Assembly: GCA_025362495.1 (NCBI GenBank)
Contig: JANYGI010000114.1
Location: 1 to 64,000 of the forward strand
DNA: 64,000 bases
Reading direction: 5' to 3'
Source: Byssovorax sp.
GTDB lineage: Bacteria; Myxococcota_A; Polyangia; Polyangiales; Polyangiaceae
Shown piece by piece: positions 1 through 64,000 of this stretch. The position numbers and the translations under genes were made by a program. The notes under the pieces were generated by a model, which was given only the letters and a program-made list of their open reading frames with translations, did not search any database and was not told where the DNA came from. Position 1 is the first letter of the stretch; each line of letters starts with the position of its first letter.

Positions 1-1194
1 TCGCATTTTCGCGAAGAGCTCGAGGACGCGCGCGGCTTCGGCTGGACGATCGGCGAGTCGACGCTCGACTGGGGCAAGCTCATCGGCGCCAAGGATCGCG
101 AGCTCGATCGCCTCAACGCGATCTACCTCCGCCTGCTGCGCGACTCGGGCGTGAAGGTCCTCGACGGCCGCGGCACGATCGTCGACGCCCACGCGGTCGA
201 GATCGCCGGGCAGCGCGTCACCGCGAAGCACATCCTGATCGCCACGGGCGGCTGGCCCTCGCTCCCGCAGCTCCCCGGGATCGAGCACGCCATCACCTCG
301 AACGAGGCCCTCGATCTCCCGGCGCTGCCTCGCCGCGTCGTCATCGTCGGCGGCGGCTACATCGCGGTCGAGTTCGCCGGCATCTTCCACGGCGCGGGCG
401 CGCACGTGGAGATCGTCCTCCGCGCCGACTCGATCCTGCGCGGCTTCGATCAGGACATCCGCTCCAACCTGCGCGAGCAGATGACGAAGCGCGGCGTCTC
501 GATCCGCTGCGAGACGCTGGTGCGGAGCATCGAAAAAGAGCCGGATGGAAGCCTGAGCGTGCGCCTCGCCGGCGGCGAGATGCTCGAGGCCGACGTGGTG
601 CTCTACGCGACGGGGCGCGCGCCGAACACCCGCGGGCTCGGCCTCGAAGCCGTCGGCGTGAAGCTCGACGACAAGGGCGCCGTGATCGTCGACGAGTGGT
701 CGCGCACCTCGGTGCCCAGCATCTTCGCGGTCGGCGACGTCACCGATCGGATCAACCTCACGCCGGTCGCGATCTCCGAGGGGCGCGCCTTCGCCGAAAC
801 GACGTTCAACGACCGCCCGATCAAGATCGATCATCACGGCGTGGCGTCGGCGGTGTTCTCGCAGCCGCCGGTCGGCACGGTGGGCCTGTCCGAGGAGCAG
901 GCGCGCCTCGCGCACGCCAGCGTCGACGTCTACCGCTCGCGGTTCCGACCGATGAAGCACACGCTCTCGGGGCGCGACGAGCAGACGATGATGAAGCTCG
1001 TCGTGGACCGCGCCACCGACCGCGTACTCGGCGTCCACATGGTCGGCGCCGACGCGCCCGAGATCATCCAGGGCCTGGCGATCGCCCTCAAGTGCGGCGC
1101 GACGAAGGCCCAGCTCGACAGCACGATCGGCATCCACCCGACGGCCGCCGAAGAGTTCGTGACGATGCGCGATCCGCTGCCCGCCCCGCTGTGA
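1..1194 (+). CDS. gor: Glutathione-disulfide reductase (5' truncated by window edge)
   Basis: This cytosolic flavoprotein reduces oxidised glutathione with NADPH. The frame is open from base 1, so the N-terminal FAD-binding part with the redox-active CxxxxC is outside the window. Visible parts are the start SHFREELEDARGFGW, an ATGGWP strand, the NAD(P)-binding GGGYIAVEFAG motif, a second FAD motif ending in FAVGDVT, and a dimerisation domain ending GIHPTAAEEFVTM. That tail carries the His-Pro-x-x-x-Glu-Glu of the active site and is typical of Gor rather than dihydrolipoamide dehydrogenase. The downstream gene is atpD after a 99-bp gap, so no functional operon is implied. Trypanothione reductase is a close family alternative but unlikely in a bacterium. 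Confidence 0.9.
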   Translation, partial: SHFREELEDARGFGWTIGESTLDWGKLIGAKDRELDRLNAIYLRLLRDSGVKVLDGRGTIVDAHAVEIAGQRVTAKHILIATGGWPSLPQLPGIEHAITSNEALDLPALPRRVVIVGGGYIAVEFAGIFHGAGAHVEIVLRADSILRGFDQDIRSNLREQMTKRGVSIRCETLVRSIEKEPDGSLSVRLAGGEMLEADVVLYATGRAPNTRGLGLEAVGVKLDDKGAVIVDEWSRTSVPSIFAVGDVTDRINLTPVAISEGRAFAETTFNDRPIKIDHHGVASAVFSQPPVGTVGLSEEQARLAHASVDVYRSRFRPMKHTLSGRDEQTMMKLVVDRATDRVLGVHMVGADAPEIIQGLAIALKCGATKAQLDSTIGIHPTAAEEFVTMRDPLPAPL

Positions 1195-1218
1195 GCAGCT
1201 TCTCGCAGAACTCACTAG

Positions 1219-2715
<1,497 letters not shown>

Positions 2716-2716
2716 T

Positions 2717-2768
2717 CTCGATGGGGCCGCAGGCGGCCCCAGGCTCGATGGGGCCGCAGGCGGCCCCA
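2717..2768 (+). repeat. Two tandem copies of a perfect hairpin between atpD and atpC
   Basis: A 25-bp unit at 2717-2741 recurs exactly at 2744-2768 with two bases between copies. Each copy contains the perfect inverted repeat GGGGCCGC-AG-GCGGCCCC (2723-2740 and 2750-2767). The pair occupies most of the 101-bp atpD-atpC spacer. Plausible roles are mRNA processing or stabilisation that lowers atpC relative to atpD, attenuation, or a small repeat of the REP type. No T-tract follows, so a classical terminator is unlikely. Confidence 0.85.
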
Positions 2769-2816
2769 AACCCCGGCGCGCAGCTAGCGCGCCTGATTTT
2801 TTCAGGGATCGAATCG

Positions 2817-3374
2817 ATGGCTAGTGAGACCATTCAGCTCGAGATCGTGACGCCCACCGGCGTGGCCCTGCGGGCGCAGGTGACGGAGGTGACGGCGCCG
2901 AGCGTCGACGGCGAGTTCGGCATCCTGCCGGGGCATTTGCCCATCCTCGCCGCGCTTCGCACCGGGATCGTCACCTACCGCGTCGATGGAACCGAAGAGC
3001 ACGTCGCCGTGCACCACGGCTTCGCCGAGGTCGCGAACGACAAGGCCCTCTTCCTGACGGAGCGCTTCGTCAAGAAGCCCGACGTCGACGTCGTCAAGGT
3101 TCGCCTCCGCCTGAAGGAGGTCGACGAAGAGCTCAACCACTGGCAGGGCGAGCTCACGGATCCGAAGCGGCGCGAGCTGATCGAGGAAGAGCAGTGGCTC
3201 GCCGCCCAGCTCGAGCTCATCGGCGACGCGCCGCCTCCCACCGTCCGCGAAGACACGCGCTTCCTCGCGTCGCACGCCGAGCCCCCCAGCGAGGCGGAGA
3301 TGGTCGAAGCAGGCATCCCCGAGGAGAGCCTGACCGACACCCACAAGACCGGCTCGGCGTTTCCCGACGTCTGA
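2817..3374 (+). CDS. atpC: F0F1 ATP synthase subunit epsilon
   Basis: The 185-residue subunit of the central stalk links F1 rotation to F0 and can inhibit ATPase activity. The N-terminal beta-sandwich is clear (ETIQLEIVTPTG, DGEFGILPGHLPILAAL, GFAEVANDKALFLTE). A helical C-terminal region follows. At 185 residues it is longer than the usual 130-140; the extra, acidic, low-complexity tail after about residue 140 (REDTRFLASHAEPPSEAEM) has no recognised domain. I chose ATG 2817 because upstream in-frame codons only translate the tandem hairpin repeat. Confidence 0.93.
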   Translation: MASETIQLEIVTPTGVALRAQVTEVTAPSVDGEFGILPGHLPILAALRTGIVTYRVDGTEEHVAVHHGFAEVANDKALFLTERFVKKPDVDVVKVRLRLKEVDEELNHWQGELTDPKRRELIEEEQWLAAQLELIGDAPPPTVREDTRFLASHAEPPSEAEMVEAGIPEESLTDTHKTGSAFPDV

Positions 3375-3431
3375 CGGTTCCGCTCCTTGCGCCCCGGGGT
3401 CGCCCCGGGGAAACTTCGCTTCACCCTCCCC

Positions 3432-5444
3432 ATGATTTCGCCGGAAACCATCGCCCTCGTGAAGGAGCGAACGGACATCGTCTCGCTCATCGGCGAGACG
3501 GTCCGGCTCGTCCGGCGCGGCCGATCGTTCACCGGGCTCTGCCCCTTCCACAAGGAGAAGAGCCCGAGCTTCCACGTGAACCCGGAGCGTGGCTTCTTCC
3601 ACTGCTTCGGCTGCAAAGAGAGCGGCGGCGCCGTCGACTTCGTGATGAAGATCGAGGGCCGCACGTTCCCCGAGGCGGTGCGCTTGCTCGCCGAGCGCAC
3701 CGGCATCGAGATCACCGAGACGCAGAGCGACGACGAGCGCAAAGAGGCCAACGCCGCGCGCCGGATCAAGGACGATCTCTACGCGGTCAACGCCCTCGCC
3801 GCGACGTTCTTCGAGCGCAGCCTCCGCGGCGCGCCGCACCCGCTCGCGAGCTACGCGCGCGACGAGCTCGCGCGACGCGGCCTCGGCCTGCCCGATCAAG
3901 ACGACGCCGTGGGCGAGGCCGCGCGCATCCCCGACACGCTCCAGGCCTTCCGCATCGGCTACGCGCCGTGGGGCTGGGACGGCCTCGCGACGTTCTTCCG
4001 GCAGCAGGGCATCTCGCCGCTCGCGGCCGAGAAGGTCGGCCTGCTCGTGCCGCGATCGTCGGGCACAGGCCACTACGATCGCTTCCGCCACCGCTTGATG
4101 TTCGCGGTGATCGACGTGATGGGCCGCGTGATCGCCTTCAGCGGCCGCGCCCTCGCCGATCCCGCGCCCGCCGAGATCGCCGCGCTCGGGATCAGCGGCC
4201 CCGCGGCCGCGACCGACGGGCCGCCCGCGAAGTACATCAACAGCCCCGAGTCGCCGATTTACACCAAGGGCGAGCACCTCTTCGGCCTGCACCAGGCGCG
4301 GCAGACGATCCGCACCGAGGGCGAGGCGATCCTCGTCGAGGGCAACTTCGACGTCGTCGCGCTGCACGCGCGCGGGATCAGCAACGTCGTCGCGCCGCTC
4401 GGGACCGCGTTCACGCCCGCGCAGGCCAGGCTCCTGAAGCGCTTTGCGCCGAACGTCACCATCCTCTTCGACGGCGACGCGGCGGGCAAGAAGGCCACGC
4501 GCGCGGCCCGCACGCCCTGCCGCGAGGGCGGCCTCTCGGCCAAGGTCGGCACGCTCCCCGACGGCATCGATCCCGACGACTTCGTCCGCAAGAACGGGAA
4601 AGAGGGCATGGAGCGGCTGCTCAAGAGCGCCCGCGAGATCCGCGAATACATGATGGAGGCGCTGCTCGGCGACGACGACTTCGGCGGCGCTTCGGCGAGC
4701 GAGCAGCTCGATCGCGTGCGCGCCGTCGGCAAGCTGCTCGGCGAAGAAGACGACGCCACGCTGCGGCAGATGCTGAAGATGTACGCCGACCGCCTCTCGC
4801 AGAAGCTCGTGGTCCGCGGCCAGGCTTTGCCCAGCCTGCGCGAGCTGGAGCACGCGCTGGAACGATCGCTGTCGAGCCCGAGCAAGCCCGACGTCCGGCC
4901 CCCGTCGCAGGTCGCCCTGCCCCACGATCAGGCCCGGTCGCGCTCGCAGTACGAAGAGATCGCGCAGGCCATCGTCGGCGCCTTGCTGGATTTTCCCGAG
5001 CTGCTCGACGATCCCGAGGCTGCGGAGGCCGCGACGATTCTCGACGGCGATTCTGCGCTGGCCCTGGCCGCGCTGCGTCAAGCTCAATCTGCCCAGGGCG
5101 CGCAGACTGCCAGGGCAAATGCTGGGCCGCTGGCCGGCGAGCACGATGGTTCGGCCATGTCAAATAAAGGGATTTACGCCGACGTATTTCTTGCGCAAAT
5201 CCCGCGGTCGATCCAAGCATTCGCGGTTGGACGGCTGGCATCCCCCCTCTTCGATCTCGTCGGCGACGCGAAGGTCGAGCTTCTGGGAAACGCACGAAAG
5301 TTGAGGCGCTTGAGCTTATCGCGCGAGAACGCGGCCGGGATGGACAGGCTCAACCGGGTGCAGGCCCAAGGCGACATCGACTCCGAGAACGCGCTGATGC
5401 TGGAGGCGGTCCGGAGGGCCCAGGAACGAGAGCGGTTGAGGTAG
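3432..5444 (+). CDS. dnaG: DNA primase
   Basis: DnaG makes the RNA primers for lagging-strand synthesis. With ATG 3432 the protein has 670 residues. It has a CHC2 zinc finger (C37, H40, C58, C61), the catalytic core, and a TOPRIM fold with the EGNFDVVALH and LFDGDAAGKKA motifs that bind metal. The C-terminal third, expected to hold the DnaB-interacting helical region, is less conserved and uses noticeably more A/T around 5150-5320. The more upstream in-frame start would add 15 residues of poor family match. dnaG is followed by rpoD, as in the macromolecular-synthesis operon, but rpsU is not upstream. Confidence 0.95.
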   Translation: MISPETIALVKERTDIVSLIGETVRLVRRGRSFTGLCPFHKEKSPSFHVNPERGFFHCFGCKESGGAVDFVMKIEGRTFPEAVRLLAERTGIEITETQSDDERKEANAARRIKDDLYAVNALAATFFERSLRGAPHPLASYARDELARRGLGLPDQDDAVGEAARIPDTLQAFRIGYAPWGWDGLATFFRQQGISPLAAEKVGLLVPRSSGTGHYDRFRHRLMFAVIDVMGRVIAFSGRALADPAPAEIAALGISGPAAATDGPPAKYINSPESPIYTKGEHLFGLHQARQTIRTEGEAILVEGNFDVVALHARGISNVVAPLGTAFTPAQARLLKRFAPNVTILFDGDAAGKKATRAARTPCREGGLSAKVGTLPDGIDPDDFVRKNGKEGMERLLKSAREIREYMMEALLGDDDFGGASASEQLDRVRAVGKLLGEEDDATLRQMLKMYADRLSQKLVVRGQALPSLRELEHALERSLSSPSKPDVRPPSQVALPHDQARSRSQYEEIAQAIVGALLDFPELLDDPEAAEAATILDGDSALALAALRQAQSAQGAQTARANAGPLAGEHDGSAMSNKGIYADVFLAQIPRSIQAFAVGRLASPLFDLVGDAKVELLGNARKLRRLSLSRENAAGMDRLNRVQAQGDIDSENALMLEAVRRAQERERLR

Positions 5445-5601
5445 GGCGCCGCGCGGGCGCCATGGGTAGAGGGCACGAAGTCTCTCTCTGTTCTCGGAGC
5501 GCGGCGGCGCCTCGGGCGGTTTCACAAGCGAGGAGTCGGCGCGCGACTTCTCACCTTCTCGGTGGTCGCGGCCCTTCTGCCGCGGGTTGGAGCATCTGGT
5601 A

Positions 5602-7473
<1,872 letters not shown>

Positions 7474-7482
7474 GCCCGCGAG

Positions 7483-7510
7483 GAGGGAGGCTCATTCCCG
7501 AGCCTCCCTC
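7483..7510. terminator. Stem-loop between convergent rpoD and kinase genes
   Basis: GAGGGAGGCTC (7483-7493) pairs perfectly with GAGCCTCCCTC (7500-7510) across a six-base loop, ten bases after the rpoD stop. There is no U-tract, as is common in very GC-rich genomes. Its place between converging genes suggests a bidirectional terminator. Confidence 0.7.
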
Positions 7511-7564
7511 GCAACGCTCGCTCCGATCACGGCGAGCGGCAAAACAAGCCTCCGACAGCTTCGA

Positions 7565-10500
7565 TCAGCGATCCGCGAACAGCGCGACGTTCTCGGGCAC
7601 GGCCTTGAGGAAGAGGTAGCGGTAGGCCTCGTCGTCGATCTTCGCGGCGGCCTCGGCGACGTGCTGGCGCGCGGCGGCGAAGGCCATTGCAGCGGCTTCG
7701 ATCTCGCCCGCGGCCTCGAGCGCCTGGGCGTGGACGAGGCGCGCGAAGACGCCCCGGTAGCCGAAGCCGCGCATGGCTTCGTAGCGGGATATGGCGACCT
7801 TCGCCATCGTGAGGGCGTCGTCGGTGCGGCCCGCGGCGAGGTGGATCGCGGCGAGCGTGGCGGTCGCGGCGGCCTGATCGAGCGGGGCCATCGCGAGCAG
7901 CTCGATCGACGCGGCGGCCTCGGTCGTGGCGAGGGCGAGATCGCGATCGCGATCGCTCGAGCGGCGAGCGACCTCGGCGACGAGCCAGCGGCCGCGCCCT
8001 TCGTCGGCCGGGAGGCCGCTCTTGCGGCCCGCGGTCAGCGCGCGGCTGGCCTCGACGCGGGCCTCGTCGAGCGCGCCCGCGTCGGCGAGAACCAGCACGA
8101 GCGACACGCGCCGCGTCGACGCCGTGAGGCCGATGTCTTCGTCGTCGACGTGGAGCGTCTCGCGCAGCGCGCGCTCGGCCTCGGGGAGCGCGCCGAGGAA
8201 CCACAGGTTCATGCCCATGAGCACCTGCGCGAGGGCGACGCTGCGGAGGTGGCCGACCTCGAGGAAGCCGTTGAGGCTCTCCTTGGCGCAGCGGAGGCCG
8301 AGCCACGGATCTTCGTGGTGCCAGGTCTCGCGGTACGCGGCCGTCATGTTCAGCCACGCGCGCGCGAGCGGGTTGGGCGAGGGGAGCGAGGCGATGATCT
8401 CGCGCTGGCGCTGCACGATGCCCTCCGAGAGATCGAAGCGACCACCGCCGTCGAGGATGAACGCGCCGGCGGAGAGGCCGAAGAGCACCGTGCCCACCGC
8501 GTCGGGCGCCGGATCGACGCTCTGGAGCAGGTGGAGCTGGCTCATGAACTCGTCGATGCGGCCCTGCCCGAGGGCGATGATCAGCTTCGCGGGCGCGGCC
8601 TGCGCCCACGGGGCGCTGCCCGGGGCCGCGAGGCGCATCAGCTCGTCGGCGTAGGGCGCGACGCTTTGCCACTCGCGGCGCCACGCGTGCGATTCGCAGA
8701 GGATGCCGACGAGCGCGATGTGGACCGCGTCGGGGACGTTGCACTCGAGGCCGCGGCGGGCCCGCTTCATCGCGGCGTCGGTGTCACCGCCGCGCTGCGC
8801 TTGCTCGGCCGCGCGCAGGTAGTAGCCGCCAGCGCGGGCCGGCTCGCGCGCGCGCTCGAGGTGCTCGGCCAGCACCATCGGATCGTGCTCGCCGACGTCG
8901 TCGAGCCACTGCGCCGCGAGCTTGTGGCCGAGGACGCGATCGCCCTCGGTGAGCATCGCGTAGGCGCCCTCGCGCAGCAGCGCGTGACGGAAGGCGAACT
9001 CTTGCTCGCCGGGAAATCGGCTCTCGTTGCGGCGCACGAGCACCTCGCGCTCGACCAGCGCCGCGAGCCAGTCCTGCGTCTTGTGCGTGCGCCCCGGGCC
9101 GCCGAGCAGCGACGCGAGGCCGCCGTGCCAGAAGACCTCGCCGAAGATGCTGGCGGCGCGGAGGACGCGGCGCGCCTCGGATTCCAGGCCTTCGAGGCGC
9201 GCCTCGACCATCGCGAGGACCGTCTCGGGGAGGGCTGCGCCCTTGCCCTCGGCGACCGCGCGGATCAGCTCTTCGAGGAAGAACGCGTGTCCATCGGCCT
9301 GCGCGACGAGGCGCTCGACGGTGTCGGCGGAGACCGACGCGCCGAGCACCTGACGGATCAGCCGCTCGCTGGCCTTGCCGGTGAGCTCCTTGAGGCGCAT
9401 CTCCTGGACGCCGCGATCGGCCCACAGCTTCGGGAAGAGCTCGTGCACCTCGGGGCGCGCGAGGGCGAGCACCATCCACGGCTGGCTCTTGAGATCGCGC
9501 AGCGCCGCGTCGACGAAGCGCACCGTCGGGAGATCGCCCCAGTGCAGATCCTCGAGGACGAGGAGCACCGGCTGCGCGCTCGACTCGGCGCGGAGGAAGT
9601 CTTCCCAGGCGCGGCGCATCTGATCGCCCATGACGAGCGCGTCCTGACGCGCGGCGCGGAGCGGGAGGCTCTCGTCGTCGGGGAACGGCGTGCCGACGAG
9701 CTCGCCGAGGAACTCCGTCACGCGGCGCTGATCGGCCGCGGGCACGTGGCGCGCGACGCGGGCGCGGAGCTTCTGCTGGCGCGTGCCGACCGGCTCGCCG
9801 TCGATGATCGCGCAGGCGCTCCGGAGCGCTTGCCCGAGCAGGCCGAAGGCCGATCCGGCGCGGAGCGAGTCGCCGCGGCCGATCCAGATCTCGACGGGCT
9901 CGCCGCGCTCGCCGATGGCCCGGAGCAGCTCGTGGGCGACGCGTGATTTGCCGTAGCCGGCGCGCGCCGTCACCAGCACCGCCTGCGCGGCGGGCGACTC
10001 GACGCACTCGGCGAAGAGCGCCTGGAGCGTGGCGAGCTCGCGATCGCGGCCGACGCACGCCGTCGGCGTACCGAGCAGCGTCCGCGTGCCCTCGACGCGC
10101 GCGCGCTCGCCGTGGAGCCAGAGGCCCTCGGAGCTGCCGCGCACGTCGAATCGGCCGTCGAGCAGCCCCGCGGACACCTCGTCGATGGCGATCGGCGCGA
10201 GCTTGCCCTCTTCGAAGACACCGGCGCCGCTGCGCTTCGAGAGCATGCGCGCGGCTCTGTCGATCGCCTCGCCCACCGGGACCTGCCCCGTGACCTCGGC
10301 GCGTCCCGTCGCGAGCGCCATCGGCCGCCCCTCGCCGAGCTCGCGCAGCGCCAGCGCGCACCGGGCGCCGAGCGCCGCTTGATCGGTGGCGATGCGCGTG
10401 GTGCGTCCGATCGTCACCAGCACCGTGCCGTCGGCGAGCAGCTCGAAGCGACCGCCGCGCGACTCCGACGTCTCGCGCATCGAGAGCTCTTTCGTCGAGA

Positions 10501-11482
10501 GATCCATCTCGCCGAGCGTCGCCGCGATCGCCGCGTCGCCGGGGTTCGGCGCGCCGAGCAGCACCACCGACAGCAGCCGCTGCTCGCCGCCGGTGAGCGC
10601 GGGGATGATCCGGCTCGACGGCCGCGCCGGCTCGTCGGAGCTGCTCGGCCCCGTCGAGAGCGCGACGCCGCCGAGCGCGGCGATCGCCAAGGCCACCGCG
10701 GCGCCGTCGCGCGGGCGATCCTCGGGATCCTTCGAGAGCATCCGCGCCACGAGCGCGTCGACCTTGTCGGAGACCTCGGGGCGGAGATCGCTCACGCGCG
10801 GCGCCTCTTCGAAGAGGATCTTCGCCAGCAGCGCCATCAGGTGCGCGCCCGCGAACGCCGGCACGCCCGCGAGGCATTCGAAGAGCACGCAGCCGAGCGC
10901 GAACACGTCGGCGCGCGAGTCGAGCGCCTGCCCGCTGCGCGCCTGCTCCGGCGCCATGTAGCCGAGCGTGCCCAGCATCGTCCCGGTCTGCGTCGAACCC
11001 GTGACGCCGCCGAAGCGCGCGACGCCGAAGTCGAGGATCTTCACGTCGACCACGCGGCGACCAACGAGGAACAGGTTCGACGGCTTGAGATCGCGGTGGA
11101 TCACGCCGTGCGCGTGCACCGCCTCGAGCGCCTCGGCGACGCGCGACGTCAGCAGCAGGCTCTCTTCGATGGTGAGCCGCGAGCGCTGCAGGCGTCGCGA
11201 GAGATCCTCGCCCTCGAGCCACTCCATCACCAGGTAGCGCTCGCCGGTCGCCATCGCGCCATGCGCGACGTAGCGCGCGAGGCCAGGGTGACGCATCTCC
11301 GAGAGCAGCTGCGCCTCGCGCTCGAAGCGAGACTCGCCCGACGTGCGACCTTCGAGGAGGACCTTCACCGCGACGAGCTCGCCCGTCGATCGGTCGAGCG
11401 CGCGATAGACCGCGCCCATGCCGCCGGAGCCAGCAAGTCGCTCGATCTCGAATCGTCCATTGACGACGTCACCAGGCAACAC
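7565..11482 (-). CDS. Ser/Thr protein kinase fused to a cyclase-like domain, AAA ATPase and TPR region
   Basis: This large (about 1305-residue) signalling protein starts with a complete Hanks-type kinase: glycine loop GSGGMG 18-23, K40, HRDLKPSN with D131, and DFG 151-153. Residues about 300-450 resemble a class III nucleotide cyclase homology domain (EQRLLSVVLLG, VPVGEAIDRAARMLSKR) but lack the metal-binding Asp after the first strand. A STAND/AAA-type ATPase follows with P-loop ARAGYGKS at 507-514, then a long helical, TPR-like C-terminus. No transmembrane segment is seen. I chose GTG 11480-11482 because the kinase begins there and upstream frame would overlap gatC and gatA on the other strand. 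No strong ribosome site is visible, so the start is uncertain. Confidence 0.85.
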   Translation of the reverse strand: MLPGDVVNGRFEIERLAGSGGMGAVYRALDRSTGELVAVKVLLEGRTSGESRFEREAQLLSEMRHPGLARYVAHGAMATGERYLVMEWLEGEDLSRRLQRSRLTIEESLLLTSRVAEALEAVHAHGVIHRDLKPSNLFLVGRRVVDVKILDFGVARFGGVTGSTQTGTMLGTLGYMAPEQARSGQALDSRADVFALGCVLFECLAGVPAFAGAHLMALLAKILFEEAPRVSDLRPEVSDKVDALVARMLSKDPEDRPRDGAAVALAIAALGGVALSTGPSSSDEPARPSSRIIPALTGGEQRLLSVVLLGAPNPGDAAIAATLGEMDLSTKELSMRETSESRGGRFELLADGTVLVTIGRTTRIATDQAALGARCALALRELGEGRPMALATGRAEVTGQVPVGEAIDRAARMLSKRSGAGVFEEGKLAPIAIDEVSAGLLDGRFDVRGSSEGLWLHGERARVEGTRTLLGTPTACVGRDRELATLQALFAECVESPAAQAVLVTARAGYGKSRVAHELLRAIGERGEPVEIWIGRGDSLRAGSAFGLLGQALRSACAIIDGEPVGTRQQKLRARVARHVPAADQRRVTEFLGELVGTPFPDDESLPLRAARQDALVMGDQMRRAWEDFLRAESSAQPVLLVLEDLHWGDLPTVRFVDAALRDLKSQPWMVLALARPEVHELFPKLWADRGVQEMRLKELTGKASERLIRQVLGASVSADTVERLVAQADGHAFFLEELIRAVAEGKGAALPETVLAMVEARLEGLESEARRVLRAASIFGEVFWHGGLASLLGGPGRTHKTQDWLAALVEREVLVRRNESRFPGEQEFAFRHALLREGAYAMLTEGDRVLGHKLAAQWLDDVGEHDPMVLAEHLERAREPARAGGYYLRAAEQAQRGGDTDAAMKRARRGLECNVPDAVHIALVGILCESHAWRREWQSVAPYADELMRLAAPGSAPWAQAAPAKLIIALGQGRIDEFMSQLHLLQSVDPAPDAVGTVLFGLSAGAFILDGGGRFDLSEGIVQRQREIIASLPSPNPLARAWLNMTAAYRETWHHEDPWLGLRCAKESLNGFLEVGHLRSVALAQVLMGMNLWFLGALPEAERALRETLHVDDEDIGLTASTRRVSLVLVLADAGALDEARVEASRALTAGRKSGLPADEGRGRWLVAEVARRSSDRDRDLALATTEAAASIELLAMAPLDQAAATATLAAIHLAAGRTDDALTMAKVAISRYEAMRGFGYRGVFARLVHAQALEAAGEIEAAAMAFAAARQHVAEAAAKIDDEAYRYLFLKAVPENVALFADR

Positions 11483-11626
11483 GGGGCGGCAGCGTATCGC
11501 CCTCCGCGGCGCACCGTCCAGGCATCCGACCAAGGAGAGATTCTGGACCGCCCTCGGCCTCCATCCGCCCGGCGGTTCCTTCGAGGTGGCGCTCGTGGAA
11601 CCGGGGGTGTTAAATCCCGCGCCCCC

Positions 11627-11938
11627 ATGAAGCCCGAGGACGCCGCCCCCATCACGATCGAAGAGGTGCGGCGAATCGCCGGCCTCGCCCACCTCGCGCT
11701 CTCGCCCGACGAGACGGAGCGCATGGCCCGCGAGCTGGGAAGCATCCTGGCCTACGTCCGGCAGCTCGAGGGCATCGACGTGACCGGGGTGCCGCCGACG
11801 GCGCACGTCCAGATCGATCGGCTGCCCCTCCGCCCGGACGAGGTCCACGTCGGCTTGCACCACGAGCTCGCGCTCGCCGAGGCGCCGCGCACCTCGCAGG
11901 ACGGCTTCGCCGTGCCCGCCTTCGTGGACGAGGGCTGA
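11627..11938 (+). CDS. gatC: Asp-tRNA(Asn)/Glu-tRNA(Gln) amidotransferase subunit GatC
   Basis: GatC is the small scaffold subunit of the GatCAB amidotransferase, which converts mischarged Glu-tRNA(Gln) and Asp-tRNA(Asn) to the correct amidated forms. The 103-residue protein has the family pattern [21 protein letters not shown] and the LRPDEV and [10 protein letters not shown] segments near the C-terminus. gatA starts four bases after its stop, so they are co-transcribed. The kinase gene starts divergently 144 bp upstream. Confidence 0.95.
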
Positions 11939-11942
11939 GCCG

Positions 11943-13481
11943 ATGAGCGCCGCCGACGCTGCCATCCTCGACTGGTCGATCCCCGAGATCGCCCGCGTCG
12001 TTCGCTCCGGCGAGGTCTCGGCCGAAGAGATCGCGCGCCACTCGCTCGATCGAATCGAGCAGCGCAACGGGCGCCTCGGCGCCTTCCTCACGGTCCAGGG
12101 CGAGCAGACGATCGACGCCGCTCGCGACCTCGACGAGCGCCGCGCCCGGGGCGAGCGCCTCGGCCCTCTCGCGGGCGTCCCCATCGGCATCAAGGACGCG
12201 CTCTGCCTCGAAGGCTCGCCCGCGACCGCCGGCTCGAAGATCCTCACGCGCGCAGCCCAGCCCGGCGAGCGTGATCTCGACGCGTACCGCGGCTGGCGTC
12301 CGCCCTACGACGCCACCGTCGTCGCGCGTCTCCGCGCCGCCGGAGCGCTCTTCCCCGGCAAATGCAACATGGACGAGTTTGCGATGGGCTCGTCGACCGA
12401 GAACAGCGCCTTCGGTCCCGCGCGCAACCCGTGGGATCCCACGAGGACCCCGGGGGGATCCTCGGGCGGCAGCGCCGTCGCGGTGGCGTCAGGAATGACG
12501 CCAGGCTCGCTCGGATCGGACACCGGCGGATCGATCCGCCAGCCCGCGGCGTTCACCGGCACCGTCGGCATCAAGCCCACCTACGGCCGCGTGTCGCGCT
12601 ATGGCCTCGTCGCCTTCGCGTCGAGCCTCGATCAGGTCGGGCCCTTCGCCGCCGACGTGCGCGGCGCGGCGCGGATCCTCGGCGTGATCGCCGGCCGCGA
12701 TCCGCACGACGCCACCAGCCTCGACGCGCCGGTCGGCGCCTACGAAGAGGCGTGTGGCCGCGACGTCGCCGGCCTGCGGGTGGGCATCCCGGAAGAGTAC
12801 TTCGCCGCCGGTACCGATCCGCTGGTCGAGGCCAGCGTGCGCGCCGCGATCCGCGGGCTCGAAGGCCAGGGCTGCACCGTGCGCCCGGTCAGCCTGCCGC
12901 ACACGCACGCGGCCGTCGCCACGTATTACATCCTCGCCACGGCCGAGTGCTCGTCGAACCTGGCCCGCTTCGACGGCGTGCGCTTCGGCCTCCGCGTCGA
13001 TCCGAAGAAGGATCTGAACGCGCTCTACGAAGCCACGCGCGGCGCCGGCTTCGGTCGCGAGGTGAAGCGACGGATCATGCTCGGAACCTACGTGCTCTCG
13101 TCCGGCTACTACGACGCGTACTACCTGCGCGCCCAGCGCGTGCGCACGCTCATCCGCCGCGACTTCGACGAGGCCTTCCGCGACGTCGACCTCATCGCCA
13201 CACCGGTGTCGCCCGTCGTGGCGTTCCGCCTCGGTGAGAAGATCGACGATCCCCTCGCCATGTACCTCGCCGACATCGACACGCTGCCGGCGAGCCTCGC
13301 GGGGCTGCCGGCGCTCAGCGTTCCCTGCGCGCCGGTGCTCGTCCCCGGCGCGGCGGCCCCGCTCCCCGTCGGCCTCCAGCTCATCGGCCCCGCGCTCGAA
13401 GAGGCCCGCCTCTGCGCCGTGGCCCACGCGTGGGAGCAGATCTCGCCGGCGCGCAGCCTCCGCCCGCGCTTCGACGCATGA
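11943..13481 (+). CDS. gatA: Asp-tRNA(Asn)/Glu-tRNA(Gln) amidotransferase subunit GatA
   Basis: GatA is the amidase subunit of GatCAB that releases ammonia from glutamine. The 512-residue protein has the amidase-signature triad: K84 in [12 protein letters not shown]173 in PGGSSGGSA and the nucleophile S197 in [12 protein letters not shown]. The 24-residue spacing between the two serines is as expected. Between K84 and S173 there is a short insertion (about residues 106-119) compared with the usual family length. gatB is not in this window. Confidence 0.96.
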
Positions 13482-14125
13482 GCGCCCCGCCGCGCATCCA
13501 CGTCGAGCCCGCCGGCCCCGGCCACGCCGCGGGGCTCGTCGCGCTCTTCGAGTCCGCCGGATCGCCCTGCTACTGCCGCTTCTGGCACTTCACGGGCACC
13601 AACAACGCCTGGCTCGAGCGCAGCGCCCTCGCCCCCGACGAGAGCCGCGCAGAGCTCGTCGTCGCGCTCGACGAAGGCTCCGACGAGGCCCGCGGCGTCG
13701 TGGCCATCGCCACGATCGACACCGAGTCGCCGCGCGTCGTCGGCTGGCTCAAGGTCGCCCCTGCCGCGACCATGGCCAAGGCCTACGATCGCCGCCTCTA
13801 CCGCAAGCTGCCCTGCTTCGACGGCGATCGCGCCGGCGTCTTCCTCATCGGCTGCGCGCTGGTCCACCCGGAGCACCGCCACCGCGGCGTCGCGTCCGCG
13901 CTGGTCGGAGGAGCGGTACAATTTGCCCCACTGTGGGGTGCGCGCGCGCTCGAAGCTTTGCCTCGCCGGCCGAAGGAGCCCGTGAGCGACGAAGAGCTGT
14001 GGACGGGACCGATGGGCGCGTTCACGCAGCACGGCTTCGAGATCGTGCACGAGTTCGAGCCGTATCCGGTGCTGCGGCGCGACCTGCCGCCGGGGTCGGG
14101 GAGTATCAGCGCTTCACACGCCTGA
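13478..14125 (+). CDS. GNAT-family N-acetyltransferase
   Basis: This 215-residue protein is probably a cytosolic acetyl-CoA-dependent acyltransferase of unknown substrate. The GNAT core is visible in [38 protein letters not shown] (acetyl-CoA-binding turn) and the C-terminal [17 protein letters not shown]. The start ATG overlaps the gatA TGA by four bases, so it is translationally coupled to the gat genes. Its 3' end overlaps the end of the converging lipoprotein gene by 20 bp. Confidence 0.8.
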
Positions 14126-14606
14126 GCAAGCTCACGCCAGGCCACGAGGGCCCGTGGTCCGTGGCTTCCCACGTGTCCGCGTCGACGAAGCGGCACTTGG
14201 CCCCATCGAAGAGGCCGCCCTTCGCGACGAGTCGGAACGTGTCCCCTTGCTCGTCGGCGATGACGAGGTGGGCGTGCTCTTCGGCCTGACGCCCGGCGCG
14301 GGCGCCCACCGTGTCACCGTCGATGTGGAGGCGGAGTTTGTCGAACAGATCGCCCATCAACGGCATAGCGTCGTCGGGGATCGGATGTTCGGAGGTGTAA
14401 CGGACGATTTCCCACGTCCCCTGGAGCCGCGACTGGATGGCCGCGTGGCTACCGGTGGGGACGATGGGGGACGACGGTCCCGCGGGGTGCGCGTCGTTGA
14501 CGCCGGGGGACGAAGGGCCCGCAGCGTCGTGCGCCGCCGAGCCACCGCACGCCGCCACCCCGAGGGCCGCGGCGAAACCCATCGTCCGACACGACCCGAC
14601 GCGCAT
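14106..14606 (-). CDS. Putative lipoprotein of unknown function
   Basis: The 166-residue product begins MRVGSCRTMGFAAALGVAACGG, a short lipoprotein signal with a lipobox ending in Cys. A Pro/Ser/Gly-rich linker follows and then a compact domain of about 100 residues (LQGTWEIVRYTSEHPIP, CRFVDADTWEA) that looks like a small beta-rich lipocalin-type fold. That last point is inference. An ATG eight codons further in would also keep the lipobox. The gene converges with the GNAT gene and overlaps it by 20 bp. Confidence 0.7.
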   Translation of the reverse strand: MRVGSCRTMGFAAALGVAACGGSAAHDAAGPSSPGVNDAHPAGPSSPIVPTGSHAAIQSRLQGTWEIVRYTSEHPIPDDAMPLMGDLFDKLRLHIDGDTVGARAGRQAEEHAHLVIADEQGDTFRLVAKGGLFDGAKCRFVDADTWEATDHGPSWPGVSLLRRVKR

Positions 14607-14670
14607 GGGGAAGACGCTACGCAACTTCCCCGACGCCGACAACGAAGACGGCGTCAGACGTGACCCGAGC

Positions 14671-15261
14671 TCACTCGGCGGCGGTGGAAGCGTCGACGGC
14701 CTCGACCGACTCGACGGCCTCGGTCGCCGCGGCGACGTCGGTCACCTCGGCAGCGGGGGTGGTCCCGCGCTTCGCGAGCAGAGCGCGGAGCTCGGCCGGG
14801 CGGCGGAAGCCAACGCGACGAGCGACCTCGCCCTCGCCCAGGCCTTCGAGGAGCAGGGCGCGCGCGCGCTCGGCGCGGACCTCGTCGTAGAAGACGTGGG
14901 GCGAGCGCCCGAAGGCGGCGCGGAACTGCCGAGCAAAGTGGAACTCGGACAGATCGAGGTCCAGGGCAACCTCGTAGGAGCGCACCCGCTGCCCGGCTTC
15001 AGCCGCGGCCTTGATGCGCTCCTTGGCGACGAGCATGCGCTCGGGCGTGGTGCGCGGGATGGGCGCGGCCACCGGTAGAACGAGGCGCGGCAGCGGGGCA
15101 AAGCTGCCCGGCGGACGCGTCATCGTCGAGAAGGGCGTATTCCGCGCCTGCATGGGCGTGGGCGCCGAGAAGCGCGAAACACTTGGCGCTGACATCAGCG
15201 GCCGGCGCGTCGCAGAGGAGGGTGCAGCGGGGATGGACATCAAGGGAAGAGCGTTGCTCAC
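14671..15261 (-). CDS. AraC-type helix-turn-helix transcriptional regulator
   Basis: This 196-residue protein has an unstructured Pro/Ala/Ser-rich N-terminal third and an AraC-like DNA-binding domain (about residues 80-170). The first helix-turn-helix has SEFHFARQFRAAFGRSPHVFY; the second (GEGEVARRVGFRRPAELRALL) is preceded by RARALLLEG rather than in the usual order, so the domain is somewhat rearranged. The C-terminus is a Glu/Ala/Val-rich tail. GTG 15261 is chosen because GGAGAGG lies five bases upstream. The target is unknown; a dyad in its leader suggests it could control itself. Confidence 0.75.
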   Translation of the reverse strand: MSNALPLMSIPAAPSSATRRPLMSAPSVSRFSAPTPMQARNTPFSTMTRPPGSFAPLPRLVLPVAAPIPRTTPERMLVAKERIKAAAEAGQRVRSYEVALDLDLSEFHFARQFRAAFGRSPHVFYDEVRAERARALLLEGLGEGEVARRVGFRRPAELRALLAKRGTTPAAEVTDVAAATEAVESVEAVDASTAAE

Positions 15262-15294
15262 AGGGACCTCTCCAGGCCGTCGCGGGGTGGGGGC

Positions 15295-15320
15295 GCTTTC
15301 CCCCCGTGTGGGGAGAAAGC
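15295..15320. promoter_or_regulatory. 26-bp dyad upstream of the AraC-type gene
   Basis: GCTTTC-C-CCCC-GTGT-GGGG-A-GAAAGC is a near-perfect palindrome (10 pairs, one C/A mismatch). It lies 33 bp ahead of the regulator's GTG start. It could be an operator for a dimeric regulator or an RNA hairpin in the leader. Confidence 0.5.
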
Positions 15321-15541
15321 TCAGCCGCGTCCGCGGCGTCGACGGCTCGTGACCAACGCATTGCAACCTCCGGGCCGAACACTTCGACGGGGCGGAGACG
15401 CCTCCATTTCGACGACCGCGGCTGCCCGAGGCGAGCCCGTTCGGGCGCAGGATCCCGACGCCGCCGGGCGGCGGGTGTGGACCACGGTTCACGCGCGGGC
15501 CGGTGAGGACGTCGTCGCGATGCGGCCGTCCGCGTCGGCGT

Positions 15542-17482
15542 TCACACGTCGATCTCGGCGTTTGGCGCCCGTTCCATGATGAAACGGAAGCGCGCCTGGG
15601 CGTCCTTGCCCATCAGCTCGGTGAGGATGCGATCGGTCTCGAGCTCGCCCTCGATCACCACGCGGAGCACGCGGCGGCGGCGGACGTCGAGCGTCGTCGC
15701 TTTCAGGTCTTCCGCGGGCATTTCACCGAGGCCCTTGAAGCGCGAGATGTCGGACTTGGCGCTCTTCGGGAGCCCCGCGAGCACCTTGTCGCGCTCGCGC
15801 TCGTCGAGGCACCAGAACGTCTCCTTGCCGGCGTCGACGCGGAAGAGGGGCGGCTGGGCGAGGTACACGTGCCCGCCGCGCAGGAGCCCCGGCAAATGCC
15901 GGTAAAAGAAGGTCAATAGCAGCGTCGCGATGTGCTGGCCGTCGCTGTCGGCGTCCATCAGCAGGAAGATCTTCCCGTAGCGGAGCTTCGAGATATCGAA
16001 GTCCTTCCCGAAGCCGCAGCCCAGGGCGCTGATGATGTCCTGCAATTCGCGGTTGCCGAAGACCTTCGACGTCGACGCTTGCTCGGCGTTGAGGACCTTC
16101 CCACGCAGCGGGAGGATGGCCTGCGTGCGGCGATCACGGCCTTGTTTTGCCGAGCCACCGGCGCTGTCGCCCTCGACGAGGAAGAGCTCGCTCTCGTTCG
16201 GGTCCGACGACGAGCAGTCGGCGAGCTTGCCGGGGAGGTTCAGCCGGTGTGAAATCGGCGTCTTTCGCAGGACTTGCTGCGTCGCCTCGCGCCGCGCCTC
16301 GCGGGCGCGGGCCGCCAGGATCGCCCTGAAAACAATGGCTTCACCGGCCGTGCCGTTCTCGAGCAGCCACTGCTCCAGCGCCGGGCGCACGACGGCCTCG
16401 ACCGCGGGGCCGGCCTCGGGGTTGTTGAGCTTGTCCTTGGTTTGCCCCTGAAATTGCGGGTCCTGCATGTAGATCGACAGGATCCCCACGATGCCTTCGC
16501 GGATGTCGTCGGCGTTGAGCGTCACCCCCTTCGGCTGGATCTTCTTGGCTTCGACGAAGGCCCGCACGGCCTTGACGATCGCGGCGTTGAAGCCGTTTTC
16601 GTGGGCGCCGCCCGCGTGCGTGGGGATGCCGTTCACGTACGACCGCACGTACTCCTCGGTCGCCTCGGTCCACTGGAGGGCCGCTTCGAGGCGGATCCCG
16701 TTGTCTTTCACCATGTGGAAGACGAGCGGGTGCGTCGGCGGCTTGCCCCGCTGCGTGACCAGTTTGGGCAGGTAGTCGGCGATGCCGTTGGGGTGGAGGA
16801 GCTCGACCTGCTCACCCGTGGCGTCGTCGCGGTAGATGATCGTCAGGCCGCCGTGCAGGTACGCCTTCGCTTCGAGGCGCTCGCGGACGACCTCGGCGTC
16901 GAAGCTGCGACCCGGCCCGAAGATCTCCGGATCGGGGCGAAAATGTACCTGTGTGCCGTGCTTGCGTGTCGCAGCGCCTTTCTTGAGCTTCCCCTGGGGT
17001 GCGCCGCGCGAGAACGTCTGGGTGTGCTCGAACCCGTCGCGGAGGACCTTCATCTCCATCAGCTCGGAGAGCGCGTTCACCACGCTGGAGCCGACACCGT
17101 GGAGGCCGCCCGAGACCTTGTAGCTACCGTCGCCCCCGAATTTTCCACCAGCGTGCAGCGTGCAGAGGATCAGCTCGAGCGCGGGGCGCTTGTGCTTCGG
17201 ATGGATGTCGACCGGCATGCCACGGCCGTCGTCGCGCACCGTGACGCCCTGGTGATCCTTGTCGAGGGTCACCTCGATCCGCGTGGCGTGGCCGTTGATG
17301 GCCTCGTCGACCGAGTTGTCGACGATCTCCCAGAGGAGGTGGTGGTAGCCGTGGCGGTCGGTGCCGCCGATGTACATGGCGGGGCGCTTGCGGACCGGCT
17401 CGAGGCCCTCGAGGACCTCGATGCTGGACGCGTTGTAGCTCTGCGCGGCGGGGCGCGGCGGCGGCGTGGTTCCGGGGGCCAT
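15542..17482 (-). CDS. parE: DNA topoisomerase IV subunit B
   Basis: This is the ATPase subunit of a type IIA topoisomerase that decatenates daughter chromosomes. The 646-residue protein has the GHKL ATPase domain (E52 in [34 protein letters not shown]) and a TOPRIM domain with [12 protein letters not shown] and [10 protein letters not shown]. The segments [16 protein letters not shown] and [20 protein letters not shown] are closer to ParE than to GyrB. It starts 13 bp after the parC stop, so the two subunits form one operon. GyrB is the alternative; the neighbouring A subunit argues for topo IV. Confidence 0.9.
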
Positions 17483-17495
17483 GGTCAGCTCTCGC

Positions 17496-19967
<2,472 letters not shown>

Positions 19968-19986
19968 TGAACCGGCGTTCAGTACG

Positions 19987-20025
19987 CGATCGCGGGGTTC
20001 GCAATTACCCATGAACCCGCGATCG
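19987..20025. promoter_or_regulatory. Dyad symmetry in the parC leader
   Basis: CGATCGCGGGGTTC (19987-20000) pairs with GAACCCGCGATCG (20013-20025), a 13-bp stem with one bulged G and a 12-base loop. It lies 20-58 bases upstream of the parC ATG, in the divergent parC/bamA spacer. It could be a supercoiling- or protein-responsive control site, or an mRNA hairpin. Confidence 0.5.
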
Positions 20026-20208
20026 GGTCAAGCGCACCACGCCCGGCCCCTCGGATGATGGACGTTTTTTGTCCGCGCTGGGAACGCGTCGCCAGGTCCG
20101 CGACGGTCGGGGGCGCGATCAGAAAAAGCTGCCGGCATCCCGCCTCGACTTCCACAATTACCGGTCCGGCCTTGAGACTCACCGCGCGCTGGGCTACGGG
20201 GAGGCGCC

Positions 20209-22869
20209 TTGTTCGCGACCGGCCGTCACCCGCTCCCCTTGCCCCCGCGTCCGCGGTACGGCCTTGCCCGCTGGGTCGCCTTCGTCGCGACCTTCGCGCT
20301 CCTGCTCCTCGGCGCGCCCGGCATCCAGCCCGCGCGCGCCGACGACGCAGGCGCCCCGCCCGCCGGGGGCGCGGTCGACGCCGCCGACGCCGGAGCGCCG
20401 GCCCCGGCCCCGACCCTGACGCCGCCCGCCGCGACCGTGGCGGCGCAGCCCGACGCTCCGCCCGAGCCGGCGATCCCCGTGCTCGCGCCCACCCCGGCCG
20501 AGCTCGCGCGCGGCGCGCCGATCGCCAAGGTCGTCCTCGCGGGCAACCGCCGGATCGCGGCCGAGGACATCGCCGGCTACCTCCAGCAGATGCGCCCGGG
20601 CAAGACGTTCACGCCCGAGGGCCTCTCGAAGGACGTGCGCGAGCTCTGGGACTCGGGCTACTTCGAGGACATCGAGGTCGATCTCACGAAGAAGGACGAC
20701 GGCGTCTACCTGCGGATCCTCGTGCGCGAGCGCCCGAGCATCAAGGCGATCGAGTTCTCCGGCAACGAGAAGATCGACAAGGACGACCTGACCGAGGCCG
20801 TGTCGGTCGAGCTCAAGGCCGGCAACATTTTGAGCTACGCGGCCATCCGCCGCGGCCTGCAGAAGCTCCGCGATAAGTACGCGGAGGACGGCTACTTCCT
20901 CTCGGAGGTCTCGTACGAGGTCGTCCCGCAGAAGGAGAACCAGGTCGTCGTCAAGTTCACCATCCGCGAGCACGAGCAGGTCAGCGTCCGCCGCGTGACG
21001 TTCGTGGGCAACGTCCACGTGAGCGACTCCGAGCTGCGCGAGGTGATGATCACCGGCCAGCAGAACGCGTTCCTCGACTTCGGCACCGGCGGCCCGTTCC
21101 GCCAGGACGCCTTCGAGCGCGACGTCCTGATCATCAACGCCCTCTACTACGACAAGGGCTTCCTCTCGGTCCAGGTCGCGACCCCGCGCGTGATGCTCAC
21201 GCCCGACCGCAACGGGATCGAGATCACGCTCGCGATCACCGAGGGGCCTCGCTACAAGATCCGCCAGCTCCGCGTCTTCGAGAAGGACGAGGACGGCAAG
21301 GAGATCGAGCCGCTCGGCGGCCGCCGCCACCTGCGCGACATGATCCGCGCGAAGCCGGGCGACTTCTTCAACCGCGCCGAGCTCGTGAAGGACCTCGGGG
21401 CGATCCAGACGATGTACCGCGACGCGGGCTATGCCAACGTCGAGGCACCGCCGGCCACCGAGCTCGATCCCGAGAAGCAGGAGGTCGACATCATCGTCGC
21501 AATCAAGCGACGCCAGCCGGTGAAATACGGCCGGATCGAGATCCGCGGCAACACCAAGACCCGCGACCGCGTCATCCGCCGCGAGATGGAGATCGCCGAG
21601 CAGGACCTGTTCAGCGAAACAAAACTCGAGCGGAGCAAGCGGCGGATCACGGCGCTCGGCTACTTCGAGCGCGTCGACATCTCGACCGAGCAGGGCGACG
21701 ACAACGATCACGTCAACGTCAACGTCGAGATCGGCGAGAAGCCCACGGGCACGTTCCAGGTCGGCGCCGGCTTCTCCAGCATCGAGAACTTCATCGCCAC
21801 GGCCCAGGTCCAGCAGGCGAACCTCTTCGGCAACGGCCAGTCGCTCGCCCTCCAGGCGCAGATCTCCGGGCTGCGGCAGCTCGTCGACGTGCGCTTCTTC
21901 GAGCCGTACTTCCTCGACACGCGCGTCTCGGCGTCGATCAACGTCTTCGATCAGCTCCGCATCTACGATCAGTTCTCGCAGACGTCGGCCGGCGGCTCGC
22001 TCACGGTCGGCTACCCGATCATCCAGCCGCAGCTCCGCGCGTCGCTCGCGTACACGCTCTCGTCGGACAAGATCTCCACCTCGACGACGTCGACGTTCCT
22101 CGGCACCGCGACGGCCGTCTCGGTGTTCCAGCGCCTGCCGCTCGCGAACCTGTTCAACGACGGGATCACCTCGAGCATCCGCCCGACGCTGACGTACGAC
22201 ACGCGCAACAACCAGCTCTTCCCCTCGGCCGGCATCTACCTGCAAGGCTCGGCCGAGCTCGCGTCCGCCGCCTTCGGTAGCCACAACGAGTTCATCCGGT
22301 ATCGCACGACGGGGCGCTTCTACTACCCGATCACCAGCGACAACTCGGTGGTGCTCAAGCTCAACTCCGAGGCGGGCATGGTCACCAGCCCGAGCGCCGG
22401 CGGCGTGCCGATCTTCGCCCGCTTCTTCCTCGGCGGCATCCTCGATCTCCGCGGCTTCCCGCTCCGCAGCATCGGCCCCCGCCTGCCGCTGAAATCGAGC
22501 CTCGACGAGAACGCCGCGCCCATCGTCAACGGGGCGAACATCGGCGGTAACCTGATGTACTACCAGAACCTCGAGCTCGAGTTCCCGATCATCGAGGCCG
22601 TGCAGATCCGCGGCGTGGTGTTCACCGATCTCGGTAACTCGTGGAACCTCGAGTCGCTCTACTGCAAGGCGGCCCCGGCCTCGCCAAACGCGGCCACGAA
22701 CCCCTGCTTCACGCCGGGCAGCCTGCTCGACGTGCGCACCTCGTGGGGCTTCGGCATCCGCTGGTTCTCGCCGCTCGGGCCGCTCCGCTTCGAGTGGGGC
22801 TTCCCGTTCAAGCCCCTCCAGTACGAGCAGGCGAGCGTCTTCGAGTTCACCATCGGCAACTTCTTTTGA
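20209..22869 (+). CDS. bamA: Outer membrane protein assembly factor BamA (Omp85)
   Basis: BamA is the outer-membrane core of the machine that inserts beta-barrel proteins. The 886-residue precursor has a signal peptide (FVATFALLLLGAPGIQPARAD) and an Ala/Pro-rich linker. POTRA repeats run from about residue 100 to 430 (for example KVVLAGNRRIAAEDIAGYLQ, RIEIRGNTKTRDRVIRREM), followed by a 16-strand Omp85 barrel with the FFLGGILDLRGFPLRS loop. It ends in the outer-membrane signature EFTIGNFF with a terminal Phe. TTG 20209 is the start because GGGGAGG lies just ahead and it gives an intact signal peptide. Confidence 0.93.
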   Translation: MFATGRHPLPLPPRPRYGLARWVAFVATFALLLLGAPGIQPARADDAGAPPAGGAVDAADAGAPAPAPTLTPPAATVAAQPDAPPEPAIPVLAPTPAELARGAPIAKVVLAGNRRIAAEDIAGYLQQMRPGKTFTPEGLSKDVRELWDSGYFEDIEVDLTKKDDGVYLRILVRERPSIKAIEFSGNEKIDKDDLTEAVSVELKAGNILSYAAIRRGLQKLRDKYAEDGYFLSEVSYEVVPQKENQVVVKFTIREHEQVSVRRVTFVGNVHVSDSELREVMITGQQNAFLDFGTGGPFRQDAFERDVLIINALYYDKGFLSVQVATPRVMLTPDRNGIEITLAITEGPRYKIRQLRVFEKDEDGKEIEPLGGRRHLRDMIRAKPGDFFNRAELVKDLGAIQTMYRDAGYANVEAPPATELDPEKQEVDIIVAIKRRQPVKYGRIEIRGNTKTRDRVIRREMEIAEQDLFSETKLERSKRRITALGYFERVDISTEQGDDNDHVNVNVEIGEKPTGTFQVGAGFSSIENFIATAQVQQANLFGNGQSLALQAQISGLRQLVDVRFFEPYFLDTRVSASINVFDQLRIYDQFSQTSAGGSLTVGYPIIQPQLRASLAYTLSSDKISTSTTSTFLGTATAVSVFQRLPLANLFNDGITSSIRPTLTYDTRNNQLFPSAGIYLQGSAELASAAFGSHNEFIRYRTTGRFYYPITSDNSVVLKLNSEAGMVTSPSAGGVPIFARFFLGGILDLRGFPLRSIGPRLPLKSSLDENAAPIVNGANIGGNLMYYQNLELEFPIIEAVQIRGVVFTDLGNSWNLESLYCKAAPASPNAATNPCFTPGSLLDVRTSWGFGIRWFSPLGPLRFEWGFPFKPLQYEQASVFEFTIGNFF

Positions 22870-22878
22870 GATTCGCAA

Positions 22879-23005
22879 GAGAGGGTGTTCCCCGGCCGTC
22901 GCGAGCGGACCGAGGCCAGGGAGCGCCGAGGGAGGCTTGCGGCGGCACGTTGACCGAGGCCGACCGACGACTCGGTTCGCGCAGCAGGCCGGGGAACACC
23001 CTCTC
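22879..23005. repeat. 127-bp inverted-repeat element after bamA
   Basis: The 19-base arms GAGAGGGTGTTCCCCGGCC (22879-22897) and its exact complement (22987-23005) flank 89 bases with no gene. Just outside the arms GCAA and TTGC also pair after a two-base bulge. Inside, GCGAGCGGACCGAG and CTCGGTTCGCGC pair imperfectly, so the whole unit could fold into one long cruciform or hairpin. It fits a MITE or REP/BIME-type repeat better than a simple terminator. Confidence 0.75.
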
Positions 23006-23045
23006 GGTTGCTCGCGGGGGGTTGGGCTGGTAGCTCAGGGGGACG

Positions 23046-23831
23046 ATGCAACAGCCCCAGATGAGCGCAGGTATGCCCAGGCCGGGGAAGGCCGTGCTCG
23101 GGATGATGGTCGCGATGGTGGCGATCTGGGTGCTCTTCGCGGTGGGGATCAACTGGGGGCACGCGGACAGCGCGGTCTTGCGGTTCTTCGTGGGCAGCGG
23201 CTCGGCGCTCGCGAGCGGGCATCTCTGGGTGCTGCTGACGGCGCCGATGCTCCACGATCTCCACGATCCGTCGCATCTCCTGATGCCGCTGTTCGCGTTC
23301 TACTTCTTCGGGACGACTCTCGAGGATCGCTGGGGGGCGCGGAAGCTCCTCGCGTTCCTGTTCGGATCGGCGGTGTTCGCCTACCTGATCCAGATCGCCG
23401 TGGGCGCGCTCGTGCCGCAGCTCGCGACGCCGATCTGGTACGGCTCGATGGGCATGACGGAAGCCGTCGCGGTGGCCTGGGCGCTCAACAACCGCAACTC
23501 GACGGTGCGTCTGTTCTTCGTGCTCCCGGTGTCGGGGACGATGCTGCTCGTGTTCGTCTTCGCCATGAGCGTGCTCAATGTCTTCGCGATGAAGGCCCCG
23601 AGCGAGGGCCTCGTGACGCCGTTCGGGGGGATGCTCGCGGGCTGGATCTTCGGCGATGCGTCGCCCTTCCGCCGCTACTTCCTCGAGCTGCGGCTGCGCC
23701 GCCTCCGCGCCGAGACCGAGGCGCTGCGCACCGGCCAGGCCGCCGCGCGACGCCGCGCCGGCGGGCCGCCCCTGCGGATCATCCACGGCGGAGGCGACGC
23801 ACCGCCGAAAGACAAGCGGTTCCTCAACTAG
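23046..23831 (+). CDS. Rhomboid-family membrane protein lacking catalytic residues
   Basis: This 261-residue integral membrane protein has about six transmembrane helices and a rhomboid layout: an N-terminal helix, HLLMPLFAFYFFGTTLEDRWG (the L1/TM2 region), a TM4 motif and a TM6 GG-motif. The active-site GxSG is GSMG (133-136), placing Met at the nucleophile position, and the TM6 His-Leu-Gly-Gly motif reads PFGG with Pro192 in place of His. It is therefore probably a pseudoprotease that binds membrane proteins without cleaving them. The cytosolic C-terminus is a basic helix (LELRLRRLRAETEALRTG). Confidence 0.75.
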   Translation: MQQPQMSAGMPRPGKAVLGMMVAMVAIWVLFAVGINWGHADSAVLRFFVGSGSALASGHLWVLLTAPMLHDLHDPSHLLMPLFAFYFFGTTLEDRWGARKLLAFLFGSAVFAYLIQIAVGALVPQLATPIWYGSMGMTEAVAVAWALNNRNSTVRLFFVLPVSGTMLLVFVFAMSVLNVFAMKAPSEGLVTPFGGMLAGWIFGDASPFRRYFLELRLRRLRAETEALRTGQAAARRRAGGPPLRIIHGGGDAPPKDKRFLN

Positions 23832-23871
23832 CGCCCCCGACGGCGCGCGATCTGTGTTTCATTTCCGGGCG

Positions 23872-24189
23872 ATGATGCGAACCGCGCTGATCCTCCTCGC
23901 CGCCACGGCGGCCGGCTGCGGCAAGACGGTGACCGACGACGACTGCCGCAAGGTCGGGGAGAACATGCTCCAGGTCTGGCGGGCAGAGTCCGCCAAGGCC
24001 GCGTCGACCGACGGCGCCGACAGTGAGAAGGCGCGCAACGTGATCAAGAGCGAGGGCGACAAGCTCGTCGCGGACTGGTCGGCCGAGTGCAAGAAAGAGC
24101 TGATGGGCCGGCGCGTCGATCCGAAGGAGATGGACTGCCTGCTCAAGGCCGGATCGATCGAGCAGATCAACAAATGCGCCGAGCCGTGA
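23872..24189 (+). CDS. Small putative lipoprotein
   Basis: The 105-residue product has a short signal (MMRTALILLAATAAGCGK) with a lipobox ending in Cys. The mature part is charged and helical and has four further cysteines (DDDCRKVG, SAECKKEL, MDCLLK, NKCAEP) that could form two disulfides in the periplasm. I do not recognise a family with a known role. Either of two consecutive ATGs (23872, 23875) could start it. It lies 40 bp after the rhomboid-like gene on the same strand. Confidence 0.7.
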   Translation: MMRTALILLAATAAGCGKTVTDDDCRKVGENMLQVWRAESAKAASTDGADSEKARNVIKSEGDKLVADWSAECKKELMGRRVDPKEMDCLLKAGSIEQINKCAEP

Positions 24190-24366
24190 CGACGTGATCG
24201 CGGGGTGAGGGCGCGGGGCCGCGAGGCGCGCCGCCGACCGAGGAGCGATGGCCTCACAGCGCGCTGCTCGGGGCGACGCCGTCCACGTCGATCCGGCGCA
24301 AACGCCCTGAAAACGCCTCGAAACGATCGAGGACGCGCACGACGCGGCTTGGCTCGGCGCGTGCTG

Positions 24367-25665
24367 ATGGTAAGCCCAGCGATGATGGCTCACGCGATCC
24401 CCGGACCTGCCCTCGCTGGCCCGCCTCCCGCAAGCTACGCGGCCGGCGATCTCCTGAGCGGTCGTTACCGTCTCGTGAGCCCGATCGGCGAAGGCGGGAT
24501 GGGCACCGTGTGGCGCGCCCACAGCCTCGCGCTCGGGCGCGACGTCGCGGTGAAGCTCATCCGCAGCGATCGCGAGTCGGCCGAGGCCGTCGATCGATTG
24601 AAGCTCGAAGCCCGCGCGGCCGGCGCCCTCGAGCACCCGTCGATCGTCCGGGTGTTCGATCTCGGCGAGACCGCGTTCGGCGATCCCTTCCTCGTGATGG
24701 AGCTGCTCCAGGGCGAGTCGCTCGCCGACGTGATCGACAACGGCGGGCCGATGCGCGAGCCGCGCGCCGTCGCGATGATGCTACCGATCGCCGCGGCGCT
24801 GCAGGCCGCGCACGAGAAGGGGATCGTCCACCGCGACGTGAAGCCCGACAACATCTTCGTCGTCCCGCTCGATCGCGACGAGGGCACGCGGCTCCCCAAG
24901 ATCGTCGACTTCGGCCTGGCAAGGCTCGAGGCCTCGCAGCGCCGCCTCACCGCCGAAGGATCGGTCCTCGGCAGCCCCGGGTACATGGCGCCCGAGCAGG
25001 CCATGGGCGAGCGCGACGTCGACGCGCAGGCCGACGTGTGGGCCTTCTGCATCGTGCTCTACGAGCTGATCACCGGGCTCGTCCCGTTCTCCGGCGCCAA
25101 CGTTGGCCACACCATCGCGGCGATCATCCAGCTCGATCCGCGGCCCACGACGGAGCTCATGGGCGGCGATCCCGAGCTCTGGGCGATCCTCGCGCGGGGC
25201 CTCGCCAAGACGCGCGAAGATCGCTGGCCCGGCATGGCCGCGCTGCGAGGCGCCTTGACGTCGTGGGCCGTCGCGCGCGGCGTCACGGCCGACATCACCG
25301 GGGCGCCGCTCGTCGTCGCGCCGCGATCGGATCGCGCCCCGGCCAGCGTCTCGCTGCGCACCCCGCTCGTCCCCGGACCGCTCACGAGCGCCGACGACGT
25401 CGAGCCCACGGCCTCGGACGAGACGGTCGCCGAGAACCTCGGCGCGATCGGTCCGCCCCGGGATTTGCCGCGCGATCCGATCGTCGCGACGCCGTCGCGC
25501 CGCGCCAACGTCACGGCCACGCCCGCCGCGGCGCGGCGCTCGCCGCTCTTGATCGTGGTGGCCGTGCTGGCGCTCGCCGCGCTCGTGGCGATCGTCGCGC
25601 AGCGCGCGCAGCATGGGTCGCCTTCAAACGGGCGAGCGATCCCCGCCGCCAGCGCTGCCCCCTGA
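24367..25665 (+). CDS. Membrane-anchored Ser/Thr protein kinase
   Basis: This 432-residue Hanks-type kinase has a complete catalytic domain: GEGGMG (41-46), K63, HRDVKPDN with D157, DFG 181-183 and the activation segment ending GSPGYMAPEQ. A disordered Ala/Pro/Thr-rich juxtamembrane stretch (about 300-390) precedes a single transmembrane helix (SPLLIVVAVLALAALVAIVAQ) and a short exported tail without a sensor domain. Substrates are unknown. The start is uncertain: ATG 24367 and the double ATG at 24382/24385 are all possible without a clear ribosome site. Confidence 0.88.
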   Translation: MVSPAMMAHAIPGPALAGPPPASYAAGDLLSGRYRLVSPIGEGGMGTVWRAHSLALGRDVAVKLIRSDRESAEAVDRLKLEARAAGALEHPSIVRVFDLGETAFGDPFLVMELLQGESLADVIDNGGPMREPRAVAMMLPIAAALQAAHEKGIVHRDVKPDNIFVVPLDRDEGTRLPKIVDFGLARLEASQRRLTAEGSVLGSPGYMAPEQAMGERDVDAQADVWAFCIVLYELITGLVPFSGANVGHTIAAIIQLDPRPTTELMGGDPELWAILARGLAKTREDRWPGMAALRGALTSWAVARGVTADITGAPLVVAPRSDRAPASVSLRTPLVPGPLTSADDVEPTASDETVAENLGAIGPPRDLPRDPIVATPSRRANVTATPAAARRSPLLIVVAVLALAALVAIVAQRAQHGSPSNGRAIPAASAAP

Positions 25666-25705
25666 CAGAGTTCCCTCCCCGCCCGAGGCGCGCTACCTCC
25701 GGTCC

Positions 25706-27949
25706 ATGATCCCTCGCGCGCCGCTCCGGATCGCCGCGCTCGCGCTCCTCGCGGCGTGCTCGCCCGCGGCGCCCGCGCCCCTCGTTGCGCCGGCGATCAC
25801 CGCCTCCGCGACGACGCCCCTCCCCCGCCCCGCCGCGAGCGCCCCGGCCGGCGGCGAGCCCGGCGCCGCGCCCGTCCGCGAGATCCGCGTCGTCCACTTC
25901 GGCACCACCGTCGTCGATCCGTACCGCTGGATGGAAGCGCCCGGCTCGCGCGAATTCGCAACCTGGTTGCAACAAGAAGACGCCCACGCGCGCCGCGTAC
26001 TCGACGCGCTGCCAGATCGCGCGGCGCTGCTCGCCCGCATCCAGGAGCTCGATCACGCCGGGAGCCGCGCGTGGGACGCCGAGACGTGGGGCGGCAAGGT
26101 GTTTTACCTCGTCGCCGAGCCCGGCAAAGAAGCGCGCTGCCTCTACGTGCGCGACGGGCTCGGCGGCCCCGAGCGCCTCCTCGTCGATCCCGATCCCGGC
26201 GGCGCCGAGGCCGCGATCGAGGCCTTCACCCCGTCGATCGACGGCCGCCTCGTCGCGTACGTCACCACGTCGGGCGTGCTCCACGTCGTCGAGACGGGCA
26301 CCGGGCACGCGCTCGTCGACACCGTCGATCGCGTGCAGCCCGGCGGCGTCGCGTGGCTCCCCGACGGGCGATCCTTCTTCTATACGCGCTTACCGAAGCC
26401 CGCCGCCGGAGGCCGGATCCGCGCGCTCGGTGGCCGCGTCCACGTCCACCGCCTCGGCCTCGATCCCGAGCGCGACGCTGCGGTGTTCGGCGCCGGCGTC
26501 ACCCCCGAGATCCCGCTCGGCGACGACGCGGTGAGCTTCGGCGTCGCGCCGCCGGGGAGCCGCTACGTGTTCGCTGCGGCCCGCCACGGCGTGAAGGCCG
26601 AGCTGTCGCTCTACATGGCGCCGCGCAGCACCCTCGCCGGCAAGGATACGCCGTGGCGCAAGCTCGCCGACGGCGCCACCGACGCCGTCACCGCCTTCGA
26701 CGTGCGCGGCGACGATCTCTTCCTCCTCGGCCGGCGCGGCGCCTCTCGCGGCAAGGTGCTGCGGATGAGCCTCTCGCACCCCGATCTCGCGCGCGCCTCG
26801 ACGCTGATCGCCGAGGGAACGCGGGTGATCGACGCCATCGGCGCCGCGCGCGACGGCCTCTACGCGCGCGCGACCGAGGGCGGCACGAGCCACCTCCTGC
26901 GCATCGCCTGGAAGGGCAAGGCCGCGCGGCCGATCGAGATCCTCACGCTCCCGACCGAGGGGACGATCGCCATGATCTACACCCAGCCGCTCTCCGAGGG
27001 CGCTCTCTTCCAGCTCGACGGATGGACGACGTCGCCGCGCTGGTACACGTGGGACGCGGCAGCCGGGCAGGCCCGCGACACCGGGATCGTCCCGCCGTCG
27101 CTCGTCGATTACTCGGGGATCACCGCCGTCCGCGCCACCGCCGCGAGCGCCGACGGCACGGCCGTTCCGCTCTCGATCCTCCACCGCAAAGACCTCGCGC
27201 TCGACGGCGCGCACCCGGCGTGGCTGAGCGTGCACGGCGCGTTCGGCGCCTCGATCGAGGCCGGCTTCTCGCCCGAGCGCCTCGCGTGGCTCGAGCGCGG
27301 CGGCGTCTACGCCGTCTGCCACGCGCGCGGCGGCGGCGAGGGCGGCGAGGCCTGGCACGACGCGGCGACATTGCAGCAAAAGGCTCGAACCGCCGAGGAT
27401 CTCATCGCCTGCGCCGAGGCGCTCGCGCGCGAACGGTTCACGTCGCCGGGGCGCCTCGGCGTCGTCGGATCGGGCGCGGGCGCGATCCCCGTGGGCGCGG
27501 CGATCACCCGGCGGCCCGAGCTCTTCGGCGCGGCGGTGATCCTCGACGGCCTCACCGACCCGCTCCGCCTCGACGCGGCGGACGCCGGCGCGCTCGTGGC
27601 GCCCGAGCTCGGCGCGATCACGACCGAGGCCGGATTTCGCAGCCTCCTCGCGATGGATGCGTACCAGCGCGTGACGCCGGCGACGCGCTACCCCGCGGTG
27701 CTGCTCACGACGGGGCTCGCGGATCCACGATCGGATCTCGCGCACCCGATCCCGATGACGAGCCTCCACGTCGAGCCCTGGCAAGCGGGCAAGCTCGCGG
27801 CGCGGCTCCGCGCGGCGACCACGAGCAACGCGCCGATCCTCCTCCGCGCCGCGGCCCAGGCCGCGCCCCCGCGAGCGCAGCGCGAGGCCGAGCTAGCCTA
27901 TCTGATGGCGTTCCTCTTCACGCACCTCGCCGGCACCCAGGGCCATTGA
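25706..27949 (+). CDS. Prolyl-oligopeptidase-like (S9) lipoprotein, catalytic His apparently missing
   Basis: This 747-residue secreted protein has a lipoprotein signal (LRIAALALLAACSPAAP), a linker, and the S9A pattern: VVDPYRWMEAPGS, a seven-bladed propeller region, then an alpha/beta-hydrolase domain. The nucleophile seems kept (S589 in VVGSGAGA), as does the acid (D673 in TTGLADPRSD). The C-terminal GHG-type motif that supplies the catalytic His is replaced by LLRAAAQAAPP near residue 718. The protein may be inactive or a binding protein. The previous kinase gene ends 40 bp upstream. Confidence 0.85.
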   Translation: MIPRAPLRIAALALLAACSPAAPAPLVAPAITASATTPLPRPAASAPAGGEPGAAPVREIRVVHFGTTVVDPYRWMEAPGSREFATWLQQEDAHARRVLDALPDRAALLARIQELDHAGSRAWDAETWGGKVFYLVAEPGKEARCLYVRDGLGGPERLLVDPDPGGAEAAIEAFTPSIDGRLVAYVTTSGVLHVVETGTGHALVDTVDRVQPGGVAWLPDGRSFFYTRLPKPAAGGRIRALGGRVHVHRLGLDPERDAAVFGAGVTPEIPLGDDAVSFGVAPPGSRYVFAAARHGVKAELSLYMAPRSTLAGKDTPWRKLADGATDAVTAFDVRGDDLFLLGRRGASRGKVLRMSLSHPDLARASTLIAEGTRVIDAIGAARDGLYARATEGGTSHLLRIAWKGKAARPIEILTLPTEGTIAMIYTQPLSEGALFQLDGWTTSPRWYTWDAAAGQARDTGIVPPSLVDYSGITAVRATAASADGTAVPLSILHRKDLALDGAHPAWLSVHGAFGASIEAGFSPERLAWLERGGVYAVCHARGGGEGGEAWHDAATLQQKARTAEDLIACAEALARERFTSPGRLGVVGSGAGAIPVGAAITRRPELFGAAVILDGLTDPLRLDAADAGALVAPELGAITTEAGFRSLLAMDAYQRVTPATRYPAVLLTTGLADPRSDLAHPIPMTSLHVEPWQAGKLAARLRAATTSNAPILLRAAAQAAPPRAQREAELAYLMAFLFTHLAGTQGH

Positions 27950-28324
27950 CGCGCTCGGGGCGCCGCGACCGCCTCGCTCCCATGCCGCGGTCGCCCAAAG
28001 CCTCCTCCACCGTCGGCGCCGCCGGCCACCATCGGCCATCCCCGCGGGCGCCGTGGCCAGCCGGAGCCTCCTCGACTGGCTCGTTGCGCGGGCCCGGATC
28101 ACGGCGCCGCTGGTGCGCTGGCTCGTTCACGCCACCTCGTGAAGCGCGGAGCGGCGCGGTGATGACGGCAGGTCACACCAGGGTGCGCCGGGCGATCCCT
28201 CACGGATGACGCCAATCCCGGGTGATGCGCAGTCGATTTCACGGCGCGCCTGTGACGCATGGCAACAGTGGAGGCCCCGCCGCCGCGAGATCGCGTCTGG
28301 TGCGACCCTTGCGACGCGAGGGCC
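27950..28324. other. 375-bp stretch without a supported gene
   Basis: Between the S9-like gene and the next envelope gene I find no frame with codon use or motifs that support a protein, and no tRNA-like fold. The phrase CTGGCTCGTT occurs twice about 60 bp apart. Nothing else stands out. Confidence 0.5.
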
Positions 28325-28930
28325 ATGATGGCGAAGCTCCGTCCCTGGTTCGGCCGCTCGTGCCTGCTTGCCGTCCTCCTGGGATCGCTCTCCGCCGCCG
28401 CCGACGAACCGACAAGGCAGCTCGCGCCTGCACGGCAGCTTGCGCCCACACCGCAGCTCGCGCCCGCGCGTCGGCCGATCTCACCTCCTCCCGTGATCTG
28501 GTATGGATGGGAGACGCTGGTCAGCGGAGCGGCGATGTTCGTCTTGCCCCTCGCGCTGCTCAAGAACGATCCCGGCGCGGGCCTGCTCCTGGGATCGTTG
28601 CTCTCGCCGCTGACCACGATGACGATGCACGGGTTACACGGGGACACCGTGAAGGCCTACGTCAGCGTCCCGCTGAGCTACGCCATGATCGCGGGCGGCG
28701 GCGCGCTGGCGGCAAAACTCGAGTGCAGCCCCGGATCGAAGCAAGGTTGCGTCGCAAACGCCGTCTTCACGGGGATGATCCTCGGCGGCGCGAGCGCCGT
28801 GGTGCTCGACGCGGCGGCGCTCGCCTGGGGCGCGCCCGCGCTGCCGGACGCCCCGAAGAAAGCCGCGTTCTGGCCCTCGGTGGTGCCTTTGCCGGGCGGC
28901 GCGGCGGCGGGGATCGGCGGGACGTTCTGA
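28325..28930 (+). CDS. Predicted membrane protein with N-terminal signal and QLAP repeats
   Basis: The 201-residue product starts with a signal peptide (FGRSCLLAVLLGSLSAAAD). A short repeat RQLAPARQLAPTPQLAPAR (about 37-55) follows, and then three or four hydrophobic helices with small-residue patterns (GLLLGSLLSPLTTM, AMIAGGGALAAKLE, GMILGGASAVVLDAAAL). It has two cysteines in the loop LECSPGSKQGC. No family is recognised. GAGGG a few bases before the first of two ATGs supports the start. Confidence 0.65.
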   Translation: MMAKLRPWFGRSCLLAVLLGSLSAAADEPTRQLAPARQLAPTPQLAPARRPISPPPVIWYGWETLVSGAAMFVLPLALLKNDPGAGLLLGSLLSPLTTMTMHGLHGDTVKAYVSVPLSYAMIAGGGALAAKLECSPGSKQGCVANAVFTGMILGGASAVVLDAAALAWGAPALPDAPKKAAFWPSVVPLPGGAAAGIGGTF

Positions 28931-29022
28931 GTCGACGCGGATCGCGACGTCGGCGAGAGAGCACGCTCGCCCCACGGGAAGAACGAGAGACCGGGGCTCG
29001 CCCGTGCCATGGTGTGGCCCCG

Positions 29023-29562
29023 ATGAACGATCCCTCCCGCCGCTCGGACCCCACTCGGCGGCTGATCTCCGGCGTCGCCGCCGCGCTCTTCGCGATCGGC
29101 TGCTCGACGCCCTCATCGCTCCCGCCCGAGCGCCACGATCCGCCGGCGATCTCCGCGCCTGCCCCCAGCTCGGCCGCGGCGGTCCCCCCGCCCCATTCGT
29201 GCTGTGTCGGCAACCAGGAGGTGCAGCGCCTCGACGGCGTCCGCGTCCGCGTCGTCGGGCTGTACGCGCCGGTGCACCTGTCGAAGCGAATCGAGCGCGC
29301 CGACGGCGGGCACCCCGGGCCGCCGATGGCCTCGACCGCGGCGCTCGAGACCTCCTACGGGCTCACGTTCATGCTCGAGATCTATTACGGTCCAAAGGGC
29401 ATCCGGCCTCTCGACGAGATTGAGCGCTTCGCGGGACGGCGGGTGGAGATCGTCGCCGTCCTCCACGCGCGCACGCCCTCGCAAGAGGGCGACGACGGAC
29501 AGGCCCAGACGATGGTGGGGCCGTATCTGGGCGAGATCGAGTCGATCGGTCAGGCGCCCTGA
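29023..29562 (+). CDS. Putative lipoprotein of unknown function
   Basis: The 179-residue product has a signal ending in a lipobox (LISGVAAALFAIGCSTP), a Pro/Ala/Ser-rich linker and a domain of about 110 residues that starts with HSCCVGNQEVQRLDG. It includes VRVVGLYAPVH and an OB-like pattern of short strands (RVEIVAVLHAR). It may be a small nucleic-acid- or ligand-binding OB-type lipoprotein, but this is only inference. It ends 22 bp before a converging gene. Confidence 0.65.
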   Translation: MNDPSRRSDPTRRLISGVAAALFAIGCSTPSSLPPERHDPPAISAPAPSSAAAVPPPHSCCVGNQEVQRLDGVRVRVVGLYAPVHLSKRIERADGGHPGPPMASTAALETSYGLTFMLEIYYGPKGIRPLDEIERFAGRRVEIVAVLHARTPSQEGDDGQAQTMVGPYLGEIESIGQAP

Positions 29563-29583
29563 CGGCGCCGCCCCGCGGGCGCC
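29553..29583. terminator. Stem-loop at the ends of two convergent genes
   Basis: GGCGCCC (29553-29559) pairs with GGGCGCC (29577-29583) and spans the stop codon of the upstream lipoprotein gene, ending next to the stop of the facing gene. It is GC-rich without a U-tract and likely acts in both directions. Confidence 0.45.
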
Positions 29584-29584
29584 C

Positions 29585-30370
29585 TCAAGGCCCCTTCCGC
29601 CGAGAGATGCCGAGCGCCAGCAGATGGGCCAGCAGATCGACGCCGCCGGCCGAGCTCACCGACAGTGTCGACGCCGTCGCGGTGCCGGAGCGAGTCAATC
29701 GGCTCGTCGCGCCCCGGGGGTTCAGCAGCCGCTCGTCGTAGACGGCCCCGGGCGCCCGCGCGCGGAGCTGGGCAATCGTCGCGAGGAAGTTCTGGGCGCT
29801 GGACACCGTGAGCGCCGCCCCGAGCCCGGCGTACGACGTCCCCCGCTCGCGCAGCAACCAGGGAGTCTCCCCCTCGGCGCGGAACACATAGAGCACCTGC
29901 TCGCTCGCCTGCGAGGCGCTCTTCTGTTCCTTCGTCACCGTCTTGGTGAACGCGAGCCCGCCCGTGAGCAGGGCCTTCCCCGCGCTGAACTGCCGACTCT
30001 TCGTCTCCCCGTGGGTCTCGGTGCTGGTCCGGTGCATGGCCCGGAGCAGCGCCGTGATCTCGTCATACCGTAGCTCGTGCTCCCCGGCCGTGATCACCTC
30101 CGCGCCGAGCTCGAACCCCCGCATCGCAATCATCGCCGAGCTCGGCACGACGGCCGCCGCATCGATGGCAAACGCCCGGTGCTTGCGCGCGCGAATCTTC
30201 GCCAGGAGCCCCAGCGCCTCCCCCCGATCCACCGTCGTCAACACCACCGCCGGCAACCCGGTGAGCAGGTTGAGCCGCTCCTCGTACATCGTGGTGCCAA
30301 GATCCCCGGCCAGCGCCGCAGCCTCCACCTCGAGCGTCGTCGCGAGCTCCCCGATGGCAACGATGAACAT
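29585..30370 (-). CDS. Conserved protein of unknown function
   Basis: The 261-residue protein starts with MFIVAIGELATTLEVEAAALA and has an alternating strand/helix pattern (GLPAVVLTTVDRGEALGLLAKIRARKHRAFAIDAAAVV) that suggests an alpha/beta N-terminal half. The second half is predicted to be membrane-free and Ser/Ala-rich. No signal peptide or catalytic motif is seen. ATG 30370 gives the conserved-looking N-terminus; the longer frame would run into the divergent GST gene's leader. Confidence 0.6.
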   Translation of the reverse strand: MFIVAIGELATTLEVEAAALAGDLGTTMYEERLNLLTGLPAVVLTTVDRGEALGLLAKIRARKHRAFAIDAAAVVPSSAMIAMRGFELGAEVITAGEHELRYDEITALLRAMHRTSTETHGETKSRQFSAGKALLTGGLAFTKTVTKEQKSASQASEQVLYVFRAEGETPWLLRERGTSYAGLGAALTVSSAQNFLATIAQLRARAPGAVYDERLLNPRGATSRLTRSGTATASTLSVSSAGGVDLLAHLLALGISRRKGP

Positions 30371-30506
30371 CGCCGCGGAGCCTAGCACCGCGCCGTGCGA
30401 GCGCGGATCGCGATCCCGCCGTGCGACCACGGAACCCGGAGCGTTCCGCCGTCGTTGGCTGGACGGCGTGTCGACGTCGAGGGCGAACCTGGTGTATGAA
30501 CCTGCC

Positions 30507-31382
30507 ATGAGTGATCAACCGACCTACACGCCTCCCAAGGTCTGGACCTGGGACAGAGACAATGGCGGGGCCTTCGCCAGCATCAACCGTCCGATCGCCG
30601 GCTCGACGCACGAGAAGGAGCTTCCGGTCGGCCGCCATCCGCTCCAGCTCTACTCGCTTGCCACGCCGAACGGCGTGAAGGTCACGGTGATGCTCGAAGA
30701 GCTCCTCGCGGCCGGGCACACGGGCGCCGAATACGACGCGTGGCTCATCAAGATCAACGAAGGAGATCAGTTCGGGAGCGGCTTCGTGGCCGTGAACCCG
30801 AACTCGAAGATCCCCGCCCTCGTGGACCGGAGCGGCCCCGCGCCCCTTCGCGTGTTCGAGTCGGGCGCCATCTTGCTCTACCTCGCGGAGAAGTTCGGCG
30901 CCTTTCTGCCCACGGATCACGTGACGCGCACCGAGTGCCTGTCGTGGCTGTTCTGGCAGATGGGGAGCGCCCCGTACCTCGGCGGGGGCTTCGGTCATTT
31001 CTATGCCTACGCGCCGATGAAGATCGAATACGCGATCAATCGCTTCGCCATGGAGGTGAAGCGGGAGCTCGACGTTCTCGACCGTCGTCTCGCCGACAGC
31101 GAGTACCTCGCCGGCAGCGAATACACGATCGCCGACATGGCCGTGTGGCCCTGGTACGGAGCGCTCGCGAAAGGGCTCGTCTACGGTGCTGGCGAGTTTC
31201 TCGCGGTGCACGAGTACAAGAACGTTCAGCGCTGGACCGACGCCATCGCTCTTCGCCCTGCCGTGAAGCGTGGGCGCATGGTCAATCGGCCCTTCGGCGA
31301 ACCGTCCGAGCAGCTCCTCGAGCGCCACGAGGCGAGTGACTTCGATACGAAGACGCAAGACAAGGTGCAGAAGGCGACCTGA
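30507..31382 (+). CDS. yghU: Glutathione S-transferase-like disulfide reductase (YghU type)
   Basis: The 291-residue cytosolic enzyme uses glutathione and belongs to the Nu-class GST group typified by E. coli YghU. The N-terminal lead (PPKVWTWDRDNGGAFASINRP), the Thr/Asn-bearing active loop SLATPNGVKVTVMLEEL, NPNSKIPALVDR, FESGAILLYLAEKFG (glutathione gamma-Glu binding) and the C-terminal FGHFYAYAPMKIEYAINRF all match. It lies divergently from the 29585-30370 gene with a 136-bp spacer that likely has both promoters. Confidence 0.9.
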   Translation: MSDQPTYTPPKVWTWDRDNGGAFASINRPIAGSTHEKELPVGRHPLQLYSLATPNGVKVTVMLEELLAAGHTGAEYDAWLIKINEGDQFGSGFVAVNPNSKIPALVDRSGPAPLRVFESGAILLYLAEKFGAFLPTDHVTRTECLSWLFWQMGSAPYLGGGFGHFYAYAPMKIEYAINRFAMEVKRELDVLDRRLADSEYLAGSEYTIADMAVWPWYGALAKGLVYGAGEFLAVHEYKNVQRWTDAIALRPAVKRGRMVNRPFGEPSEQLLERHEASDFDTKTQDKVQKAT

Positions 31383-31395
31383 CGCCTGGTCACTG

Positions 31396-31620
31396 ATGCT
31401 GACCGACATCACCGGCTTTCCCATGCAGCGCGTCGACTCGATCGACAGCGCGCTCTACCACGACGAAGCGCGCGAGCAGCTCCGAGCCCTGGTGAAGGCC
31501 AGCATCGTCGAGAACCAGATTGGCATCCACGCACCGGGAACTGCTCCGACCGCCAGAGCCAGCGAGCCGCAACTCCCGAAAACCAGTCCGCCCGACCAAC
31601 GAACCAATCCGACCGACTAA
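31396..31620 (+). CDS. Short hypothetical ORF after the GST gene
   Basis: A 74-codon frame follows the GST stop by 13 bp. It begins MLTDITGFPMQRVDSIDSAL; the middle is a plausible amphipathic helix, but the last third (PKTSPPDQRTNPTD) is low complexity and falls where base composition turns A-rich. It might be a remnant of another gene's 5' end rather than a working one. Confidence 0.3.
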   Translation: MLTDITGFPMQRVDSIDSALYHDEAREQLRALVKASIVENQIGIHAPGTAPTARASEPQLPKTSPPDQRTNPTD

Positions 31621-31690
31621 CAATCTGACTCCCGCTCCGCCCCCCCGCCCGGCGGGCCCCGAGCCCGCCGAACCGCCCCACCAAGGTACT

Positions 31691-31815
31691 GAACCGAAGG
31701 GGATTTTCGCCGAGGCGGGTGCGCGGCCAAGGCGGAGGAGGAGCCGTACGCAAGCAAGTACGGTGACGACGACAACGCCGGCCCCGCGCCCGCCTCGGCG
31801 AAAAGCCCCCGGTTC
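31691..31815. repeat. 125-bp compound hairpin element
   Basis: The outer arms 31691-31719 and 31789-31815 pair over about 27 positions with few mismatches (for example TTTTCGCCGAGGCGGG with CCCGCCTCGGCGAAAA). Inside, GGCC-AA-GGCG (31725-31734) faces CGCCGGCC, then a purine loop GAGGAGGAG faces TGACGACGACAA. An apical stem CCGTAC/GTACGG encloses GCAAGCA plus one base. This ordered architecture suggests a folded RNA or a non-autonomous mobile element. The right arm overlaps the stop codon of the minus-strand lipoprotein gene, so it could also end that transcript. Confidence 0.75.
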
Positions 31816-32338
31816 AGGGTTTGAGGGCGTGCCAGGGCCTCGGGATCATGGCCCAGTGGCCGTTGATGAACATCAGGCCGTCGTAGGCCGATCCCGTCTT
31901 GCTGCCGGGCTCCACGAACTTGAAGCAATAGACCGTCAGGCCGGGCTTCATCTCGGCGGCGACGTCCTTGTAGCCAGCGGGGCAGTTGGGCGAGCCGGCC
32001 TTGAGCTCGTCGGTCGTGGCGCTGAACAGGAGCAGCTCGGTCTGGGTCGGCCTCGCGGCCTTGATCACGTGCCCGCCGCTGTTCCAGGCGGCGTCCGTGG
32101 CGGCCTGGATCTTCGTCGCGGCCTCGCCGTTGAACACGGTCGCGTAGTCGCCCGCATCGGCGCGCAGGCTCTTGCTGAGCGCGGCCACGTCGGCGCCCGG
32201 CTTCACGTACTCGGCGAGCAACGCCTTGGCTCCATCCGCCGTGCCCGGGAAGGCCGGGTGCGTGACGGTGACGCTCTTCTTGCAGCCCGCCGCCGCGATG
32301 CCCAGGGCCAGCACCGTAATCGCGAAGACCGTTCTCAT
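31814..32338 (-). CDS. Putative lipoprotein of unknown function
   Basis: The 174-residue product has a clear lipoprotein signal (VFAITVLALGIAAAGCKKS). The mature domain starts at PAFPGTADGAKALLAEYVKPGAD, a helical segment, and ends with beta-rich stretches (TELLLFSATTDEL, VYCFKFVEPGSKTG, GLMFINGHWAMIPRPW). Two cysteines (PNCPAGY, VYCFKF) could pair. I recognise the general pattern of small myxobacterial lipoproteins but no function. Its 3' end runs into the 31691-31815 hairpin. Confidence 0.75.
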   Translation of the reverse strand: MRTVFAITVLALGIAAAGCKKSVTVTHPAFPGTADGAKALLAEYVKPGADVAALSKSLRADAGDYATVFNGEAATKIQAATDAAWNSGGHVIKAARPTQTELLLFSATTDELKAGSPNCPAGYKDVAAEMKPGLTVYCFKFVEPGSKTGSAYDGLMFINGHWAMIPRPWHALKP

Positions 32339-32482
32339 GCTTCCCTATTCTCCTCGTTCGAGCGCCACGGCGTATCCCGGCCGCGCGGCGAGCGCCGCCG
32401 CAGGACGCTCATGATTTCGCTAGCCTGGCCGCGCCGCACGGGCAAGCCCTTCGGGTGGGCGCGGGCGCTCGACGCCAGGGTT

Positions 32483-33418
32483 TCAGGGGCCGATCGCGTG
32501 AAGCGCCGTGATCCAGATCGGGATCGTGACCACACCGAGGAGCGTCGTCGCCACGACGGCAGCGGTGCCCAGCGCGCCGTCGCAGCCGTAACGATCGGCG
32601 ACGACGGCGGCCATCATCGCGCTGGGCATCGCCGCCTCGAGCACGGTGACATCGCGCACGGCGCCGCGCAGACCGAGCGTCGCCGCCACGCCGAGCACGA
32701 CGGCGGGCACGACCACCTGGCGGATCGCCACGACGGCGAGGATCGGGCGGAGCCGGCCGCGCACGCCCTTCCAGTCGAGGCGAAGGCCGAGCGCGAGGAA
32801 CACGAGGGGCACCGTCGCCCCGCCGACGAGCCCGGCGAACCGGGCGATCGGCGCCGGGAAACGCAGACCGAGCAGGCTCATCGCCAGGCCGGAGACCACG
32901 GCGATCGACGCCGGCGTGAGCAGCAGGCGGAGCACGTGGGGCGCGCGATCCCCGCCCTCCCCGTGGCGTCGCGCCCAGAACACGCCCGCCGTGTAGAGCC
33001 AGAGCGTCGTCACGAAGGCGTCGATCAGGACGGCCGCGGCGCCCGCGTCGGCGACGTCCGGGTAGAGGCCGAGGATCAACGGAATGCCGAGAAATCCAGT
33101 GTTGGAGAAGCCCGCCGTCAGCGCCATCGCCCCCTGACCGGGCCGGCCGAGGCCGAGCGCGCGCGCGGCCAGCGTACCGAGCCCGAGGCCCGCGACGAGG
33201 CCGAGGCTCGCGGCGACGAGCGCGCGCGGAGCTGTCGTCGGGACCGCGCGGGCCCCGAGCGTCGCCAGGATCAGCGCGGGCATGGTGACGTCGGTGACGA
33301 GGGTGTTGAGCGTGTCGGCGGCCGACGCGGGGAGCCGCCCCGAGGCGCGCAGGCCATGGCCGACGATGACGACGGCGACGAAGCCGAGGAGAAGCCAGAG
33401 GGTATCGAGAGGGAGCAT
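32483..33418 (-). CDS. AEC-family (auxin efflux carrier type) transporter
   Basis: This 311-residue inner membrane protein has about ten transmembrane helices arranged as two five-helix repeats, as in the AEC/malonate-transporter family. Family-typical segments include the crossover region TAGFSNTGFLGIPLILGLYP and the second-half MPSAMMAAVVADRYG with its helix break. Such proteins export or import small carboxylates or other anions; the substrate here is unknown. It starts 45 bp from the divergent lipoprotein gene at 33464. Confidence 0.85.
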   Translation of the reverse strand: MLPLDTLWLLLGFVAVVIVGHGLRASGRLPASAADTLNTLVTDVTMPALILATLGARAVPTTAPRALVAASLGLVAGLGLGTLAARALGLGRPGQGAMALTAGFSNTGFLGIPLILGLYPDVADAGAAAVLIDAFVTTLWLYTAGVFWARRHGEGGDRAPHVLRLLLTPASIAVVSGLAMSLLGLRFPAPIARFAGLVGGATVPLVFLALGLRLDWKGVRGRLRPILAVVAIRQVVVPAVVLGVAATLGLRGAVRDVTVLEAAMPSAMMAAVVADRYGCDGALGTAAVVATTLLGVVTIPIWITALHAIGP

Positions 33419-33463
33419 CGCGAGCGGGAATTGGGGGGTGATGGCGCGACCGAATGGAGTACG

Positions 33464-34714
33464 GTGGCCCCGGTGCGTAGGCGCGTTGCGGCGGCGTGGA
33501 TAGTCCTCCTGGGGCTCGCAGGGTGCGGGCGATGCGGGTCGCCGAAGCCCACGATCGACGGCGGCCCGGCCCCGTTCACCGTGACGACGCTGCCCCCGCC
33601 GGCCGCGTGGACGTTCTCGCTCGTGCGCATGGACTACGACGTCGCCGCGCCGGAGAAATGCGCCACGCGCGCGCCGCTCGTGCGCGCCCCGATCGCGGGG
33701 ACGGCGCGCTTCGTCGCCGAGCCGCGCACGCTCGGCTCGCTGCTGATCGCCGACGGCAGAGACGATCCGCCGCGCCTCGTGGGAGCCGCCGCGCTCACCC
33801 TCGCTCCGGCGGGCGCGACGCACGATCCGAAGCCGATCCCGTGGCTTGTGCCCTCGTCGGCGCCCCGGCTCGGCCGCACCGCGGCGGGGCTGTGGGTGGG
33901 CGCGTTCGATCGGCCCGGCGACGGCGGCGCGACCCGCGTCGGCCTCTTTCGCGACGGGGCGATCGATCTGCTGGGCGAAGGCGACGCGTTCGAGGCCACC
34001 GATCTCGCGTGCGTCGGCGATCGCTGCGCGCTGCTCACCAGCCGCGTCGGTCGCGTGGCCATCCCGGGCGCGATCATCTGGACGGGCACCGCCGCCGATC
34101 CCGCCGCGCGCTGGCAGCAGATCGAGCTCGCGCCGACCGATCCGGAGAGCGAGGCGCGCCCGTTCGGCCTCGCGTCGGTCGACGCGGAGCCGGGCGGCGG
34201 CCTGGCGATCACCGCGGCGCTGATCGATCGCGGCGAGATCGTCCTCGATCGGGTAGAGGGCGGATCCACGCGAGAAAAAGGCCGGATCCCCGCGCACCAC
34301 GGCCTGATCGACGTCCTCGATCTGCCCGCGCGCACCGTGGCGATGACCTACGGGACGCCGCTCGACGACGACGGCTGCGTGAAGCCTGGCTCCCTCGGAG
34401 GCGCCTCGATCCGCTTCGAGCGCACCGGCCTCCCGAGCATCGAGATCAAGACCCCCGCGCCGCCGCTCGGCGGATCGCTGCGACGCCTCGATCAGGGCGC
34501 GCTCGCGACGTGGATCGCGCCGCTCGGGTGCGGCCGCCCCCGGCGCGTCGTCTACGCGGTCGTCCTCGACGCCGACGGGGCCCCCGTCAGCGCGCCCATG
34601 GCCGTCTCCGACGCCACCAGCTACGCGGTCGCCGCCTCGGGCGCCGACGTCGATTTCTGGGTCCACAACGAGGCCCGCGTGACCTGGATGCGCCTCCGCT
34701 GCGCCGCGCAGTGA
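33464..34714 (+). CDS. Putative lipoprotein with repeated beta segments
   Basis: The 416-residue product has a lipoprotein signal (VAAAWIVLLGLAGCGRCG). The mature part is rich in short beta strands with Asp/Gly turns (LWVGAFDRPGDGGATRVGLF, GGLAITAALIDRGEIVLDRV), consistent with a beta-propeller-like fold, and has paired cysteines such as CVGDRC. No enzyme motif is seen. GTG 33464 has GGAG four bases ahead; GTG 33473 is an equally short alternative that keeps the signal. The strand is unbroken far upstream, but that extension overlaps other genes. Confidence 0.65.
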   Translation: MAPVRRRVAAAWIVLLGLAGCGRCGSPKPTIDGGPAPFTVTTLPPPAAWTFSLVRMDYDVAAPEKCATRAPLVRAPIAGTARFVAEPRTLGSLLIADGRDDPPRLVGAAALTLAPAGATHDPKPIPWLVPSSAPRLGRTAAGLWVGAFDRPGDGGATRVGLFRDGAIDLLGEGDAFEATDLACVGDRCALLTSRVGRVAIPGAIIWTGTAADPAARWQQIELAPTDPESEARPFGLASVDAEPGGGLAITAALIDRGEIVLDRVEGGSTREKGRIPAHHGLIDVLDLPARTVAMTYGTPLDDDGCVKPGSLGGASIRFERTGLPSIEIKTPAPPLGGSLRRLDQGALATWIAPLGCGRPRRVVYAVVLDADGAPVSAPMAVSDATSYAVAASGADVDFWVHNEARVTWMRLRCAAQ

Positions 34715-34771
34715 GCGGGCGATCGATCCTGTTTGCAAGGCGCCTTCGAGCGGCTAGTGTCGCGCCCCTGC

Positions 34772-35833
34772 ATGGCGCACGATAAGCTCAGGTCTCCCGA
34801 CTCGAACCGCCAGAGCGCCGCGAACGGCCCGCGGTCGGCTCGATCACGCGGCCGGGTCGTCGCCATCACCGGCGCCTCGTCGTTCCTCGGCAAGAACCTC
34901 GTCGGGGTCCTCGAAGAAGATCCGCGCACGGCCCGCATCGTGGCCATCGACGTGAAGGCGCCGACGACGAGCGGCCCCAAGACCCGCATGTACCCCGTGG
35001 ATTTGACAGCCCCCGCCTCGGAAGAGCGCGTCGCCGAGATCCTCCAGGCCGAGGGCGTCGACACCCTGCTCCACCTCGCGTTCCTCTCGTCGCCGACGCA
35101 CGCGACGGCCTGGGCCCACGAGCTCGAGTCGGTCGGGACGATGCACCTCCTGAACGCGGCGCGGCAGGTCGATCTCCAGAAGCTCATCCTCTGGAGCCAG
35201 ACGATCCTCTACGGCGCGCACCCGACGAACCCCAATTTTCTGAGCGAGCGCCACCCGCTCCGCGCCGACGCCGACGAGCCGTTCTTCGCCGACAAGATCG
35301 CCGCCGAGCGCGAGGTCGCGATGTTTGCGGCGAAGGCCAAGGGCACCGTCGTGACCATCCTCCGCACCGCGCCGATCGTCGGGCCAACGGTCAACAACTA
35401 CATCACGCGTTACCTCGCCGAGCGCTTCGTGATCACCCTGCTCGGCTTCGATCCGCTCTGGCAGTTCGTCCACGAGGTCGACGCGATCGCCGCCTTCAAG
35501 CTGGCGATCGACCGCGATTTCCCGGGCACGTTCAACATCGTCGGCGAGGGCGTGCTGCCGATCTCCACCGCGATCAAGATCGCCGGACGCACCTCGCTCC
35601 CGATCTTCCATCCCCTCGCCGAGACGCTGATCGCGGCGAGCTGGGCGGCCCAGGCCGCGTACGCTCCGGCCAGCTTCCTGCGCTATCTCCGCTACGTCAG
35701 CATCGCCGACGGCGAGAAGGCCGCGCGGGTCATGGGCTTCCGGCCCGCGTACACCACGCGCGAGGCGCTGCTCGACTACGTGAGCGCGCAGCGGCTCCGC
35801 GACGTGCGCCTGCTCCAGGAGACGGCGACGTGA
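34772..35833 (+). CDS. NAD-dependent epimerase/dehydratase (extended SDR)
   Basis: This 353-residue protein has a Rossmann start VVAITGASSFLGKNLVGVLEED with the GxxxxxG dinucleotide motif. LLHLAFLSSPTH follows, then a region where extended SDRs have YxxxK; here the nearest is PFFADKIAAER, with Phe instead of the catalytic Tyr. It also has LRTAPIVGPTVNNYI. It may bind NAD(P) yet be a weak or altered enzyme. An acyltransferase gene starts 13 bp later and truB follows, so they look co-transcribed. From memory, an epimerase/acyltransferase pair with this order exists in mycobacteria (Rv0501-Rv0502). Confidence 0.8.
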   Translation: MAHDKLRSPDSNRQSAANGPRSARSRGRVVAITGASSFLGKNLVGVLEEDPRTARIVAIDVKAPTTSGPKTRMYPVDLTAPASEERVAEILQAEGVDTLLHLAFLSSPTHATAWAHELESVGTMHLLNAARQVDLQKLILWSQTILYGAHPTNPNFLSERHPLRADADEPFFADKIAAEREVAMFAAKAKGTVVTILRTAPIVGPTVNNYITRYLAERFVITLLGFDPLWQFVHEVDAIAAFKLAIDRDFPGTFNIVGEGVLPISTAIKIAGRTSLPIFHPLAETLIAASWAAQAAYAPASFLRYLRYVSIADGEKAARVMGFRPAYTTREALLDYVSAQRLRDVRLLQETAT

Positions 35834-35846
35834 AGGCTCGGCGACG

Positions 35847-37361
35847 ATGAGCAAGAAGAACAAGCGCAACAAGGGCAAAGCACCGCCCTCGGCGTGGATC
35901 ACCGATCTTCGCCACCGCGGGCCGCGGGGCGCGTCGAGCCCGGAAGCCCCGGCGCCCTCCGCGCCAGAAGAGACCACCGAGATGAGCCCTGTCATCCCCA
36001 CGCTCCCGTCGACCGAGGCCGGGCCGGCCGCCGCCGCCGAGATCACCGTGAACCTCGGCGCGCGCGAGCCCGACGTGGTCGAGGGCGACGACGCCCACGA
36101 CACCGACGCGACCCGCGCCTACCCGGCGATCCCGCGCCATCCGCGCGTGCCCGACACCTCGTTCGCCGCCGGCGATTCACCCTCGTCGGGCTACGAGCTC
36201 AGCGAGGAGACGCAGGCCGACATCGCGCCGATCGGCCCGACCGAGTACGCGTTCCTGGACCGGCACCCGAACGGCCCCGAGTCGGACGAGCCGCGCCCGG
36301 CGGCGATCGCCGGCTCGGCGTCGCGCGAGCACCTCGAGCAGCAAATCAAGGATCTCGAGGCCCGCCTCGACGAGATGATCGGGCGCAAGAAGGCCTCGCC
36401 GTCGGCGCTGCCGCCGCCCCCCTCGACGACGGTCGAATCAGGGACGAAGCGCCACGAGCCCGAGCCCGCCGGGGCGCCCGCTGCCGAGCCCGAAACGGGC
36501 CCCGGCGCCACCGCGAAAGAGGTGCTCTCGAGCGACTTCTACCAGCGCCAGTGGGGGCGCCAGAGCCTGCGCACCCGCTCGGAGGACGTCGACGAGTTCG
36601 GCCACGATCCGGCCTACGAGGCGCGGTTCATTCCGTTCTTCGACTTCCTGTTCAAGAGCTACTTCCGCGTCGAGGTCGAGGGCACGGCGAACATCCCGAA
36701 CGCTGGGCGCTGCCTCGTCGTCGGCAACCACTCCGGCGGGCCCCTGCCCTACGACGGGATCATGCTGCGCACCGTGGTCCGCCGCGAGCACGAGAAACAG
36801 CGCGAGCTCCGCTGGCTCGCGGAAGACTTCGTGTACTATCTACCCTTTGTCGGCTCGGCGATGAACCGCCTCGGCGCGGTGCGGGCCTGCCAGGAGAACG
36901 CCGAGCGCCTGCTCGCCGAAGAGCGCCTCGTCGCGGTCTTCCCCGAGGGCGCCAAGGGCATCGGCAAGCTCTACAAGGATCGGTATCGCCTCCAGCGATT
37001 CGGCCGCGGCGGCTTCATTCGCCTGTGTCTGCGCACGCAGACGCCGATCGTGCCCTGCGCGATCGTCGGCGCCGAGGAGGCCAATCCGATGCTCTACCGC
37101 ATCGAGTACATGGCCAAGACGCTGGGCATTCCGTACCTGCCGATCACGCCGACGTTCCCGGCGCTCGGGCCGCTCGGGCTGCTCCCCGCGCCGACCAAGT
37201 GGCGCGTCGTCTTCGGCGAGCCGCTGTCGTTCGACGGCTACGGGCCCGAGGCCGCCGACGACGACATCCTGGTCGGGCGCCTCGCCGAGCGCGTCCGCGC
37301 CACGATCCAGGGCATGCTCGATCGCATGGTCTCGGCGCGCAAATCGGTCTGGTTCGGGTGA
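35847..37361 (+). CDS. PlsC-type glycerolipid acyltransferase with long disordered N-terminus
   Basis: The C-terminal half of this 504-residue protein is a lysophospholipid-acyltransferase domain. The His box reads H295-x7-D303 (NHSGGPLPYDG), a spacing known in a subgroup of PlsC-like proteins rather than the usual Hx4D. FPEGAKGIGK (from 365) is the second substrate box. Residues 1 to about 220 are Pro/Ala/Glu/Ser-rich and look unstructured, with a short coiled coil (HLEQQIKDLEARLDEMIG, about 150-170). It probably acylates a glycerolipid at the membrane. It lies between the SDR and truB. Confidence 0.85.
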   Translation: MSKKNKRNKGKAPPSAWITDLRHRGPRGASSPEAPAPSAPEETTEMSPVIPTLPSTEAGPAAAAEITVNLGAREPDVVEGDDAHDTDATRAYPAIPRHPRVPDTSFAAGDSPSSGYELSEETQADIAPIGPTEYAFLDRHPNGPESDEPRPAAIAGSASREHLEQQIKDLEARLDEMIGRKKASPSALPPPPSTTVESGTKRHEPEPAGAPAAEPETGPGATAKEVLSSDFYQRQWGRQSLRTRSEDVDEFGHDPAYEARFIPFFDFLFKSYFRVEVEGTANIPNAGRCLVVGNHSGGPLPYDGIMLRTVVRREHEKQRELRWLAEDFVYYLPFVGSAMNRLGAVRACQENAERLLAEERLVAVFPEGAKGIGKLYKDRYRLQRFGRGGFIRLCLRTQTPIVPCAIVGAEEANPMLYRIEYMAKTLGIPYLPITPTFPALGPLGLLPAPTKWRVVFGEPLSFDGYGPEAADDDILVGRLAERVRATIQGMLDRMVSARKSVWFG

Positions 37362-37365
37362 CTGG

Positions 37366-38310
37366 TTGAGCAACGCCGACTCCACGGCGGGGCCGCACGG
37401 CGTCCTCGTCGTCGACAAGCCGGTCGGGCCGACGAGCCACGACTGCGTCGGCAAGGCCCGCCGCAAGCTCGGCACGCGCCGCGTCGGCCACGCGGGCACG
37501 CTCGATCCGATGGCCTCGGGCGTGCTCGTGCTCCTCGTCGGCGAGGGCACGAAGCTCGGCCCGTACGTCACCGCGCACGAGAAGACGTACCGCGCCCGCG
37601 TCACGTTCGGCGTCGCCACCGACACCCTGGATCGCGAGGGCCACGAGACGGCGTCGGCCCCGATCCCCGCGTGGCTCCGCGACGAGCTCGCGGCGCTGAC
37701 CCGCGGCGAAGCGCTCGGGCCGCGCCTCGCCGAGGCCTTCCGGGGCGAGCTCGCGCGCACGGCGCAGATCCCTCCTGCCTTCTCGGCGATCAAGGTCGAC
37801 GGCCGCCGCAGCTACGATCGCGCGCGCAAGGGCGAGGAGGTCGATCTCCCCGAGCGCGACGTCACGCTCCGCGCGATCACCGCCGCCGGCGCCGACGCCG
37901 ACGCCGAGCACCCGTTCCTCGACGTCGATCTCGACGTGAGCAAGGGCTACTACGTGCGCTCGTTCGCGCGCGATCTCGGCGCCCGCCTCGGCCTCCCAGC
38001 GCACCTCGGCGCGCTCCGCCGCACCGCGAGCGGTCCGTTCACGCTCGAGCGAGCGGTCGGCCTCGACGACATCACGCCGGGCGCGCTCGTCCCCGTCCCC
38101 AACGCAGCCGTCGAAGCCCTCGCGTCGGGCACACTGACGGACGAAGGCGCGATCCGCGCGCATCACGGGAAGCCGCTTTCCGAAGCCGATTTCGTGCTCT
38201 TGCCGCCCCTCGATCAGGCCTCGGCCTGGCTCGACTCGGCGGGTCGCCTCGTCGCCGTGGGCACCCGGACGGCGACCGAGCTCGTCAACCACCGTGGATT
38301 TCGCACCTAG
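37366..38310 (+). CDS. truB: tRNA pseudouridine(55) synthase
   Basis: TruB makes the universal pseudouridine at position 55 in the T-loop of tRNA. The 314-residue protein has VLVVDKPVGPTSHDCV, the catalytic D47 in GHAGTLDPMASGVL, the thumb region KTYRARVTFGVATDTLDREG and the later YYVRSFARDLG motif. A short C-terminal PUA-like tail is seen. The start is TTG 37366, four bases past the acyltransferase stop. The usual partners rbfA and infB are not upstream, so truB sits here in a non-standard operon. Confidence 0.95.
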   Translation: MSNADSTAGPHGVLVVDKPVGPTSHDCVGKARRKLGTRRVGHAGTLDPMASGVLVLLVGEGTKLGPYVTAHEKTYRARVTFGVATDTLDREGHETASAPIPAWLRDELAALTRGEALGPRLAEAFRGELARTAQIPPAFSAIKVDGRRSYDRARKGEEVDLPERDVTLRAITAAGADADAEHPFLDVDLDVSKGYYVRSFARDLGARLGLPAHLGALRRTASGPFTLERAVGLDDITPGALVPVPNAAVEALASGTLTDEGAIRAHHGKPLSEADFVLLPPLDQASAWLDSAGRLVAVGTRTATELVNHRGFRT

Positions 38311-38448
38311 CGCCACGTCCGCGCGCGCCTCCCCCGTGGGCTATGCTTCATGCAACCGTGGCGCGTTTCGAGCCACACCCCGTCACCGCCTCCACCGAGC
38401 CCCCCGTCCGCACCGATGCCCGTCGACACCCCGCTCCCAAGTACCACC

Positions 38449-38470
38449 CACGCAACCCTCGGGTTGCGTG
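38449..38470. promoter_or_regulatory. Perfect 10-bp inverted repeat between truB and the CorC-like gene
   Basis: CACGCAACCC (38449-38458) and GGGTTGCGTG (38461-38470) are separated by two bases. In RNA the inner pairs would open to give a usable loop. It lies 44 bp before the next gene's start and could end the truB transcript or bind a regulator. No T-run follows on the + strand. Confidence 0.5.
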
Positions 38471-38513
38471 AAACCGCAAGGCTCCTGTACTCTCGCTGCC
38501 AAAGGAGCTCGGT

Positions 38514-39779
38514 TTGATCATCCCCTGGCCTGCGCTCCTGGGGGCAAGCGCATCAATCGTGGTCGGCGCGCTGTTCGCAGGAGCAGACACCGCCGTCACG
38601 AGCCTCAGCCCGACGCACCTCAACGCGCTGATCGAGCAGGCGACGGGGAAGCGTCGCGCCGCGTTCGAGCGGATCCAGGCGCACGAGGCGCGGATCCGCT
38701 CGCGTTACCTCGTCGGCAGGATCACCTCCACGGCGGTCACCGCGTTCTGCTTCTTCGAGGCGTTCGAGCCGGTCAGCGAGCGCCAGTACTTCGCGCTCAT
38801 CGCCACGGTGCTGCTCACGTCGACGATCTTCGAGATCGTCACCTCGCTCGCGAAGAAGCACGCCGACAACGTCGCCCCGATAGCCGCGCGCTTCCTCCGC
38901 CCGCTCGAGATCGCCGTGCTGCCCCTCGCCGGCCCGCTCGGCTGGCTGGGTGAGCGCCTCAGCCGCAAGAAGGACGGCGAGCAGCCCGTCGATCCGCGGG
39001 TCACCGAGGCCGAGGTCGAGGCCCTCGTCGAGGAGGGCGAGCGCACCGGCCTCTTCGGCCGCGAGCCCGCCGAGATGATCCGCAACGTGCTCGAGTTCGC
39101 CGATCGCACGGCGCGCGACGTGATGATCCCGCGCAACAAAGTCGAGGCCGTCGACGTGAGCATGTCGCTCGACGAGGCCCTGGCCTTCGTCTCGAACAGC
39201 GGCCACTCGCGCTACCCGGTCTATCGCGAGCAGATCGACAACGTCGTCGGCCTGCTCTACGCGAAGGACCTCTTCAAGCTCCTCGAGGACGTCGATCGCA
39301 AGCAGACGACGCTGCGCGAGATCATCCGCCAGCCGGCGAACTTCGTGGCCGAGTCGCAGCCCCTCTCGACGCTGCTGAAGGAGATGCGCGGCCGCCGGCA
39401 ACACCTGGCGATCGTCGTCGACGAGTTCGGCGGCATCTCCGGCATCGTGACGCTGGAAGATGTGCTCGAAGAGATCGTCGGCGACATCCGCGACGAGCAC
39501 GACGAAGCCGACGACGCCGGCATCGAGGACCTCGGCGACGGCCGCCTCGTCGCCGACGCCGCCGTCTCGATGCGCGAGCTCGGCGACTACCTCGGCGGCA
39601 GCATCACCACCGACGACGGCGCCGAGTCCCTCGGCAGCATGCTCACCGACCACGTCGGCAAGATCCCCGAGGTCGGCACCGCCGTGAGCAAGTTCGGCCT
39701 GCACTTCATCGTGCGCGACTCCGACGCGACCCACATCGGCAAAGTCGAGATCATCCGCCCCCGCACCGCCACGCTGTAG
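38514..39779 (+). CDS. CNNM/CorC-HlyC family membrane protein with CBS domains
   Basis: The 421-residue protein belongs to the DUF21-CBS-CorC_HlyC family linked to divalent cation homeostasis. The N-terminal part (1-150) has the transmembrane DUF21 domain, though only about three helices are obvious. A CBS pair follows, with RDVMIPRNKVEAVDV, SRYPVYREQIDNVVGLLYAKDLF and HLAIVVDEFGGISGIVTLEDVLEEIVG. The C-terminal 80 residues are the CorC/HlyC ion-associated domain. TTG 38514 follows AAAGGAG at good spacing and is the likely start. Confidence 0.9.
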   Translation: MIIPWPALLGASASIVVGALFAGADTAVTSLSPTHLNALIEQATGKRRAAFERIQAHEARIRSRYLVGRITSTAVTAFCFFEAFEPVSERQYFALIATVLLTSTIFEIVTSLAKKHADNVAPIAARFLRPLEIAVLPLAGPLGWLGERLSRKKDGEQPVDPRVTEAEVEALVEEGERTGLFGREPAEMIRNVLEFADRTARDVMIPRNKVEAVDVSMSLDEALAFVSNSGHSRYPVYREQIDNVVGLLYAKDLFKLLEDVDRKQTTLREIIRQPANFVAESQPLSTLLKEMRGRRQHLAIVVDEFGGISGIVTLEDVLEEIVGDIRDEHDEADDAGIEDLGDGRLVADAAVSMRELGDYLGGSITTDDGAESLGSMLTDHVGKIPEVGTAVSKFGLHFIVRDSDATHIGKVEIIRPRTATL

Positions 39780-39816
39780 CCCCACGCCGCGAACCTGATC
39801 TGACCGGGTTTGGGCG

Positions 39817-39855
39817 GATCTGATCTGATCTGATCTGATCTGATCTGATCTGATC
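39817..39855. repeat. TGATC pentanucleotide microsatellite
   Basis: GATC followed by seven exact TGATC units gives eight overlapping-context GATC sites every five bases. The run is flanked on both sides by GATCTGACCGGGT (39817-side and upstream at about 39797), so it may have expanded by slippage between two copies. It is between the ends of two convergent genes, so length changes would not alter a reading frame. Confidence 0.95.
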
Positions 39856-39873
39856 TGACCGGGTCTGGTCTGA

Positions 39874-40024
39874 TGTGAGGCGGGCGTCCGTGCCCGCCGC
39901 ATGGACCGGCAAGAGCGAGCACCCTCTTCGATCGAGATCCGCTCGCATCAGCCTTCATTGCCAGCCCGGAAAGGCTTGGCTGCCAGCGAGACTCCATGTG
40001 GCGGGCACGGAGGCCCGCCCCACA
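39874..40024. repeat. 151-bp element with 32-bp inverted ends
   Basis: Left end 39874-39905 and right end 39993-40024 are inverted copies matching at 29 of 32 positions. Each end also holds its own hairpin, GGCGGGC-N6-GCCCGCC. The 87-bp centre has no gene. It lies between convergent genes, right after the TGATC repeat. It resembles a MITE-like repeat or a double-hairpin transcription end. Confidence 0.75.
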
Positions 40025-40038
40025 CGGAGCGCTCCGGG

Positions 40039-41142
40039 CTACTTGGTTCCGCCGCCGAAGTCGCTCGGCGCGGGCTTGCTCTTGGTGGTCGGCTTCGTCG
40101 GGATCGCGACCTTTCCCGACTTCTTGCTCACGCCGCCCGTGCCCGTGCCCGTGCCGGGTGTTACGGAGCCGCCGCTCGATTTCCCGAGGTTGAGGCCGTC
40201 GACGTCGAACGGCGTCGACTTCGTGGACGATGTGGACGATGTGGACGGCGTTGACGGGAACGGCGCCGTCGCGCCGGACGGCGACGGCTTCGGCGCGGGG
40301 ACGAGGCCCTTCGGCGTGTCGGTCGCGTCGGGAGCGACGTTGTTGTTCTGCTTGAGGCCGTCGCTCGCCTGCGATCGCGCGGCGCCGATCTCCGGCGACT
40401 GATCGCCGACCGGATCGAGCCCGCGCGCCTGATCGAGGCCTTCGAGGCAGCCGGCCCAGTCCTCGCGCTTGCACTTCTCGAGTGCGTCGGCCCGGAGCGC
40501 GCGAGCGCGATCGATCGAGTCCGGCGGCTCCGGCACGATGGGCGCCGACGGCGCGGGCACCGGGTGCGCGACCGGTCCATCGGCGCGCGTGAGGACCCAC
40601 CACGCCACGACCGCGACGACGCCGAGCGCGGCCACGGCGGCCAGCTCCGCGAGCCATCGCTCCTTCATCCACCGGCGCATCCGCGACACCCGCTGCCGCA
40701 CGCGCGCCGCCGGCACCTGCTCGTCCGTGGCGATCGCCTCGAGCTTCTCGCCCTCGCCCTCGCGCGCCATCCACGCCAGCGTCTGCTTGGCGTCGCGGCT
40801 CGATCCGGCCTGCTCTTCGGCCCAGCGCGCCATCTCGATCTCCTCGATCGGCGCGGGCGCCGCTTCGAGGTCCGGTAGCTCGGCCGGCGGCTCGCGGTGC
40901 GCGCGGCGGTGGAGATCCGCGACCTTGTGCCGGGCCACGCCGAGCATCCACCGCGTCAGCTCGCGCGGATCGGCCGGCGCGTTCGTCGCGGCCAGCGCGT
41001 CCACCAGCACTGTCTGTACGACGTCGTCGACGTCCGACGGCGGCACGCGGCGCCGCACGAAATCCGAGAGCGCCCGCCGGAGGGCCGGATCGCCGAGCAG
41101 CGTCTTCATCGCGGGAGGTTCGGTGGACATCGTCGCGCTCAT
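40039..41142 (-). CDS. ECF-type sigma factor with C-terminal membrane segment
   Basis: The 367-residue protein starts with an ECF sigma-like module: region 2 (about 18-80, FVRRRVPPSDVDDVVQTVLVD, WMLGVARHKVADLHRR) and region 4 (about 118-162, LEAIATDEQVPAARVRQRVSRMRRWM). A transmembrane helix follows (165-184, LAELAAVAALGVVAVVAWWV). The exported part has a short TPR-like stretch (ALRADALEKCKREDWAGCLEGLDQARGL) and a Ser/Thr/Pro/Gly-rich tail ending SDFGGGTK. A tethered sigma factor could be released by proteolysis or sense envelope state. It is divergent from the L,D-transpeptidase gene, a plausible target. Confidence 0.8.
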   Translation of the reverse strand: MSATMSTEPPAMKTLLGDPALRRALSDFVRRRVPPSDVDDVVQTVLVDALAATNAPADPRELTRWMLGVARHKVADLHRRAHREPPAELPDLEAAPAPIEEIEMARWAEEQAGSSRDAKQTLAWMAREGEGEKLEAIATDEQVPAARVRQRVSRMRRWMKERWLAELAAVAALGVVAVVAWWVLTRADGPVAHPVPAPSAPIVPEPPDSIDRARALRADALEKCKREDWAGCLEGLDQARGLDPVGDQSPEIGAARSQASDGLKQNNNVAPDATDTPKGLVPAPKPSPSGATAPFPSTPSTSSTSSTKSTPFDVDGLNLGKSSGGSVTPGTGTGTGGVSKKSGKVAIPTKPTTKSKPAPSDFGGGTK

Positions 41143-41246
41143 CGGTCGTCCGTCGCCGGAGGCGCGCGGAGTGTGACCAGGTATTTTCGATCCTATTCGC
41201 GATCGCTCTCGCGTCACACTCCAGCGGCGTCTCGCGACCGACGGGA

Positions 41247-41783
41247 ATGCGAAATCGACGCTCTTCCCTGCTCGCCTTGCTCGTCGCGCTCCCGCTCTTC
41301 TTCACGGAAGCCGGCGCTCGATCGGCGCCGACCGTGGACGCGAACGGCGTCGACGAGATCCTGATCCACAAGGCCGACCATAGCCTCCAGCTCCGCGCTC
41401 ACGGCCAGGAGGTGAAGACGTACCGCGTCGCGATCGGCAGCGGCGGCGCGGGGCCGAAGCGCATGGCGGGCGACAACGTCACGCCCGTCGGCACGTACCA
41501 CGTGACCGGCCGCATCAAGGGCCTGTTCCACAATTTCCTCGTCGTCAGCTACCCCAACGACGAGGACCGCACGCGCTACGCCGAGCTCAAGAAGCGCGGC
41601 GAAGTCCCCGAGGGCCACGGCGTCGGCAACGGCATCGGCATCCACGGCACCGGCCACAAAGACTGGAACGGCGTCCACAAGGAGCACGACTGGACCTTCG
41701 GCTGCGTCGCGCTCGACGATGATGAAATCGACGAGGTCGCGGCCGTCGTGAAGAACGGAACGCGCATCGTCATCACCGATTAA
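41247..41783 (+). CDS. L,D-transpeptidase (YkuD domain)
   Basis: This secreted enzyme cross-links peptidoglycan or attaches proteins to it through a Cys nucleophile. The 178-residue precursor has a signal peptide (SSLLALLVALPLFFTEAGA) and a YkuD domain: VGTYHVTGRIKGLFHN, then H133 in GIGIHGTG and the catalytic C153 in DWTFGCVALDDDEID. The shape HGTG...TFGC matches the family, with Phe where His-Gly-Cys is common. It lies 104 bp from the divergent membrane-anchored sigma factor. Confidence 0.9.
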   Translation: MRNRRSSLLALLVALPLFFTEAGARSAPTVDANGVDEILIHKADHSLQLRAHGQEVKTYRVAIGSGGAGPKRMAGDNVTPVGTYHVTGRIKGLFHNFLVVSYPNDEDRTRYAELKKRGEVPEGHGVGNGIGIHGTGHKDWNGVHKEHDWTFGCVALDDDEIDEVAAVVKNGTRIVITD

Positions 41784-41865
41784 TCAATCGCACGGGAGCC
41801 CGCGACGGGTGCTACGGTGGGCCACCCGCGCCGGGGCTCCGATGGGTGCCGGCCGGTGGAGGACC

Positions 41866-42288
41866 ATGCCCCGCAGCCACTGGCTCATGAAGAGCGAGCC
41901 GTTCAAATACTCGTTCGCGCAGCTGCTCCGCGACGGGTCGACCACCTGGGACGGCGTGCGAAATTTCGAGGCTCGCAACAACCTCCGCGCCATGAAGGCG
42001 GGCGACCTCGTGCTCTTCTATCACTCGAACGAGGGCAAGGCCGTCGCGGGCGTCGCGAAGATCACCCGCGAGGCGTATCCGGATCCGACCGCCGAGGGCG
42101 AAGACTGGAGCGTGGTCGAGCTCGCCCCGGTCGTCCCGCTCAAGCTGCAAGTCTCGCTCGAAGACATCCGGAGCGAGCCGGATCTCGCGGAGATCCAGCT
42201 CCTCAAGCGCTCGCGCCTCAGCGTGGTGCCTGTCTCGAAAGAGCACTTCGATCGCATCCTCAAGATGGGCAAGACGAAGATCTCCTGA
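41866..42288 (+). CDS. EVE-domain protein
   Basis: The 140-residue protein is a single EVE domain, related to the PUA-like fold and to eukaryotic THYN1, thought to bind modified bases in DNA or RNA. Signatures are HWLMKSEPFKYSFAQL at the start, TTWDGVRNFEARNNLRAMKAGDLVLFYHS and VAGVAKITREAYPDPT. ATG 41866 has GGAGG four bases upstream. It begins 82 bp after the transpeptidase gene, with no functional link apparent. Bacterial EVE genes sometimes lie near restriction or toxin genes; the nuclease-like gene at 43973 is under 2 kb away. Confidence 0.92.
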   Translation: MPRSHWLMKSEPFKYSFAQLLRDGSTTWDGVRNFEARNNLRAMKAGDLVLFYHSNEGKAVAGVAKITREAYPDPTAEGEDWSVVELAPVVPLKLQVSLEDIRSEPDLAEIQLLKRSRLSVVPVSKEHFDRILKMGKTKIS

Positions 42289-42329
42289 GTTGCGCTCCAC
42301 CGGGGGCTTTGTTACTCGCTTTGCCACCC

Positions 42330-42959
42330 ATGGACTCGAAGCTCGGGCTCGCGCTCTCCTCCCTCGCCTTGCTGGCCCTCGGCACGACAGTCGTCGCCTG
42401 CGCCGGGACGCCGATCCCCGCGCCGATCGAGGGCGAGCCGGTCTGCGCCGACATCGACATCGGGACGACGCACGCCACCAAGATGATCGGCGGCCTGACG
42501 TACCCCGTTCGCCTGCGGATCCTCGACGGCAAGAACGTGATGATGAAGATGATCCTCAGCGGCAAGCGCCTGCCGAGCGATCCCTCGTCGCACACGCTCC
42601 TGCCCGACGACAACGCCGAGTACGCGCTGGAGTGGGCGCAGTGCGCCAACGTCCGCGCCCCGCGCCCCGCGACGGCGCCCTCGAAGACCCGCCACGCCGG
42701 CAAAGACACGACGGCCTACGACTGCGGCGAGGCCGTCGTCTACAAGACCGACAAGCTGGTCACGAAGAAGCACGACGCGGCCTCGCACGCGTTCAGCTTC
42801 TCCACGCCTCCGAAGGCCGACTGCTGGTCGGGCGAGGTCGCTCCGGCGGCGCCGGTGGTGCCGCCCGCGCCGCCCGTGAGCGCGCCCGCGCCGGTGGAAA
42901 CGGCGGCGCCGAGCGCGAGCGCCCCGCCCGCAGCCAGCGCGGCGCCCGCCAGGAAGTAG
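42330..42959 (+). CDS. Putative lipoprotein of unknown function
   Basis: The 209-residue product has a lipoprotein signal (LALSSLALLALGTTVVACAG) and a mature domain with several cysteines (PVCADIDIG, EWAQCANV, YDCGEAVV, ADCWSGEV). The C-terminal 45 residues are Ala/Pro-rich (PVVPPAPPVSAPAPV) and probably unstructured. The core looks like a small extracellular beta domain but I recognise no family. It starts 41 bp after the EVE gene stop and the next gene starts 33 bp after it. Confidence 0.7.
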   Translation: MDSKLGLALSSLALLALGTTVVACAGTPIPAPIEGEPVCADIDIGTTHATKMIGGLTYPVRLRILDGKNVMMKMILSGKRLPSDPSSHTLLPDDNAEYALEWAQCANVRAPRPATAPSKTRHAGKDTTAYDCGEAVVYKTDKLVTKKHDAASHAFSFSTPPKADCWSGEVAPAAPVVPPAPPVSAPAPVETAAPSASAPPAASAAPARK

Positions 42960-42992
42960 CCGCCCGAGCGGCGCGCGTGGTCTGATCGGGCC

Positions 42993-43958
42993 GTGATCGC
43001 GCCGCTGGTGCTGCTCGGCCTCCTCGCCGCGGCGTACCCGCGCGTGGGGCCGTCCGCGCTCCAGGCGATCGACGCGATCGCCGACGCGGATGGGCCGATT
43101 GTCCACCTGGCCTTCGTGGGCGATCTCGCGATGGCCCTCGACGTCGGCAAGAACCTGGAGGCGCTCGCCGCCGGGAGCGCGGCAGTCGAGCCTGGCTATC
43201 CCTTCGCCGGCGTCACGGAGCGCATCGCCGCGGCCGATCTCGCGATTGGCAATCTGGAGTGCGTCGTCTCGCCGCTCGGCACGCCCAAGCCCACCGCGCC
43301 CGTCACGTTCCGCGCGCCGGAGGTGGCATTTGGCGCTATCCAGCGCGCGGGGTTCGATCTCGTCAGCGTCGCCAACAACCATGTCCTCGATTACGGCCCT
43401 GAAGCCCTCGACGACATGGTGGCTCGCCTCGATCGGGCCAAGCTGCCGCACATCGGCGTCGGGCGCCCGTCGATAGCGGCTGAAATGCCGTTGATCCGTG
43501 AGGTCCACGGCCTGAAGATCGGCTTCCTCGGCTTCTTCGATGTCGACTTCGACAAGGCCTGTCGCGACGTCGCCCGCGCTCGCGCGAGCGGGAGTGTCGA
43601 TCTGATGGTCGTCTTCAACCACTGGGGCAAAGAGGGCCAGAGTAGCCCGCTCGGAGCGCAGCAGACCTTCGGCCATGCCCTCGTCGACGCGGGCGCGGAT
43701 CTGGTGGTCGGCTCCCACGTCCACGTGCTCCAGCCGGAGGAGTGGTATCGCGGGCGGCTGATCTTCTACGGCCTCGGAAACTTCGTATTTGCCGGGATGG
43801 GCTTCGACGAGCGGCACCGCGTGGGCGGCCTGCTGGAGGTCGACTTGCGTCGGAGAGGCGTGGTGGCGAGGAGGCTTTATCGGAGCCGGCTCGACGATAC
43901 CGGCGCTCCGCGGTGGCTCGACGAGGGGGCCGCCCCGCCGGAGCGGCTGGATCGATAG
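42993..43958 (+). CDS. CapA-family metallophosphatase-like protein
   Basis: The 321-residue protein matches the CapA/PGA-capsule family, which has a calcineurin-like metallophosphatase fold. The N-terminal helix (APLVLLGLLAAAYPRVG) may be a signal anchor. Metal-binding motifs are visible in HLAFVGDLAMA, AIGNLECVVS, SVANNHVLDYG, MVVFNHWGKE and VVGSHVHVLQPEEW. Its role may be export or hydrolysis in surface polymer metabolism. The start is GTG 42993. The next gene converges from the other strand only 14 bp away. Confidence 0.88.
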   Translation: MIAPLVLLGLLAAAYPRVGPSALQAIDAIADADGPIVHLAFVGDLAMALDVGKNLEALAAGSAAVEPGYPFAGVTERIAAADLAIGNLECVVSPLGTPKPTAPVTFRAPEVAFGAIQRAGFDLVSVANNHVLDYGPEALDDMVARLDRAKLPHIGVGRPSIAAEMPLIREVHGLKIGFLGFFDVDFDKACRDVARARASGSVDLMVVFNHWGKEGQSSPLGAQQTFGHALVDAGADLVVGSHVHVLQPEEWYRGRLIFYGLGNFVFAGMGFDERHRVGGLLEVDLRRRGVVARRLYRSRLDDTGAPRWLDEGAAPPERLDR

Positions 43959-43972
43959 CTATCGAGGTTCCC

Positions 43973-44002
43973 TTACTTCAGCTTCTTATTCGCCGCGGTC
44001 TC
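43973..44002 (-). repeat. 3'-terminal coding repeat, copy A
   Basis: The last nine codons plus stop of the nuclease/PIN gene encode the LExxANKKLK tail. The DNA matches the end of the next gene (46248-46277) at nearly all positions through the stop, including the stretch ACTTCAGCTTCTT on the + strand. See the partner entry. Confidence 0.85.
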
Positions 44003-46126
44003 CAGCTTCGACGGCCCCGCAAGATGGGTTTCCTTCCAAGCCTCCCAGGCGCCTTGTAGGTTACGAGACCGCTGTTCATTTGCGGTCTTCTTCACCCAGC
44101 TCTGCTTGAATGCACGCGCCGCCTTGCGAAGGTGAGCGTCGTGAAGATTCTCGTTCTCGAGCTTCACCAACATATCCCAGACGGCGGCACCACGTTTCTC
44201 TGCGTCGGCCGACAGCATGAGCGCAACAACGATGGGCGAGACGATCTTCACGTCTTCGCTTCCGGGTGCTGCAAGCGACAGTACGTCGCCGAATGCGAGA
44301 GGATCGAGCACATCCCACTCCGCCTCTTCATGCTTCTGAACATAGGGATGCAGTCTGTCCCAGGTACAGATAACATGGGCGATCTGTGGATCCGAGGCGC
44401 AATCCAGGAGCCACCCGAGTGTATTGACGTCGTGTCGGACGAGGATCGGCTCTCGCCTCAGATCGTCGCGCGCCTGCATCGCGTACGCGAGCGCGATCTC
44501 GGCCCTCTTCTTTGACGAAAGACTCGCTGAAGGGGCAACGGTTTGAATACCGTATTCCGTGAATCGCCCTCGCAACTTGTTCATCAAGAGATCACGCACG
44601 ACCTCCCGGTCGCCGCGTGCCATCGACGCAGTGAGGCCGAACGCCGCAAGGTACGATGAATAGGATCCGATCTTGTCCTCTCCTTCCGCCGCACGAAGCG
44701 CGACGTAATGCGCCACGAACGCGTTCTTCGAGCCGCGAAGATCGGGATCTATGTCGACGATATCACGATAGAGCACGTAGGCGTCACGGAGATGGCTCGC
44801 GACTTCTTCCAGGTAGTCCCGGGGCAAAATCATCGTGGCGCAATGCGCGACGAGCTGATCGTAGACATGCTTGGCGGCGACGAAAAAGTCCTGATCCGCC
44901 GCGCCGTAGAGCAAGCTGCACAGAAGCGGCATCGCCACCGACGTATCGAGGATGACAGAGAAATCTTTCCCGCCGCCGAACGCCCGGAAGATCTGGGGAG
45001 ACTTCAGGCTCACCAGGTTGATGAAGACCTCTCCGGCAACGAGCGCGCGCCCGAACGACGACCCCGCGGCGAGCGCGCTGAGCTCTCGGAGCAGCTTATC
45101 GCGTCGGCCCTTGTCGATGATCCCGAGCGTGTCCAGCGTCGCATCGAGGTGACGCAACCGATCCCGGAGGGGATCATGAGCAAGCCCGGACGCCTCGGTA
45201 TCCGCGAGCGCGTTGCTCGTTGAACGCCCGGTGTCGAGCCAGAGCGCGCCGAGATCGAGCATGACGGTGTCCACGGCATCTGCTCGCGTTGCCGCGTTCT
45301 TCACGTGCGGGGCGAGCAATGCATCAAGCTGCGCGAGAAGCGTTGACCGTTCCTCCTCTTGGAGCGCCCGCACGCTGGCCCAGTTATCCTTCGCTGTTGC
45401 ATCGAGCGCGACTGTGCCATTCTTCCCCGAGAGTCGGCCATCTTGAAGCATCCTGTCGATCGCCGACGTCGTCTGGACGCGTTGATTCGACGTGAGCCCC
45501 AGGCTCAGCGCCGCGCGATCGACAATCGTCTCGCGTTTCGCCGAGCCGCCCGCCTGGAAGACGACGGCAAGAACCGCGTTCTCGATCACCGTCTCGCGGA
45601 ACGCCTGAGCGTCCGTGCCGAAAAACGCACAGGCATAGGCCACGTCCTGGCGGAGATCGGGGCGTTTAAACGGCCGAGGCGCCGGGGCGGGCACGTGGAT
45701 ACCGAGCTTTCCGAGGATTTCACGGGTGAACCCGCGCAGCTCGGCCAGGCTCGCGATGTCCTTCGCGTCCATTTTCTGAACCTGGACGTTGACCGTTCGC
45801 AGAAGATCATCGGCGATCTCCTGGAACAGAGGCGGCGTCATCACCTGCGAGCTCAGGAAGAGGAGATTGTCAACGCCGAGCCGCTTTCTGGCCTTCGCGG
45901 CGTCGGCGCGCAGCTTCTTTTCCCAGTTTTTCTCCACCGAGATCTGCACCGCGAATCTCGCCGTGGTCGGAGGCAGAACGTGGACCAGAAAGTCGGCCCC
46001 ACCATCGTGGGGACCGTCAACCAGGCTCGGCTGGAAGCCTCTTTTGTCGAGACACAGCAGTGCGATCTCACGAAAAGCGGACGGATCGGCAGATCCGACT
46101 GCCCGTACCAAGCTGTCGAGCCTCAT
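43973..46126 (-). CDS. Restriction-endonuclease-like and PIN-domain fusion protein (candidate defence or toxin)
   Basis: The 717-residue protein has two nuclease-like ends. Residues 1-110 show a PD-(D/E)xK-like pattern: E20, GPHDGGADFLVHV with D45, then FAVQISVEKNWEKKLRADAAKAR. Gln61 takes the usual Glu position and Ser63 the usual Lys position, so activity is uncertain. Residues about 385-600 form a complete PIN-like set: D394 (VILDTSVAM), E440/E441, D566 (RHDVNTL) and D590 (CTWDR). The middle (150-380) has a winged-helix-like stretch. The last ten residues LETAANKKLK echo the neighbouring gene's end. Base use is less GC-rich than the flanks. No known family name is assigned. Confidence 0.75.
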   Translation of the reverse strand: MRLDSLVRAVGSADPSAFREIALLCLDKRGFQPSLVDGPHDGGADFLVHVLPPTTARFAVQISVEKNWEKKLRADAAKARKRLGVDNLLFLSSQVMTPPLFQEIADDLLRTVNVQVQKMDAKDIASLAELRGFTREILGKLGIHVPAPAPRPFKRPDLRQDVAYACAFFGTDAQAFRETVIENAVLAVVFQAGGSAKRETIVDRAALSLGLTSNQRVQTTSAIDRMLQDGRLSGKNGTVALDATAKDNWASVRALQEEERSTLLAQLDALLAPHVKNAATRADAVDTVMLDLGALWLDTGRSTSNALADTEASGLAHDPLRDRLRHLDATLDTLGIIDKGRRDKLLRELSALAAGSSFGRALVAGEVFINLVSLKSPQIFRAFGGGKDFSVILDTSVAMPLLCSLLYGAADQDFFVAAKHVYDQLVAHCATMILPRDYLEEVASHLRDAYVLYRDIVDIDPDLRGSKNAFVAHYVALRAAEGEDKIGSYSSYLAAFGLTASMARGDREVVRDLLMNKLRGRFTEYGIQTVAPSASLSSKKRAEIALAYAMQARDDLRREPILVRHDVNTLGWLLDCASDPQIAHVICTWDRLHPYVQKHEEAEWDVLDPLAFGDVLSLAAPGSEDVKIVSPIVVALMLSADAEKRGAAVWDMLVKLENENLHDAHLRKAARAFKQSWVKKTANEQRSRNLQGAWEAWKETHLAGPSKLETAANKKLK

Positions 46127-46247
46127 CGCGGGAGCTTTCGGTCGGCGACCATGGTGGGAACGCTACCACGTCGCGCCCGCCGAAAATCGGCAGCGTACGC
46201 GGCGCGGGGGGCACGCGTCCCGCCGCCCGCCCCACCTCCAAGGCTCT

Positions 46248-46277
46248 CTACTTCAGCTTCTTGTTCGCCTCGACCTC
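46248..46277 (-). repeat. 3'-terminal coding repeat, copy B
   Basis: This stretch encodes LEVEANKKLK plus stop and matches 43973-44002, which encodes LETAANKKLK plus stop. The rest of the two proteins is unrelated, so only the tail is shared. Confidence 0.85.
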
Positions 46278-47144
46278 CAGCGCCTTCTCCTGGCTCCGCT
46301 TCTCCTTCCCTGCCTTCCGCGACGCCGCGAGATCGAGCCGCGCTTGCGACCGCTTCGCCTTCGCGGTCTCGCGCTCCGCCGCCTTCTGCTTCAGCTCCGC
46401 CAGGTTCTCCTGCGCCGCGGTCGTCTCCTCGGCGAGCTTCGCGAGGATCGTCTCGGCTTGCGCGACGGTGGCGCCATACTTCGCGCTCTTCACCGAGCGC
46501 TGAAAGAAGCTCTCCGCCCAGTCGCCGGGAAGACGAAGACCGGTGTTGTCGTGCTGGAACTTCACCAGCTCTCCAAACAGGCTCCCTCGTCCCGCATTGA
46601 CGGCGTCAACGACCTTCTTGCGCTCGCCGAGCAGACGGAAATCGCTGAGCGCCTTGTCCGTCGACTTGACCTCTTTCTCGGCGGCTTGCCCCGTGGCCAC
46701 GACATCGGCGAGCGGCGCGGAGAACGCCTGGAGCACCGGATCAGCCTCCTGCTGGAGCGGATCGATCCACTCGGTGGCAGTGACGAGCTCGGCGCCGAGC
46801 ACCGGGCGAAGGATCTCGGCGGGCGTCTGGGTCCCGACATAGGAGACGAAGAGGGGATCTTCGCGGTCGTTCCTGGTGACGATCAGGAGAGCATTGATGA
46901 TCTGCCCGAGGAGCGGATCGAGCGCATCGTCCGCCGCGACCCGAGCAGCCGAGGCAATGACGCTCGCGTCGTCGAGGTTGCTCTGGGTCTTGATGGCAGC
47001 ATCGATGACTGGTCCGAGTGACTGGAACGCGGCGACGAAGGGCGCGGTGTACTGGTTCTTGAGGAGCAGGCTCAGGGTGTAGAGGTACGCGGTGCGTACC
47101 GTGGGCAGAGTGTCGTCGGTACCGAAGGTTGCGATGCGGCTCAT
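46248..47144 (-). CDS. Coiled-coil protein of unknown function, partner of the nuclease/PIN gene
   Basis: The 298-residue protein is almost wholly alpha-helical. Residues 1-150 form a helical domain (TVRTAYLYTLSLLLKNQYTA, ALLIVTRNDREDPLFVSYVG). Residues 150-210 have RLPGDWAESFFQRS, a phrase typical of a multi-copy myxobacterial family as I recall it. Residues 225-298 form a charged coiled coil (LAELKQKAAERETAKAKRSQ) ending in LEVEANKKLK. No signal peptide, nuclease or ATPase motif is seen. It lies upstream of the 43973 gene on the same strand with a 121-bp gap, so they may be an operon. Confidence 0.65.
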   Translation of the reverse strand: MSRIATFGTDDTLPTVRTAYLYTLSLLLKNQYTAPFVAAFQSLGPVIDAAIKTQSNLDDASVIASAARVAADDALDPLLGQIINALLIVTRNDREDPLFVSYVGTQTPAEILRPVLGAELVTATEWIDPLQQEADPVLQAFSAPLADVVATGQAAEKEVKSTDKALSDFRLLGERKKVVDAVNAGRGSLFGELVKFQHDNTGLRLPGDWAESFFQRSVKSAKYGATVAQAETILAKLAEETTAAQENLAELKQKAAERETAKAKRSQARLDLAASRKAGKEKRSQEKALEVEANKKLK

Positions 47145-47707
47145 GCAGAGACGTTATCCAGCCGACGGTAGCTGGGACAGAAAATCATGCGCGTAGTCGA
47201 CGCGTTGCTCGCATCCCGTTGAAAGAATGAAGCAAATCGAGCGTCGTCACGCCGTCGTCGCGGTGGATCCTCGGTTTCGTCGCGTCACGCAAGGGATCTT
47301 CTCGCGAAGTCGGACCGCGAGCGCGCGACGAGGCGATCTCCGCGGCCGCGCTTGACGGGGAGGCTTGACGAGGCGATCTCCGCTGCCGCGCTCGACCAAG
47401 CCGATCGTGACCTGGCGGATCGCGCTACCGAGCTGGAAGCGGGGCGCCGTGGTCGGCACGAACGCGGCCGCGGAGCACGATCCGCGGCCGCGTGACGCGT
47501 CGATCGCCGCGACCGCCGTCGGGCGGCGTCAGCGACGCGACGCGCGCGGCGCGCGAGATCGGTCAGCGCTCGAACGACGCGCGAATCACGCGACGGCGAT
47601 CGAGCAGAATGATCATCACGCTGCGGTCGCGCGTCCGCGAGCCTCGCTCGGTCGCCTCGCCGCCGACGCCTCCAGACTTCCTCGGCCCTATCGCCTAGAC
47701 TCAAGCC
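47145..47707. other. 563-bp stretch without a supported gene; contains a 30-bp direct repeat
   Basis: GACGAGGCGATCTCCGC-x-GCCGCGCT-y-GAC occurs at 47327-47356 and 47367-47396 with two mismatches. Read on the + strand it would encode DEAISAAALD twice, but in frames broken by stops, so it may be the remains of a helical protein gene. Minus-strand frames across the area are Arg-rich and look like shadows. The promoter of the 46248-47144 gene must lie at the left end. Confidence 0.5.
47327..47396. repeat. 30-bp direct repeat, two copies
   Basis: Copies are at 47327-47356 and 47367-47396, offset by 40 bp, 28 of 30 identical. It is inside the gene-free part of the accessory region. Confidence 0.8.
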
Positions 47708-48133
47708 ATGGCCGCCCCCGCCCGGAGATCACCGTCCGATCCCCTCCCTGCCGAGGCCCCCACGGCGCCCACCGCAGACGAGTGGGCCGCGATGACCCCC
47801 GTGCAGCGCGCGCAAGCGACCGACGCGCTGCTCGCCTTCGAGTCCGTGGAAGAAGATGACACCATGGTGATCACCGACCGAGAGATCGTCGGAAAGCTCG
47901 AGCAAATGGTGGACGCTGCGGTCGCGCGGGCGGGGCAAGAAGAGGCACGTGCCGAGCAGGCGACAACGCAGCTCGCCTCGGCAATCCTCACGATCCTCAC
48001 CGTCAGAGGCCTCGTGATCAGCGCCGAAGCGAGCGAGCGGATCCGCGGCTGCTCCGACCTCGCGATCCTGGAGCGCTGGCTCGGGCGAGTAGCGGCGGTC
48101 AGCGCGTCGGAGGATCTCTTTCTCGACGCGTGA
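47708..48133 (+). CDS. Uma2-like protein lacking its catalytic middle (internally deleted)
   Basis: The 141-residue protein has an N-terminus ADEWAAMTPVQRAQATDALLAF and a C-terminus EIVGKLEQMVDAAVARA...SAILTILTVRGLVISAEASERIRGCSDLAILERWL. From memory, these are the two ends of the Polyangia-type Uma2 (DUF820) proteins that in full length are about 300-340 residues and have the PD-(D/E)xK nuclease between them. That central part is missing in frame, so the product should not cleave DNA. It could be a regulatory fragment or a decaying gene. A single ATG start is seen; the SNF2 gene begins 31 bp later. Confidence 0.65.
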   Translation: MAAPARRSPSDPLPAEAPTAPTADEWAAMTPVQRAQATDALLAFESVEEDDTMVITDREIVGKLEQMVDAAVARAGQEEARAEQATTQLASAILTILTVRGLVISAEASERIRGCSDLAILERWLGRVAAVSASEDLFLDA

Positions 48134-48164
48134 CGCCCCGCGAAAGCTCTGCCAAGCCGGGCGC

Positions 48165-51100
48165 GTGGATCCTCCGGCGCCAGGCCTCCCGATCGCTGTG
48201 GCTCGCGCGACCGGCACGCCCTTCGAGACGCGCGCGGCCCTCCTCGCCTGGCTAGCGCAGCGCGGGATCGCCCACGTCGCGCGGTTCAACCTCGAGGCGC
48301 TCGCGCCGCGCGTCGATCCCGCCCTGTGGCCGCAGCTCCGCTCGCTCGGCGCGCGGCGGCACCTGATCGATCTCGCCAGCGCCGACGCCCTCGCGCGCAC
48401 CGTGGACTGGCTGCCTCCTTCGCTCCTCCGTGAGCTCTTGCCGCCGCTCGTCTGGAGCTTCCTCGACGCCGAGGACGCCGACGCCGCGCGCGCGCGAGCC
48501 GCCGTCCCCGTGCTCCTCGAAGCGCCGACGGAGGCCCGCGCCCGCGCCGTGCACGCCGAGCTCTGCGCGCTGCGCGCGACGGTGCCGGAGGCGATCGCGC
48601 CGCGCCTCGTGCACACGCTCGGGCCCGACGCGCGGCACTTCGATACAGCGCTCCCGGGCTTTCGTTTCCGGGATCCCCGGCCCTTCGAGCCGCTGCCGCG
48701 ATCGACTGGCGGGTTCCTCCAGACCGAGGCGCGGGTGAGCTTCGCTTCGGCGCGACCGACCCTCGACTGCACGTGCGGTCCCGGCCCCTGCGTCCACGCG
48801 CTCGCGGCCATCGACGCGGTGCTGCTCTGGCTGCGCGGGCCCGTCACCGGGGCGCTCGCGCAGGCGCTGGACGCGCTCGCGCGGCCCGCGTGGGAGCGCA
48901 CGCTGTCCGCCCTCGATCAGGCCCTCGACGAGAGCCCCGCGGCGCGCACCGGGCTCGCGCTCACCTGGCGCGTCCACGTCGTCAACGACGTCGCCGTGGA
49001 GGTGACGCCGTGGATCCAGAAGCGCGGCAAGAAGGGCCAGCTCGGCGCGGCGTCGCGGATCGGCCGGCGCCATTTGCTGATGGAGCACGGGGCCAAGCTG
49101 GCCCCCGAGGACGCCCGCGTCGCCGCGCTTCTCCCGGAAAATGAAGGTTTTGCGACGCGGGCGCTGCTGGAAGCGCTCCTCGATCACCCGCGCGTCGTGG
49201 TCCGCGACGCGCCGGATCGCGCGGTGATCCTCGACCGCGCGCCGCTCGGCGTCGTGGCCGAAGAGCGCGGCGGATCGGTGCGCGTGAGCGTCGGGATCGA
49301 GGGCACCGCGCTGCCGAAGGCCCTCGCCGAGCGCGCGCGAAGGTCGCGCCCCGACGAGGCCATCTTCCTGTGGGACGGCCAGCGGCTAACCCTCGTCGAC
49401 GTCAAACCGGAGCTGAAGACGCTGCTCGACGTGCTCCTCCGCGACGGCAACGTCTTCCCGCCCGAGAGCCGCGCCGTGCTGCTCCAGTCGCTCGCGAAAT
49501 GGGCGCAGCGCGTGCCCGTGACGATGCCGCGCTCGGTGATGGGCGAGTCGGTCGCCGCGCTCGTGGTGCTGGTGCTCCGCCTCGAAGCGCAGGCCGACGG
49601 CTCGGTCGAGATGGAGATCCGGGTCAAGCCGCTCCGCGACACGCCGTCGCTCGTCCCGGGCCAGGGCGCGCGCGACGTCCACGTGCGCCGCGGCGAGAGC
49701 GCAGCGCACGCCGTGCGCGATCTCCGGATCGAGGAAACCGCTGCAAAAGCCCTCGCGGCCGAGCTCCCGCGGCTCCACGCCGAGGAGCTCGACGAGCCCT
49801 TTCACTACCGCCTCGCCAGCGCCGAGAGCGCGCTCGATCTGATCGCCGCCTGCGCCGACCTCCCCGAGCCGCCCGAGCTCGAGTTCATCGGTCCGCAGAT
49901 CCGATCGCTCGGCGCGCACGGCCCGCCGGCGCTCAAGGTCGTCATCCAGCGCCGCGGCGAGTGGTTCGGCGTGCTCGGCACCCTGAGCGTCTCGGGCGAG
50001 CGCGTCGAGCTCGCGCGGCTGCTCGACGCCGTGCGCCGGAGCGAGCGCTACGTGAAGATCGACGCCTGCTCGTACGTCGAGATCGACGCGGCGCTGCGGC
50101 GTCAGCTCGATCGCCTCGCCGATCATGCCCACGCGTCCGGGCAGGGCCTCGCGGTCGGCCCCGCGGCCTCGATGATCTTCAACGACCTCGTGCGCTCCGG
50201 CGTCGTCGTCGAGGCCGACGCAAGCTTCCGCGATCTCGCGACGCGCGTCGCGGCCGCCGGCGAGCTCGCGCCCACCGTCCCCCGGGCGCTCCAGACCGAG
50301 CTGCGGCCCTACCAGATCGAGGGCCATCGCTGGCTCATGCGCCTCGCCGCGTGGGGCGCGGGCGGGGTGCTCGCCGACGACATGGGCCTCGGAAAGACGG
50401 TGCAAACGCTCGCCGTGCTGCTCGATCGGAGCGAGCTCGGCCCCGCGCTCGTGCTCGCGCCGACGTCGGTCGCCTTCAACTGGAAAGACGAGGCCGCGCG
50501 CTTCGCGCCGTCGCTCCGCCTCACGCTCTACGCCGACGTCGCCGATCGCGAGGGCACCCTCGCCCGACTCGGCCCCGGCGACGTGCTCGTGGCGAGCTAC
50601 GGGCTGCTCGCGCGCGACGCGGATCGCCTCGCCGAGAAGCACTTTGCGACGCTGGTGTTCGACGAAGCGCAGAACCTCAAGAACGCCACCACCCAGCGCG
50701 CCGCCGCGGCCCGTGGTCTGCACGCCGACTTCAAATTCGCGCTCTCGGGCACGCCGATCGAGAACCACACCGGCGAGATCTGGAGCCTGTTCAAGATCGT
50801 GTTCCCGGCGCTGCTCGGCGGCTGGCCGTCGTTCCGCGATCGCTACGCCACGCCGATCGAAAAGGACATCGATCCCGCCGCCGCGCCCGCGCTCGCCCGC
50901 GTGCTCGCGCCCTTTCTGCTGCGGCGAACCAAGGCCGAGGTCGAGACCGAGCTGCCCGCGCGGACCGAGGTGCGCGTGCCGATCGTCCTCTCCAGCGCCG
51001 AGTGGCAGCTCTACGAGGACGCGCGCCTCGCGGCCCTGTCCGACCTCGGGACGACGCGATCGAAGCTGAAAGCGCAGCAGCGCCGCGTCGAGGTCCTCGC

Positions 51101-51680
51101 CGCGCTCACGCGCCTGCGCCTCTTGGCCTCGCACCCGCGCCTCTACGACGTCCGCTCGGTGCTCGTCTCGTCCAAGCTCACGCGCCTGCTCGAGCTCGTC
51201 GACGAGCTCCGCGCCGAGGGGCAGCGCGCGCTGGTGTTCAGCCAGTTCACCTCGCACCTCGCCCTGGTGCGCGAGGCCCTCGACGCGCGAGGAATCGAGT
51301 ACGTGTACCTCGACGGGCAGACTCCGCAGCAGGCGCGGCGCGTGCGCGTCGCCACCTTCCAGCACGGCACGGCGCCTCTCTTCCTCATCTCGCTCATGGC
51401 CGGCGGCTCGGGCCTCAACCTCACGGCGGCGACCAACGTGATTCACCTCGATCCCTGGTGGAACCCCGCTGTCGAGGACCAGGCGTCGGACCGCGCGCAC
51501 CGCCTCGGCCAGACGCGGCCCGTCACCATCTATCGCCTCGTCACGCTGGGGACCATCGAAGAGAAGATGCTGTCCTTGCACGCCAGGAAGCGCGAGCTGG
51601 TGGCCCAGGTTCTGAGTGGCACCGACGCGGCGGCCGCCCTCTCGACACCCGATCTCCTGGAGCTGCTCTCCCGGGAATGA
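48165..51680 (+). CDS. SNF2-family helicase with SWIM zinc finger
   Basis: The 1171-residue ATPase resembles the RapA/HepA-like group. A SWIM finger (CTCGPGPCVH) lies at about residues 204-213, followed by a long helical bacterial SNF2 N-terminal domain. The helicase lobes begin near 710: ELRPYQIEGHRWLMRL, Walker A DDMGLGKT (about 738-745), DEAQ box (about 831), SGTPIENHTGEIW, then the C-terminal lobe with VFSQFTSHL, LMAGGSGLNLTAATNVIHLDPWWNP and DRAHRLGQTRPVTIYRL. It likely remodels protein-DNA or polymerase complexes. Start is GTG 48165. Close spacing to the Uma2-like gene suggests co-transcription. Confidence 0.9.
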   Translation: MDPPAPGLPIAVARATGTPFETRAALLAWLAQRGIAHVARFNLEALAPRVDPALWPQLRSLGARRHLIDLASADALARTVDWLPPSLLRELLPPLVWSFLDAEDADAARARAAVPVLLEAPTEARARAVHAELCALRATVPEAIAPRLVHTLGPDARHFDTALPGFRFRDPRPFEPLPRSTGGFLQTEARVSFASARPTLDCTCGPGPCVHALAAIDAVLLWLRGPVTGALAQALDALARPAWERTLSALDQALDESPAARTGLALTWRVHVVNDVAVEVTPWIQKRGKKGQLGAASRIGRRHLLMEHGAKLAPEDARVAALLPENEGFATRALLEALLDHPRVVVRDAPDRAVILDRAPLGVVAEERGGSVRVSVGIEGTALPKALAERARRSRPDEAIFLWDGQRLTLVDVKPELKTLLDVLLRDGNVFPPESRAVLLQSLAKWAQRVPVTMPRSVMGESVAALVVLVLRLEAQADGSVEMEIRVKPLRDTPSLVPGQGARDVHVRRGESAAHAVRDLRIEETAAKALAAELPRLHAEELDEPFHYRLASAESALDLIAACADLPEPPELEFIGPQIRSLGAHGPPALKVVIQRRGEWFGVLGTLSVSGERVELARLLDAVRRSERYVKIDACSYVEIDAALRRQLDRLADHAHASGQGLAVGPAASMIFNDLVRSGVVVEADASFRDLATRVAAAGELAPTVPRALQTELRPYQIEGHRWLMRLAAWGAGGVLADDMGLGKTVQTLAVLLDRSELGPALVLAPTSVAFNWKDEAARFAPSLRLTLYADVADREGTLARLGPGDVLVASYGLLARDADRLAEKHFATLVFDEAQNLKNATTQRAAAARGLHADFKFALSGTPIENHTGEIWSLFKIVFPALLGGWPSFRDRYATPIEKDIDPAAAPALARVLAPFLLRRTKAEVETELPARTEVRVPIVLSSAEWQLYEDARLAALSDLGTTRSKLKAQQRRVEVLAALTRLRLLASHPRLYDVRSVLVSSKLTRLLELVDELRAEGQRALVFSQFTSHLALVREALDARGIEYVYLDGQTPQQARRVRVATFQHGTAPLFLISLMAGGSGLNLTAATNVIHLDPWWNPAVEDQASDRAHRLGQTRPVTIYRLVTLGTIEEKMLSLHARKRELVAQVLSGTDAAAALSTPDLLELLSRE

Positions 51681-51930
51681 GCGAGTGATACGGGCGCGTG
51701 GTGCCCCTCGACACGATTGATGCGATCTTCCTGTTTGTCGCGGCTAGCAGGGCAAATATCGGTCACTCACCCCACCGGAATCGACGATTGAAGGGCTCGC
51801 GGCGCGACCCTGTCGTTAATCGTTTGCGCCCGGCTCCGGTCGTCGCGTAGCGTCCAGCGCACCTGAGCTGCCGCGCCGGCAAATGGCTTGCTGCTGCGGC
51901 CTCCCGTTCCCCGGACAGGGTGTGAACGAC

Positions 51931-53667
51931 ATGATGAAACCCGCTTCCACGCGCCGGCTGGTGCTCGCTTGCGCGGGGATTTTCCTCGCCGCAGGGCTCG
52001 GCAGCGGGGCCTGCTCCGACGGGCCCGCCGCGACCGAGAACATCGCCCCTGGCTCCCCCGAGCCGCTGGCTCTCGCGACCTCGACGCCGGGCGCTCACGA
52101 CATCATCTTCGCGCGCATTCACTACCACGACGCCGACGATCTCCAGCGCCTCGCGGCCGAGCTCGATCTGCTGGAGAACGCCGATCGAAAGGCCGGCTGG
52201 GTCGAGGCGCTCCTCGATTTCGATGGCTATCAGGGCCTGCTCGCGCGGGGCTACCGGGTCGACATCGTCTCTCACGAGTCCCCCCTCCGGCCGCGAGCCT
52301 ACTCGTCGTCGGGTATCCAGGGTTACCCGTGCTACCGCACTGTCGAGGAGACCGAGGCGGCGATGAGCACCCTCGCCTCGGATCACCCCGATCTCGCCCG
52401 CGTCGTCGACATCGGCGACTCGTGGGAGAAGACCAAGAGCGGTGGCAGCGGCGGTCACGATCTGCGGGTCTTGCAGGTCACCAACCGGGCGATCCCCGGC
52501 CCCAAGCCGGTATTCTTCCTCATGGGGGCCATCCACGCCCGAGAGTACGTCACCGCCGAGACGGCGATGCGCTTCGCCGAGCAGATGGTCAATGGCCACG
52601 GCACAGATCCGGACGCCACCTGGCTCCTCGACAACTACGAGCTTCACGTGCTCCCGCAGGCCAACCCCGACGGCCGCAAGATCGCCGAACAGGGGTATTA
52701 CCAGCGCAAGAACCGGGACACCAGCGCCGGTGGCTGGTGCTCCAATCCCCCCACGCCGTGGAGCCAGGCGGGCACCGATCTCAACCGCAACAGCACGTTC
52801 CGGTGGGGCGGCGCGGGAGCGAGCCAGTCGCCCTGCGATCAGATGTACCGCGGCGCTTCGAGCGGATCGGAGCCCGAGACGCAAGCTATTCAAGCCTACC
52901 TCGCCTCGATCTTCCCGGACCAGCGCGGCCCGAAGGACAGCGACGCGGCTCCGGCCGACGCCAGCGGGGTCTTCCTGAGCCTGCACAGCTACGGTCCGTA
53001 CGTGCTCTACCCCTGGGCGTGGACCTCGGCCGGCGCGCCCAACGGGGCCGAGCTCGCGACGCTGGGGCGGAAATTCGGCTACTTCAACGGCTATCCGGTG
53101 TGTCAGCCCAGCACGTGTCTTTACTCGGCGACGGGCAGCACCGACGACTGGACGTATGGCGCGCTCGGCGTCGCGTCGTTCACCTTCGAGATGGGGACCA
53201 CCTTCTTCCAGGAGTGCGGTGATTACGAGAACACCGTCGCTCCCGCGAATTTGCCGGCGATCCTCTACGCGTTCAAGGCCGCCCGTCGGCCCTACCAGGC
53301 GCCCGCAGGCCCGGATTCACTGGAGGTCAGCGTCTCGGCGAGCCCGGTCAGCGCGGGGACGACTGTCACTCTCACGACGACCTCGGACGCCACCCGCTAT
53401 GCCAGCAATGGCTACGGCCAGGGCGCGCAGGCGACTCACGACATCGCCGCCGCGCGGTACTCCGTCGACGGAGCCTCGTGGACCCCGGGGATCACCAGCG
53501 TGGCCATGAGCGCCGCCGACTCCAGCTTCGACGCCACGAACGAGGACGTGACCGCCCAGATCAGCACGGCGGGCTGGGCCGTCGGACGTCACCTGCTGAT
53601 GGTCGAGAGCCAGGGCGCGGACGGCAACTGGGGCGTCCCCAGCGCCGTGTTCCTCGACATCCAGTGA
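51931..53667 (+). CDS. Zinc carboxypeptidase (M14) lipoprotein
   Basis: The 578-residue exported metallopeptidase removes C-terminal residues from peptides. The signal ends in a lipobox (LAAGLGSGACSD). The M14 core has zinc ligands H202 and E205 (GAIHAREYVTAE), substrate arginine in DLNRNSTFRW, third ligand H352 (SLHSYGPYVLYPW) and the general base E420 (FTFEMGT). An N-terminal propeptide-like region (about 40-135) precedes it and a beta-sandwich of about 100 residues follows (SLEVSVSASPVSAGTTVTL). The 250-bp gap before it has no other gene. Confidence 0.92.
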   Translation: MMKPASTRRLVLACAGIFLAAGLGSGACSDGPAATENIAPGSPEPLALATSTPGAHDIIFARIHYHDADDLQRLAAELDLLENADRKAGWVEALLDFDGYQGLLARGYRVDIVSHESPLRPRAYSSSGIQGYPCYRTVEETEAAMSTLASDHPDLARVVDIGDSWEKTKSGGSGGHDLRVLQVTNRAIPGPKPVFFLMGAIHAREYVTAETAMRFAEQMVNGHGTDPDATWLLDNYELHVLPQANPDGRKIAEQGYYQRKNRDTSAGGWCSNPPTPWSQAGTDLNRNSTFRWGGAGASQSPCDQMYRGASSGSEPETQAIQAYLASIFPDQRGPKDSDAAPADASGVFLSLHSYGPYVLYPWAWTSAGAPNGAELATLGRKFGYFNGYPVCQPSTCLYSATGSTDDWTYGALGVASFTFEMGTTFFQECGDYENTVAPANLPAILYAFKAARRPYQAPAGPDSLEVSVSASPVSAGTTVTLTTTSDATRYASNGYGQGAQATHDIAAARYSVDGASWTPGITSVAMSAADSSFDATNEDVTAQISTAGWAVGRHLLMVESQGADGNWGVPSAVFLDIQ

Positions 53668-53683
53668 CGGCTCGCGCCGGGCG

Positions 53684-54412
53684 TCAGCGTCGCTTCATCG
53701 CGAGCCACGCCTGGCGCTCTTGCGCGGGAAAGCGCTCGATCGCGTAACGCAAAGTGGTCCTCGGCATCTCCGCGGCGTGCTCCTTCAAGTAGCCGCGGAG
53801 GGCGTCCTCGCTCGCGTGCTTGCCGACCTCGCGGAGCATCCACCCCACCGCCTTGTGCATCAGATCCTCGGTGTCGCCGAGTAGCAGCGTGGCAATCGCG
53901 AACGCGTCATCGGACTCGCCATCACGGATGAACGCCAGCGTGGCGATCATCGCCACGCGCCGCTCCCACAGCGTCGGCGATCGCGCCAGCTTGCGCAGGA
54001 TCCGCCGATCGCGTGAAGCTAGCCAGTCGCCCACGATCAGGTGCGCCGACGAGTCGACGAGATCCCAGTTGTTCACCCACGCGAGGTTCCTCAGGTAGAG
54101 ATCGAAGCAAGCCTTTTTCGTCGCCTCATCGCCCTTCGCGTAGGCGTTGACGAGGATCAGCAGCGCCGTCAACCGCTCTTCGTGGATCGGCGAGGCCAGC
54201 AGCGCTTCGATCTCGGCAAGCAGCATTCCCCGGTGCGCGCGGGCGACGACGCGCTGGGCGGGGACGGTGATCCCGAGGAAGCGATCCCCCTCGCCGTACT
54301 GCCCTTTGCCGGTCTTGAAGAAGCGAGCGCTGCCGAGCGCCCGCTCGGGATCTTGCAGCGCCTGGAGGGCGGCGCGGACCTTCGCCGCGGTGGGGATCTC
54401 GGGCGGGCTCAC
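53684..54412 (-). CDS. DNA alkylation repair enzyme-like HEAT-repeat protein (AlkD family)
   Basis: The 242-residue protein is made of helical HEAT-like repeats as in AlkD DNA glycosylases, which remove bulky or charged alkylated bases. Typical segments are FFKTGKGQYGEGDRFLGITVPAQR, LLASPIHEERLTALLILV, VNNWDLVDSSAHLIVGDWL, WERRVAMIATLAFIRDG, DLMHKAVGWMLREVGK and MPRTTLRYAIERF. The Trp and Asp residues in WDLVDSS fit the base-recognition site. GTG 54412 is the likely start. It is divergent from the Kelch gene. Confidence 0.88.
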   Translation of the reverse strand: MSPPEIPTAAKVRAALQALQDPERALGSARFFKTGKGQYGEGDRFLGITVPAQRVVARAHRGMLLAEIEALLASPIHEERLTALLILVNAYAKGDEATKKACFDLYLRNLAWVNNWDLVDSSAHLIVGDWLASRDRRILRKLARSPTLWERRVAMIATLAFIRDGESDDAFAIATLLLGDTEDLMHKAVGWMLREVGKHASEDALRGYLKEHAAEMPRTTLRYAIERFPAQERQAWLAMKRR

Positions 54413-54529
54413 GCGCTCAACGTACCGTGAAATCAAGCCGATTGCCTGCCTATCGAGGCCATGCGCGGAGAACGGCCCGACGTTTTCGCCGAAGAAATCC
54501 CGCGGACCGGCCAGACTCACCTCACCGTC

Positions 54530-55939
54530 ATGCCGAACCCTCGATCTCGTCTCGCCGCGTTCGTACCCGCGGCGCTGCTCGGGCTGGTCTTCGCCGCCTG
54601 CGATGGCGACGCTCCGGATCTCGCGGGGCCTCGCGACGAAACGCTCGCCTCGCAAAGCCAGGCCGACTCGATCCCACCAGCGACGCCCATCACACCCGAT
54701 CTCTTCGTCTCGCCGGCGTCACCGATGGTCGCGCTCCGCTCGCGGCACACGGCGTCGTTGCTCGCGAATGGCAAGGTCCTCGTCGCGGGCGGCACCGATG
54801 GGACAGGGCCCCTCGCGTCGGCCGAGATCTACACTCCGGCCACCTCGACGTGGGCGATCCCCGCGCCGATGGCGCAGCCGCGGGAGCAGCACGCCGCGGT
54901 CGTGCTGGCGAATGGCAAGGTCCTCGTCACGGGCGGCCCCGACGCGAGCGGCGCTGTCGTCGGCATCGAGCTCTACGATCCTCTCGCCACGACGTGGATG
55001 CCCCGCGCCCCGATGGCGCAGGCGCGCGCTCGCCACACCATGACCAAGCTCGCGAACGGCAACGTGCTCGTTCTCGGCGGGACCGACGGGACTGCCACGC
55101 TCGCGAGCGGCGAAATCTACGATGTCGCCAATGATACCTGGACGGCGATTGCGCCGCTGCACCAGGCCCGCGCGCGGCACACGACAGCGCTGCTCGCCGA
55201 TGGGCGGGTGATCGTGATCGGCGGTGTCGATAGCCTCGGCAACCCCCTTTCGACCATCGAGATCCTGAGCGCCGCCAAAGGCACCTGGTCGTTCGGTGCT
55301 CCGCTCGCGACCGCGCGTCAACGTCACGCGATGACGCCGCTCGCGGACGGCACCTTGCTCGTGGTCGGAGGCGAGGGCACGGCCGGGAACCTCGCGAGCG
55401 CAGAGCGGTATTCACCGCTCACCAACCTGTGGACGCCTGCCGGGGCCATGGCCGAGGCCCGCGCCGATCACACCGCGCTGACCACGCCGCTGGGCCACGT
55501 CGTCGTCGCCGGCGGTCAGGGGATCTCCGGACCTGTGGCGACTGCGGAGAGCTATCAGCGCGTCACGCGCATCCTCTACGATCACTCGAGATATCTGCCC
55601 AATCCCTGGTTTTCTCTGGCACCGATGAGCGCCCCGCGCGCCGGTCACACCGTCACGTTGCTCGACAACGGAATGGCGCTCCACGCCGGCGGCGCCGTCA
55701 GCGCCACCTCCGAGCTCTTCAACGATGCTCCCGGGGCGCTCGGCACGACCTGCTCGCAGAGCTCCCAGGGCGGCTCCGGCTTCTGCGCGAACGGCGTCTG
55801 TTGCAGCACCGCGTGCGGCTCGGAGTGCATTGGAAGCGACGCTACCGGAGCGTGCGTGACCGTGGGCGGCGCGTGCTACGGGGTCGCGACGACGAACAAC
55901 GCCGCACCGCCGGGAATTGCAACGGCGGGGGATGCATGA
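54530..55939 (+). CDS. Kelch-repeat lipoprotein, 5' part of a frameshifted locus
   Basis: The 469-residue frame has a lipoprotein signal (FVPAALLGLVFAACDGDAP). It then shows six or seven Kelch-type blades with the MxxxRxxHTxxxLxNGKVLVxGG pattern (for example HTASLLANGKVLVAGGTDG), then a cysteine-rich segment (CSQSSQGGSGFCANGVCCS, GSECIGSDATGACV). It stops at 55937-55939, but the reading of a +1-base frame continues the Cys-rich domain at 55915 as NCNGGGC. Inserting one G in the GGG at 55912-55914 would join the two frames into one protein. As it stands, this is a truncated surface propeller protein without its C-terminal anchor. Confidence 0.7.
   Translation: MPNPRSRLAAFVPAALLGLVFAACDGDAPDLAGPRDETLASQSQADSIPPATPITPDLFVSPASPMVALRSRHTASLLANGKVLVAGGTDGTGPLASAEIYTPATSTWAIPAPMAQPREQHAAVVLANGKVLVTGGPDASGAVVGIELYDPLATTWMPRAPMAQARARHTMTKLANGNVLVLGGTDGTATLASGEIYDVANDTWTAIAPLHQARARHTTALLADGRVIVIGGVDSLGNPLSTIEILSAAKGTWSFGAPLATARQRHAMTPLADGTLLVVGGEGTAGNLASAERYSPLTNLWTPAGAMAEARADHTALTTPLGHVVVAGGQGISGPVATAESYQRVTRILYDHSRYLPNPWFSLAPMSAPRAGHTVTLLDNGMALHAGGAVSATSELFNDAPGALGTTCSQSSQGGSGFCANGVCCSTACGSECIGSDATGACVTVGGACYGVATTNNAAPPGIATAGDA
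55912..55914 (+). other. Probable one-base frameshift in a G run joining the Kelch frames
   Basis: Frame 1 reads CCG-CCG-GGA and soon ends. Frame 2, offset by one base, reads GGG-AAT-TGC-AAC (N-C-N) and matches the Cys-rich context. GGGG instead of GGG would restore one continuous frame. Confidence 0.6.
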
Positions 55940-58542
55940 CCTCGACCGCCGGCTCCAATCATTGCGGCGGGAACGGCTATTATCCCTGCGGGAACAGCGT
56001 CAACACTCCGCTCGGGATCGGCTGCACCGCCTACGCCGGCGCGAATGGCGGCCTCCCCGCCTCGCAATACCCCGCCGGGCAATCGTGCGGGCTATTCGGC
56101 CCGCCGGGACCGTGCAACTGCGTCGGTGGCAACCTCGCGTCGATCGGGAACGCCAACCCCCTTGGACACTCGTGCGCGACTACCGCCGCGTGCGGCGCGG
56201 ACCTCTGCGTCGACGGCTTCTGCGTTCCCGCGTGCACGGGGATCCATTGCTGGCTCCCGGAGGGTCACTTCACGCTCGCGCGCTTCGAGCACACCACGAC
56301 GTTGCTGCCCGGCGGCAAGGTCCTCGTCGCCGGCGGAAGGGACACCCTGATCGTGAACTCCTTCTCTCAGGCGACGAGCGTCCTCGAGAACGGCGACGTC
56401 TTCGATCCTGCGACGAGCACGTGGACGGCCTCTTCCATGGCCGCTTCGCACTATGGCCACACAGCGACCTTGCTCCCGACCGGCAACGTGCTGGTCCTCG
56501 GCGGCGCGACCGAAGGCGTGCATACAGGGTATTACCAGCAGATCCCGGGGACCATCAACGAGGTTTACAGTCCGACCAGCAACACCTGGGCTTCGACTGG
56601 TCCGCTCCTGGCTGGTCGAGAGTACCACACGGCAACGGTGCTCCCCGGCGGCCAGGTCCTCGTCCTCGGCGGGATCGGCGAGAATCAGAGCTTCGCCGCC
56701 TCTCCCCTCTCGGCCGCCGAGCTCTACGCCCCCGCAACCGGCATCTCGACGATCGCCGCGCCGATGCCGATCCCCCGGGACCACCACACCGCCACGCTCC
56801 TCCCGAACGGGCGAGTCCTGGTGGTCGGTGAGACCACGAGCACGGCAGTCGATCTCTACGATCCTCCGACCGATACGTGGCTATCCCCGGCTCCCCTGCC
56901 CGCGCCGCGCGCGCGTCACACCACCACCCTGCTCACCGGCGGAAAGGTCCTCGTCACCGGCGGGGATCTCGGTCAACCGAGCACGAGCGCGCTGCTCTAC
57001 GATCCCGCCGCCGATCTCTGGACGCCTGTCGCCTCCATGGCACACGCCCGCGCCGGCCACGCCGCGACGCTCGTCGCCAATGGTGACGTGATCGTCACCG
57101 GTGGTGGCTTCGGTGCCGAGCGCTACGATCCCACCGCGAACACCTGGGCTCCTTTCGGCGCCATGCTCGCTCCGGATCGCAACGAAAACACGGCGACGCT
57201 GCTCCCCGACGGCCGCTTGCTCGTCGGCTTCGGCCTGAAGACCACCGACGGCGTCTGGGCGACCGTCAACGTCGAGCTCACCTCGACGCGGCCACCCGCG
57301 CTCGGTCAACCCTGCTCCACCAGCGCGACGTGCAATGGCGCTGTCTGCGTCGACGGCGTCTGCTGCGACACGAGCTGCGATCTCGGCGCCTGCGACGCCT
57401 GCACGGTCGCCCTCGGCGCGACGGCCGACGGCACGTGCACCCTGTTCACCGGCGCGACCTGCGATGACGGCAACGGCTGCACGACGGGCGACACCTGCCA
57501 GGCGACGGGCTGCGCAGGAACCCCGGCGACTGGCCTCGTCTGCGATGACGGTAACTCCTGCACCACCGGCGATGCGTGCCAGTCGGGATCCTGCGTCGGC
57601 GCGCCCGTCACCGGCGCTGCATGCGATGACGGCAACGCCTGCACCAGCGGCGAGACGTGCGTGGCCGGCGTTTGCGGAGGCTCGCCCGCGATCTGCCCGG
57701 CGCCCGATCTCTGTCATTATTCGAGCTACTGCGTGCAGTCGGCAGGGCAGTGCGATCCGGCCGCTCCCAAGGTCTGCCCGGACGCCGACGCCTGCAACGC
57801 CGAGACGTGCAACCTCGCGACGGGATCGTGCGATGGCCCCCTCGTGCCCGTGACCGACGGCACGCCCTGCAGCGCTGGAACGTGCCAGTCGGGCGTTTGC
57901 ACGCCCCCCGGCAGCAGCAGCGCTTCGTCCTCCTCCGCTGGCGCCAGCAGCAGCAGCGGCGTTTCCTCCTCGGCGAGCGCCGGTGTCGGCGGCGGCTCGG
58001 CTTCGTCCTCCTCTGCCAGCGCTACCACCGGGAGCAGCAGTGTTTCCTCCTCGGCGAGCACCGGTGTCGGCGGCGGCTCAGCGTCATCGTCCACCAGTGC
58101 CACCACGACCAGCGGTGTTTCGTCCTCGGCGAGCACCGGTGTCGGCGGCGGCTCGGCGTCATCGTCCACCGCCGCATCGACGACCAGCAGCAGCGGTGTT
58201 TCATCCTCGGCGAGCGCCGGTGTCGGCGGCGGCGGCGGAACCTCCGCCTCCACCGCGACATCGACCACGGCGGCCGGTGCCGGAGGCGCCACATCCTCCG
58301 TCACCGCCGGCTCCACGGCCAGCGCGACGGCCGCCAGCAGCGGCAACGGCGGTGCGCCGATGACGGTGACCAGCGCGACGAGCAGCGCAGGTGGGGTATC
58401 GATCGTCGCCAGCGGCGGCTGCGCCGTTCAACCCAATCGCGCCCCTGCATCTACCCCCGCTTGGCTGGGCATCGGCCTCGCTGCCCTCGCAGCCGCCCGC
58501 CGCCGGAGGCAGAGCCGCCGGGACATCATCGCTCGATCGTGA
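55936..58542 (+). CDS. Kelch and cysteine-rich surface protein with Ser-rich stalk and MYXO-CTERM-like tail, 3' part of the frameshifted locus
   Basis: The 868-residue frame has Cys-rich knots (HCGGNGYYPCG, CGADLCVDGFCVPAC), eight or so Kelch blades (for example HTTTLLPGGKVLVAGG), and three copies of a CDDGN-CTTG-C-G-C repeat (about 500-590). A Ser/Gly stalk with four repeats follows, and the end has a Cys-containing transmembrane/Arg tail (GGCAVQPNRAPASTP, then AWLGIGLAALAAARRRR) like MYXO-CTERM sorting signals. ATG 55936 overlaps the first frame's stop (ATGA) and could restart translation, but it lacks a signal peptide. A single original gene is more likely. Confidence 0.7.
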   Translation: MTSTAGSNHCGGNGYYPCGNSVNTPLGIGCTAYAGANGGLPASQYPAGQSCGLFGPPGPCNCVGGNLASIGNANPLGHSCATTAACGADLCVDGFCVPACTGIHCWLPEGHFTLARFEHTTTLLPGGKVLVAGGRDTLIVNSFSQATSVLENGDVFDPATSTWTASSMAASHYGHTATLLPTGNVLVLGGATEGVHTGYYQQIPGTINEVYSPTSNTWASTGPLLAGREYHTATVLPGGQVLVLGGIGENQSFAASPLSAAELYAPATGISTIAAPMPIPRDHHTATLLPNGRVLVVGETTSTAVDLYDPPTDTWLSPAPLPAPRARHTTTLLTGGKVLVTGGDLGQPSTSALLYDPAADLWTPVASMAHARAGHAATLVANGDVIVTGGGFGAERYDPTANTWAPFGAMLAPDRNENTATLLPDGRLLVGFGLKTTDGVWATVNVELTSTRPPALGQPCSTSATCNGAVCVDGVCCDTSCDLGACDACTVALGATADGTCTLFTGATCDDGNGCTTGDTCQATGCAGTPATGLVCDDGNSCTTGDACQSGSCVGAPVTGAACDDGNACTSGETCVAGVCGGSPAICPAPDLCHYSSYCVQSAGQCDPAAPKVCPDADACNAETCNLATGSCDGPLVPVTDGTPCSAGTCQSGVCTPPGSSSASSSSAGASSSSGVSSSASAGVGGGSASSSSASATTGSSSVSSSASTGVGGGSASSSTSATTTSGVSSSASTGVGGGSASSSTAASTTSSSGVSSSASAGVGGGGGTSASTATSTTAAGAGGATSSVTAGSTASATAASSGNGGAPMTVTSATSSAGGVSIVASGGCAVQPNRAPASTPAWLGIGLAALAAARRRRQSRRDIIARS
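57961..58230 (+). repeat. Four tandem Ser/Gly-rich coding repeats
   Basis: Units begin with GTTTC at 57961, 58042, 58117 and 58198, spaced 81, 75 and 81 bp (27, 25 and 27 codons). Each encodes VSSSASxGVGGGSASSS or a close variant. Spacing is always a multiple of three, so copy-number change would keep the frame. Confidence 0.85.
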
Positions 58543-58551
58543 GGAGGATTG

Positions 58552-58594
58552 GGCCCCTCCCTGAGCCGACGCGGTCGGCGATTTGGGAGGGGCC
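58552..58594. terminator. Strong nested stem-loop between convergent Kelch and desaturase genes
   Basis: GGCCCCTCCC (58552-58561) pairs perfectly with GGGAGGGGCC (58585-58594). Inside, GCCGAC-GCG-GTCGGC forms a second stem. It starts nine bases after the Kelch stop and likely ends transcription from both sides. Confidence 0.8.
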
Positions 58595-58707
58595 GGCCGC
58601 GCGGAGTCGCGCAGCGACGAGCACGGACGGGGGTGGGCACCAGCTCCTTCTCCCGCCGGTCTCGCGCTCTCCGCGGTACGGTGGAAGAAGGATTCAGTCT
58701 CGTCTCA

Positions 58708-59529
58708 TCAGCCGCCGAGCGGGGGCGTGATCGGCAGGCTGTCCTTCATCCGCGCCGGATTGAACAGGTTGCTGCGCTTGTGGTGATTGGCGTGCATGTA
58801 GATGCCATGCCAGAGGACGTTGCCAATCCGGTAATACCCGTGGTTGAGGTTCACGGGCTTGAAGTCGTGCTCCGGCGAGACGGCGTTGTGCGTCGACCAG
58901 TTGAAGTGCACGAGGTGCAGGAAGCCGACGATCGAGGCCGGCACGAAGAGGCAGAAGAACGCGAGCGGACCGAGGAACACGTACCAGGTCGCGACCAGGA
59001 GCAGGTTCGTCGCGTAGCTGACGTAGGCGCGGATCTGCTCGTAACGCCGGTTCGCCGGGGTATCGCCGTACAGATCGAAGTAGATGGCCTGGAGCTGCTT
59101 CTCGACGCCGACGATCGTCTTCACCGTGAAGGCCCAGTAGCTGGACACGACGGGGTGCGGATCCTTCTCGACGTCATCCGAGTAGCGATGATGCCGCTGG
59201 TGAATGACTTCCCACGAGGCGAAGCGCGTCAGCACGACCACGCCGCAGATCTCGCCCACGAGGCGGTTGATGGCCCGGGGGAAATTGGTGTGCGTGCAGT
59301 TGTGGATGAAGACGCTGCAGAGGATCTGGGCGTGCATCGCCAGCGGCAACAAGAGCCAGAATCGAGCGTCCCAGTGCTCGATCAGCGGCGCGTGATGGCC
59401 GAAGTACATGGCCGCCAGCGCGATCACGCAGAGGACTGCATAGAAGCCGTCGTAATACAGATAGAAGTATCGATTCCGCCGCAGCTGGGTGAAGGGGAGT
59501 GACGTCAGGGTGGATGCGATGGCGGTCAC
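58708..59529 (-). CDS. Fatty acid desaturase-family membrane protein
   Basis: The 273-residue integral membrane di-iron enzyme has three His boxes: HNCTH (76-80), HQRHH (110-114) and HANHH near the C-terminus (MHANHHKRSNLFNP), with four transmembrane helices between them. It probably introduces a double bond or hydroxyl group in acyl chains or carotenoid-like lipids. GTG 59529 has AGGAGG seven bases upstream and is preferred over a GTG eight codons further out. A truncated relative is divergent 212 bp away. Confidence 0.88.
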   Translation of the reverse strand: MTAIASTLTSLPFTQLRRNRYFYLYYDGFYAVLCVIALAAMYFGHHAPLIEHWDARFWLLLPLAMHAQILCSVFIHNCTHTNFPRAINRLVGEICGVVVLTRFASWEVIHQRHHRYSDDVEKDPHPVVSSYWAFTVKTIVGVEKQLQAIYFDLYGDTPANRRYEQIRAYVSYATNLLLVATWYVFLGPLAFFCLFVPASIVGFLHLVHFNWSTHNAVSPEHDFKPVNLNHGYYRIGNVLWHGIYMHANHHKRSNLFNPARMKDSLPITPPLGG

Positions 59530-59740
59530 CGGTGGGCCTCCTGGGGCGGGCACGGGGCATTATGCCCCGACTGACACTTCTTTGGACGGCCGCAAGTACC
59601 GCACTTTCTGCGGCCTGTCCATCGTGTAACGTCGATCTCTGGACGCTCAGATCGCCGCGAATTTGGCTACGCATCGGAACGTATGGCGTCGCAGGCGAAT
59701 GAACCGCACATCGTGTGCCACCGCGCGCCGAGGCGAGCAT

Positions 59741-60247
59741 GTGACAAAATTGTTGCACCTGGCGCGTAGCAGGCTGCGCTCTCCCGCCGCTTCTCCGCCC
59801 CGCGAGCCCTGGCTCGTGAAGCACCCCGCCGAGTGGCGGCAGATAGGCATCGTCGCCGTGTACCTCGGCCTGCTCGCGTCGATGTACCTCGTGCCGGCCT
59901 GTCGCAACGTCGCGTTCCTCGGCGCGGCTTGTTACTCCAGCTTCCTCAACGCGGTGGTGATCCACAATCACCTCCACCAGGGCATCTTCAAGAGCCGCCG
60001 CCTCAACCTGGCGTGGCGCGTGGTGCTCAGCTTCGGCGCGCTCGACCCCGCCTCGGCCAGCATCCCCTCGCACAACCTCGTGCATCACCGCTTCGACGAC
60101 GACGGCCAGCCCGACTGGGCCGCGCCCGGGGGCTGCGTGCCTCAGCTTTTTTCTCGTCGTGCAGCCGACCGGGACGGCTCTCTGCGAAGCCGTTCGTCTC
60201 CCGAGCCGCGCGTGGCTGCGGTGCCCGACGCGAGTCGCGCCCGATAG
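59741..60247 (+). pseudogene. 3'-truncated fatty acid desaturase
   Basis: The frame matches desaturases for about 130 residues: a transmembrane pair, the first His box HNHLH and the second HNLVHHRFDDDGQPDWAAPG, a motif typical of a different desaturase group from the neighbour at 58708. After WAAPG (near 60137) the sequence turns into unrelated, Arg-rich translation and the third His box and last helices are absent. The remainder was probably lost by deletion. GTG 59741 is the likely original start; an in-frame ATG upstream adds 26 residues without support. Confidence 0.7.
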
Positions 60248-60327
60248 CGTCCCGAGCGTGTGGATCCCTGAAGCCATACCCTGACTGCATGCTCGGAGTT
60301 GGCCGCGACTTTGCTTTTCTCCCCTGC

Positions 60328-60696
60328 ATGGTTGCCCGATCCAGCGCCGCCGTTCTCGTCGTCGAAGACGAGCAGGACATCCGTGAAACGCTCCGCGACA
60401 TCCTCGAGATGGAGGGCTATCGCGTGCGCTGCGCTTCCAACGGAAAGGAGGCGCTCGACGCCCTCGCCGAGATGCCCAGACCGAGGCTCATCTTGCTCGA
60501 TCTGATGATGCCGGTGATGAGCGGCTACGAGCTGCTCCAGGCGCTGCGCGCCAACGATGATCTATCGAGCATCCCCGTGACGGTGGTCTCGGCCGTGGGC
60601 GAGAAGCTCAGCGCTGGCACCTCGGTGCTGCGAAAACCGGTGGATCTGGAGACTCTGCTCCACGCCGTCGACGCGGGGTGCCGGTCAGCGGGCTGA
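60328..60696 (+). CDS. Stand-alone response regulator receiver domain
   Basis: The 122-residue protein is a CheY-like receiver. It has the acidic pair in VVEDEQD (E13, D14), the phospho-acceptor D58 in LILLDLMMP, and the conserved lysine in LRKPVD. There is no output domain, so it must act by binding a partner. No histidine kinase is adjacent. ATG 60289, 13 codons upstream, would add a non-conserved lead. The gene starts about 80 bp after the broken desaturase frame. Confidence 0.9.
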   Translation: MVARSSAAVLVVEDEQDIRETLRDILEMEGYRVRCASNGKEALDALAEMPRPRLILLDLMMPVMSGYELLQALRANDDLSSIPVTVVSAVGEKLSAGTSVLRKPVDLETLLHAVDAGCRSAG

Positions 60697-60719
60697 GCAA
60701 GGGTTGCCCACTCGGCCCC

Positions 60720-62648
60720 TCACCCCATCGCGGCGATCTCGCTCTCCAGCGCTTCCCACTCGGTCATCAGCGCGTCGATCTTCGGCCCCAGCGCCGCCTC
60801 TTCGGCTTCGAGCGCGGTGATCTCGGCCTTCGGCGTCGTCTCGTAGAAGCCCGGCACGCAGTAGCGATCGTGGATCGCCTTCTTTCGAGCCTCGCAGACC
60901 TCCATGTCGGCGAGGACCTTGTCGCGCCGCGCGGGGAGATCCTTGGCGCGGTTGCGCTTGCGCTTCTGCTCGTCCCACGATCCGCCGGTCGCCGCCTCGA
61001 CCCTGGTCGTCGCCGGCTCGACGCGCTTGGCCTTCTTCTCTTTCAGCACCACGGCGTCGGCGTCGAGGTGATCGTCGCCGCAGCGCGCGAGGTACTCGTT
61101 GTACGTGCCCGGGAAATCGCGCGGCCCGTCGGGCGTGACCTCGAGGATCCGCGTCGCCAGCTCGGAGACGAACCAGCGATCGTGGGAGACGAAGAGCACG
61201 GTGCCCTCGTAGGCCTTGAGCGCGGTCACGAGCGCGCCGATCGCCTCCAGATCAAGGTGATTGGTGGGCTCGTCGAGCACGAGCACGTTGGGCTTCTCGG
61301 CCATCAAACGGCCGAAGACGAGGCGCGCAGCCTCGCCGCCGGAGAGCGATCCGATCTTCTTCTCGACGTCGGCGCCCGAGAACAGCACGCGGCCGAGCTG
61401 CCCGCGCACGAACGCCGTGGCCTCCTTCGGGCACGCGGCCCACATGAAGTCGAGCGGCGTCTCGGCGGCGTCGGTGAGGATCTCGCGGTGGTCCTGCGCG
61501 AAGTAGCCGGCGCGCGCCTCGTGGCCCCAGCGCGACTCGCCGCGGTCGGCGTCGAGCTTGCCCATCACGATCTTCAGCAGCGTCGATTTGCCGAGGCCGT
61601 TGGGCCCGATCACCGCGAGCTTCTCGCCGCGCCGCACCGTGAGCGACACGTCGCGCAGCACCTGCTTGTCGCCGTAGGCCTTCGAGACGCCCTCGAGCGT
61701 GAGCACCTCGCGGCCGCTGGGGCGCTCGGGCTCGAAGAGGAAGCGCGGCGATCGGCGCGTGCTGTCGGCGAGCTCCTCGACTTCGATCTTCTCGATCTGC
61801 TTGAGCCGGCTCTGGGCCTGGCGGGCCTTCGTGGCCGAGTAGCGGAAGCGGTCGACGTACGACTGCTTGTGAGCGATCTCGGCTTCTTTTTGAGCGATTT
61901 CCGACTCTTTCCGCGCGCGGATCGCGGCCTTCTCGATCACGAACGCGGCGTAGTTGCCGGTGTAGACGGTGATGGTGCCGTAGTCGACGTCGAGCACGTG
62001 CGTCGCGACGTTGTCGAGGAAGCGCTGATCGTGGCTGATGACGACGGCGCAGCCCTTGTACGCGGCGAGGAACTTCTCGAGCCAGCGGATCGAGAGGATG
62101 TCGAGGTGGTTGGTCGGCTCGTCGAGCAGGAGAACGTCGGGCCCGCCGATCAGCACCTGCGCGAGCAACACCCGTAATTTGAAGCCTCCCGAGAGCGTGC
62201 CGAGCGGCTGCCGGTGCGTCGCGAAGGGGATGCCGAGGCCTTCGAGGATCCAGGTCGCGCGCGACTCGAGCGTGTAGCCGTCGTGGGCGCGGAGCACGTC
62301 CTCGATGGCCACGAGGTGCGTCGGATCGCCCTTGCCTTCGAGGATCTGCGCCTGCTCCGTCAGCGCGTCCCACACCGCGCGATCGCCCATCATCGTGAGG
62401 TCGAGGATGATCTCCGCGTCGTCGAGGAAGCGGTCCTGCCGGAGCACGCCGAGGCGCGCCTCCTTCGGCAGGCTGACGTTGCCCTCGGTCGCGGTGTCGT
62501 GCCCCGAGAGCACGTTGAGGAACGTCGTCTTGCCCGAGCCATTCGCCCCGACAAGGCCGTAGCGCGAGCCAGGGTTGAGCTTGAGCGAGACGCCCTCGAA
62601 GAGGGTCCGAGCGCCGTACGACTTGCCGAGGTTCGAGGTGCCGAGCAT
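60720..62648 (-). CDS. ABC-F family ATPase
   Basis: The 642-residue soluble protein has two ABC cassettes and no membrane part, as in ribosome-acting ABC-F proteins. Walker A motifs are GANGSGKTT (about 34-42) and GPNGLGKST, signatures LSGGFKLRVLLAQ and LSGGEAARLVFGR, and both Walker B regions read LLLDEPTNHLD / VLDEPTNHLD. The linker helix (RARKESEIAQKEAEIAHKQ) is moderate, and a C-terminal coiled coil (ALEAEEAALGPKIDALMTEWE) of about 100 residues is present. It resembles the Uup/YbiT side of the family. It converges with the receiver gene 23 bp away. Confidence 0.9.
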   Translation of the reverse strand: MLGTSNLGKSYGARTLFEGVSLKLNPGSRYGLVGANGSGKTTFLNVLSGHDTATEGNVSLPKEARLGVLRQDRFLDDAEIILDLTMMGDRAVWDALTEQAQILEGKGDPTHLVAIEDVLRAHDGYTLESRATWILEGLGIPFATHRQPLGTLSGGFKLRVLLAQVLIGGPDVLLLDEPTNHLDILSIRWLEKFLAAYKGCAVVISHDQRFLDNVATHVLDVDYGTITVYTGNYAAFVIEKAAIRARKESEIAQKEAEIAHKQSYVDRFRYSATKARQAQSRLKQIEKIEVEELADSTRRSPRFLFEPERPSGREVLTLEGVSKAYGDKQVLRDVSLTVRRGEKLAVIGPNGLGKSTLLKIVMGKLDADRGESRWGHEARAGYFAQDHREILTDAAETPLDFMWAACPKEATAFVRGQLGRVLFSGADVEKKIGSLSGGEAARLVFGRLMAEKPNVLVLDEPTNHLDLEAIGALVTALKAYEGTVLFVSHDRWFVSELATRILEVTPDGPRDFPGTYNEYLARCGDDHLDADAVVLKEKKAKRVEPATTRVEAATGGSWDEQKRKRNRAKDLPARRDKVLADMEVCEARKKAIHDRYCVPGFYETTPKAEITALEAEEAALGPKIDALMTEWEALESEIAAMG

Positions 62649-62800
62649 TGCGGGGGCGCACCCTACTGAGGTTTTCGCGCGAGGGAAGGGCGACCGAGGC
62701 GGGAGCGTCCCACCGGCGTCGCCCGCGGGCATGCGGACGGCGGGCCGCGGCGGGAGAGTGCTCCCGGGTCACGCGGCGCGCCGCTGCGTCGGGTTTCGCT

Positions 62801-62828
62801 CCGACACAGCGCAAGTTTGTTCTATACG
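62801..62828 (+). promoter_or_regulatory. Possible sigma-70 promoter ahead of the exporter gene
   Basis: CCGACA (62801-62806) and TATACG (62823-62828) are separated by 16 bases, matching the consensus at four of six positions each. It lies 85 bp before the exporter start in an otherwise GC-rich spacer. Prediction only. Confidence 0.3.
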
Positions 62829-62912
62829 GAGCGTGGCTCGATCCCTGTCGGCTAGCGCGAGGTCCCCCTGAGCTCCGATCCCCGAACCCCTGCGATCCCC
62901 CGGCCTCCGGCC

Positions 62913-64000
62913 ATGCCCCGGCTCGTCGGCCTCCCGCCGCCCGGCCCCGAAGAGGCCCCCCCGGCGTCGACGGTGAGCACCGCGTTCGCCTACCGCCTCG
63001 CCGATTTCCAGGTGCGCCGGCCGTGGATCCCGCTGGTCATCGCCACGGCGATGACGCTGATCTCGCTCTTCTTCGCGCTGCGCCTCAAGCTCCTCATGGG
63101 CTTCGACGCGCTCTTGCCGGAGAATCGCCCCAGCGTCCACGAGCTCAACCGCGTCGCCGCCAAGACGGCGGGCGTCTCCACGCTCTTCGTCGTCCTCCAG
63201 GGCGGCCCCACGACGAAGGTCGAGTCGCTGCGCAAGGCCGCCGACGCGCTCGTCCCCGAGATCGACAAGCTCGGCTCCCCGTGGGTCGGCAGCGTCGAGG
63301 ACGGCGTCCACGAGGCCTTGCATTTCCTCGCGCCGCGCTCCGGTCTGTTCGCCGACCAGGCCAAGCTCGAGAAGCTGCGCGACGACGTGACCGCGCGCTT
63401 CGACTACGAGGTGGCGAAGAAGGGCGGCAATCTCCTCGACGACTCCGATCCGCCGCCGGCCATCGATCCCGCGAAGATCAAGGCCGATTTCGGCCTCGAA
63501 GACGACCAGCAGAACCGCTACCCCGACGGCTACTACCAGTCGCAGGACGGCAAGGTCGTCGTCGTCGCCATCCGCTCCAAGGTCCTCGGCAGCGATTTCG
63601 AGAAGGGCACCGAAGCGCTGAAGCGCGTGCGCGAGGTCGTCGATCGCCTCGATGTGAAGACGTTCGACCCCGGGATCACCTACGGCTTCGCCGGCGATCT
63701 GCAGACGGGCATCTCCGAGTACACGGCGATCAACCGCGACCTGACCGAGGTCGGCGTCTTCGGCGTGGTGATGATCACCGCGGTGGTGTTCCTCTACTAC
63801 CTGCGCGTCCGCATCCTCTTCGCGATGCTGATCACCATCGCCTTCGGCGTCTCGTGGACGTTCGGGTTCACCGAGCTGACGATCGGTCACCTCAACCTGG
63901 CGACGAGCTTCCTCTTCACGATCATCGCCGGCAACGGCATCAACTTCGGCATCATCTACATGTCGCGGTTCCTCGAGGCGCGGCGCCGCGGCGCGACCTT
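62913..64000 (+). CDS. RND/MMPL-family exporter (3' truncated by window edge)
   Basis: Only the first 362 codons are in the window. The N-terminus has a cytosolic lead, TM1 (WIPLVIATAMTLISLFFAL), a large periplasmic domain (LLPENRPSVHELNRV, KTFDPGITYGFAGDLQTGI) and the start of the TM2-TM4 bundle (VFGVVMITAVVFLYYL, SFLFTIIAGNGINFGIIYM). This is the architecture of the MMPL/SSD-like branch of RND proteins, such as hopanoid or lipid exporters. The substrate is not known. The gene begins 264 bp from the divergent ABC-F gene. Confidence 0.88.
   Translation, partial: MPRLVGLPPPGPEEAPPASTVSTAFAYRLADFQVRRPWIPLVIATAMTLISLFFALRLKLLMGFDALLPENRPSVHELNRVAAKTAGVSTLFVVLQGGPTTKVESLRKAADALVPEIDKLGSPWVGSVEDGVHEALHFLAPRSGLFADQAKLEKLRDDVTARFDYEVAKKGGNLLDDSDPPPAIDPAKIKADFGLEDDQQNRYPDGYYQSQDGKVVVVAIRSKVLGSDFEKGTEALKRVREVVDRLDVKTFDPGITYGFAGDLQTGISEYTAINRDLTEVGVFGVVMITAVVFLYYLRVRILFAMLITIAFGVSWTFGFTELTIGHLNLATSFLFTIIAGNGINFGIIYMSRFLEARRRGAT

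What the first reader, a model, noticed from the sequence alone, without database searches (positions are those of the whole stretch)
31691..31815. A 125-base compound hairpin with ordered internal loops
The outer stem of about 27 pairs, an inner GGCC/GGCG stem, a GAGGAGGAG versus TGACGACGACAA internal loop and a CCGTAC/GTACGG apical stem make an orderly fold, far beyond a simple terminator. It could be a structured RNA, a MITE or a REP-like repeat. Such purine-rich internal loops are often conserved for binding.
Basis: partly seen in the sequence, partly recalled or inferred. Interest (0 to 1): 0.6.

Follow-up and report, generated by a model that had tools for sequence, protein, structure and literature searches.

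The report
Mobile compound hairpin at gene ends
The hairpin is one of about 22 copies, in this soil-bacterium genome, of a repeated palindromic element whose inner core is kept the same from myxobacteria to tiny candidate-phylum bacteria and which tends to sit exactly at the stop codon of ordinary genes in one fixed direction; it has no entry in the RNA family library and what it does is unproven.

Summary
The hairpin is real (31689-31817; -99 kcal/mol, z -9.9) and is not unique. About 22 copies (77-89% identical) are dispersed over the 10.8 Mb genome, with a second subfamily. Stems vary with compensation (16 pairs changed on both sides, 0/500 shuffles); the purine-rich internal loop and apical stem are nearly invariant. 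A covariance model finds it in 26 of 108 genomes of the family. An exact core pattern finds it in CPR bacteria, Tahibacter, Bacillota and Deltaproteobacteria, where a second internal-loop motif not in the query recurs (24 of 49; shuffles 0.96). Rfam has no matching family. One strand folds better in 124 of 127 copies. That strand is usually the template strand of the neighbouring gene, whose stop codon (mostly TAG) abuts the hairpin: 29 versus 2 in relatives, 18 versus 3 in other phyla. The abutted genes look intact, and 28 orthologues of one lack the element. In a relative, copies with a related core carry the ends of an 889-bp IS5-family insertion sequence and TTA/TAA target duplications. 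Best reading: a non-autonomous mobile palindrome acting as a folded single strand. Whether as DNA (attC-like) or RNA, and how gene ends are chosen, is unproven.

The parts
31689..31817 (+). The element: compound hairpin, member of subfamily A1; the + strand is the better-folding strand
31689..31698 (+). 5' basal arm (CTGAACCGAA); subfamily consensus GGAGCCGTCG, freely varying with compensation
31699..31719 (+). 5' side of the long middle stem, with the conserved GATTTTCGYCGA motif
31734..31743 (+). GGAGGAGGAG, 5' half of the conserved internal loop (G-C pairs alternating with tandem G.A mismatches); nearly invariant among 20 aligned copies
   Evidence: pairing scheme read from the sequence
31744..31763 (+). 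Apical stem-loop CCGTACG..GTACGG; loop sequence and length vary
31764..31775 (+). TGACGACGACAA, 3' half of the conserved internal loop
31789..31817 (+). 3' middle and basal arm (CCCGCCTCGGCGAAAAGCCCCCGGTTCAG), ending over the stop codon of the convergent gene
31814..32338 (-). Convergent gene whose stop codon TGA (31814-31816) lies inside the outermost stem; 174 aa, no Pfam match; its template strand is the folding strand
31650..31670 (+). Small extra hairpin CGGCGGGC-CCCGA-GCCCGCCG to the left; several other A1 copies have a different small hairpin directly at their left end
29943..31382 (+). Left neighbour: open reading frame with glutathione S-transferase domains (true start probably near 30500), about 307 nt from the element

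Best explanation
This is one copy of a non-autonomous, palindromic mobile element. Its working form is probably one single strand folded into a compound hairpin, with a basal stem free to vary as long as it pairs and a fixed centre (purine/GA internal loops plus CGTAC/GTACG apical stem) that a protein, or a folded RNA/ssDNA, would recognise. SHOWN by sequence: dispersed copies, compensatory stems, conserved core, strand bias, recurrence in other phyla, fixed-orientation abutment of stop codons (mostly TAG), absence of the element behind 28 orthologues of one abutted gene, and in one related subfamily terminal repeats and target duplications shared with an IS5-family insertion sequence. INFERRED: the folded strand, which is the template strand of the neighbouring gene, is a single-stranded DNA recombination or insertion substrate, in the way an integron attC site folds only from its bottom strand, used by an enzyme not identified here; in some genomes the hairpin has acquired the ends of a resident insertion sequence and also moves as an ordinary MITE. 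Why gene 3' ends are chosen is not explained.
For: Dispersed copies; covariance-model copies and second subfamily. Compensation: 95.9% of cells paired, 16 of 46 pairs with two-sided changes against 5.6 in shuffles, covariation 0.184 against 0.080, none of 500 shuffles and no slid register reaches it. Relatives: 26 of 108 genomes of the family, several with 10 or more copies of a genome-typical subfamily. Other phyla; independent AGGC/CAAC loop motif in 24 of 49 copies, shuffle mean 0.96, maximum 5. Strand bias: the + strand is more stable in 20/20, 71/74 and 33/33 copies. Fixed orientation at gene ends: 29 right versus 2 left in relatives (p 5e-7), 18 versus 3 in other phyla (p 0.0015), TAG in 13 of 18 abutting stops against 64 of 203 background stops (p 0.001), and 9 of 13 against 8 of 38 in this genome (p 0.005). 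Tail-to-tail pairs, one element per convergent gene: (L157, L160). Abutted genes keep complete C-terminal domains; the PHO4 transporter ends at about the same place as its orthologues, and 28 orthologues readable past the stop show no element there. Mobility in a related subfamily: copies flanked by TTA/TTA (5 copies) or TAA/TAA (2); an 889-bp insertion sequence with matching ends and TTA flanks, coding for an IS5-family transposase.
Against: No target-site duplication and no partner insertion sequence were found for the window's own subfamily. No recombinase or transposase has been linked to the abutting class; neighbourhood clustering gave no shared partner protein. G.U tolerance and strand bias fit RNA as well as ssDNA. 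G.U counts are not biased in the other Polyangiaceae set (151 versus 165), although stability is. Many positive contigs are metagenome bins, so some taxon labels may be wrong. No integron-type core sites and no cassette arrays seen.
Confidence: 0.45

Rival explanations
1. A structured RNA element. The + strand is transcribed by the convergent gene or by antisense transcription, folds when RNA polymerase reaches the right end, and blocks or processes transcripts exactly at the border of the neighbouring gene, protecting it from antisense transcription; copies spread because the hairpin is useful or harmless there.
For: Compensatory stems and conserved non-canonical loops; strand bias; the left gene is convergent in 27 of 45 copies where both neighbours were called and the right one is on the minus strand; tail-to-tail pairs (L157, L160); some tendency of loop variants to change together across the stem, AA/GCC 12, GA/GAA 10, AA/GAA or GA/GCC 7.
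Against: Many left neighbours are not convergent; no U-tract; no Rfam family; conserved loops are not needed for termination; does not by itself explain genome-specific expansion.
Confidence: 0.3
2. An ordinary MITE family: internally deleted insertion-sequence derivatives whose hairpin is only the by-product of terminal inverted repeats, with no function of the centre.
For: One related subfamily has insertion-sequence ends and TWA duplications, two others have long terminal repeats with TA flanks in several copies.
Against: The centre, not the ends, is what is conserved between genomes and phyla while the ends differ; the 889-bp insertion sequence does not contain the core; ordinary MITE insertion does not predict one-sided stop-codon abutment.
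Confidence: 0.15
3. REP/REPIN elements moved by a RAYT (Y1 tyrosine transposase).
For: Intergenic palindromes, many copies, strand-specific fold.
Against: No Y1_Tnp in this genome nor in 7 of 8 other positive genomes of its family tested; size and anatomy differ from the 20-40 bp REP units of PMC3733652.
Confidence: 0.03
4. A strong bidirectional intrinsic terminator, unrelated copies converging by chance.
For: Position between convergent genes and next to what look like some tRNA 3' ends.
Against: 77-89% identical dispersed copies, a nearly invariant loop and no U-run at either end.
Confidence: 0.04

Closest known systems
ERIC/IRU/RU-1 and Correia/NEMIS repeats (reviewed in PMC2229807)
   Same: About 100-200 bp, palindromic, dispersed non-autonomous repeats with a highly base-paired transcript; for ERIC (127 bp) orientation matters for its effect on mRNA.
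   Different: Those families are tied to one bacterial group each; here the core recurs in several phyla, the basal arms are free, one strand is favoured, and copies abut stop codons in one orientation.
Integron attC sites
   Same: Long imperfect palindromes at the 3' end of a gene; the folded strand is the template strand; sequence mostly free, structure kept (attC properties from general knowledge).
   Different: No RYYYAAC/GTTRRRY core sites at the ends of the window copy (inspection); the conserved part is the apical centre rather than the base; scattered beside ordinary chromosomal genes, not in cassette arrays; no integrase linked.
IS5-family MITEs
   Same: In relative G102 the copies have the ends (GAGCGCC..GGCGCTC) and TTA/TAA target duplications of an 889-bp insertion sequence with an IS5-family transposase.
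   Different: The core is not part of that insertion sequence, and other genomes carry a similar core with other ends.
REP/BIME/REPIN with RAYT
   Same: Extragenic palindromes in many copies.
   Different: Different size and anatomy, no RAYT; the window's second family (39874-40024) looks much more REPIN-like.

Membership tests
MITE (miniature inverted-repeat transposable element) | Short, non-coding, dispersed copies | tested here: met
   About 22 copies of about 125 nt in this genome; indels of 1, 3 and 4 nt between copies argue against coding.
MITE (miniature inverted-repeat transposable element) | Terminal inverted repeats shared with an autonomous element of the same genome | tested here: inconclusive
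   Met in the related subfamily of G102; for the window's subfamily the best matches to its end in the own genome are known element copies or isolated weak hits, and no full insertion sequence was identified.
MITE (miniature inverted-repeat transposable element) | Target-site duplication | tested here: inconclusive
   TTA/TTA and TAA/TAA in 7 of 9 G102 copies; none visible around the window's subfamily.
REP element moved by RAYT | Y1 tyrosine transposase in the genome | tested here: not met
   0 matches to PF01797 in this genome; the same search found it in 5 of 14 control genomes.
REP element moved by RAYT | 20-40 bp GTAG- or CGTC-tagged palindrome unit (PMC3733652) | tested here: not met
   The unit is a single 129-nt compound hairpin.
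Integron attC site | RYYYAAC / GTTRRRY core sites at the two ends | tested here: not met
   The window copy reads ACTGAAC and GTTCAGG near its two ends, neither fitting the consensus; the subfamily consensus ends are GGAGCC/GGCTCC.
Integron attC site | Lies at the 3' end of a gene, template strand folded | tested here: met
   met for about half of the copies.
Integron attC site | Recombined by IntI, gene cassette array | not tested
   No array seen among the loci read; intI was not searched for.
Intrinsic terminator | Hairpin followed by a U-run | tested here: not met
   + strand continues GGTTTGAGGGCG, - strand continues TACCTTGGTGGGG.
Known Rfam RNA family | Reaches a family's gathering score | tested here: not met
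   No match in the window; 15 loci with an element from other genomes gave only two unrelated tRNAs; permissive scan of the element gave only matches far below the families' gathering scores.
Structured RNA | It is transcribed as an RNA | not testable with these tools
   No expression data available.

The most novel reading that the evidence does not exclude
A new class of structured mobile element, shared by several bacterial phyla: a hairpin with a conserved non-canonical core that inserts in one orientation exactly at the 3' ends of genes (stop codons and perhaps tRNA ends) through its folded template strand, without an integron and without a RAYT, and that can pick up the ends of resident insertion sequences.
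Probability: 0.35. Interest if true: 0.9.

Novelty: new variant of a known kind. Interest (0 to 1): 0.72.

Why it matters
If the reading holds, an element too short and too variable for sequence search has spread between myxobacteria, candidate-phyla bacteria, gammaproteobacteria and Bacillota, choosing the exact border of genes. That would mean either a second attC-like way of using folded DNA strands, or an unrecognised class of RNA at gene ends. Both can be tested directly because the core pattern finds copies in organisms with a named strain, such as Tahibacter soli.

Tried and rejected
REP/RAYT: no Y1 transposase in the own genome and in only 10 of 26 positive genomes. A shared neighbour gene: all-against-all comparison of proteins around 182 loci gave only ordinary families; one recurring HIT-domain protein looks like a housekeeping gene whose 3' end is used in two deltaproteobacteria. 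Truncation of the abutted genes by insertion: rejected for the genes examined. An insertion sequence with the window subfamily's own ends in this genome: not found. Rfam: nothing. Viral contigs with the core pattern: 0; plasmid and phage records with one copy, distant blastn: none. Literature searches found no description of this element; no bioRxiv and few subscription papers are in the library. Coding function: rejected because of indels between copies. The msDNA/retron idea was considered from memory only and not pursued.

Full report
The observation. The compound hairpin is present at 31689-31817, a little wider than given. As RNA it folds at -99 kcal/mol against -57.3 +/- 4.2 for dinucleotide shuffles (z -9.9), and the + strand beats the - strand (-86.3). 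The described parts are all there. The internal loop can be read as a helix of G-C pairs alternating with tandem G.A mismatches; that is my reading of the sequence, not a measured structure.

It is a repeat family. A DNA search of the window's own genome (10.8 Mb, 240 contigs) finds about 22 copies at 77-89% identity, on many contigs. Oriented and aligned, they share ends near GGAGCC...GGCTCC and a nearly invariant centre, GGAGGAGGAGCCGTACG-loop-GTACGGTGACGACGACAACG, while the stems between differ from copy to copy. For the structure named, 95.9% of cells pair, 16 of 46 pairs have changes on both sides (5.6 in shuffles) and the covariation score is 0.184 against 0.080; no shuffle and no slid register comes near. 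A covariance model finds the same copies plus a second, longer subfamily with a related centre. C218:153448 and C201:1 share a nested hairpin at the same place in the core, as expected if a changed copy was itself copied.

Relatives. In 108 genomes of the same taxonomic family the model hits 26, several with 10 or more copies. Genomes tend to have their own subfamily: basal arms differ but pair, and the loops recur. An exact pattern for the centre, scanned over 84,980 species genomes, returned 86 stretches, not only in Polyangiaceae but in Zambryskibacteria, Uhrbacteria, Paceibacterota, Parcubacteria, Tahibacter soli, Bacillota/Peptococcaceae and Deltaproteobacteria. Nearly all fold as the same kind of compound hairpin; two actinobacterial matches (L217, L236) look like chance matches in coding sequence. 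The second internal loop, which was not in the query, recurs as AGGC...CAAC(A/G) in 24 of 49 copies outside the family, against 0.96 in shuffled flanks. R1 itself has matches at E <= 0.05 in 22 of 26 carrier genomes tried, including CPR genomes of under 1 Mb. No Rfam family matches, and no viral contig has the core pattern.

Strand. In 20 of 20 own-genome copies, 71 of 74 copies in relatives and 33 of 33 copies from other phyla the strand called + here is the more stable one; in the first and third sets it also has more than twice as many G.U pairs. Selection seems to see one single strand.

Position. In the own genome the element often lies between convergent genes, and the gene on the right, read on the - strand, ends within -4 to +1 nt of the hairpin in 13 of the roughly 20 copies that could be scored. 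In relatives, using a wider window (-12 to +3), 29 of 81 copies abut a right-hand stop codon and 2 a left-hand one (seven of the 81 are the own genome's second subfamily); outside the family (-16 to +3), 18 of 37 against 3. The abutting stop is TAG more often than expected (9 of 13 against 8 of 38 in this genome; 13 of 18 against 64 of 203 in other phyla). Sequences at L116, L181, L182 and L184 read as tRNA 3' ends beside the hairpin; this was read by eye, not by a tRNA finder. Two convergent genes may each have their own element, tail to tail (L157, L160). The copies in G102 and G055 that carry insertion-sequence-like ends mostly do not abut genes. Pfam domains of abutted genes run to or near their C-termini (TamB, response regulator, OmpA, PHO4). 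The PHO4 gene of locus L005 ends near the same residue as its orthologues, and the 28 orthologous loci readable past the stop show no element there. So the element was most likely gained in this lineage at the natural end of an intact gene. Why it sits so precisely there is unexplained.

Movement. In the complete genome G102, nearly identical copies end in GAGCGCC...GGCGCTC and are flanked by TTA/TTA (five) or TAA/TAA (two); two further copies have imperfect flanks. The same genome has several 889-bp elements with matching ends; the one read in full is flanked by TTA and codes, in two overlapping frames, for an IS5-family transposase. It does not contain the core. Copies in G055 and G012 have other terminal repeats, several with TA flanks, and G066 has a similar core with different arms. 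So at least some members move, or moved, as MITEs, while the core is shared by members with different ends. For the window's own subfamily neither target duplications nor a partner insertion sequence was found.

Interpretation. I favour a non-autonomous mobile hairpin whose folded template strand is the working form, by analogy with attC sites, but this analogy is an inference: attC core sites are absent and no enzyme is identified. An RNA acting at gene ends is the main rival and is not excluded. An ordinary MITE does not explain a conserved core across phyla; RAYT-driven REPs are disfavoured for this genome by the missing transposase.

Limits. Gene calls come from a simple codon-usage script on contig fragments, gene-end windows differ between data sets, and hairpin ends were taken from predicted folds. 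Many carriers are metagenome bins. Related copies are not independent, so p-values overstate the evidence. The copies from other phyla were chosen by a pattern that includes part of the core, so conservation of that part is not independent evidence; the second loop is. No expression data were available.

Noticed in passing
window 39874-40024: A second, unrelated repeat family: two inverted arms, each itself a small hairpin GGCGGGC-CTCCGT-GCCCGCC, around a variable centre; tens of matches in the genome. It looks like a REPIN, yet the genome has no Y1/RAYT transposase match.
   Followed up: partly
L001-L021, about 40 nt left of the element: Several A1 copies have an extra small hairpin with pairing arms directly at the left end (L004, L014, L021 and weaker in L002, L006, L011); the right flank shows none.
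   Followed up: partly
L020 and L022 (G000:C218:153448, G000:C201:1): Two copies carry a similar nested hairpin insertion in the internal loop, so a modified copy probably spread.
   Followed up: no
L024 (G000:C139:117449) and L097 (G000:C128:46093): Remnants that lack the core but keep one or both arms; probably internal deletions.
   Followed up: no
L286 (G102:C1:403431-404625): A copy of the IS5-family element, interrupted by extra sequence, lies directly beside a copy of the hairpin element with a single shared TTA between them.
   Followed up: partly
L116, L181, L182, L184: The hairpin begins within a few bases of what looks like a tRNA 3' end, not only stop codons (read by eye).
   Followed up: no
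L105 (G046:C98, contig end): The predicted arms extend to more than 90 bases and lie near the contig end; may be an assembly artefact at a palindrome.
   Followed up: no
relatives, internal loop near the base of the hairpin: Loop variants AA/GCC and GA/GAA tend to go together (22 of 29 copies with these four combinations), suggesting a non-canonical interaction.
   Followed up: partly
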